A stretch of 64,000 nt of DNA. It comes from Heloderma charlesbogerti. Taxonomy: Eukaryota; Chordata; Lepidosauria; Squamata; Helodermatidae. Of the stretch, positions 1 through 64,000 are shown one piece after another (position 1 is the stretch's first letter; each line of letters begins with the position of its first letter). The notes under the pieces were generated by a model that was not told the DNA's origin, made no database searches, and saw nothing but the letters and a program-made list of their open reading frames with translations. The position numbers were made by a program, and so were the translations under genes. The stretch covers positions 1,426,001 to 1,490,000 of the forward strand of contig JANEZZ010000793.1 in the NCBI GenBank assembly GCA_026122225.1, written 5' to 3'.

Positions 1-26
1 TGGTCAGTGACAAAATGAACACTCCG

Positions 27-32
27 TTTATT
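27..32 (-). terminator. Candidate MED17 poly(A) signal
   Basis: AATAAA on the minus strand, about 1.2 kb after the MED17 stop. The cleavage site would fall at or beyond the window edge. Confidence 0.35.
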
Positions 33-59
33 TTCCATATTTGTATTCCCCTTTTTCCT

Positions 60-240
60 ACAGCACCCAAGGTAGAATTGGTGGGACAATCACATTGTAT
101 CCTTACAACAACCCTGTGTGGCAGGTCAGTTTAAAAGTAGCATGTGATGAGCTCCATGGCTCAGTGGAGATTTTAATCTGCGTCTCTGGCCTCGAAGTCA
201 AAAATTGTAGCCACTACTTGCATCTCTTCTACATTTTATC
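60..240 (+). repeat. MIR-like repeat, decayed
   Basis: CCTTACAACAACCCTGTG and GGCTCAGTGGAGATTTTAAT. Confidence 0.45.
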
Positions 241-1223
241 CCCTAAGCTTATATATCTTTGGAATGATAATAGCATGAGGCAGTAGTCTATTAATTGTTA
301 AAAAATCTGCCCTAGCGCAGTGGTGCTCAAAATGTCCTTAGCTGTGGCTGCTACTGAATGTTTCAGAAGTGAAACCAACAAACAAACTTTTAATAATGAT
401 CAACAGACTTCAAGAGGATGTATTGCTAGAACCATCTGATAGCATCAACATTCTCATTTTGGAGCTACAGCATCTCAAGCAGTCCAGGTCCATCCAAATA
501 TGTTAACTCTGAATTCAATGGCACTTGCTCCTAAACTATTTGTGGATAGGATTGCAGCCTTTGAGTGTGATCCAAAGAGCATGTAAGGGGGTTTCCTCTA
601 TTTTTTTTTTTTACTGTCTTTCAGCTCCAGCGTATGCGTGTAAGCATTGTCCAAGTCTATTCAGCAGTGTTTCCATAGCCATCGCCACTATGGTGCTGTG
701 GGGGTGCCTGAGCACCCCAAAATAATTATAGCTATGATGAAGAACTATTTTAAGGCCCAGGATCCTCCTGTCTGTCCCTGCTAGAGTTCTGGGTACCCCT
801 TGCTAATCTGGGCAAGGAAGCATATAACCAAGCAATCTAGGCAATCTTTTGTGTTAAGACATGAATACAAACCTGATAGCCTTTGTACAAAAAAGCTCTT
901 AATAAAGCACTCGTCAAGAACTTGGGGCTCAAATAATGCAAGTTATCTAAAAAATGGCACAGTTTAATTCAGTATTCAGAACCTAAGGATAAATTGCATC
1001 CAGAACTAAAGACATTTGATATTATCAAGGGAAAGGGTCAAGTTCCTGAAGATTGTTTTACTAGTTATGTCACTTAGTGGGAACAATCCATGTAATCATC
1101 AGGAGTGGATAACAGAGTGCAGAAATACATCTCCAAACACTTTCCTAAGCTTGCCTGTAGCTGCTTGATCAGATTCCTTTGTGTTAGGCTTGTACCAAAA
1201 CAGTCCTTGGTATCTTGCTTAAC

Positions 1224-21310
<20,087 letters not shown>

Positions 21311-21624
21311 CTTCGCCTCAGGCCTCCCTCCTCAGCCGCGGCTTGTTTTCCTCCGGCAGGCCGTGCCGAGCATGCGCGGTCGAACTACGGTGCCCGAATA
21401 GGGACAAGCTAGAAGAGCGACGGCAATGAGGGGGGGAGCTCTGCCGCCTCCTAGCGGCGGCCAGAGGTGTTGTGGTGCCTTCGGGTCTTTCCGGAAGAGC
21501 TTCGGGATTCGAAAGGGGCGGGGCGTCCTCGCATATGCAAAGACAACTGCGCGCTTAGAGTGCGTTGCGCAGGTGATGCGCACACAGGATTTTATCATCG
21601 GTATTTGTTCCATGCGCAGACCGC

Positions 21625-21838
21625 CTTTTTCTCCTCCAGGGATCCCAAGGCGGCTTACATGATCCTCCTCTTTTCCATTTTATCTTCACAACAACCCTGT
21701 GAGGTAGGTTAGGCTGAGAGTCAATGCCTGGCCCAAAGTCACCCAAGTGAGCTTCGTGCCTGAGTGGGGATTAGAACCCACATCTCTCGAGGTCCAGTGC
21801 AACACTCTAACCACTACGCCACACTAGCTTTGTACGTT
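21625..21838 (+). repeat. MIR-like tRNA-type repeat
   Basis: ACAACCCTGTGAGGTAGGTT, GCCTGAGTGGGGATTAGAAC and AACCACTACGCCACACTAGC, just upstream of the MED17 promoter. Confidence 0.65.
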
Positions 21839-21889
21839 CACAAAGCATGAAAAAGTACCCAGTGGGTCCCCCCTACCCCAAGCATCATA

Positions 21890-22340
21890 GAAATATCAGA
21901 AGCTGCCTTGTACAGACTCAAATCATTGGTCCGTCCAAGGCCAGTATTGTTGACAGTGAGTGGCGGCAGCTCGCAATATTGCAAATGAAACTCCCCACGA
22001 CCTGAGTTCGATCCCAGCGGAAGCCGGGTCTCGGGTAGCCGGCTCAGGTCGACTCAGCCTTCCATCCTTCCGAGGTCGGTAAAATGAGTACCCAGCTTGC
22101 TGGGGGAAAGGTAGTCACGACTGGGGAAGGCAATGGCAAACCACCCTGTTATACCCTGCCATGAAAACGCCAGCGTAAGCGGCAATCCTCTAGGGTCAGC
22201 AATGACCCAGTGCTTGCACAGGAGGAACCTTTCCTTCCCTTCCTTCCTAGCCCGACCTGAAGATGCTGGGTATTGAATCTGGGACCTTCTGCATACAAAA
22301 CTTGTGCTGTATCTCTCAGCTACATCACCAAGATGCGGGA
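21890..22340 (-). mobile_element. tRNA-derived SINE (minus) split by a second SINE
   Basis: The outer copy's 3' part lies at 21890-21960 and its tRNA-like head at 22230-22340. They are separated by another SINE in plus orientation. Confidence 0.75.
21965..22225 (+). mobile_element. Second-type SINE (Sauria-SINE-like) nested in a SINE
   Basis: B-box-like GAGTTCGATCCC, then the run CTTCCGAGGTCGGTAAAATG and GGCAATGGCAAACCACCC, ending GACCCAGTGCTTGCACAGGA. It differs from the SINE family that surrounds it. Confidence 0.7.
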
Positions 22341-22344
22341 GAGA

Positions 22345-23642
22345 CCTCAGAAGTAGGATTACACCAGGGCAGTGCAAGCAGTATCTTTGTTGCACTCCAA
22401 CCTGAAACAGATTTTCCTTGAATTGATTTCAAAGGAACTCACTTATGGAGATGCCATCAGAGGGCTGCAGATGGTACTATTAATTATTTAATGGATTTAT
22501 ACTATATATTAATCACCAACTAACTTGTCCTGGCACAATTGCTGTTGCACTGCAGCCCCTCTTCTGGTACTGATAGGCCTGGGCACGCAGACTCAGTTCT
22601 TCAGCTGTAAAATGAATCTGCTACCTCGCAAGGTCGTTCTGAGGATGAATAAGGTTTGTGCTGTCAGCAACAGCAGCAGCCATTCCAGCAGTCCTGCTAA
22701 AAGAATTTTTCCCCTCTTCCTTTTCCATCCCTTTTTCCTTGTATGTCGTGTCTTTTTAGATTGTAAGCCTGCAGGCAGGGATTATCTTGTTTAATTGACT
22801 ATACGTAAGCCGCTGTGGGAGCATTTTTGGCTGGAAACGGCATAAAAATACGTCAAATACTCTTAAACGCCAGAAATGCTTGAGAATGAACAAAACAGTG
22901 GATCAATACAATGTTGAGTTCACAGGCTAGAGTAAATGGAGATGATCTCTCATTGGACCAACTCTTATTTCAAACATGCAAACAAACAAAAAAAGGCCCA
23001 CACACTTACAAACCCTGAAACACACGTACGGATGCTGGCGAAATTTGAGACAGACTAAAATGAGCTCAGATTTCCAAGTATCCAGCCTGCAGAATCCGCT
23101 GCAGAGCGACCCCCTCAGGCTGCGCGGAGTCTGTAGACTTTCGGATGCTTTTTTGACTTTCCCAAAATTTACGCATATTTCTGTATTTGTAGGAAAACAC
23201 GCAAGTTTCTGCTGAGGAAAAGTTGAATGAATGGGGGACAATATGATGAATGTTATGCACTAATGTAAATTATGTAAATTGTTACAAAACCTCTTATGCA
23301 ATTATTTGTGTATTTTTCCACATGACAAAAAGATCTGCATCCATCCGTGAGCAGATGGAACAAAAGGCGCCCGACAATCCACGGAACGCAGACGGAGTAG
23401 AATTACAGAGTCCATACATCCTAGTCACATGTAATCACAGCAAAAGTGTATATTTACAAGTGTATAAAACTTATACACTTTTTATCAGTGGGACCTGCAA
23501 CAAAAAGTTGCAGTTGGAGTGCTCCTTGTTCAGAATACTAGTCTGGCCTTTCTCCACTGTTTTCTATTTCCCACCCTCTTCAAATCAGGCAGCATTCCAT
23601 GCCCAGCCGAGCATGCTCAGTCCTGAGTGGGGGGGGTGTTTC
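22345..23642. other. Intergenic DNA without recognised features
   Basis: Between the SINE cluster upstream of MED17 and MITE copy 3. Open frames here (for example 23250-23774) show no family resemblance and overlap the MITE. Confidence 0.5.
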
Positions 23643-23776
23643 CTAAGGGTGCAATCCGGTGCATATTTAGACAGGAAAAAAAGGCCTACAACTCCCAGCA
23701 TGCCCCAACTATCATGGCTAGGAGTTGTAGGTCCTTTTCCCCTCTGTCTAAACATGCATAGGGTTGCACTTTAAAA
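23643..23776. mobile_element. Harbinger-like palindromic MITE, copy 3
   Basis: Left end TAA then GGGTGCAATCC. The right end has decayed to GCACTTTAA. It lies between MED17 and C11orf54. Confidence 0.8.
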
Positions 23777-23947
23777 CTTTTTCCTATCTTTTCTTCTGTT
23801 TCTGCAAACCTTATGGCTCCCCCAAGTCTGCTGATACCTCTCTTCTTATTTGAAGGTTAGTCACAGTTGTGGCTACATAAGCAACTGCACTCACAGAACT
23901 AAGATTGCTATTAGTATATTAGCAGGCTGGAGATGGAGATTAGCAGG

Positions 23948-26190
23948 CACCAGATGGTCAATATCGAAATCAGATTGATTATGTCCTTTGCAGCCAAAGA
24001 TGGAGAAGCTCCATACAGTCAGTCAAAACAAGACCTGGAGCTGACTGTGGCTCAGATCATGAGCTGCTTCTTGCAAAATTTCGGCTTAAATTGAAGAACG
24101 TCGGGAAAACCACTAAACCGTTCAGGTATGACCTAAATCATATCCCTGATGAATATACAGTGGAGGTGAGGAATAGATTTCAGGGATTAGACCTGATAGA
24201 CAGAGTGCCTGAGGAACTATGGACGGAGGTCCGTAACATTGTTCAGGAGGCAGCAACGAAATCCGTCCCAAAGAAAAAGAAATGTAAGAAAGCCAAGTGG
24301 CTGTCAGATGAGGCTTTACAAGTAGCTCACGAAAGAAGGGAAGCGAAAAGCAAGGGAGAAAGGGGAAGATACACCCAACTGAATGCAGAGTTCCAGAGAA
24401 TAGCAAGGAGAGACAAGAAGGCCTTCTTAAATGAACAATGCAAAGAAATCGAGGAAAACAACAGAATGGGAAAGACTAGAGATCTCTTCAAGAAAATTGG
24501 AGATCTCAAGGGAACGTTTTGTGCCAAGACGGGCATGATAAAGGACAAAGAAGGCAGGGACCTAACAGAAGCAGATGAGATTAAGAAGAGGTGGCAAGAA
24601 TACACAGAAGAACTATACAGGAAAGATCTGAATGTCCCTGATAGCCATGATAGTGCGGTCATTGAACTTGAGCCGGACATCCTAGAGAGTGAAGTCAAGT
24701 GGGCCTTAGGAAGCATTAGTAACAACAAAGCTAGCGGAGATGACAGTATTCCAGCCGAGCTATTTAAAATCCTAGAAGATGATGCTGTTAAAGTGCTGCA
24801 TTCAATATGCCAACAAATCTGGAACACTCAACAGTGGCCACAAGACTGGAAAAGGTCAGTTTACATTCCAATTCCAAAGAAGGGCAATGCCAAAGAGTGT
24901 TCAAACTACCGCACCATTGCGCTCATTTCACATGCCAGCAAGGTGATGCTCAAAATCCTACAAGCTAGGCTTCAGCAGTATGCGAACCGAGAACTACCGG
25001 AAGTACAAGCTGGGTTTAGAAGAGGCAGAGGAACTAGAGATCAAATCGCCAACATTCGCTGCATCATGGAGAAAGCAAGAGAATTCCAGAAAAACGTCTA
25101 TTTCTGCTTCATTGACTACGCTAAAGCCTTTGATTGTGTGGATCACAACAAACTGTGGCAAATTCTTAAAGAGATGGGAGTACCAGACCACCTTACCTGT
25201 CTCCTGAGAAACCTGTACGAGGATCAAGAAGCAACAGTAAGAACCACACATGGAACAACCGAGTGGTTCAAAATTGGGAAAGGAGTACGACAAGGCTGCA
25301 TATTGTCACCCTGCTTATTTAACTTATATGCAGAGTACATCATGAGAAATGCCGGGTTGGATGAATCAGAGGTTGGAATTAAGATTGCCGGGAGAATTAT
25401 CAACAACCTCCGATATGCAGACGATACCACCCTAATGGCAGAAAGCGAAGAGGATCTCAAGAGCCTCTTGTTGAGGGTGAAAGAGGAGAGTGCAAAAGCT
25501 GGTTTGAAACTCAACATTAAAAAAACTAAGATCATGGCATCTGGCCCTATCACTTCCTGGCATATAGAAGGGGAAGAAATGGAAGCAGTGACAGATTTTA
25601 CTTTCTTGGGCTCCAAGATCACCGCAGACGGTGACTGTAGCCATGAAATTAAAAGACGCTTGCTCCTTGGGAGGAAAGCTATGGCCAACCTAGACAGCAT
25701 AGTAAGAAGCAGAGACATCACCTTGCCTACAAAGGTCCGTCTAATCAAAGCTATGGTTTTCCCAGTAGTAATGTATGGCTGTGAGAGCTGGACTATAAGG
25801 AAGGCTGAGCGCCGAAGAATTGATGCTTTCGAACTATGGTGCTGGAGAAGACTCTTACGAGTCCCCTGGACTGCAAGGAGGTCAAATCAGTCCATCCTAA
25901 AGGAAATCAACCCTGAGTGCTCATTGGAAGGACAGATAATGAAGCTGAAGCTCCAATATTTTGGCCACCTAATGCGAAGAGAAAACTCCCTGGAAAAGAC
26001 CCTGATGCTGGGAAAGACTGAAGGCAAAAGGAGAAGGGGACGGCAGAGGATGAGATGGCTAGATAGCATCACGGATGCAATGAATATGAACTTGAGCACG
26101 CTCCGGGAGAGAACGCAGGACAGGAAGGCCTGGCGTGCTATGGTCCATGGGGTCACGAAGAGTCGGACACGACTGAACGACTGAACAACA
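23948..26190 (+). mobile_element. BovB (RTE) LINE, 5'-truncated, long open frame
   Basis: Reverse-transcriptase half of a BovB element. The frame is open from the 5' truncation (about 23950) to a stop at 26184, about 745 codons. Visible motifs are FIDYAKAFDCVDHNKLW (motif A), GVRQGCILSPCLFNLYAEY (motif B), YADD (motif C) and the RTE tail segments MYGCESWTIRKAE and RRRGRQRMRWLDSI. It ends in an AACAACAACAA tail. The endonuclease domain is missing, so it is not autonomous. Lack of stops suggests recent insertion. It is aligned from the residue corresponding to 35118 in the full-length copy. Confidence 0.93.
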
Positions 26191-26195
26191 ACAAC

Positions 26196-26540
26196 AAGGC
26201 TGGAGAAGACTCTTAGAGGAGTCCCCTGGACTGCAAGGAGGTCAAATCAGTCCATCCTAAAGGAAATCAACCCTGACTGCTCATTGGACGGACAGGTACT
26301 GAAGCTCAAATATTTTGGCCACCTACCGTGAAGAGAAAACTGACTGGAAAAGACCCTGATGCTGGGAAAGATTGAAGGCAAAAGGAGAAGGGGACGGCAG
26401 AGGATGAGATGGCTAGATAGCATCACCGATGCAATGAATATGGACTTGAGCACACTCCGGGAGAGAGCGCAGGATAGGAAGGCCTGGCGTGCTATGGTCC
26501 ATGGGGTCACGAAGAGTCAGATACAACTGAACAACAATAG
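26196..26540 (+). mobile_element. BovB 3' fragment directly after the first copy
   Basis: Starts within the RT C-terminal region (corresponding to about 37003 of the full-length copy) and runs to the ACAATAG tail, with a small internal deletion near 26305-26335. Its start abuts the AACAACAACAAG tail of the preceding copy. Confidence 0.88.
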
Positions 26541-26716
26541 AGGGAAATGAGAAGCAGGGCCATTTCACCAGCCCTGCCAAAAGACTACTTGCATTTTTTC
26601 CTCTTCCCTTCCCATTCCTTTTATCTTGTATGCCATGTCTTTTTAGATTATAAGCCTGCAGGCAGGGACCATCTCCAGGAGCCTTTTTGGCTAGAGGAGT
26701 GGGCTAAAAAATACTT

Positions 26717-26855
26717 TAAGGGTGCAATCCTATCCATGCTTAGACAGACAAAAAGGCCTATAACTCCCAACATTCCCCTGCCAACCATGGGGCTGGGGCA
26801 TGGTGGGAGTTGTAGGCCTTTTTCTGTCTAACCTTGCATAGGACTGCACTTTTAA
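26717..26855. mobile_element. Harbinger-like palindromic MITE, copy 4
   Basis: Left TTAAGGGTGCAATCC, right GGACTGCACTTTTAA. The centre is CCATGGGGCTGGGGCATGG. Confidence 0.8.
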
Positions 26856-26939
26856 TTAAATAAATGATAGTCTCTCAATGAGCAGGACTTTGTTTTTATA
26901 CTTAGTAGTAGCAATCAAGATGCTTCCTAAGGACACTGA

Positions 26940-27569
26940 AGACATTTTATGAAATTTTATTTGTAGTATCAAAATGCAGGACAGTTGTACTCATAACATT
27001 TGAATTCGCTTCATTCAGCAAAGATCACGACAATGAATTAATACTTTTTATCTCCATCTCACAAGAGAACATGCTGGCTAAAGGGCTTCCTGTTCTTCAA
27101 CCCCCAACTCTCAGTTTAAAGCCTGAGATGGAATCTCTTAAATCACTGAGGTTCACACTGTTCCATTGACATTCGTTCCTCTTTACAGTGATGGGATTAG
27201 GGAATCAAATCAACAGACATGGAATTTTTCAGCTGACACAAAATCCCTAGTTATAACCCATAGAGCAGTCTTCCCTAGCTCAGATATGTTGGGTTACAAC
27301 CCTCATCACCCCCAGCCATAAAGTGGCCATAAAGTAATGACAACTCCTACTGATCTTTGCCATCAGATTAAATTCAGCCGTATTTCCAATCACTGATTCA
27401 TCGTGCCATTTTTTTTTTTTTAGTGTAAGCAAAATAAGTGCTATCTTCCTGTGGTGATTAGATGTGACTTTTTAACTGGCCTTAGTCAAAGGCAGATTTC
27501 CATAATTCATTTGGCTTTCTGTTCTTCAGTTACAACTGGCTTCCCACTCTCACTTGGTCCCATGCCAAT
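26940..27569 (-). other. C11orf54: C11orf54 3' UTR
   Basis: A 630-nt stretch without repeats I recognise between the C11orf54 stop and an AATAAA. The BovB/MITE-rich intergenic DNA begins just below it. Confidence 0.5.
26956..26961 (-). terminator. Candidate C11orf54 poly(A) signal
   Basis: AATAAA on the minus strand, about 610 nt after the stop codon. Confidence 0.5.
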
Positions 27570-27743
27570 TTAATCTCGACCAACCATATGAGTCTCCTTG
27601 GGCCTGTCGATTCGAAAGAGAAACTCGGCAGGTACAAAATATCCCAGGTACTCTACAGTCTCTGGAGTTGTGTCTGTATGGTAGTGTCCTCCTTCACCAT
27701 GGTGGCTAAAACAATGGGTGTGCTCCACACGCAGATCAAAGCC
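27570..27743 (-). CDS. C11orf54: C11orf54 terminal coding exon
   Basis: Residues 260-316 and stop. It carries the zinc motif: EHTH followed by HHGEGGHYH, with His at 267, 269 and 279. It ends PKETHMVGRD. The acceptor is TTATTCCCAAG. Confidence 0.96.
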   Translation of the reverse strand, partial: GFDLRVEHTHCFSHHGEGGHYHTDTTPETVEYLGYFVPAEFLFRIDRPKETHMVGRD

Positions 27744-30700
27744 CTTGGGAATAAATGAAGAACGTATTAAATCAGGCTCAGGGAGCAAGGCAAAATAGAC
27801 CATTCATGTCTGCAGGGCCAGCCTAAAACATTTGGCTGCCTGAGGTGAAGCAATAAATATGCTCCTGCCCCGCTGCAAGCCAAGTACCCTAGGCCAAGTT
27901 ATTTCAGCACGTGACACAGAAAATCCCACAAGTGCCTCTCTTCCACGCAGCAGTAAAAAGTACAACAATAAATTAAATGACTAATAATTTGCTGCCTTTT
28001 TAGGACACCAAAAAATCAGCAGCCTTAGGCGGCCACTTCACTATGCCTAATGGTAGGGCCGGCTGCAATAGGCCTTGCATTGGCCCCAATCTTCTGCTAT
28101 GCTGTTGTAAAATTCTGAAGAGTGAAAACAAGCAGAAGCAGCATCTGACATGATATACCTATTGCTGGCTTGTAACATTTTAGATCGCTGGCGGAGGTTC
28201 AAATGTTTCAGTGCTCCCCTACATAAAATAAGCCCTACACACACACACACACACACAGCAAGACTGTAATATAGGGCCATATTCCATACTGCAGTTTTAA
28301 GACATAGGAACACTCCCAGGTTTGAAGTGCTCTTTTTGGCATGCTTAATATTTGCAGTTAGGTCTACTTCACATGTGACAGCATATATACTGTGTGTGTG
28401 TGTGTGTGTCTTGCCCCCCTCCCCCCCCTCTCTTGGTAAGTAGGACAAGCTAACTTTTATGGACCTCTCATGACAAATACAGAGAGGATCCCCCCCCCCC
28501 CCATCCCCATGCCAATAAACAGACTTACTGGATCTTGGGAAACAAGTACTGGCTGGCAAACCAGTGGAGCCTTCATTTCAAAAAACCTGAGCCAGTTGTT
28601 CACTTCCTCATCAGTTTTCAAAGGACAGGCAGAAAATTCTGACGGCTATAATGAAAAAAGGTTACTGCAGTTGAGTAAAGAAAAAGTGGGAGCACAAGTT
28701 AACACTGTAAGTCCCCCCTGTCTCCATCACCCAAAATTCTTAGCAAAGAAAACTATACCAGGCTTCCTGATCATCAAAACAGCTCCCATCGTAGGCATAG
28801 TCCTGCCTTCACTCCCCAACCTGGGCAAATAGACTAAAGGTGCAATCTTATGCACGCTTAGACAGAAAAAAAAGTCCTACAACTCCCAGCATGCCCCAGC
28901 CAGCATGGCTAGCTGGAAGGATGTTAGGAGTTATAGGACTTTTTTCCTGTCTAAACATGCATAGGGTTGCATCTTAAGCCTCCATACACCCAAAGCAACT
29001 GGCCAATCAGAATCCTGTGTGTTGTTAGTGACACCAGACACAGGAAGTGGGTAACTATATAGGTGGAAGGAATAGGAGATCTGCAAAATCCTGCCCCAGG
29101 ACATCAAGAATCAAATGACCCAACAGTTAAATGATTAGAGGCCCATTCCTATGCACATTGAGACAGAAAAAAAAGCTACAACTCCCAGCATCCTTCCCTA
29201 TGCTGGGAATCATAGGACTTTTTTCTGTCTAAACATGCATAAGATTGGGCCCTAGGAAAATGTAATAAGCTAGACATCAATGTGGAAGAACAGGTCCACA
29301 CTGACTTACAGAGTAGAAGACTTGCAGGCTGATACAACTTCCTCTCTCCCATGTGGAGTGTTGTGCTTCTAAAATGGCATCCATCCGGTCAAACAGGCCA
29401 GATATTAATAATCATAACTAACACAGGTTTTATCCTCTACTGTTTCTTTAATTTTTCTGATTCCATTCTTGTTCTATTTTTTTCTTTTTCTTTTTTGGAT
29501 TGTTGGTTTTAGTACTGGTTGTGTTTATAATTTTTGTTAGCTATTCTGGATGCTTTTAAAGTGGAAAAGCAGGGAGATAACTTTAAATACATAAATACCA
29601 TTATTGTATTTTGTATAGATCTATTTGTGAGGTACTGAGTGGCTCTCAACACTATAGATGCGGGTCATCCTCGCTGAAGATTTTCTCCTGCTCTTAATTC
29701 TACACTTGTGATGTTTTAAAAGGTATTTTTAAAATTAAGTTTTAAAATTATTTTGAAGTATTAATTGTGTCACCTTGGGGAACCTATTTGGAAGGAAATT
29801 CATAAATTGATAAATAAAATAAAAATATACTAACAGAGCAATCCTATAGCCCAGAGCAATCCATCTGAGAGGCCACAGGAGGAGTTGATCCCATCATGGA
29901 TCTTCCCCCGTTCTGCAGCAGCTCTGGAAAGCTCTGCAGTGGCTTCTTTTGAGGTCAGTCTTGTGACTGTGGAAGAGGATGGGGGGGGAGGAAAGAAGCT
30001 GGGCCAGTGGGAGGGAAAAGGGGAGGCCATGGATTTGCCAGATCTACAAGCCTCTCAGCTGCCACCCGCCCCGCCCGGTAGTTGAGCTAGTTTGGCTCAG
30101 AAGCCTGGCTAGGTCAAAGTGCTTTACTGGAGGATTGGGAAGTGAAAACACCTCTGTCATTCCTCCTCCTCTGCCTGGCTCTTTCTGTCAGGGCTTTGGA
30201 TGGATGGAGAGATCAGAGCCCTCTGTCTTAACAAGTGTCAATCTTGTAGGATTATTCTCTAAGCCAGTCCCTGCAAAAATCCCATGGCATGATGCCACAA
30301 CCTTACTGAAACTAAGCAAGTCTGGCTTTGGGTGGGACACCATCCGGGAATCCTACCTATATGCCTCCTTGAGTTCTATTGGCAGGATAATATAAACCTA
30401 ATAAAATAAAAGTTAAAATTACACACAGTAAACAAAAGTCTGCAATTTAGGATATTCTACATGTTGTTGTTTTTCTATACTGCAACTTAGGCCTTGTTTA
30501 TCACATCAGTTGTGCTCCTGTACTCTGAAAGGACAATTAAAAACATCCTTTTTCAAGACTGACTTACCATAATATGTATTTTTGCTTTCCCCTTCTGGAT
30601 AACAAATGTACCTCCCATCCCAACTGGTTTGTCACCGTAACATTTTTCTAAGGTTTTCCTGATGCAGGATATGAAATTCTGCTCCCCAGTTCTTCTATTT

Positions 30701-33700
30701 GCTTTCACTTCAATGACCTTGGGGAGGAAAGTGTGGTTATATTACGGTTGCTACGTGGCATGGAAAATTCTGTTCTGTAACTTCTGATTCATGTGTTTAA
30801 CCCCCCACCCCAATGAATACAGCTTCCTTTAATATACAGGGTAGCTCACAGTAATATTGTAATAAGAATTCATAGTTACACAGGGCATTGTCCTAAACAC
30901 TAAATCAGTGGCAGAGAACATGTGGCCCTCCAGATGTTGTTGGGCCTCAATTCCCGTCAGCACTAACCAGCATAGCCAATAATGAGGGATGATGGCAGTT
31001 GCAGTCCAATATCATTGGACGGCTGCATTGTCTGCATCCCTGTGCTAAAGACACTTCACATACACTATCCTCACAGCAATACCAGCAGACTGGTATTATC
31101 ATTCCCACATTACAAATGCAGGACTAAAAACTCAGAGATAATAGCATTCCTGCAGCTCCCCGCCACTACTGCCACCATGAATTTATGGATGTGGTGGGAT
31201 TTGAACCATGGACCCACCGCTCACGGTTCTCATACTCTCACTCAGCCTTCCCCAAACTGGTGGACTACAACTCCCATCAGCCCCAGCCCACATGGTCAAT
31301 GGTCAGGAGTGCTGGGCATTTAAGTGCAGAACATCTGGAGATCTACTTTCTGTCCACCCCTGGCTTAGGGTAGGCCTGATACAACGCAAATGGGAATTAT
31401 CTAAAAGCAACAGAAAAAGCATGCTTCTCAGAACGATCGTTTTTCCTTAGTCAAATTTAGTTGATGATGCAATCCTATGTGTGTTTAGACAGGAAAAAAA
31501 GCCCTACAATCCTCAGCATTATCTAGCCAGCATGGGGATGCTGGGAGTTGTAAGAGCATTTTCTGTCTAAACTTAGATAGGACTGGGCCCTAATTGGCAG
31601 AGGCCGCAATCCTATACTCATTTACTTCGACGGGGATTGCAAGTAGTCATACATAGAATTGCACTGCAAAATTCCAATGATTACTTGACTAAGGGCACAA
31701 TCCTATGCCTGCTTAGACAGGAAAAAATCCTACAACTCCCAGCATTTCCCAGCTAGCATGGCTGGCTGGGGAATGCTGATTTATAGGACCTTTCTCTCTC
31801 TAAACAGGCATAGGATTGCATCCTCACACACACATGCTTAAAACCCACATGATTTTTTAAAGGTAGGTGTCAGCCCTAGTAAATACACATTTATCCTTGA
31901 TGTAAAACCCAATTCAAAGATTTCATCAAAGTCCCATGAAATAACCACACACCTTGCCAGGAAGGCCTTCGCTGGCATATAGGTTGGCTAACAGTCCAAA
32001 TTCACAGTCATTATATTTGGAGCTGTACTTTTCCAGCAGGCACCCGCCATCCTGAGGGTTAATGTGGGAAATGTAACTTCCATTGACAGCTGGTTTTTTC
32101 TCACTTTTAGCTTGAACAATAGGGATAAACTACAGAGAAATAATGTACATTAATAGATCACAGTTAGTAAAACAAACGAACTACACAGATTGATCATCCT
32201 AAATACAGAATTAAATGGAGGAAGAACAAACAAGAGGAAGTCAGAGTTGTCTATGTCCCATTGAAATACAGTATGCTTAATCGGGATTCGAAGTTGGTTC
32301 GCAAACCCTGTTTATAAGGGAACCTGGCTAGCCTAAGATGCAGTTAACACTAGTGTCAACATACCTCTCAACTGCAATTAAGGCAGGAGTGGGGAATTTG
32401 TTCCAGGAAAGGAGAGACAATTAAGGCATCTTGCTCTTGATTTCTTAACGCGGTTACGTTTGCATCAGCCCTCAAAGCTTGTCATAGTGAAACTCCCTAA
32501 ACTGAGATCAAAACTCGCTGAATTGTAACTAAACATCCAGGTCTCCCTTTATTTTTTTTGGTACCGAAGCCACCACAAGGTGATGTTGGCCCCATAATAT
32601 TCACATAAGTAATAGGGGTTGCTGTCTTCGACATGAATCCCTATGTAGCAACATTTGGTATTTTCCTCCCAATTCTGAGGGTTTTACTTTTCAGCAGGCC
32701 TCCAGGATGCAGTTTGGCCCTGACCCGTGTTTACTTGAGCAGGAGTTTGAACCAAGATCTTCCAAGAGCAACACTAAAGCATGACATTACATCAGCTCTC
32801 TTCTTTGAGGATGGCAGCCTAGAAGGGCTAATGTTCACCTACCTCAGCATTGTGTCCAGCAATTCGAGAGGAAACGGCTCCAGCTCCAAGGAAAAAAGCT
32901 CCTGGCAGCTGTATTTCCTTTGCTACTGTGTTCAGGTCATAAACCTAAATAAGAAAGATGCATTTGGTGTTTTTCCATTGGCACAGTCCTTTTCTTTTGG
33001 GTAATCTTCATTTCACAGCCATGGCATGGCCTGAAGGCACAGGATGGGGCCACCTTGCTGGAACTAAACCGGTCTGAGTTCAGTCAGTGTTTGGATGGAA
33101 AACTGCTCAAGACCCCTATCATCTTTTTCAAATGAGAACTGAACGTTCATGGGATGGGTTGTGGGACTGCAGTGCCAGGATCTGCCCTTGACACACACGC
33201 TCAGTCACAGGAATAGACCATATGTATGGTTAGCATCCCTGGAAAAAGCAGGGTCTCTGATCACACAGGAAAGTGTGTACACATACACAAGTGTGCACAC
33301 ACACACACACACACACAGAGTTTCTAGTGCTGTAGAACTGGGGTGGGCAGAAAGTAAATCTCCAAATGTTTTGAACTTCAATCCCCAGCATTCCCAAACA
33401 TGGGCCATGCTGGCAGGGGCTTCTGGGAGTTGAAGTCGAAAACATCTGGAGATCTACCTTCTGCCTACCCCTGCTGTAGAAGTAATAGTTGTGGGATGGA
33501 AGAAGAAACAGATTAAGTGTGAACTCAAAAGGGGAAGAGAAACCGCAGAAGAGAAGAAAGAAAAAGGAACAGGCCAACAAAGAAAGAGCCAGTCCAGAAG
33601 GACAATAGATGCAGTGCAAAGCTGAGTATAAGGGTGGCCTCAGGAAGGGGCTGTAACTCAGTGGTAGAGCACCTGCTTTTCAGGGAAAAGGTCCCAGGTT

Positions 33701-36700
33701 CGATCCCCATCATCTCCAGGTCGGTTTTGATAAATTCTTGTCTGAAATCTTGGAGAGCCACTGCTGTCAGTCTGTGCTAACAATACTGGGCTAGATGGAC
33801 CAAGGTTCTGACTCAGCATGAGGCAGCTTCCTATGTTCCTGAGTAAAACTGGATCCAGAATAGAAGTATTCCCATCTATTTAGACAACTGAATCAGCCTT
33901 TGATAAAAATGCTTCGAATGAATGAAATAAATACATTTGTTACAGTCAACTGAAAACATAAAAAAGAGCACAGCGTCAATAAAATGGATGATAAGGAATC
34001 ACAAAGTAAGAACTAGTGATCATAGCAGGATCAAAAGATACATTTTAACATTTTGCTGTCTGTTCACAGATATAGTCCCCTCAAGAGGGTTCTAAAGACT
34101 GGACAGTGCCTCATGAGAGGATAGATCACAACTATAGTAAAAGATCCCCTTCGTGGATCACTGCCTTGTTGTGGCGAAGGGGCTTGCGTAACTCAGTGAA
34201 GCCATAAGCTATGCCGTGCAGGGCCACCCAAGACGGACAGGTCATGGCGGAGAGTTCTGACAAAATGTGGTCCACTGGAGAAGGAAATGGCAACCCACTC
34301 CAGTATTCTTGCCAAGAAAACCCCATGAAACATATCACAAGGCTAAAAGATATGACGCCGGAAGATGAGCCCCTCAGGTCGGAAGGTGTCCACTATACTA
34401 CTGGGGAAGAGCAGAGGGAATTTCCAAGTAGCGCCAGAAAGAGTGAAGCGGCTGGGCCAAAGCCGAATGAACACTCAGCTGTGGATGTGTCTGGTGGTGA
34501 AAAGAAAATCCGATGCTGTAAAGAACAATATTGTTTAGGAACCTGGAATGTCAGATCAATGAATCAAGGTAAGCTGGAGGTGGTCAAACATGAGATGGTG
34601 AGACTGAACATCGACATCTTGGGAATCAGCGAACTAAAATGGACAGGCATGGGCGAATTTAATTCAGGTGACCATCGTATCTACTATTGTGGGCAAGAAT
34701 CCCTTAGAAGAAATGGAGTAGCACTCATAGTCAACAAAAGGGTGGGAAAAGCAGTACTGCGGTACAATCTTAAAAATGATAGAATGATCTCAGTATGAAT
34801 CCAAGGCAAACCATTCAACATCACAGTAATTCAAGTCTATGCCCCAACCACTGAGGCCGAAGAAGCTGAGGTTGATCGGTTCTATGAAGACCTACAACAC
34901 CTTCTAGAACTAACACCAAACAAAGATGTCCTCTTCATCATAGGGGATTGGAATGCTGAAGTAGGAAGTCAAGAAATCACCGGGATAACAGGCAGGCATG
35001 GCCTTGGTGTACAAAATGAAGCAGGACAAAGGCTAATCGAGTTTTGCCAAGAGAACACGCTGATCATAGCAAACACTCTTTTCCAATAGCACAAGAGGCG
35101 ACTCTACACATGGACATCACCAGATGGTCAATATCGAAATCAGATTGATTATGCCCTTTGCAGTCAAAGATGGAGAAGCTCTATACAGTCAGTAAAAACA
35201 AGACCTGGAGCTGACTGTGGCTCAGATCATGAGCTGCTTCTTGCAAAATTTCGGCTTAAATTTGAGAACGTAGGGAAAACCACTAAACCATTCAGGTATG
35301 ACCTAAATCATATCCCTTATGAATATACAGTGGAGGTGAGGAATAGATTTCAGGGATTAGACCTGATAGACAGAGTGCCTGAGGAACTATGGACGGAGGT
35401 CCGTAACACTGTTCAGGAGGCAGCAACGAAATCCATCCCAAAGAAAAAGAAATGCAAGAAAGCCAAGTGGCTGTCTGATGAGGCTTTACAAGTAGCTGAG
35501 GAAAGAAGGGAAGCAAAAAGCAAGGGAGAAAGGGGAAGATATACCCAACTGAATGCAGAGTTCCAGAGAATAGCAAGGAGAGACAAGAAGGCCTTCTTAA
35601 ATGAACAATGCAAAGAAATCGAGGAAAACAACAGAATGGGAAAGACTAGAGATCTCTTCAAGAAAATTGGAAATCTCAAGGGAACGTTTTGTGCAAAGAC
35701 GGGCATGATAAAGGACAAAGAAGGCAGGGACCTAACAGAAGCAGATGAGATTAAGAAGAGATGGAAAGAATACACAGAAGAACTATACAGGAAAGATCTG
35801 AATGTCCCTGATAGCCATGATAGTGCGGTCACTGAACTTGAGCCGGACATCCTAGAAAGTGAAGTCAAGTGGGCCTTAGGAAGCATTAGTAACAACAAAG
35901 CTAGCGGAGATGACAGTATTCCAGCTGAGCTATTTAAAATCCTAAAAGATGATGCTGTTAAAGTGCTGCACTCAATATGCCAACAAATTTGGAACACTCA
36001 ACAATGGCCGCAAGACTGGAAAAGGTCAGTTTACATTCCAATTCCAAAGAAGGGCAACGCCAAAGAGTGTTCAAACTACCGCACAATTGCGCTCATTTCA
36101 CATGCCAGCAAGGTGATGCTCAAAATCCTACAAGCTAGGCTTCAGCAGTATGCGAACCGAGAATTACCGGAAGTACAAGCTGGGTTTCGAAGAGGCAGAG
36201 GAACTAGAGATCAAATCGCCAACATTCGCTGCACCATGGAGAAAGCAAGAGAATTCCAGAAAAACGTCTATTTCTGCTTCATTGACTACGCTAAAGCCTT
36301 TGATTGTGTGAATCACAACAAACTGTGGCAAATTCTTAAAGTGATGGGAGTACCAGACCACCTTACCTGTCTCCTGAGAAACCTGTACGAGGCTCAAGAA
36401 GCAACAGTAAGAACCAGACATGGAACAACCGAGTGGTTCAAAATTGGGAAAGGAGTACGACAAGGCTGCATATTGTCACCCTGCTTATTTAACTTATATG
36501 CAGAGTACATCATGAGAAATGCCGGGTTGGATGAATCACAGGTCGGAATTAAGATTGCTGGGAGAATTAACTCCCATATGCAGACGATACCACCCTAATG
36601 GCAGAAAGCAAAGAGGATCTCAAGAGCCTCTTGTTGAGGGTGAAAGAGGAGAGTGCAAAAGCTGGTTTGAAACTCAACATTAAAAAAACTAAGATCATGG

Positions 36701-39700
36701 CATCTGGCCCTATCTCTTCCTGGCATATAGAAAGGGAAGAAATGGAAGCAGTGACAGACTTTACTTTCCTGGGCTCCAAGATCACTGCAGATGGTGACTG
36801 TAGCCATGAAATTAAAAGACGCTTGCTCCTTGGGAGGAAAGCTATGGCAAACCTGGACAGCATAGTAAGAAGCAGAGACATCACCATGCCAACAAAGGTC
36901 TGTCTAATCAAAGCTATGGTTTTCCCAGTAGTAATGTATGGCTGTGAGAGCTGGACTACAAGGAAGGCTGAGCGCCGAAGAATTGATGCTTTCGAACTGT
37001 GGTGCTGGAGAAGACTCTGATGAGTCCCCTGGACTGCAAGGAGGTCAAATCAATCAATCCTAAAGGAAATCAACCCTGAGTGCTCATTGGAAGGACAGAG
37101 ACTGAAGCTGAAGCTCAAATATTTTGGCCACCTAATGCGAAGAGAAAACTCTCTGGAAAAGACCCTGATGCTGGGAAAGACTGAAGGCAAAAGGAGAAGG
37201 GGACGGCAGAGGATGAGATGGCTAGATAGCATCACTGATGCAATGAATATGAACTTGAGCACACTCCGGGAGGGAGCGCAGGACAGGAAGGCCTGGCGTG
37301 CTATGGTCCATGGGGTCACGAAGAGTCTGACTCGACTAAACGACTAAACAGCAACAACAACAATAGTAAAAGAACACACAGATAACCATTTCCACCTCCC
37401 CATGATTACAGGAGCAAAATTTGTCTTTCAAAAAACACCATCTAAAAGTGTTGAAGATAAAATGTTAAAATGGGCCGGTATTTAAATAAAGGCATACAGT
37501 TGTTAAAAGCAAGAAGTTAGCCTGTGTGACCAGGGGGTTCATGGTCCAAATTGTATCCCATGCAGCACAGGGTGAATTCCCTGCTGCCGCCACCTCCTCT
37601 GCACCCATGAAATGCCTCTCTTGAGCCTGGGGGAGCTGGAGGTGTCACTGAAAAAGGCCAGAAATGTGGGACTGTAATGGAGAGGGGGGATTGGGTAGCT
37701 TTTGCTTCTGCCTGCTTTTTTTCCAGTTCTCCTCTCTTTATGCAGGCTCCTGCCCACATCCCCGGCCTTTCTGGAGGGTTGGGAACTCTCAGAGACTTTG
37801 GGGGGCACTGGGGTGGGATGGCTACATCTTGGGTCTGTTCAGATGACCAAGTGATCAAGCGAAGGATCAGGCAAGGCCAGCGGCTGCGATCCCCCTCCCC
37901 ACTTCTACAGCGTTCATTGTACCCAGGTCTGTGTCTGAAAGGGCTTTTTTAGGCTTACAATAAGCAGGATATAAGCGTTATATATAAAACATAAATAAAG
38001 ACATCTGACTGCTATTTTTAATATACAACTGTAAAGCACTGCTATTGCATTCTGTTGACAGAATGACATCTCTTGAGAGTACAAGTTCAAAACATCAAAA
38101 GCACTGATATTTGCTTATCTAATGAACTAAGCAAGGAGAGAACCCATTGAAAGATAATGCCCTGGTGCTACCAGGCACTTTATTGAAGGCAACTTTAAAA
38201 TGTCAGGATTATAAAAATGAGGCATCAAAAATGTACACATACTACCAGAAGAGGTCATGTATTCACAATGGAGATTACATAAAAGTGGTACAGCAAACTC
38301 TCCTTTTGACTCAATCCAAGTGCACATCGACATTCTTTAAAAAAACTGGATAAAACAGTATCCGAATAGAAGCTGCTGGATGAAAGAATCAACAGTGTTT
38401 TGTAGGTAGTACAAAAAGCTCCTCTGAATTATTTCAGAAAATAATACAACATTACAGAACATAACAGGCACACTGGATCAGACCAAGGTCCATCTAGTCC
38501 AGTATTCTGTTCACACAGTTGCCCACAAGTATGACACGAGTGCAGCATCACCCTCTTGCTCATGTGCTCCGCAACTGGTCAACGTAGCCACATTGCCTCT
38601 GGTGCTGGAGGTAGCACAGAGCCAGCAGGACTAGCAGCCATCGATAGCCTTCTCCTCCAGGAATTCATCCCATCCCCTCTTAAAGCCAGGCAAAGTGGTG
38701 GCCGTCATTATATCTTGTGGAACTGAATTCCACAGCTTGGCTACGTGCTGTGTGAAGAATTACTTCCTTTTAACTGTCCTGAATCTCACACCAATCAGCT
38801 TCATGGGATGACCCCGGGTTCTAGCATTATGAGGGAGGGAGAAAAATGTCTCCCTATCTGCTTTCTCCACACCCTGTATAACTTTGTACACTTCTATCAT
38901 ATCTTTCCTTTATTCTTAGCTAAACCGTCTCAGATGTTGTAACCTTTCTTCATAGGGGAGTTGCTCCAGTCCCTTGAATATTTTAGTTGCAGAAACGCAC
39001 TTTTTCCAAATCTACAGTATCCCTCTTTGGATGCAGTGCTCACATTTGCGGGTAGTTGTACTATTCAGCCAAGGATATTAACCATTCATTCACCTTATCT
39101 TTCTGTACAAGAGGCAGGAGATACGGAACACCTCCCACATCTGCAATTCTGGGCTTGCCACAAATCCCTGCAAGAAAAACAAAACCAGTGGGCCAATTGC
39201 CTTCTTCGGAAAGCGGAGAAATTTCACTGATCTGAACTAAGGCTGTGCACAGGGATGTGTCATTCTTTTTTCTTTTTTAAACCGCTCCATGGTGTTCCAG
39301 GAGCTCTTTCTACAAGTCGTTTGCGGAGGAATCTATGTACATCTGCCATGGACCCCCAACATATTGCAAAGGAATTTCAGATTCAGGGCACACATTTAGT
39401 TTACACACGGCAGGGGTGTTGAACCTCAGGCCTGCGGACCAAATCTGGCCTGCTTGGTGTCCCAATCCTGGGGTTTTCCTCCACTGTTCCTCAGAAGAAC
39501 AAACCTCCTTCCCTTGGCCCCGCTGCTTCCCCTGACCACTGTTTGGTGGTTTCCCAAGTTTTGTGCAGTTCTGCACTCCACTGCTTTCTAAAAGGTTGAA
39601 ATGCCTCTCCTAAGGCTTAGATACTGGTAGCTTTCTGTATTTATTTGTTAGTTACATTTATATCCTGCCTTTCCTCCAAGGAGCCCAAGACAGCAAACAT

Positions 39701-42086
39701 GATCCTCCTCTCCATTTTATCCTCACCACAACCCAGTGAGGTAGGTTAGGCTGAGAGTCAGTGATTAGCCCAAAGTTACCTAGAGAGCTTCATGGCTGAG
39801 TGGGGACTAGAGCCCAGGTCTCTAGAGTCCCGGTCCAACAACACCCTAACCATTACACTACACTGGCTTTAAGCTAAAATATGCTGGAATTTGGGGTATT
39901 TTGCTGATACCACATTTTGCCTTTGTCCCACCCAGCCCCCTGAGAGGTTCTCCAAAATTGAATTTGGTCCTCAGGCTGAAAGCGGTTCAACACATCTGAC
40001 AGAGGGCATTGAGCAGGACACTTAAATAGGATTTGATGCCCTATCCCTCCCACTTAACAAAACTTTTTACTGGCAGCGTGTATTGCAGTGGAATAGATTT
40101 CTGTTGATGCTGAAAAGGTTCAAAGGTGGGTGTTGTGGGTTCAAATGAGATATTTAATGTGTTCAGGCCCCTCCGCAGCCTTGTACTCAGTCTTTTGGGC
40201 AGGTTACTCGTCCTTTGCCAGGCCTCCCATAGCAGCCATTTTGTGGTGGTGCCCAGGACAGTTTCTCAAATTGCCAAATATGCCCACAATCCAAAAAGGT
40301 TGCCTGTCCCTCCAATAGACCTATGGAAGACAGGCCTATCAATGCCATATTAGCTAAAGGAAACCCTGTATTTAGAGGCAATATGAATCAATACTAACTA
40401 CTGGAGGATGATCAGTGGAGATAGATGCTGCCTTTATGCCCTGTTTGTAAGTTTCCTAGAATCATTTGGCTGCCCACTCTTACAAAAAGTATATAAGTGG
40501 ACAAGGCAGACCTTTGGTCTAATCCAGGAGTCTCTCATACAATTATGCATAAAATAGTCTTATGCATAAGAATTTAGAGGTTTTTTAAACAAACATAGCC
40601 ATGAAATGAACTTTCTTCTCCTGTCTTTAAGGGGATGGAATCTAGACAAACCACAAACTTAGGATATGTTTGAACCCTAGAATCTGAACTAACAGTAAAC
40701 CCATTCTCAGAGTGTGGATCCTTATGTAGACAGAAATGGCACCATTCAGGCACAAGAGAAAGAGGGTTCAGCAAGCTCAGTGGCACCCCAAAGTTTGCAG
40801 GAGTACAACATATCTAGAGGAAAAAATGTAGGGGGTTGGGGAGAACCAAGAACAGCTCAATGAGAATAGAATATGCTCACCAGCCACAGAATGCTGGCTG
40901 GCTGTTGCCAGGGAGGTGGGGCAGGATTGAAAACCAGGGGGTGGGGATTGAAAACCAGAGCGGGGAGACAGGGGACAGAATGTAGTATCCCAGAAAATGG
41001 CATGGATGGATGGCATCTTCAACAAATACATTCCACACTTTAACATTTCGTTTCAGGTTCCTCTTGTTACCTTTAACAGGAAATGCGAAGGGTTCTTGAG
41101 TCAGATCAGGGCAATCTACTACAGAAACCTGGACATCTGCAAAGTTTTCTTTCAGTCCATTCTGCAAAACTAGAAGAATTTAAGAGCATACAAAAACATC
41201 TAAAGAAACAGATGAGCTTGGGGCTGACAGCATCAAAGAACCTAACAAAACCCTTCGATAAAGAGTAATTACTTTGACATTGGTCAAGTTGTGATTTCTT
41301 CCTGTTTTAACATGAAGCTGGTGGTAGTTCTACCCAGATCTAAGGGCCGAGCAACCAATTTTCCTTTGACAGCAAGCATAGGTAAATCACAGCCAAGCCC
41401 CGAGTCTGAAGGGAGGAGAGAGAAATCCCAAGAGTGGACAAGAAAGAAAAAGGACTCCAGATAGCACTGTTGCTTCAGGTGACAGGTTTAAAAAAAACCA
41501 AGGGTGCATGGTTTATTTAGACAGAAAAAAGCCTTAGAACTTCCAGCATTCCCCACCCAACCATGACTGGCTGGGGAATGCTGGGAGTTCTAGGACTTTT
41601 TTTCTGTCTAAACATGCATAGGATTGCACAATAGGAGATTTATTACATCCTTCTTCCAACCTGGAGCCCTCCAAATCTTTGGAGGACTACAACTCCCATC
41701 ATCTCCCAGCCAGCATGGCCAGGCGTTCTAATCCAACACATATGGAGGGCATCAGTTTGGGGAAAGCTGATCTAATACTTCCCAGTTTGTGCAGATCTTT
41801 TGTTTTCCAAAATCCACATTTTGATTAGTAAGCATAAATGTTCAACCCGTTTGGAAAAAAAATAGCAATTTAAGAAACATGCATAGGATTGCACCCTAAA
41901 AAAAAAAAATGAGGGAAGTACTATGTAAAACACTCCTGTAGAGATTCCACCTCCACTCCCTGTTGCCCCACCACCATTTTGTACATCACGATCTTTCTTG
42001 GTAACATCTGAGATCCATATTTACTTACCCCCAACAAGTTCTTCCAGACTAGGTATATGAAAAGCAAACTTCTCAACTCTGGCCAT
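27570..42086 (-). CDS. C11orf54: C11orf54 ester hydrolase (8 coding exons)
   Basis: Orthologue of human C11orf54 (PTD012), a zinc-binding protein with ester hydrolase activity. Joined coding exons, in transcript order: 42086-42029, 41169-41071, 39167-39094, 32944-32843, 32129-31953, 30717-30568, 28645-28529, 27743-27570. They total 951 nt (316 codons plus stop), close to the human 315, and all junctions keep frame. Motifs include FHIPSLEEL at the start, DVGGVPYLLPL, GCLLEKYSSKYNDCEF and the zinc-ligand pattern HxHx9H at residues 267, 269 and 279. A non-coding first exon probably ends at 44686. Intron 4 (6.1 kb) contains a full-length BovB. No break in the frame is seen. Confidence 0.96.
28236..28500. 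repeat. Microsatellites (CA)n, (GT)n and C-runs
   Basis: CA repeats at 28236-28258, GT repeats at 28392-28410 and C-rich runs at 28416-28430 and 28491-28503, in the intron just 5' (plus strand) of C11orf54 exon 7. Confidence 0.85.
28529..28645 (-). CDS. C11orf54: C11orf54 coding exon 7
   Basis: Residues 221-259 (DEEVNNWLRFFEMKAPLVC; PVLVSQDP). The acceptor is TTCATTATAG and the donor TCCA|GTAAGT. Confidence 0.94.
28835..28977. mobile_element. Harbinger-like palindromic MITE, copy 5
   Basis: TAA on both flanks (ACTAAAGGTGCAATC; GTTGCATCTTAAGC). It lies in C11orf54 intron 7. Confidence 0.8.
29137..29254. mobile_element. Harbinger-like palindromic MITE, copy 6
   Basis: Here both flanks read TAG (GATTAGAGGCCC; GGGCCCTAGG), so the target triplet varies. 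Confidence 0.78.
29255..30567. other. C11orf54 intron 7 sequence without recognised features
   Basis: AT-rich to about 29830, then a GC-richer stretch to 30200 with an open frame of up to 138 codons that resembles no family I know. Confidence 0.45.
30568..30717 (-). CDS. C11orf54: C11orf54 coding exon 6
   Basis: Residues 171-220 (VIEVKANRRTGEQNF; GDKPVGMGGTFVIQKGKAK). The acceptor is CTCCCCAAG and the donor TATG|GTAAGT. Confidence 0.94.
30909..31045. mobile_element. hAT-like fold-back MITE, copy 7
   Basis: Left GTGGCCCTCCAGATGTTG is clear. The right arm is decayed (CAGTCCAATATCATTGGACG). Confidence 0.65.
31046..31222 (+). repeat. MIR-like repeat, divergent
   Basis: GACACTTCACATACACTATC, TATTATCATTCCCACATTAC and GTGGGATTTGAACCATGG, between two hAT-like MITEs. 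Confidence 0.5.
31240..31366. mobile_element. hAT-like fold-back MITE, copy 8
   Basis: CAGCCTTCCCCAAACTGG start; right end ACATCTGGAGATCTAC of the variant subtype. It looks chimeric. Confidence 0.6.
31464..31592. mobile_element. Harbinger-like palindromic MITE, copy 7
   Basis: The left end has eroded to ATGATGCAATCC. The right end GGGCCCTAA is intact. Confidence 0.75.
31603..31925. repeat. Duplicated older repeat, copy A (contains MITE copy 8)
   Basis: Outside the MITE it matches 44160-44360 over about 190 bp (ATTCCAATGATTACTTGACT; GCTTAAAACCCACATG; AAAACCCAATTCAAAGAT). Confidence 0.8.
31690..31826. mobile_element. Harbinger-like palindromic MITE, copy 8 (with empty-site paralogue)
   Basis: Insert GGGCACAATCC...GGATTGCATCC between GACTAA and TCACAC. 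The related locus at 44252-44275 reads GACTAACACG without the insert, which fixes both ends. Confidence 0.88.
31953..32129 (-). CDS. C11orf54: C11orf54 coding exon 5
   Basis: Residues 112-170 (KKPAVNGSYISHINPQDGGC; FGLLANLYASEGLPGK). The acceptor is TTCTCTGTAG and the donor CAAG|GTGTGT. Confidence 0.94.
32843..32944 (-). CDS. C11orf54: C11orf54 coding exon 4
   Basis: Residues 78-111 (VYDLNTVAKEIQLPGAFFLG). The acceptor is TTATTTAG and the donor TGAG|GTAGGT. Both junctions are phase 0. Confidence 0.94.
33285..33318. repeat. (CA)n microsatellite
   Basis: Alternating CA in C11orf54 intron 4, just before a hAT-like MITE. Confidence 0.9.
33338..33473. mobile_element. hAT-like fold-back MITE, copy 9, with exact 8-bp target duplication
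   Basis: 136 bp, from CTGGGGTGGGCAGAAAG to CTTCTGCCTACCCCTG. It is flanked by CTGTAGAA at 33330-33337 and again at 33474-33481. Confidence 0.88.
33647..33842 (+). mobile_element. tRNA-derived SINE
   Basis: Best-preserved copy here: GGGGCTGTAACTCAGTGGTA, B-box GGTTCGATCCC, then GGGCTAGATGGACCAAGG and GGCAGCTTCCTATGTTCC. It is 300 bp upstream of the full-length BovB. Confidence 0.85.
34134..34144. repeat. Target-site duplication, left, of full-length BovB
   Basis: ATAGTAAAAGA, identical to 37363-37373. Confidence 0.9.
34145..37362 (+). mobile_element. Full-length BovB (RTE) LINE in C11orf54 intron 4, inactivated
   Basis: 3218 bp, the usual BovB length, antisense to its host gene. The apurinic endonuclease domain begins after the ATG at 34211 (LGTWNVRSMNQGKLEV; LGISELKWTGMG). 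RT motifs match the copy at 23948. Breaks are in-frame TGA at 34796-34798, in-frame TAG at 35087-35089, a frameshifting deletion near 36570 and TGA at 37018-37020. Exact 11-bp repeats ATAGTAAAAGA flank it at 34134-34144 and 37363-37373. Confidence 0.95.
37363..37373. repeat. Target-site duplication, right, of full-length BovB
   Basis: ATAGTAAAAGA directly after the CAACAACAACA tail, identical to 34134-34144. Confidence 0.9.
37374..38439. other. C11orf54 intron 4 sequence without recognised features
   Basis: Between the right target-site duplication of BovB and an old CR1 remnant. Open frames of up to 113 codons look non-coding. Confidence 0.5.
38440..38990 (-). mobile_element. CR1/L3-like LINE 3' region
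   Basis: About 550 bp in minus orientation ending (at 38460) in the same GGTCTGATCCAG tail as the copy above. It includes the stretch with GGAATTCAGTTCCACAAG. It is old and decayed, in C11orf54 intron 4 close to coding exon 3. Confidence 0.7.
39094..39167 (-). CDS. C11orf54: C11orf54 coding exon 3
   Basis: A 74-nt exon for residues 53-77 (GICGKPRIADVGGVPYLLPL). The acceptor is TTTTTCTTGCAG and the donor ATAAG|GTGAAT. It lies just 3' (on the plus strand) of a CR1 remnant. Confidence 0.93.
39407..40003. mobile_element. Same 330-bp repeat, copy 3, split by another repeat
   Basis: Left half 39407-39635, right half 39870-40003. Between them is a MIR-like repeat of about 230 bp. Ends GGTGTTGAACCTCAGG and CGGTTCAACACATCTG. 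Confidence 0.65.
39636..39869 (+). repeat. MIR-like tRNA-type repeat nested in the 330-bp repeat
   Basis: Carries CAACCCAGTGAGGTAGGTTA, GGCTGAGTGGGGACTAGA and ACCATTACACTACACTGGCT, the pattern of an antisense tRNA-like head. Confidence 0.65.
41071..41169 (-). CDS. C11orf54: C11orf54 coding exon 2
   Basis: Residues 20-52 plus one nt (GLKENFADVQVSVVDCPDL; EPFAFPVK). The acceptor is ATTCTTCTAG and the donor AAAG|GTAACA. Confidence 0.95.
41500..41632. mobile_element. Harbinger-like palindromic MITE, copy 9
   Basis: Long arms meeting at CCATGACTGGCTGG. The outermost bases are decayed. It lies in C11orf54 intron 2. Confidence 0.78.
41653..41770. mobile_element. hAT-like fold-back MITE, copy 10
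   Basis: TTCCAACCTGGAGCCCTCC at left, ATGGAGGGCATCAGTTTGG at right. Confidence 0.7.
42029..42086 (-). CDS. C11orf54: C11orf54 first coding exon
   Basis: Residues 1-19 plus one nt (MARVEKFAFHIPSLEEL). The exon probably begins at 42119 after acceptor TCTCTTTATAG, giving 33 nt of 5' UTR. The donor is GGGG|GTAAGT. Confidence 0.92.
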
Positions 42087-42784
42087 GTTTTACTTCACGC
42101 AGCAAACTGGACAGCCGAACTATAAAGAGATCAGAGTACACCCCCAGAAAAGGTTACAGGTCTGTTAATGAGCACACTGGCTTAGTGATTAAACAGAAGC
42201 TGTGTGAGTTTGCAGAGCTTCTTATGGTAGGCTTGTTCAGTCACCTTTTGAAGTACCAGACCACAGTAGCCAGGATGTGTCATGGCTTTGGTCTCTTCCT
42301 CTACCCCTAATTTTGCAGCCCAGATCTGCTGGAAATTTAGCAACCACAGTGTCCCCTGACCTCAACTACCTTGGAGTGAATGGAGTGAGGGCTTAAGACT
42401 GATCTAAGGATCCATGCTGGCTGCAATCCTACAGAAAAGGAGTAAGCTTCATTGAACATAGTGGGATTTACTTCTGAGTAAACATGCTGGGTCAGGCAAT
42501 ATGGCTGAAATCCTTTGCACATTTTCTTGGAAGCAAGGTTGCCAACTTTTGAACTGGCCCCTGTAGCTCTGCCTTTAGCCACAGTTTGAACTGAAAAGGG
42601 TTATCTGCTGATTTCTGGAACTCAAGCCTTACTTTCAGAAGCAACACAGCAGGCCTGGATACACTTTTTTCTAGGCAGTTGGCAACCTTACTTGGGAATA
42701 AGTCCCATTAAACTAGCAGGACTTACTTCCAAGTAAAACTGTGTAGGAGTGGGCTGGAAGTATTGCGGCATGTAAAGTTTTGAC

Positions 42785-42990
42785 CACACTCCTCTGCACT
42801 GGATACTTGGAGGAAAGACAACTAAAAGTTCTGTGGCACCTTAAAGATGAACAAAGTTATGATGGCATAAACGTTCGTGGTCTACAGTCCACAAAAGCTT
42901 CTGCAATCATGTTTGTTCATCCATAAGGTGCCACAAGACTCATCATTGTTTATGCTGCAACAGACTAACACAGCTACCCCTCTGGAAATT
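42785..42990. repeat. Fold-back repeat of another family
   Basis: GTGGCACCTTAAAGATGAAC faces GTTCATCCATAAGGTGCCAC. It ends ACTAACACAGCTACCCCTC. It is unclassified, in C11orf54 intron 1. Confidence 0.6.
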
Positions 42991-43721
42991 AGGAGAACTA
43001 GTTTCTTATCCTTTTAACATGGCTAGTGCTGACGACGTCATGTCACCTGTCTAGCCCCTTGCTCCAGGGTTCCCCTCTTGCCTTTAAGAGGCTTATGTAA
43101 TTCAGAAGGAACAGCCTCTGGACACATGACTTGCCAGAAGGGGCTTTGTAAACTGTCCCTTAGCAAGCCAGGGAAACATTTTAACAGCACACTCCTGTAC
43201 ATGTCTACTCAGAAGTAAGCCACACTTTCACTAGAACTTACTCCCAAGCAAGTAGGCTGCAGCCTAAGCTACTAGATGCAAAAATAGCTCATTAACAGGG
43301 CTGCAGGTTTCCCAATCGTTTTAGAATATTCACATTATCAGCAACCCACCCCTGTTATGAAATCTGGTTCCTTTTCCATCCCCCCCCTGCAAAAATGAAG
43401 CTCCGTAACAGCATAACATTGCTAAACCAAGAACAGAAAGAATAAAAGGTAAACATTTTCCTCGCCTTGTATTTCCTGTTTTCCCAGCATTTCTTACACA
43501 AAATAACATCATTCCCCCATCATGAATCAATGTATAACTTCTATCACACTCTCCCATTTGTGGTTAATCACTCACAACTAACAAAGCAGCCAAAAGGCCA
43601 CACAGTGCAATCTAAGTATGTTTACACCGAAGCAAGGCCCTCCAAGTTCAACCAAACTTACAGTGCTGCCTGACACATGCTCTGCTCCAAAGAGTTATTG
43701 TCTTGAATGAAGTTTACTCCA

Positions 43722-43958
43722 AGGTAATATTTTGGCCACCTAATGCAAAGAGAAAACTCCCTGGAAAAGACCCTGATGCTGGGAAAGACTGAAGGCAAAA
43801 GGAGAAGGGGACGGCAGAGGATGAGATGGCTAGATAGCATCACCAATGCAATGAATATGAACCTGAGCACGCTCTGGGAGAGTGCAGGACAGGAAAGGCC
43901 TGGTGTGCTGTGGTCCATGGGGTCACGAGGAGTCGGACACGACTGAACAACAACAAAG
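43722..43958 (+). mobile_element. BovB 3' fragment in C11orf54 intron 1
   Basis: About 235 bp of the 3' end (TATTTTGGCCACCTAATG to ACTGAACAACAACAA). It encodes fragments such as RRRGRQRMRWLDSI. Confidence 0.9.
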
Positions 43959-44029
43959 TGCAGACGTGCAACTATCCCCAGCATAGGTAAGTGCAAATGC
44001 GTCTGTGCAGCCCGCATGGGGGATTATGA

Positions 44030-44080
44030 GAGTTGCTAGTTCAACACATCTGGAGGTCACCAGATTGGAGACAGCTGATG
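44030..44080. mobile_element. hAT-like MITE, half copy
   Basis: Right half only (GTTCAACACATCTGGAGGTC), just after the BovB fragment at 43.7-43.96 kb. Confidence 0.5.
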
Positions 44081-44159
44081 TATGGAATTGCAGTCTTACT
44101 ATTTAGGGCGCTACCCTCGCGCCTGGCAGTCGCAGGGCTTCCCCCCCCCCTATCTAAAC

Positions 44160-44360
44160 ACACACAGGCTGCAGTCTGATACTCACTCACTTCAACAGGA
44201 AGTAATTCCAAGCAGTCACGTGTAGGATTGCACTGTAACATTCCAACGATTACTTGACTAACACGCAGATGCTTAAAACCCACATGTTTTTCTTACAGTT
44301 AGGAACAGCCCTACTAAGCACACATTTATCCTCAATATAAAACCCAATTCAAAGATCACA
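44160..44360. repeat. Duplicated older repeat, copy B (empty MITE site)
   Basis: Same segment as 31603-31925 without the MITE. Both lie in C11orf54 introns. Confidence 0.8.
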
Positions 44361-44395
44361 CACACACACACACACACCCCAAGTCGTACAATATA

Positions 44396-44468
44396 GCCGG
44401 CTGGGGAGTGCTGGGAGTTATAGGCGTTGTTTTCTGTCTAAACAAGCATAGGATTGCATCCTAAATGG
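44396..44468. mobile_element. Harbinger-like MITE, half copy
   Basis: Right arm only (GGGAGTGCTGGGAGTTATAG to GGATTGCATCCTAA). Confidence 0.65.
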
Positions 44469-44685
44469 TAAATCCCTCCAGGACTGTGGCCTCGCACCAC
44501 AATCCTCCTTCCAGAGGGACGGCGTCATTAGGAGTAAGCCCCACTGAGTCCAGGGGCGTTTACTCCTGAGCCAACGCACATTGGGCTAAGCTACAGCAAC
44601 AGAGCGAAATCACCGTGCCCGCTCATCGCCGAGTCCCCGCAACGCAAATAGTCGCTGACGTCCCCGCATTGCTGCAGCTACTTAC

Positions 44686-44780
44686 GAAGGAGGCGCTTTC
44701 ATCGCCTACCAGCCTTGCGCCGCTTCCCCGCCTGCCTCTTTCCCGGAGCAGTTTATCTGCCGACCGTCCAATCGCCTCCC
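44686..44780 (-). other. C11orf54: Probable non-coding first exon of C11orf54
   Basis: Minus-strand donor TTC|GTAAGT at 44686/44685 inside the shared CpG island, 2.6 kb before the exon that holds the ATG. The 5' limit is a guess. Confidence 0.5.
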
Positions 44781-44949
44781 AGCTGGAGCTCCGCAGCCAA
44801 TCGCCGCCATCGGCCCCTGCCACTCTCAGGATGGCGCTTCACGCCACCGCCCGTTCGCCCACCCACCGACCCAAATCCCTTCTTCCCGTCAGCCGCAGGA
44901 AGGGCGCGCGCGCCCAAACTCTCGCGAGATCTGCCGGCTCACTTAAGCG

Positions 44950-45051
44950 GCCCGGAGGCGGCTCTGCGGCCTTGTTGAACAGCGGGAAGGGACGGGAGCG
45001 GGGCAGCGGCGGGAATCCGTCGGCATCCGCCTGGTTCTGGCTCTGGGCTGA
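44950..45051 (+). other. TAF1D: Probable non-coding first exon of TAF1D
   Basis: GC-rich sequence ending in a plausible donor CTGA|GTGAGG at 45051/45052. The TAF1D ATG lies 1.75 kb further on, after an acceptor near 46782. The start is uncertain. Confidence 0.45.
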
Positions 45052-45235
45052 GTGAGGCTTATTGGGTAAAGACGGAAAGGTGCTAATGTGGGATGTGGCC
45101 GGGATATTGGGTGCTTAGTGGGACGTACTGGGTTTGAGAGCGCGGCTCCCGTTTCTCTCGCCCGTCCGTTGTTTCCTATGAGCGGGTTAGGGGGTTTGGG
45201 CCTCGGCCTGTTTGGTAGCGAGGGTGAGATCCTGC

Positions 45236-45408
45236 TGCAGTGAGCTGCCTTATACTGAGTCAGACCATTGGCCCGTCGAACCCAGTATTACCGACACTGA
45301 CTGGCTGCGGCCCTCCAGGGTTTCAGGTCCTGCCTGGAGAAGCGGAGGATTCGAACCTGGGACCTGTGCGTGCAAAACGGGTGCTCTACCGCTAAGCTGA
45401 GGCCCTTC
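45236..45408 (-). mobile_element. tRNA-derived SINE, minus orientation
   Basis: Reverse complement of the same family, with B-box complement GGATTCGAACC and A-box complement at 45390-45405. It lies in TAF1D intron 1, just after the CpG island. Confidence 0.85.
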
Positions 45409-45484
45409 TGATGCTGAATTGCGGCCGATGCTTATTCTTTACTCTCCTCCCGTACTCCCTCGTTAAGAGAACTGGTAGATGCTG

Positions 45485-45830
45485 TATATGTGTCTTATTT
45501 TGTTGTACTTAGATTCTGCCTTTCCTCTAAAGCAGGGGTAGGCAACTTGGTGGCTTCCAGATGTTTTGGACTATAACGCCCGGTATCCCCAGCTAGCATG
45601 ACTAGTGGGATGGGAGGTGTAGTCCGATGCACCTGGAGAGTGCCAGGCCGCCTACATCCTGCTCTAAGGAGCTTGGGAAGGTGTACATGGTTCCCCCCCC
45701 CATGTTATCATCACAACAATCTTGTGAGGTAGATGGGCTGAGAGATCATGACTGGCCCAAGGTGACTGAGTGGGGATTTGAACCTGGGTCTCCTCAGCCC
45801 TACTCTGATATTCTGATTGCGTTGCCCTGC
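45485..45830 (+). repeat. MIR-like repeat interrupted by a hAT-like MITE
   Basis: Left part to 45532, right part from 45662 (CTTGTGAGGTAGATGGGCTG; GAGTGGGGATTTGAACCTG). The MITE sits between them. Confidence 0.65.
45533..45661. mobile_element. hAT-like fold-back MITE, copy 11, inserted in another repeat
   Basis: CAGGGGTAGGCAACTTGG...CCGCCTACATCCTG, flanked by CTCTAAAG (45525-45532) and CTCTAAGG (45662-45669). The surrounding repeat reads uninterrupted CTCCAAGG in its sibling at 39674-39681. Confidence 0.88.
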
Positions 45831-45911
45831 TGGTTTTCTCCTTCGTTGGCTTACTTCAAGTCTTTGGCTGTTGCTAGGAAAACACATGGTTGAGGGATCC
45901 CTTAAGGCAGT

Positions 45912-45973
45912 GTGAGATGTTGGGAGTTGTAGTCCCAATACATCCGAAGGGCACCAGGTCAGGGAAGGCTGCT
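45912..45973. mobile_element. hAT-like MITE, half copy
   Basis: Right half only (GGGAGTTGTAGTCCCAATAC to GCACCAGGTCAGGG). Confidence 0.6.
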
Positions 45974-46630
45974 GTAAAGATACTCTGATACATGGCCTCT
46001 TCTTGAAAGTCTCAGAAGGATAAAAGTTAAAAAGTGTGTTTTGGCTCACTGTATGCAGTCTAATTTTTTCAAATACTCCTTGGTGATAGAAGGGTAAATT
46101 TTCTTTAATCCTCTTCATGGCATGCTGAAAAGAGCCAGCATGCATACAGAAGGTGTGTGTACGTTGAGAAATGTTTCATATTAATTTGTGTGGAGTACAA
46201 GCCCATGATGTTTGCATATGTGGCTTCAGGGTTGCCCCCTTTCAATAACTAATGCTTTGAGTTGGTACATGGATACAGACGTAGAATAAGATTATTGCTG
46301 CAGTTGCATATTTATAGCTGTTTCTTGCTTTTGGTTGTGTGGTAACTAGCCCCATTCATCACACGTATTTAATATCTTCCTCTTCACTACAAAGTGGCTT
46401 ACTGCAATTAAAACTAATAAAATCAATAAGAGTATTAAAATAATTTCGCAGAGCAGCCAAAAAATCTCTACTTTCAAGTAGATTGCTTGTCTTCTTTGTT
46501 TCATGGTGCTGGGCAAGAAAAGTCTTCACCTGGTGCCAAAACACTGTGGAGTTCTTAGAATGTTCTTAGACTTGCTTGAGTAATTGGAGATCTATTCACT
46601 TTTTAAAACCTGCTTTGGAGATTCTGCTCC

Positions 46631-46729
46631 TTAAGGGCACAGTAATATACATGTTTTAGACAGAAAAAGGTCTACAACTCCCAGCATGCCCCCTTTTTCT
46701 GTTAAAACATGTATAGGATTGCGCCTTAT
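46631..46729. mobile_element. Harbinger-like palindromic MITE, copy 10 (short)
   Basis: Only about 97 bp; the right arm lost its inner part. The left flank is TTAAGGGCAC. It lies 73 bp before the TAF1D ATG. Confidence 0.72.
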
Positions 46730-46801
46730 GATGACTTTGCTTTAGCAGGAAGTTAATAAGTGTGCCATTCTCTCTACACTAGTGCAAACTAGAAGCAGAG
46801 C

Positions 46802-46938
46802 ATGGCTGATTCTGATGAAATGGAATGCTCGTTGGTAGACGATGAGGGAGAGTTCACCAGTGGCCACTCCTCCCAAGATTTCCCGCAGTTGGAAACTTTC
46901 TCAGCTGGAACTTTTCCTGACAATCAAGATTCTGCAGT
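46802..46938 (+). CDS. TAF1D: TAF1D first coding exon
   Basis: Residues 1-45 plus two nt, acidic (MADSDEMECSLVDDEGEF). The exon probably starts at 46783 after TCTCTACACTAG. The donor GT|GTGAGC is chosen because the alternative two bases earlier would give an immediate stop in exon 2. Confidence 0.85.
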
Positions 46939-49900
46939 GTGAGCACTTATATATATTTTGTATCTGCATGTTTTGTAAAGCAGGCCTGCGTTGAAGATTG
47001 CAGTTTAGCATTTCATTAAATGACTTCCTTTAGTGTAAAAATTGCAGACATAGCTGTCTCATGTCTGAAAAAGATAAAACTCAGTTTTAACAAGCTGTTA
47101 AAAGCACACAGGTTTGTTTAATATCATACCTTTTTACCCAGTGGGTCCACAGCGACAACAGTCCAGTACTTATCAGTACAGAGCAGTGGTTTAAAAGTAG
47201 GCGCAGGAGACAGTTTAGAAAGAGACAACATTGAAAGAGTACAACTTGTTCCTTAAAGGCTAATGGGAACTTGACTCTGTAGAGGAGAGCATTCTCCAGT
47301 TGAGATGCTGCTGCTGAAGATACCGTACTTCTTGTGGTTGCCAAGCTAGCCTGACGAAATGGGTGCCTTGCCTGAAGATGTTCTCAGTTGGATATGCGTA
47401 CACTCTTTGAAAGGACTTGTCAAATCTGATGTAGAGTATAACGTAGGGTGTGGAAATGCAGGCCCAGGGGTCAATTCCAGACCTCCCGGGGTCCCAGTCT
47501 GGACCTCTGGGTTTCTCAGATGGCCACACCCTTTCCCCAGACTGTTGGGTATTTTCCTTGCTTTTGTACAGTTTTTTTCCATTCTGAAAGGTTAAAATGC
47601 CTCTCCTAAGGCTTCGTTACTGGCAGTAAAAGCTTTAATGCTGGTGTTTTTGGCCTTACCTCTTTTGCCTTTGGCCCTGCCCACTACTGGAATGCGGCCC
47701 CCAAGAATGTCTCTAAAATGGAAATTGGGATGAAAGAAGTTCAGCACTCCGGTTGTTAAGGATTTATTAACAGCACCACCAAAGAGTAACTTTGCTTTTG
47801 TTGCTTCAACAGGACTAACTCTGGCCTGCATTTGCTGAAGCACTCAAGAAAGAAAGTGGGAACTCCAAGTTCAGCAAAGCTTGCTAAGTATGGCCAAACG
47901 CAGGGTGGTCCTTCAGTTGGCTCTGTGAAGTCTGGAGGTCAGTTTAAGTTGCCTAAACCTAAAATTGACCTCAGAGCCCTCTTTGACTACCACTTCCGAA
48001 GGAAGCAGTATAGGAACCACAGAAGGTGGAGACCAAATGAGAAAAAAGCTAAACGCAAGACTCCACAAGAGTGTACAAAGGCATCGCGGAAAAGGACCTC
48101 AAAGGATGAGCGAAAAAGGCAATATAAAGAGAGGGGCTTTCAGTTTCCTTTTGTAGAGAGATGCTATGGAAGGAAACACCTTCCTTTAAAAATGGTGTGT
48201 CTGTATGAGGTATGTTAGGCTTTCTGAGTGGCAGTCTTAATTAAAAAATTATTTGCCATTGGAAAGCCCTGTTGGTGTATTACATAACAAATTAAATTGG
48301 CTGGTATCTTCCGTCCTAGTTTTTGTTCAGAACAAATCTGTTCTCTCCTAGGAAGCAGCGTTAAAAGGATTCTTCAAATACATTGAAATGCTGAAATATG
48401 AACACCACCTGAAGAAATCTCTGATGCAGTTGAATGCTGGGGATGATCTTGAAAAGGAGTGTCTGGAATCACGGAAGCACAAATACCTGGATGATGATGG
48501 GCCTCTTTCTCCCATTGAGGAAACAAAGTAGGGATAATCATGCTTTCTCAATCTCTTTATTGCATCTTTCACTCCATTGAAAGTTGAGGCAGGAGTCCAG
48601 GGCAGGAATCCGCCTATCTGGATCATCCTAGCATAGCCTTTGCCAACCTGGTGACCTTGAGGTGTATTGGACTACAGCTCCCAACATGCCTCAGCTAGCA
48701 TTGCCAATGGCTGTGTTCCTGCGGGATGGTGGGAGTTGTAGTCCAGCATCTGGAGGGCACCAGGTTGGTGAAGGCTGTGCTAGGTCATCTTTCCCATCTG
48801 TGTTTGTTTTGGTAATTGATCGTTTTCAGAAGTTAGGTTTTCATACATGCCTGGGTTGAAAATACCATAGGAATTGGTCTCCTTCTCTAGGCAACTATCC
48901 CCTTAAACAATACTTTGAGAGAAACAAATCAAGCCCCAGGAATAACCTGAAGTTATGTTTGTCAAACTTGTTTAGTGCATTTTCAGAAACATCTGTTAAA
49001 GAAAAGATTTTTCCTAATGTGTTCCTGTAATTTGTGTGGAGGAAATGCCCCTAATACTTGTGGTTCAAGTATGGACAAGAACTAAAACTGCCCTCATGTT
49101 CAGACTCCCTGAAAGACTCAGCGCTGTGAAAGGAAGAGGATTCTATAACATCCCTTCAATTACCTAGGAATAGATCTTTTAAACAAAGCAGCATACGTGT
49201 ACTGTAGCCTTCCCCCTACGGCTGTTTTGGACTACAGCTCCCACCAGTCCTGAGCATTGGCCGTGCTGGCTGAGCCTGATGGAAATTGAAGTCGAAAATA
49301 TCTGGAGGGCACCAGGTTGGGGAAAGCTGGTGTAGTGGCAAAGTGAGCTGCAAAACAGGAAGGCCCTGGTTTGAATCTTGCCTCTGCTGCAGTATGGTGA
49401 ATAATACTACATTCCATACAAGGGTGATTGTAGGAATTACAATTGAATAATGCATGTGAAGTGCTTTAAATACATGGAAGTGTTATACAGATGTTAATTA
49501 TTCAGGGCTTCTACTTTTCCTTGTAACATACAGTTACGTAGAGCTTATTTGTGGCAATTACTGTATTTCAGTGGAGATGACCCAAATGAGAATTCTGGTG
49601 ATGAAGACATTGGTGCCAAGATAGTGGTAAGCTTCCTGTGACTGATCACTTATTGGGCGAGTTCGCATGTTGGGGGTAACAGGGTTTGTTCTTGGCTTCA
49701 GATTCTGGCTTGTTAAGAGAGCAACAAGCCAGGATATCCTGGTTTGGATATAATACTAAACAAACTGAACGAGGGTTTCCTGGTTTGTTTAGATGCTCCA
49801 GCTGGCAGGAAGAGCTAAGCTTCGTGACTGTGCAGTGTATACCATAAGAATTCTGGCTTAAGCACAAACCAGCCTGTTGCAATGATATTAAAGCCATTTA

Positions 49901-52531
49901 GGGTGCGATACTATGCATGTTTAGACAAAAACAAGCCCTACACCTCCCACCATTCTTCAGCCAGCATTCATTCACTCTAGAATGCAGCCTACCAGCAATA
50001 CTCCTAAACAAGTCTTTTGGGGGGTTTGTGCCATAAAACCCTTTTCCAACCTATTTTGCCAATATTGATGAACCGATAAACCTTTGTTTTTAATCATGCA
50101 CCTAGAATGTTTATTGGATTGTACAGATACAAATCATTGTTGTGAAAGCAGCCAGTTAGTATGCGTGCTTGCTCACAAAATCTATTTTTGAGATTAAAAA
50201 CTTGTTCAGTTAGATCTGTTCAATTGCTCTGACACTGTCAGTCTGTTGGGGTCTCTGGGAATACCCAACCTGTGTTTCTCTTCCATTACTATAGGACAAA
50301 AGCTGTTTCATATTAAGTAGCAAAATTCCAAAGAAGAAGAAATCCAAGAAGAAGACAACGTGAGTGGGACTGTTTGGGGACTGTGAGGAGAGGGAGAACT
50401 ATAGAGATTCAGTACTGAATACTTAGAACGTTTGTAAATGTTAAAAATGCTGCATTCCAGGTCTTGAGCTTGTTCTCATTAATCATAGTTTAAATAAACC
50501 ACAGTCCCCCAAGTTCAGCTGTCATGGGAAATGTAGCTCGTTTGTAACTGGAAGCAGAACCTTCTGATAGTGCTGGGGCAATGGGGGGGGTGTCAGCCTG
50601 AAGCTTGCTGTAGCTAATTCAGCTAGAAGGAAATCATAGCTTCTTGTTGCATCTGAATCGGACCAGTATCTCATAACCCATCTTCTTGCTCCCAGCCACA
50701 TTGGAGTAGGAAGGTGTACAAGATGGGCAGGTGTGGTGGTTTCAGATCCTAGAGCCTGTAAGCAAGCCTTCCCCAACCTGGAGATGTTTTGGACTCCCAA
50801 TCCCATCATCCCTGACCAGTGGCTAGGAATAATGGGAGTTGTAGTCCAAAACATCTGGAAAGGTGCAAGCTTGGGGGAGGCATTGGTTGGACATTCCTTC
50901 TAAGACCTTCCTGATTTACAAGTGCTTTTACTGAGACAAGTGCAGATGTTAACATCCAAGTTTCACTAGAGCAGGTTGTTTTCTACCGTTCTTGTTGCCT
51001 TGTGGTTTGGCATTATAATAGGGGTTTTTTGGGGGGTAGGCCTTAACTGGTATTTTATGGGTTAATTTTAATGTGGTGAGCTGCTTTGGGAGCCAGTGTT
51101 GCTGAAAAGTGGGACGGAAATGCCACAGCTCTACTGTTGGTGTTTTAAGGTAAATGTGTATAGACATTAACGGAAAAAACAGTTAAGTGTTGAGAAACCA
51201 GGCTGTTCAAAAAGTAGTTGCCTGTACAGAAAACAGGAGCTATGTTAATTTATACACAATCAGTCTGCACATTTTGGAGTCTAACCTGTTTAGTGATACT
51301 CCCTTGTGCATTGCGTTTGGCCAGCCACTGAAAACGGGTGCCTTTTGGCATTTCCTGAAAAGTAATTGCATTCCTCGGTGTGTTACTCAGTTGTGGCCTC
51401 AACCCCAACACCTTAGTATATTAAACATTCCCCCGTGCTAGTTTTTTTCTAACCCCCCCCCCCCCCAGCCTGACCATGTTGCAGTAGTTTCACTGCATTT
51501 CTAGCATGCAGAGCTGTAGTCTTCCTGAAAGCAGGAGCTGGCAGCAGCAGCACCCCCCCCGGATTGGTTCCTTCCATACACAAAACATCGGTGGCTTTTA
51601 TGCCGGCATCTTGCTTCTCAAATTGCTTATCCAGACTTTGACCTGATGAATTACTAGTTGTTCCCATGGTGTCATTGCATATGTCTTATTTTTACTCTGC
51701 AGCTGTCTGGCTTCAGGAGTAGTACCTTCAGTTGCAGCTGTCCTGGTATAGCCCCAAATAGGCGTTTTTCCTGCAGTAGTGAGCTGCCTTAAGCACCGTT
51801 TTCTTGGCGGAAAGATGGGGTATAAAACAAATAAAAGCATAGATGGGTGGTATCCTCCATCGAATGCTGAAAATGAACATACTGCAGGAAGTAGAATGCA
51901 GGCTCTCCCTTCTTGCTACAGTTCATAAACATTAAGTCTGGTGGTAGATTTCACTGGGTAAACAAGTAACGGGATCTAGATTCTGCACAGCAGTTCGTGT
52001 GATGACTATTTTTCGGTTCAACTGCTGAGTGATTTCAGAAATGAACTCAAATTAATACTCTGACCAGAACTGAGTGCTGAGCAACTAGGGTTGCTTTCTG
52101 CTTGATTGATCACATTCCTTGGGTGCACAAACACTTCCCTTAATGGTTAACGTGAAGACGTATTTCCAGAAAAAGCTCCAGAACATCCTTCCCCCATTCT
52201 GGGGCCTCCAGATATTGGAGGACAGCTCGCATCATCCCTGACTACTGGTGGGGGTGATGGGAACTGTTGCCCAAAACATCGGGCGGGCACCAGATTGAGG
52301 AAGGCTGCTTTAAAAACTGGCTGCCTGAACAGCTCTTGATGGCTAAATAGACACAGTATCCGTAAGTGACTCCTGCTTGTACCTTAACACCTTCATGAGA
52401 AGGTAATGTTGAAAAGTAGCCTCTAGAGAATTCCAGCAAATGCTAAAAGTTGCTGTATGCCTGATGTGCTTTTCTCTTTCCACACCAGCAATTGTGAAAT
52501 GAATGATCTCGTGATACCACTCCTTAACTGA
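46802..52531 (+). CDS. TAF1D: TAF1D, TATA-box-binding protein-associated factor RNA Pol I subunit D (6 coding exons)
   Basis: Subunit of the nucleolar SL1/TIF-IB complex that recruits RNA polymerase I to rDNA promoters. Joined coding exons: 46802-46938, 47813-48209, 48352-48527, 49572-49626, 50295-50359, 52489-52531. They total 873 nt (290 codons plus stop; human 278) and every junction keeps frame. The most conserved block is GFFKYIEMLKYEHHLKKSL with DDDGPLSPIEE (exon 4). Exon 3 encodes a long Lys/Arg-rich segment (residues about 90-160). The C-terminus is short and basic (KIPKKKKSKKKTT) and diverges from mammals. Intron 6 holds a box C/D snoRNA, and the downstream region carries further snoRNA-bearing introns. 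Confidence 0.93.
47447..47757. mobile_element. Same 330-bp repeat, copy 4
   Basis: The left end is lost near 47447. The right part GGAATGCGGCCCCCAAGAATG to AAGTTCAGCACTCCGG is clear. It ends 55 bp before TAF1D coding exon 2. Confidence 0.6.
47813..48209 (+). CDS. TAF1D: TAF1D coding exon 2
   Basis: Residues 46-178, highly basic, with KLPKPKIDLRALFDYHFRRK and GFQFPFVERCYG. The acceptor is TTGCTTCAACAG and the donor GAG|GTATGT. Confidence 0.92.
48352..48527 (+). CDS. TAF1D: TAF1D coding exon 3
   Basis: Residues 179-236 plus two nt, the family's signature segment (AALKGFFKYIEMLKYEHHLK; KYLDDDGPLSPIEE). The acceptor is TTCTCTCCTAG and the donor CAAA|GTAGGG. Confidence 0.94.
48637..48780. mobile_element. 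hAT-like fold-back MITE, copy 12
   Basis: AGCCTTTGCCAACCTGGTG faces CACCAGGTTGGTGAAGGCT. It lies in TAF1D intron 4. Confidence 0.78.
49204..49334. mobile_element. hAT-like fold-back MITE, copy 13
   Basis: The left arm is damaged (TAGCCTTCCCCCTACGGC). The right arm is GCACCAGGTTGGGGAAAGCT. It lies in TAF1D intron 4. Confidence 0.7.
49572..49626 (+). CDS. TAF1D: TAF1D coding exon 4
   Basis: A 55-nt acidic exon (GDDPNENSGDEDIGAKIV). The acceptor is TATTTCAG and the donor AGTG|GTAAGC. It completes codon 237 begun in the previous exon. Confidence 0.88.
49896..49965. mobile_element. Harbinger-like MITE, half copy
   Basis: Left arm only (TTAGGGTGCGATACTATGC to CACCTCCCACCATTC). It lies in TAF1D intron 5. 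Confidence 0.65.
50295..50359 (+). CDS. TAF1D: TAF1D coding exon 5
   Basis: Residues 256-276 plus two nt (DKSCFILSSKIP, then a Lys-rich tail). The acceptor is ACTATAG and the donor CAAC|GTGAGT. Confidence 0.88.
50765..50883. mobile_element. hAT-like fold-back MITE, copy 14
   Basis: GCCTTCCCCAACCTGGAGATG at left, CATCTGGAAAGGTGCAAGC at right. It lies in TAF1D intron 6. Confidence 0.72.
51991..52072 (+). ncRNA. Box C/D snoRNA in TAF1D intron 6
   Basis: Box C GTGATGA at 51999-52005, D' CTGA at 52025-52028, C'-like GTGATTT at 52029-52035 and box D CTGA at 52060-52063. The ends pair as CAGTTC (51991-51996) with GAACTG (52067-52072). The order and spacing are those of a 2'-O-methylation guide. 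Human TAF1D hosts SNORD5 and SNORD6; which of these it matches, if either, cannot be told by eye. Confidence 0.8.
52191..52308. mobile_element. hAT-like fold-back MITE, copy 15
   Basis: CATTCTGGGGCCTCCAGATA and CGGGCGGGCACCAGATTGAG, strongly decayed. It lies in intron 6, between the C/D snoRNA and the last coding exon. Confidence 0.65.
52489..52531 (+). CDS. TAF1D: TAF1D terminal coding exon
   Basis: Encodes the last 14 residues (NCEMNDLVIPLLN preceded by the split Thr codon) and TGA. The acceptor is TTCCACACCAG. The C-terminus is not conserved with human, so another 3' exon could be used in some transcripts. Confidence 0.75.
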
Positions 52532-52952
52532 GGCTCCAAGACCATATGGGACCAACACTTGTCTGTGACACCAGATTGTAGAAAGAAAGATCACTTTACT
52601 TGGAATCTGACTTCAGAACTGTTTGCAATCTCATTGGCCTTGAACTAAGTTCCTGGGCTTGGAAACCCCCATTCATACCTGTGGACTCTTGATGGCTTGC
52701 TGGTAGATTTATTCAGCATGCACCTAGCTGCTCAGCGTTCGTTTCTGTCCTCTTTTCCTTGTTGGAGACTCTGGGTAATAGAGAACAATCCTGCCCTGCT
52801 TTCTTGTTTTCTTGGACATGTTGGAGTTCAGAGGCAATGGTGAACTGTCTATAGCCATCCAGCTTGGTGTTTGGCACACAGGTATCCTGGTCAGTGGCTC
52901 AACCTCATCTTCAAATCTAAGCTGATGACAAGGGCTGTGGGAAAGCCGGAAC

Positions 52953-52958
52953 AATAAA
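52953..52958 (+). terminator. Candidate TAF1D poly(A) signal (coding isoform)
   Basis: AATAAA 420 nt after the TAF1D stop. Longer transcripts reading into the snoRNA region would have to bypass it. Confidence 0.5.
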
Positions 52959-53476
52959 CTGAAATCTCTATGCCAATTGCAATCGGTGCATCTGAAGAAC
53001 TGCAGGAGGTTACCATGATCCAGCTAGGAGCTTTAACGGAGTCCATATCCTTGTACTTGCTAAATGGAGAGGCTCTGGCAGTGGTGTGTTCTTTGTAGAG
53101 TTTCCCTCCCTCTCCATATACTTTGGTAGTGGCCACCTTTTCTAAATACTTGCAACAGGGTTGCTGCAACCCTTTCCACCTGATCTATACTAAATTGGCC
53201 TAGTCTTGTTTTTGAGTGAAGGTCTTAACTGACATGCTTTCTTGACAATATTTTAAAAGCTTAAGTGGCTGGCTCACCTCTAAGCCCTCGGCATTTAACG
53301 TGACCTGGCTGCTGACAGGAACAGAACGGGAACTTGACGAAGGCTTTTGGACATGGCATATATAGTTTATGGTGCAATATGGCTTCTTTGGACTGGATTA
53401 AGTTCAAGGACCAGAGTTTCCCCATTCCTGGTGTAAATGCAGCTGCCATAAAATACCTCCCTGTCTTGCTTTACAG

Positions 53477-53524
53477 TAGGACTTCATTTGATCTGGAAAA
53501 TGATTTGGCTGGCTGATGCAAGAT
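53477..53524 (+). other. Candidate non-coding exon downstream of TAF1D
   Basis: A 48-nt segment between acceptor TTGCTTTACAG and donor AGAT|GTAAGT. It follows the coding gene and is the first of a series alternating with snoRNA-like introns. Confidence 0.5.
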
Positions 53525-53753
53525 GTAAGTTTGTGTTAAAATTCCTAAGAAATTTCTGTTTCTGATTCAACAAACTGGGTGCTATTGTGCTTCTACAGAG
53601 TTCATTTGGCCACAAGGAAGGGAAAAGGAATGTAGAGATTGTATGACTGAATTGGTCAACTATGGAAACATAAGAACTTCATGGCTGGGTGACCAGCCAG
53701 ATGGGCGATTAATAAATTAAATAAATAAAAATAAATGTTTGTAGTATGTTCCA

Positions 53754-53868
53754 ACAAGTATGTTGCTTTGGTGTACTTGTCAGCATAGCTTCAGGTTTTG
53801 GCTAGTCTTGTAGACAAAAAACCACGGAGCAAGTGCTAAGAATAAATTCTTCTTTGCAACCCACAGTT
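53754..53868 (+). ncRNA. Candidate box H/ACA snoRNA 1
   Basis: The first hairpin closes with ACAAG (53754) and CTTGT. An H-box AGACAA follows at about 53812. The second hairpin has AAGAAT/ATTCTT within GCAA...TTGC. Box ACA is at 53863-53865, with three nt (GTT) after it. The first hairpin's inner pairing is weak. Confidence 0.5.
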
Positions 53869-54251
53869 GATTTGTATTGGCTGTGTTACTTAAAGGAAGG
53901 AACATAACCATAGAAACAGTGCCATGAATACTGCCCTACTTGAATAGCACAAGTTGACTTTTCTGGAATCCCATGAAGCCTGCAGGCAGCTAGAAGAAAC
54001 TAATTTCCAAGCAGAGGGCACAGGCACATAGATGATAAATGTCTTAATATGTGGTAGGCGGTAATGTGTGCTGTTTTTTGTCGACCAGTCTGTAGCAATA
54101 GTTATCAAACTACTACTGTTAACTATTGCTGTAGTAATAGTTATCAAACTAATGTGTGTTTCAGTATATTGCACAAGTACCTTAGATATTCTGAAGAATG
54201 TCCATGAAACAAGTCTGTATCTAAGACTCAGTGTTTCCAAATTCTTTTCAG

Positions 54252-54301
54252 CATTCTTGGACATAAAAGTTGGGAAAGATCCCCTGGATTGGGTCAGAAA
54301 G
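54252..54301 (+). other. Candidate non-coding exon downstream of TAF1D
   Basis: A 50-nt segment with strong acceptor ATTCTTTTCAG and donor AAAG|GTACGT. It lies between two H/ACA candidates. Confidence 0.55.
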
Positions 54302-54375
54302 GTACGTTAACGTTAATGTCCTGCGTCAGGCTATGAACCAGTTTAGGATGTTTTAGTGGGTAGAGAAGTAGCGCT

Positions 54376-54517
54376 AATTGCACTGTATGGTATCTGCATC
54401 CAGCAGCCTATTCCTGATGGCATGTTCAAAAAGCAGTGCAACATCAACTCGGCATGTGGCATCGTTGGTTCTCAAGCTGCTGTGCTTGCTAGACCTGGTA
54501 TTTTTGTTGAAACAGGT
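54376..54517 (+). ncRNA. Box H/ACA snoRNA 2
   Basis: The first hairpin has a perfect 8-bp base, TTGCACTG (54378-54385) with CAGTGCAA (54434-54441). It is followed at once by H-box ACATCA. The second hairpin closes TCAAC/GTTGA. Box ACA is at 54512-54514 with three nt to the end. Confidence 0.72.
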
Positions 54518-54534
54518 AGCATCAATTGGTTGAG

Positions 54535-54645
54535 ACTTCCCCAACCTGGTGCCCTCCAGCTGTATTGATCTACATATCCCATCACTTCCAGCCAGCATGA
54601 CAGTTTTAGTCCAATCCACTTTGAGAGCATTGGGCAGGGGAAGGC
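54535..54645. mobile_element. hAT-like fold-back MITE, copy 16
   Basis: CTTCCCCAACCTGGTGCCC with GAGCATTGGGCAGGGGAAGG. It starts 18 bp after H/ACA snoRNA 2. Confidence 0.7.
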
Positions 54646-55053
54646 TCGATTAACTTAAGGATTTGTTTATTTTACTGTATTGCTATATTATGTTTCTGCG
54701 TTTCCCAATAACCAAAGCTCTCTAGATGGTTCACAAAAACGTAAGACGCAGTGATTTGATTCCAGTGTAGTCTTTGATGCCAGGGTGGCTGTTCAAAGTT
54801 CCCCTATAAGCGCATCACAATGGAGACCTTACATTTTGGAATACATCATCAAAGTACTCTATGGCGATTGATGTCGTACGCTGGAACTTCCTGGCACCAG
54901 AACAGTTACCCTGAAATTATGACGTCCCCATGCAAGTGTGTTTTCTTTATTGTACCAACCACTGGCTGACTGCATTATGCAGTCTAATTTGTCCATGAAA
55001 AACTTATAAAATGTTTCTATCCTGAAGATTTCCTTATGAGATGGCCTCTTAAG

Positions 55054-55093
55054 ATGCAGCAGCAATCATGAAAGCAGCTACTCCATTCTGAAG
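55054..55093 (+). other. Candidate non-coding exon downstream of TAF1D
   Basis: Donor TGAAG|GTAATG at 55093/55094. The acceptor is either GGCCTCTTAAG (55053) or an AG slightly later. Another acceptor, TTTTATTCTAG, ends at 55116, so the exon structure here is ambiguous. Confidence 0.35.
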
Positions 55094-55179
55094 GTAATGT
55101 GTGTCTTTTATTCTAGGGGTAATACTGAGAAGTGGTGGGGAGCCATTGGCCTGTTGAACTCCCACTCAATTGGAAACTC

Positions 55180-55314
55180 TGCCTTGTTGGTGTGGTAAAT
55201 GTGGGCACATGCCATATTGTGTCTGAACTAAGCAATGAGGCTACAGAAAACACAGGTTATGCTTCCATCCTTGTAAGACAAATTACACTGGTGACAATGA
55301 GACCTGTAATAAGC
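55180..55314 (+). ncRNA. Box H/ACA-type snoRNA 3 with AUA tail box
   Basis: The first hairpin base GCCTTGTT (55181-55188) pairs with AATGAGGC (55234-55241; 8 bp, two G-U) around ATGTG/CACAT. The H-box is ACAGAA. The second hairpin closes ACAGGT (55252) with ACCTGT (55302-55307). The 3' box is ATA at 55309-55311, three nt from the inferred end; AUA is a known variant of ACA. Confidence 0.68.
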
Positions 55315-56413
55315 ATGTCTGGAGGTCTGTGTCAGGTAAATGGAGATACAGGAAGTAAATCGGGCATCTCAGTGTTAAAGTATCTAAGCAAACTTAGTGC
55401 TAAAACTATTTGAGGATGTCAGATTCTGTTCCTAGAACTGGAATAGGGGAAAGTCGAAAGCCATCAAGCTCTGCCCCAAGCAGGACTGTTATCTAACCAG
55501 CTCTCCACAGTTCAGGCCTTACCACTCATACTGTGCTGTCCCTAAGAGGGTGAAGGCGCATGATCAGGCCAACTTGTATTTAGCCACTCGCCTGGTCACC
55601 AGAGGCAACAAGCAGATGAGAGTGGTTTGTGAGCACAGAGGAGTGCTCCTTAGCACAGCTCCTTCTATTTATGCAGGGGGGCGGGGGGGATGCTTCCTCT
55701 GCTCCCAGTGTAGAAACCAAGGGGCTGCCACTCCCTCCATCCCTTAGGAATCCCCCCTGCATTTCTGTGCTCTCCATGGCAGAGGGGAAGCCCTTTCTGC
55801 TGTGGCCAGCATAGAAATGGAGGGAGCAACGTATGTGGATCAGCAGCGGCCTCTGACCCTGGGGGCGACCTAACCAGTGCAAGACAGAAGGAGTGGTGAG
55901 GAGCAGATCTGCTGCTGCTGCCCCTGCCCTGCTTTTGCGGCTGGGCAGCCAATTTCATGGGAAGTGGTGGCTGAATGACACATGGGATGTGTTGTACCAC
56001 ATTTCCGACCTCCCCGCCCCAGCCCACCCCCAGGAATGCCCTGTTTTTGCTGCTCTGCACTGCTTTCTAGAGTGTGGGGCCAATCTGTACTGCCTGGGGG
56101 AGGGGTTAGTTCTCTGGGAACCGACCTATCCTATGGCTGTCTAGCTGCTGACCAGCGGCCATAGGATTGTGCCCTTAGCCTGCTTTTTTTTTTTACTCAT
56201 AAGAACTCTCCCTCCTCTCCCAGTCCCTCTTACAAGTAAAAAGCAGGTTAGTAACTGTTGCGGGCATATTGACATGCAAGGCAAACCAAGTCAATGGTGG
56301 TTTGTTTTGCATATGAGCAATATATGTGCTTGAAAGTTTAAAAAAAATGTTTATGCCAATAGATTGGGCCATAAATGGAGCTTTACTGAATTGTTACCTC
56401 TTTGTTTTTCAAG

Positions 56414-56451
56414 GAATCCAGATAATGAGCATCTGTCTCCTAAATAAATTG
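56414..56451 (+). other. Candidate non-coding exon downstream of TAF1D
   Basis: A 38-nt segment with acceptor TTTGTTTTTCAAG and donor ATTG|GTAAGA. It contains an AATAAA-like string. Confidence 0.5.
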
Positions 56452-56671
56452 GTAAGAAGCTGATACTGTTAATTCTGAACATTGCTAATGGGAAGACTCT
56501 GGGATTGATAATTCCCTAATCATAGGTTGTTGCTTGTCTTCCTTCACTGTATAAAGGGAATTGTGCGAATATGTCCTAACCCTGTCTACAGGAGAGGTTG
56601 AACTTTAAAGACTCCGCTTATGTCAAAATAGGGAAGAAATGTATTCTTTTCATAGTAGAGGCTATGGTAAG

Positions 56672-56746
56672 GAGTTGTTGTGATGATTGGCAAGGTGTTC
56701 AACTGCTCTGAAAAGCATGAATGATAAACAGCCATTCTGAACATGC
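56672..56746 (+). ncRNA. Box C/D snoRNA candidate (second)
   Basis: Box C GTGATGA at 56680-56686, D' CTGA at 56708-56711, C' ATGATAA at 56721-56727 and box D CTGA at 56737-56740. The terminal stem is short (TGT/ACA), so the ends are less certain than for the intron 6 snoRNA. Confidence 0.65.
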
Positions 56747-56879
56747 TGATTGACCAGCTAGTCTATGTGAAATAGCTAGCTGGCTGTTTGATTATTTGTT
56801 CTGTGAAGGAAAACGTCCTGGAACTCTGCATAGCCAAACTGGGACTAGGACAAGTTGATGTGCTGCTATGTAGGTCGGA

Positions 56880-57010
56880 GTGAGCAGAAGGTAGACCTCC
56901 AGGTTTTTTGGACTTCAATTCCCATAAGCCCTTGCCAGCATGGTCAGTGGTCAGGAATGCTTGGAGCTGAAGTCCAAAACATCTGGAGATTCACCTTCTG
57001 TCCCCCACTC
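56880..57010. mobile_element. hAT-like fold-back MITE, copy 17
   Basis: AGCAGAAGGTAGACCTCC and GGAGATTCACCTTCTGTCC: the GCAGAAGGTAG subtype, as in copy 9. Confidence 0.72.
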
Positions 57011-57350
57011 CTCCTGTAGATCTCAGACCTATGGCAGATAAGTTACAAATGTGGTGTCCTTCCGTGGGAACCCTGAACAAACTCTGGAGTTCTTCATTGC
57101 CTAGCAAGGGGGAAAGCTCTAATTTACCAGCCTGCCTCTTGTTTCAGGAGTTCAAGCTGATGCACTGCTTAAATATAGCAGCTGTTTGCATACGATTTCT
57201 TCTTGTGGATTGGTCTCTTCAGAGTAGGGCTGGGCATAGTTGGTAAAGAGCAGGAGTTTCGAATAAGCAGGTTCTGCAGAAACATCTTTGTAATGACCGT
57301 GCTTGATGTATGTTCTTACGTGGCTGCAAACTGGCAGCTGGCTCTTCCAG

Positions 57351-57412
57351 GTAGGAAATGCGGCACAAGTGCAATGAAGCTGCTCCAGCTGGGGAAACGG
57401 CTGCGTATCAAG
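57351..57412 (+). other. Candidate non-coding exon downstream of TAF1D
   Basis: A 62-nt segment with acceptor GGCTCTTCCAG and donor TCAAG|GTATGG. Another acceptor, GCCTCTTGTTTCAG, at 57147 may start an earlier exon ending at ATAGTTG|GTAAAG (57240). Confidence 0.5.
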
Positions 57413-57461
57413 GTATGGAAACTTGTTTTAGCTTAATCTTTCAAGCCTAGGGGGTGGCAAT

Positions 57462-57530
57462 GGTGGCTGGCAATGATGGGAGTTGCAGTCCGCAACATAT
57501 CCAGAGGGCAGCAGTTTGGGGAAGGCTGCT
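57462..57530. mobile_element. hAT-like MITE, half copy
   Basis: Right half (GATGGGAGTTGCAGTCC to GGGGAAGGCTGC). Confidence 0.6.
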
Positions 57531-57869
57531 CTGGGGTTATAGCTGTACATCCCAAGAGCTTACTAGCCAAAATGCAAGATCGCAGAAAAGGTTGTTATTA
57601 GTATTTATTACATTTATATGCTGCCCCATAGCCTAAGCTGTCTGGGGAGTTTACAATAGTTAAAAGCATTAAAATACAATACACAAAGTTTAAAAGCCAT
57701 TTACGTAAAAGCACACAGACAATATACACAAACAACGTATAACTAAAAACAACTTTGAACCATCAGTCATAACTGAAGACATTCAGGACTGATTAAAAGT
57801 CATCTTGAGCTGCCAGATAGAAAAAGTCAATAGAAACCTATTAATATCTTACAGGCCTTAACAATAATA

Positions 57870-57999
57870 TTGAGGCCTATCCCGATGGCGCCTTGCTGTA
57901 GGCTCTTGTCGTTGGAAATGCCTCAGAGAGCAAACTTGTGGTTTCGCTTTACCCACTAAACTATGTGTTAGATTGGTGGGATAAAACTGCAAGACAGTT
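57870..57999 (+). ncRNA. Box H/ACA snoRNA 4
   Basis: The first hairpin closes GAGGC (57872-57876) with GCCTC (57920-57924). H-box AGAGCA is at 57927-57932. The second hairpin has a 10-bp base, CTTGTGGTTT (57935) with AAACTGCAAG (57984-57993, two G-U), an inner CCCAC/GTGGG and CTAA/TTAG. Box ACA is at 57994-57996, then GTT. This is one of the clearest of the set. Confidence 0.8.
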
Positions 58000-58064
58000 C
58001 CGTATTGGGTGATTTCAACCCACACTCCTAAGAGTAGGCACTAAGAAATCTTGTCTCTCTGCAG

Positions 58065-58120
58065 GCATAGACATCGTTGTAACTGTGCCAGCGTTGCTGG
58101 AAATATGTTCATGAAAAGGT
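58065..58120 (+). other. Candidate non-coding exon downstream of TAF1D
   Basis: A segment of about 56 nt with acceptor TTGTCTCTCTGCAG and donor AAAAG|GTAATG. It lies directly after an H/ACA snoRNA. Confidence 0.55.
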
Positions 58121-58369
58121 AATGTCCTTAAGTCTTTGTATCTGTAACCTGCTGAGCTTGGCACAGCTTTCATAAAATGCTGTGGAAGAAGTAGCATGAA
58201 TGTACGAATGGTCTTGGTCGTAGAATAACAAAATTGCCAATCGCTGGGGAGTGTTATGAAGGTGGTTTAAAAACCTTGCTTAGTAACAAGATACCTCCAT
58301 TTCCAGAACACCAGAAATAAACTGGCTCATCTGTAGGCAGAGTTCTGGGCTTGAATCAGCAACCCCACT

Positions 58370-58499
58370 TGGTTGACTAGTAGTCTTTATGGCTGTGTGC
58401 CACTCAAGGATAAAGTGAGAAGACTGTACTACTGTTGTAATAAATAAAGCTCTCTGGCGGAAGTGCAGGATGAGAAATAAATGCCAGTTGCCTACATTT
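58370..58499 (+). ncRNA. Candidate box H/ACA snoRNA 5
   Basis: The first hairpin is AGTAGT/ACTACT with inner CTTTAT/ATAAAG and GGC/GCC. The H-box-like AAATAA is at 58442-58447. The second hairpin is CTGGC/GCCAG, with box ACA at 58494-58496. Six nt separate the last stem from ACA, and an AATAAATAAA string overlaps the hinge, so this is less certain. Confidence 0.5.
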
Positions 58500-58578
58500 T
58501 TTCTATGACATAACCAAAGTATATTAAATAGAGTATTAGCCACAGCAGCAAACCAGTCATCCATCCTCCATCACTCTT

Positions 58579-58600
58579 CAGTTCTTTACCTCAAAGCTGG
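58579..58600 (+). other. Possible short non-coding exon
   Basis: Pyrimidine-rich acceptor CCATCACTCTTCAG followed by donor-like GCTG|GTACCC. It would separate two neighbouring snoRNA candidates into different introns. Confidence 0.25.
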
Positions 58601-58666
58601 TACCCAACAGCAACAAACCATGGTGGTGTAAAAAGTATGCTTTAAAACGACATTGGGATAAGTTAC

Positions 58667-58788
58667 CTGGTCTCTACCAAGGCTGCTAGGAAATGCCATT
58701 TCTGGTATGCTGTGGACGTGACCGGAAAGTAACTCCTCCAGATTTTTGTTTTGCTACTCTGGTAGCATCAGATCTGCTGGAAACATTT
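58667..58788 (+). ncRNA. Box H/ACA snoRNA 6
   Basis: The first hairpin is GGTC (58669) with GACC (58720-58723) and inner ATGCCA/TGGTAT. H-box AAAGTA is at 58726-58731. The second hairpin is CCAG/CTGG with inner TGCTAC/GTAGCA. Box ACA is at 58783-58785, three nt from the inferred end. Confidence 0.75.
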
Positions 58789-59002
58789 AGCAAAAGCCAG
58801 GAGTGGAGGCCTGTAGTCTGAGAGCTGTAACCCAAAGAACCCTGTAGAGACCTGTACACACTTGTCACCAATGCCTTGTGACATTCCCCATTAGATTGGT
58901 GAGGCCCTGCAGACAAATCTCCACTAGATCCTATTCAGGCTGCTGAAAGTTCAGTTTCCTAGAGTTGCTTAATGCTAACGTATGCGCTAACCCTGTTTTC
59001 CA

Positions 59003-59099
59003 GCAGCTATTGGCAGTGAGTCAGTACCAGGAAATGCACGAGAAATTCTGAAACGGAATGTGCAAGACAAGCAGGAGTGGGCTTCAGATGGTGCTAGAG
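59003..59099 (+). other. Candidate non-coding exon downstream of TAF1D
   Basis: A segment of about 97 nt with acceptor CCCTGTTTTCCAG and donor TAGAG|GTAAAG, the longest of the series. It shows no convincing coding frame. Confidence 0.5.
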
Positions 59100-59131
59100 G
59101 TAAAGCTGGATGATATTGGGACCCCTTCTCA

Positions 59132-59262
59132 AAAGGTCACTTCAAAGAGGGCTGTATTGTGTTGAACAAACAGCTCTTAACGCAGTGACCTAATATGGAA
59201 ATCCTCTGCAGGATATCAAGGGTACTTAGTGTGCTCTGTGGTCTATACCAGAGGAGACATGC
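59132..59262 (+). ncRNA. Box H/ACA snoRNA 7
   Basis: The first hairpin base AGGTCACT (59134-59141) pairs perfectly with AGTGACCT (59184-59191), with inner GGCTGT/ACAGCT. The hinge AATATGGA is an imperfect H-box. The second hairpin base TCCTCTG (59202-59208) pairs with CAGAGGA (59249-59255). Box ACA is at 59257-59259. Confidence 0.75.
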
Positions 59263-59559
59263 TCTTGAATCTCAAGTATTTGGACAGATGCTTTGCAGGG
59301 GAATTCGGGGTGGCATTGATTACATTTGAGGCTCCTCTTCTGGCAGGGTGAGCTTGTGTAACAGTTTGACAGGGAAAGGGCGCTGTGATCAATTTCAACT
59401 GCTGCTGTGGGAAGGGGAGGGAGTATTGGTAATCAAACCTGTTCAGAAATCTAATTTTACAAGGGAGAAATGCGGGTTCTAGCTAAGTCTTAACAGCCAT
59501 TACACCACTCTTCTACCTTCTAAAAATGTAATGCTTCTGTTCTAGGTATCGAACCATTG

Positions 59560-59713
59560 GAGAATACTGGAAGCATAACTTGAAACAGGCGCGGTTGCTC
59601 TTCTATCTAATATTCTGGCATAAGAACAACTCTTGAAAACCTCCTGATGAATTGACTCATCTACCATTTTGTTACTAAGCTTCGAATGTATGACTTAGTA
59701 ACCATTGACAAGC
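59560..59713 (+). ncRNA. Weak H/ACA-like candidate
   Basis: AGAATA/TATTCT closes a first hairpin, ATAAGA at 59620-59625 fits an H-box, a 9-bp stem GTTACTAAG/CTTAGTAAC follows, and ACA is at 59708-59710. The second arm is long and its lower stem poor. It starts close to an acceptor-like GCTTCTGTTCTAG, so it may be the last exon instead. Confidence 0.3.
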
Positions 59714-60580
59714 CTGGCATTGCTCACTTGCAGTGCTTAAGCAGCTGTGTAACACACAAGTCTTCATGGGAATGGTCTGGTTCCCTACATAAACAAAGCT
59801 TGGCCATATTCTAAGTTTCTCGTGTCCTCCCTTTCTCTCACATACTTGGGTACCTCTTCCTCCTTGTGTGCTTTCTGTAAGGCATCACACAATCAGGGAG
59901 CCGCTATTAAATGTTTTTGGTTCAGTTCATGTTCAGCTTCCAATACATTAGCTTTCGTTCAGGTCGGTAAAGTTTTAGTAACCAGCTATTTCAGGGGTGG
60001 GAGGAAAGTAGATCTGGATCTACTGATGGATCTGTCATTTGCAGTAGATCCTACTCCCTGTTGGTTTAACAATAGCAACAACAAAAAGCTGTTTTCCCTT
60101 CTACATGAGGCTCTTGAAATGAAGAAAGCCTGGGATAACCCAGGAGCAGACTTGTGTGTGAAAGGACTGTGAGCTCAGTTCGGTTCTGACACTTAAAAAC
60201 AAACTCCTGGACTCCAAATGCTCAGAAGGACCCTGTTCTTTCTAAGTGTCTGTCTTTTTCACCCAGCTCTGGTTGGTGGATTTTTGGGTTCTAGTAAAAA
60301 CAAAGTAAATCCAGCAAGCCTGAGGTTTGCCCAGCCTTGACTAGTTCAGTTCTTATTCATAGCATTATTTATAGTTATTTGGACAGTGGGGTAGAGCAAG
60401 CTAATGGGTCTAAAACTGTTGCAACCAGTGTCATCAATAAGTACAATTAAGTGCGTGAGACATACACTTCATTTTGTACTGTTAAATTTACTGGGCAGAG
60501 CTTTAATCCACTAACAAATGCCCTGGAGATTCCCCCCATCTCTTGCTCAATCACATTCACACCCTAATGATGTGTCAGAG

Positions 60581-60701
60581 CAGGGATGGGCAACTTGTAG
60601 GCCTAAGCATTGGAGGGCCACAACTCCCATTGATTATTCTGGCTGGGGTTGATGGGAGTTGTATGCCAAACATTTGGAGGGCCACAAGTTGTCTGTCCCT
60701 G
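60581..60701. mobile_element. hAT-like fold-back MITE, copy 18
   Basis: CAGGGATGGGCAACTTGTAG with CCACAAGTTGTCTGTCCCTG. Flanks TGTCAGAG/TGTTAGGT match at 6 of 8 positions. Confidence 0.75.
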
Positions 60702-60709
60702 TGTTAGGT

Positions 60710-61369
60710 GACTGAAGGTGAAAGGTAGCAGTCTCTTGCTGCACTCACCACCCCCTGACCCATTATCCTAAGAGTTTCCTTTATTATATAGGGTAATTCC
60801 CCCGCTATACATAGGGAGGGAAATAAAAATGAGAATACCTGGCATAAACATTAAGGGTGTTCAAAACAATTCCGAGAGAAGCAGGAACCCACAAAGCCAG
60901 CTCAGAAGTGGAACAGTCCAGTGCGCCTCCCCTACAAGCCCACTGCCTAGGCTAAGGGATCCCAACTTGCTCACCTCTGATTCTCACTGCTCCACCATGC
61001 TGTGCTCTGCCTGGGGCCCTACTAGCACAGATGCATCAACAGTACACCCACTACTTGCAGAACTTGGCTAGGCACCCTAGCGTGGGGGAAGTACACTGTA
61101 GTTCACAGCGAGGGGTCTTCACCCCCTTTCCTTACTCAAATAGGTGCATTGCAAATTCCTGAGTTCTCAGCTTGGTGTGAAGGGGGCAGCCAAGAGTTGT
61201 GTCCTACTATTGGAAAAGGGAGGGGTTGTGTGACCCCGATTTTAATACTAGGTCCAGCATCTCCCTAATAATTCCCCTGCTTTTTTCCCAGGGCAGTTTC
61301 TGCTTCCCTTAGCAAAACCATTTCATTTCATCTAGTCCCTGCTGCTCTCTTCAACTACTCTATTGCTTT
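60710..61369. other. No recognised feature
   Basis: Follows the last hAT-like MITE. Open frames are short and unlike known proteins. Confidence 0.45.
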
Positions 61370-61975
61370 TAAAACTTGATGGTGCGACTGCACTTGTAAT
61401 TCTGTGTACAGCTATGTTTGCTGCACTTCAAAAAAGATAGTGTAGAGCTGGAAAAGGTGCAGAAAAGATCATGGGGGAAATAACATCTGGGGCTCTTGGA
61501 AAAAAGGGCAAGTAATGGGGGACAGGATTGATGCGTGTAAAATTCATGCATGGGTTGGTGGAAATGGAGAGGGAGTAGTTTTTCTCCCTCAATACTAGAA
61601 TCTGGGTGGTGGTGGGAATCCAATACAGCTGAGTGGTGGGAGATTCGGGTTAGATAAAAGGAAGTACTTCACCAGCACATAGATAAATTATGGGATTTGC
61701 TCCACAAGTGGTCACCACCAACTTGGCTGGCTTTAAAAGGGGGCTAGCCTTATTGTCCATGAATTTATCAGTTGGTGGCTGCGTACCCTCTAGTATTAGG
61801 CAGTACACTGCTGTATGCCAGTTGCTGCGGAACACAAGCAAGAGGATGCTGTTGTGCTCGTGTCCTGCTTATGGACTTCCCAGAAGATATCTGGCTGGCC
61901 ACTGCAGGGACAGAATGCTGGACTAGGTAGGCCTTTGGTCTAAGCCAGCACAGGTATTCTGTGCTTCTTTTGCAT
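61370..61975 (+). mobile_element. CR1/L3-like LINE 3' region
   Basis: Shows a decayed RT C-terminal segment (GAGCTGGAAAAGGTGCAG) followed by the family's 3' UTR (CCAGTTGCTGCGGAACACAA; GAATGCTGGACTAGGTAGGC). It is the plus-strand relative of the copies at 10.9 and 38.5 kb. Confidence 0.75.
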
Positions 61976-64000
61976 CTCCCTTTTCCCCTGCTTGGGCTCT
62001 GGCTCCAACTCCTAAGTGATGCTGAACAATTCAGTGTGTGCACACAGCAAAAGGCAAGAACAAAACTGCTATGCTGGCTGCTACAAGACTGCCAAGTGTA
62101 ACTACAGTTGCATCCAGCTCTATGTAGCCAGATAGCTCCTGTTCTCCACAGGAGCCTGTTCCTGCCAGCTACTGTCACCATCAAGGCTCTCAAAGGTGCT
62201 TCCTGCCAGCCCAGAGCTCAGGATGAGTCAGGACTTGCATTCTAAGGTGAATCGGGCCAGGAACATGGCAAGAGTGGACCCCAGTCTCATGCCTATCTCT
62301 TGCGTCAAAATGACCCACCGTTGCTGGGAAGATTTAGGCTGTATTACTGAGTTTGCCCACCAGATGGAAATGCAGTCCTTGCAAGCCAGATCAGATCTGG
62401 TTGCAGCTAGAGATTGCTCTATTAATTCCTCTCAGGGCTTCATCACACAGAGCTTTTATCTTGTGATTGAGATTGCTCCTTCACGGAAGTTTACCAGCTC
62501 TTTACATGAGGCAGTGACCCTCCTGCACTAAATGCCCTTTGTTCTGTTTTGGAATAGATAGATAACAAGCTATCAAATTACCCCATTGTGCTCTGCTTCA
62601 GTTTCCTCTGTGAAGAGAAAGTGGCAAGAAGAGAAGTGAGATCAATGAAAGATGATGGAAGACTCATACTGAGAGAAGGGCGGGGGGGGGAGTGCATATA
62701 AAGGGAGTCAGTGGTCATCCTGCATTTAAAACGGAAGCAGAAAGCTTTGTCTTTAATGCAGGATTTTAGGTTGGTGTAGAGATGCCCTCAGTCTGCCTTA
62801 AGGCAACCTGCAGGCCAACTGTTTTCTTTAGCTTCTGCACCTTCTTCCTCCCCAAAACATTCTTTTTACATTTACATGTATGTTCATTGCACTGTACATG
62901 TAAACAGTTGATAGACACCAGCTACATCCTGCTTCACCTGTCTTGCATTGTACCGCCTCATAGTTTACCTTGAACAAACCCCTGTCACAAAGGGGAAGCC
63001 GGCCCCCAGCCCAGTCCCTGCCTAATGCTCCCCAGGCCCAGCCATTGAAGAAGGCAGTGTGTAGAAAGCTGCACAAGTCCAAATACACAAGTTGGTTTTC
63101 TTTTGAGTGTACCGCCACATCAGGTGATTTCTTGTTTGATTGAATCCTTATTCAGAACTGGTAACTGGATTTTTTTTTTCCAGTTCAGGTTCAACAGAAT
63201 TTCAGATTCTGCTCAGGTTGTTCTAGTTCAGGAAAAAAACAAAAGGTTCGCACTAGTGTTTGGTTCAGGTTCAGTTTGATTCCCTGAACACAACCCCTAC
63301 TCCTTAATGAAGGCCTTTAAGCTACTGAATGAGCTCAGGAGTACTCATGGGGCATAGCTTACAGGTCACCTCTCTCTACTTTGCACAGGGAATGAGAAGC
63401 TGTCAAGGACTACTTGAAATCTTTGTTGTGCAGCCTAGACAGATCTCAACACTAATTCTGATTATGACTGCAAGAGTTTCTTTCAGCCTGGTTGTTGTTT
63501 TCAAGTCAAGAACAGTTATGAAAACCTTGACAGAGAATGAACCTAAAGGCAGGAACATCTACATCTAGGACACAGAACTGACCAGGAACAGTTCTCTGTA
63601 TCTCATCTTGGCCTGTTTGGTTCTGTTGGAGGCAACAGAAGTGATAATTATAATCAGCTAGAGCAGCTCTTGCATTTATCTTAGGTCTCCATAGGGATAA
63701 AGTTGGCTGAGACTGATTGAAGGGGGATGTCTCCAATGTTTGTGAAGATAGCGCCATCAGTGAAGGGATCTGTCTAGGGCTAGGCTTTGTAGCAAAGATT
63801 CTTTGGAAAAGTTTGTATCCCAACTTTGATGGGTCTTTCACTATAAAAATCCAATTACGCACATTTAGGCATCAGTTGTCCCCCTGACTGCAGTGTGTCT
63901 CACCCTGTTAGGGCTGTGCGAGTGTGCACCTCCCACAGCACATGGCTGACAACCAACTTTTTTCCACTGAGCAACTGCCCAGTGGAAAATTAAGTTTACT
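61976..64000. other. No recognised gene; possible edge of the next locus
   Basis: In human, CEP295 converges on the 3' end of TAF1D, so a minus-strand gene is expected near here. I could not identify any CEP295 exon. A 118-codon minus-strand frame at 63862-63506 is unexplained. Confidence 0.4.

Follow-up and report, generated by a model that had tools for sequence, protein, structure and literature searches.

The TAF1D locus of a squamate carries the eight guide RNAs of its human and chicken counterparts in a different order

Does the snoRNA host gene TAF1D (JOSD3) hold the same guide RNAs in a lizard as in human and chicken, and in the same order? An earlier note on the DNA stretch analysed here (64 kb in full, hereafter the window) had proposed that a reptile TAF1D is followed by a host region with about nine guide RNAs, two of box C/D and seven of H/ACA type, agreeing in count and strand with the human set. 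We are all but certain that the vertebrate TAF1D snoRNA host gene has its squamate ortholog in this locus, working in the manner proposed below. It is an ordinary ortholog and matches expectation apart from the order of its guide RNAs, which is the informative point.

The host gene and its neighbours

Judged from its predicted protein, the host is TAF1D, the squamate version of the known vertebrate gene. The protein matched Pfam PF15333 at 3.4e-49, its best protein matches were all squamate (Rhineura, Hemicordylus, Elgaria and Varanus), and it shares the C-terminus NCEMNDL with the TAF1D of Elgaria; both the gene identity and the reptile origin given in the earlier note are thereby borne out. 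Five coding exons lie on the + strand at 46802-46938, 47813-48209, 48352-48527, 49572-49626 and 50295-50359, with the reading frame open over the junctions, and would be numbered 2-6 given a single untranslated exon ahead of them. From splice scores and reading frame, the last coding exon (52489-53524, +) is predicted to carry the 13 final codons, ending in the TGA at 52529-52531, and then 3' UTR. An intron may interrupt this exon and set off a possible small exon at 53477-53524.

TAF1D is neighboured by C11orf54 and MED17, seen on the - strand as DUF1907 pieces of the C11orf54 family and one exon of MED17, the latter matching a PDB sequence at 1.1e-30. The palindrome TCTCGCGAGA occurs as an exact motif at 44920-44929, upstream of TAF1D and between it and the - strand C11orf54-family gene. 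We take it to be a BANP-type motif with a promoter role, and it is possibly a promoter element common to the two genes. In the human genome the downstream neighbour of TAF1D is presumably CEP295; Pfam gave no match to it in the three - strand frames of 59.9-64 kb.

Eight guide RNAs on the host strand

The Rfam search, which had been named as a check in the earlier note, covered both strands of the window and gave seven hits above the curated gathering cut-offs, all on the + strand and within the interval claimed. SNORD5 (box C/D; 51993-52068; RF01161, 58.9 bits, cut-off 55) sits before the stop codon, in the last coding intron, and the others follow the stop codon: SNORA40 (53782-53906; RF00561, 56.2 bits, cut-off 51), SNORA8 (54379-54517; RF00393, 92.8 bits, cut-off 38), SNORA1 (55180-55314; RF00408, 75.1 bits, cut-off 70), the box C/D RNA SNORD6, which is Rfam's snoZ40 (56673-56746; RF00342, 59.0 bits, cut-off 50), SNORA18 (57869-57999; RF00425, 123.6 bits, cut-off 70) and SNORA32 (58668-58788; RF00421, 72.6 bits, cut-off 60). 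Downstream of these, on the same strand, SNORA25 (59134-59261; RF00402) scored 75.3 bits, under its cut-off of 85, with an E value of 6.7e-12. The known TAF1D set (SNORA1, 8, 18, 25, 32 and 40, SNORD5 and SNORD6) is present in full on the host strand (eight of eight), seven of its members passing the gathering score.

The inventory upholds both box C/D RNAs and six of the seven H/ACA RNAs that had been claimed, which makes eight guide RNAs in place of nine; likeness to the human set holds for the strand and the eight families. The placement of one guide RNA before the stop codon and the rest after it was likewise correct, and its label 'intron 6' is right only given one untranslated first exon.

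SNORD5 and SNORD6 each have the C box GUGAUGA, in agreement with RUGAUGA, and the D box CUGA. Two hairpins, a hinge box ANANNA and an ACA near the 3' end are all present in SNORA8, 18, 32 and 40. The tail of SNORA1 reads AUA where ACA is expected and SNORA25 has no strict hinge box; all six H/ACA RNAs match their own family models over the full length.

The 30 Rfam matches with E values of 5 or lower in 47-64 kb included no ninth snoRNA, for which the earlier note had given no position. Two extra snoRNA matches were cross-hits (the SNORD5 model on SNORD6 and the SNORA30 model on SNORA40). The other low matches (miRNA, FasX, NPPA-AS1_3 and U6atac) were all under their own cut-offs, and we rejected mir-5408, mir-3160 and mir-616, each of which also overlaps a palindromic repeat present in interspersed copies. 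A box-and-stem scan of the + strand of the interval gave eight candidates, two of them with no overlap to a known guide RNA. Neither of the two has Rfam support, and both were therefore rejected: the first (52217-52331) falls on a palindromic-repeat copy, and the second (58386-58496) lacks a pocket and has a weak score of -16.7, where the four known RNAs recovered scored -38 to -50. Evidence from boxes and stems alone is weak, because the same scan gave 119 candidates over both strands of the whole window (overlapping ones counted separately), recovered four of the six H/ACA RNAs, missing SNORA1 and SNORA25, and left eight of its 12 top candidates without Rfam support.

Guide elements and their putative rRNA targets

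Guide elements were compared, one element each for five of the eight RNAs, with rRNA fragments, and all five fit; for H/ACA RNAs this covers three of 12 pockets (in SNORA25, SNORA40 and SNORA32), the fragments having been picked for holding the expected sites. The 5' pocket of SNORA25 forms 7+5 pairs with the expected 18S site (equalled by one of 500 shuffles), the same count as published for chicken SNORA25. The 3' pocket of SNORA40 forms 9+5 pairs, one of them G-U, with its expected 18S site (none of 500 shuffles equal), and the SNORA32 pocket 6+4 pairs with its rRNA fragment (four of 300). The antisense element of SNORD5 makes 11 pairs with a 28S fragment (three of 200 shuffles equal) and that of SNORD6 13 pairs, one of them G-U, likewise with a 28S fragment (one of 200). 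SNORA8 and SNORA18 are classed as orphans in chicken (PMC2653536).

SNORD5 and SNORD6 appear to share an identical antisense sequence at different spacing to their D' boxes, and would direct methylation of the 28S positions matching human C2409 and G2411. From the perfect CUGA of SNORD5 at 52025, the fifth-base rule leads to a U two bases past G2411; to reach the published site C2409, SNORD5 requires the imperfect GUGA as its D' box. The H/ACA RNAs would guide pseudouridines in 18S and 28S rRNA, and the locus may mainly serve ribosome biogenesis, as the earlier note had it.

Some copies, namely SNORA25 and SNORA1, could instead have decayed and yield no functional RNA, which would agree with the sub-threshold score and missing strict hinge box of SNORA25, and with the AUA and near-cut-off score of SNORA1. 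We regard such decay as improbable, as (i) the pocket match of SNORA25 to the expected 18S site is retained, (ii) both RNAs have kept their position and strand, and (iii) the Rfam consensus of SNORA25 itself has AUA, not ACA, near the 3' end, so that the H/ACA 3' box varies.

Predicted exons beyond the stop codon

Exons downstream of the stop codon were chosen by eye first, with splice-site scoring afterwards. The predicted non-coding exons on the + strand are 54252-54301 (acceptor 8.21, donor 9.35), 54983-55093 (weak acceptor 1.44, donor 7.02), 56414-56451 (10.85 and 7.17), 57148-57350 (10.19 and 8.92, with an alternative donor at 57412), 58065-58118 (9.23 and 7.02) and 59004-59099 (acceptor 6.71, or 7.38 at 59007; donor 6.97). 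A predicted last exon, approximate in its end, spans 59546-59930 (acceptor 6.24), with ATTAAA at 59906 and then a GT-rich stretch. Together with the end of SNORA25 at 59261, this makes it likely that the transcription unit extends past 59.3 kb, as had been proposed.

Each guide RNA is bracketed by predicted splice sites, and the splice-site scores predict a separate intron for each. Other exon models could be drawn, because the same scoring of 50.3-60 kb finds 26 strong donors and 31 strong acceptors. The acceptors at 54983, 59004 and 59546 fall outside the strong set; without a true acceptor at 54983, one intron would hold both SNORA8 and SNORA1. A coding exon also has a weak acceptor score (1.61 at 49572). 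In mammals a box C/D RNA usually lies 70-80 bases from the 3' splice site; the distance to the next predicted one is 401-420 bases for both box C/D RNAs here.

The guide-RNA tail might alternatively be a separate non-coding host gene downstream of TAF1D with its own promoter. Seven of the eight guide RNAs do follow the stop codon, and the AATAAA at 52953 and the AATAAA-rich stretch at 53711-53735 could terminate TAF1D earlier. Nevertheless, SNORD5 lies within a coding intron, a good donor is present at 53524 downstream of the stop codon, a human TAF1D isoform runs into eight extra exons past the normal stop and is a predicted decay substrate, and the chicken set is published as lying in a single host gene. 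We thus hold a separate gene to be very improbable.

For a single host gene, we infer transcription of TAF1D by RNA polymerase II, probably starting at a promoter common to it and C11orf54. An early transcript end would give the mRNA for the SL1 subunit TAF1D, and splicing past the stop codon to ~59.9 kb would remove seven further guide-RNA introns. The removed introns would be trimmed to mature guide RNAs. The long spliced transcript would be degraded by nonsense-mediated decay, of which it is an expected target because predicted exon junctions lie downstream of the stop codon, the criterion for such sensitivity being junctions more than 50 bases past it.

Order of the guide RNAs in lizard, human and chicken

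Published work (PMC2653536) assigns the same eight guide RNAs to human JOSD3/TAF1D and to the corresponding chicken gene, in each case within introns of one host gene, and the predicted exons past the stop codon have their human likeness in the isoform mentioned above. The lizard order is D5-A40-A8-A1-D6-A18-A32-A25. The human order, SNORA40-A18-D5-A8-A1-D6-A32-A25 (PMC2653536), differs from it by two single-gene moves, a comparison made with the published order only. The chicken gene ENSGALESTG00000033205 (snoRNA cluster 15, PMC2653536) carries the eight in introns 5 to 12, with SNORD5 first and SNORA25 last as in the lizard, and differs by one move: SNORA8 lies in its intron 10, between SNORA18 and SNORA32, whereas the lizard SNORA8 precedes SNORA1.

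The lizard order falls on a shortest path from the human to the chicken order, so that the SNORA8 move would belong to the bird line. We lean towards a history in which content stayed constant since the amniote ancestor, with RNAs moving among introns: SNORA8 would have moved on the archosaur side after the squamate split, the SNORA18 and SNORD5/SNORA40 differences would be older and common to squamates and birds, and the squamate locus would represent an intermediate step. In the literature searched no guide-RNA order for squamate TAF1D was found; orders for other vertebrates may be given in Additional file 6 of PMC2653536. The locus provides an ordered case of guide RNAs switching introns in one host gene without loss, and such a case is relevant to the 'constrained drift' model of where snoRNAs lie (PMC3511168).

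To look for remnants left by moved guide RNAs, the eight were compared with the window by blastn; beyond self matches, only matches at E >= 0.067 appeared. Blastn shows a likeness between SNORD5 and SNORD6 over 34-35 bases (68%, E 0.77-2.3), and the Rfam model of SNORD5 gives SNORD6 27.4 bits (E 1); this resemblance may reflect an old duplication.

Guide RNAs of the TAF1D locus

An Rfam search at curated thresholds, covering the whole window on both strands, yielded seven matches, all on the plus strand within 51993-58788: SNORD5, SNORA40, SNORA8, SNORA1, snoZ40 (which we take to be SNORD6), SNORA18 and SNORA32, with E-values from 8.7e-22 to 1.7e-06. SNORA25 (59134-59261) was recovered in a permissive Rfam scan of 47-64 kb at 75.3 bits (E = 6.7e-12), below its cut-off of 85, and that scan detected no other snoRNA in 47-64 kb at E ≤ 5 beyond two cross-hits at known loci. 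The set is beyond chance, as the Rfam E-values are low and the set matches the one published for the host. The total is eight guide RNAs, two box C/D and six H/ACA; the earlier note had proposed two box C/D and seven H/ACA structures, of which the former stand while Rfam recovers six of the latter kind.

A box-and-stem scan of the 64 kb on both strands returned 119 candidates (overlapping ones counted separately). Of the H/ACA RNAs supported by Rfam it recovered four out of six, ranked 4, 9, 11 and 12 in the whole window. Boxes and stems without other support are thus weak evidence, and the additional H/ACA structure, for which no coordinates had been given, is therefore most likely a false positive. 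On the plus strand of the claimed interval (51991..59262) the scan gave eight candidates, two of them clear of known guide RNAs. As a ninth guide RNA we rejected 52217-52331, which sits on a repeat copy, and 58386-58496, a weak box-and-stem candidate.

The host gene and its neighbours

The host had been correctly recognised as TAF1D with guide RNAs inside and downstream of it, and the locus is an ordinary ortholog of this known host gene. Six coding exons run from the ATG at 46802 to the TGA at 52529-52531, and the 290-residue product matches Pfam TAF1D at 3.4e-49. Among the 120 listed of 173 protein matches, the best were squamates, including Rhineura (65% identity over 92%), Hemicordylus (61% over 96%), Elgaria (67% over 87%) and Varanus (64% over 91%). 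The DNA is that of a squamate without a near relative among the matches listed. The C-terminus NCEMNDL, which Elgaria TAF1D has too, supports the last coding exon. Pieces of DUF1907, which we take to be the C11orf54 family, lie on the minus strand between TAF1D and the first exon of MED17, presumably the same neighbourhood as in human. Between TAF1D and the C11orf54-family gene we noticed a TCTCGCGAGA palindrome (44920-44929), a motif of essential-gene promoters. If the last coding intron were retained, its donor (50358-50363) would give an in-frame TGA at 50361-50363 and a protein 13 residues shorter.

Predicted exons beyond the stop codon

Exons were chosen by eye and then scored with a simple frequency-based splice-site model. 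Downstream of the exon with the stop codon, seven more are predicted, with starts at 54252, 54983, 56414, 57148, 58065, 59004 and 59546. This model would place each guide RNA in its own intron, and it is not unique: scored in this way, 50.3-60 kb contains 26 strong donors and 31 strong acceptors, and three of the acceptors used, 54983 (1.44), 59004 (6.71) and 59546 (6.24), fall outside the strong list. An ATTAAA at 59906 followed by a GT-rich stretch is a plausible transcript end. SNORD5 is the sole guide RNA within the coding part, and would be made with either 3' end; the other seven would need the long transcript. The spliced introns would be trimmed to guide RNAs, and the long spliced RNA should decay, since its junctions lie after the stop. 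A strong acceptor at 53477 could start an additional small exon (53477-53524), and there would then be eight exons past the stop, as reported in human, where PMC11771880 describes the isoform with eight extra exons as a predicted decay substrate. According to PMC9394076, human TAF1D isoforms keeping H/ACA-bearing introns associate with dyskerin.

Order of the guide RNAs

The order in the window is SNORD5, SNORA40, SNORA8, SNORA1, SNORD6, SNORA18, SNORA32 and SNORA25. Human TAF1D presumably lies on the minus strand. The human list in PMC2653536, taken here as gene order, reads ACA40, ACA18, mgh28S-2409, ACA8, ACA1, mgh28S-2411, ACA32 and ACA25; given that strand, it fits the chromosome 11 coordinates in a table of PMC4234469, which puts SNORD5 together with SNORA18, and SNORA25 together with SNORA32. 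Chicken introns 5 to 12 carry SNORD5, SNORA40, SNORA1, SNORD6, SNORA18, SNORA8, SNORA32 and SNORA25 (PMC2653536). By longest common order, the distances are two (human-window), one (window-chicken) and three (human-chicken), and 17 of the 40,320 possible orders fall on a shortest human-chicken path, both end points counted. The most parsimonious interpretation is that SNORA8 changed its place in the bird lineage and that the remaining differences are older. This intermediate order is the part of the locus worth following. PMC2653536 describes the chicken arrangement as unlike that of 'the human and other vertebrates', citing Additional file 6, and includes lizard among the species of Additional file 3; a lizard order may therefore already be published, and could conflict with ours.

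Predicted rRNA targets

The rRNA fragments, of assumed sequence, had been picked for holding the expected sites; three of twelve H/ACA pockets were tested (in SNORA25, SNORA40 and SNORA32). SNORD5 (51993-52068) forms 11 pairs and SNORD6 (56673-56746) 13 pairs with the same assumed 28S stretch, as good in 3/200 and 1/200 shuffled targets, respectively. D' boxes GUGA (SNORD5) and CUGA (SNORD6) would place the modified positions two apart, the spacing of the mgh28S-2409 and mgh28S-2411 sites (chicken C2183 and G2185 in PMC2653536). Nevertheless, a perfect CUGA of SNORD5 at 52025 would point to a different base, which counts against the GUGA-based site. SNORA25 makes 7+5 pairs at an 18S site (as good in 1/500 shuffled targets), the count of the chicken table (PMC2653536); SNORA40 makes 9+5 (0/500) and SNORA32 6+4 (4/300), against 7+4 for each in that table.

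The two box C/D RNAs show a weak resemblance: against the SNORD5 model SNORD6 reaches 27.4 bits (E = 1), and the two align over 34-35 bases at 68%, with the antisense stretch in common. Judged from this similarity, they may possibly be an old duplication within the gene.

Repeats elsewhere in the window

Two plus-strand reverse-transcriptase frames, at 23944-26184 (746 aa, RVT_1 2.3e-40) and 35090-36598 (502 aa, RVT_1 8.3e-27), look to us like BovB/RTE LINEs; such long open frames suggest that they inserted rather recently. A second, broken LINE on the plus strand (17021-20242), CR1-like by eye, has an endonuclease frame (18259-18759) and a reverse-transcriptase frame (19694-20242); its frame at 17021-17851 had no Pfam match. 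A many-copy interspersed palindromic repeat (50782-50856, 56901-56984, 48660-48751, 52205-52310 and others) attracts sub-threshold matches to Rfam mir-5408 and mir-3160, and these families may therefore derive from such an element.
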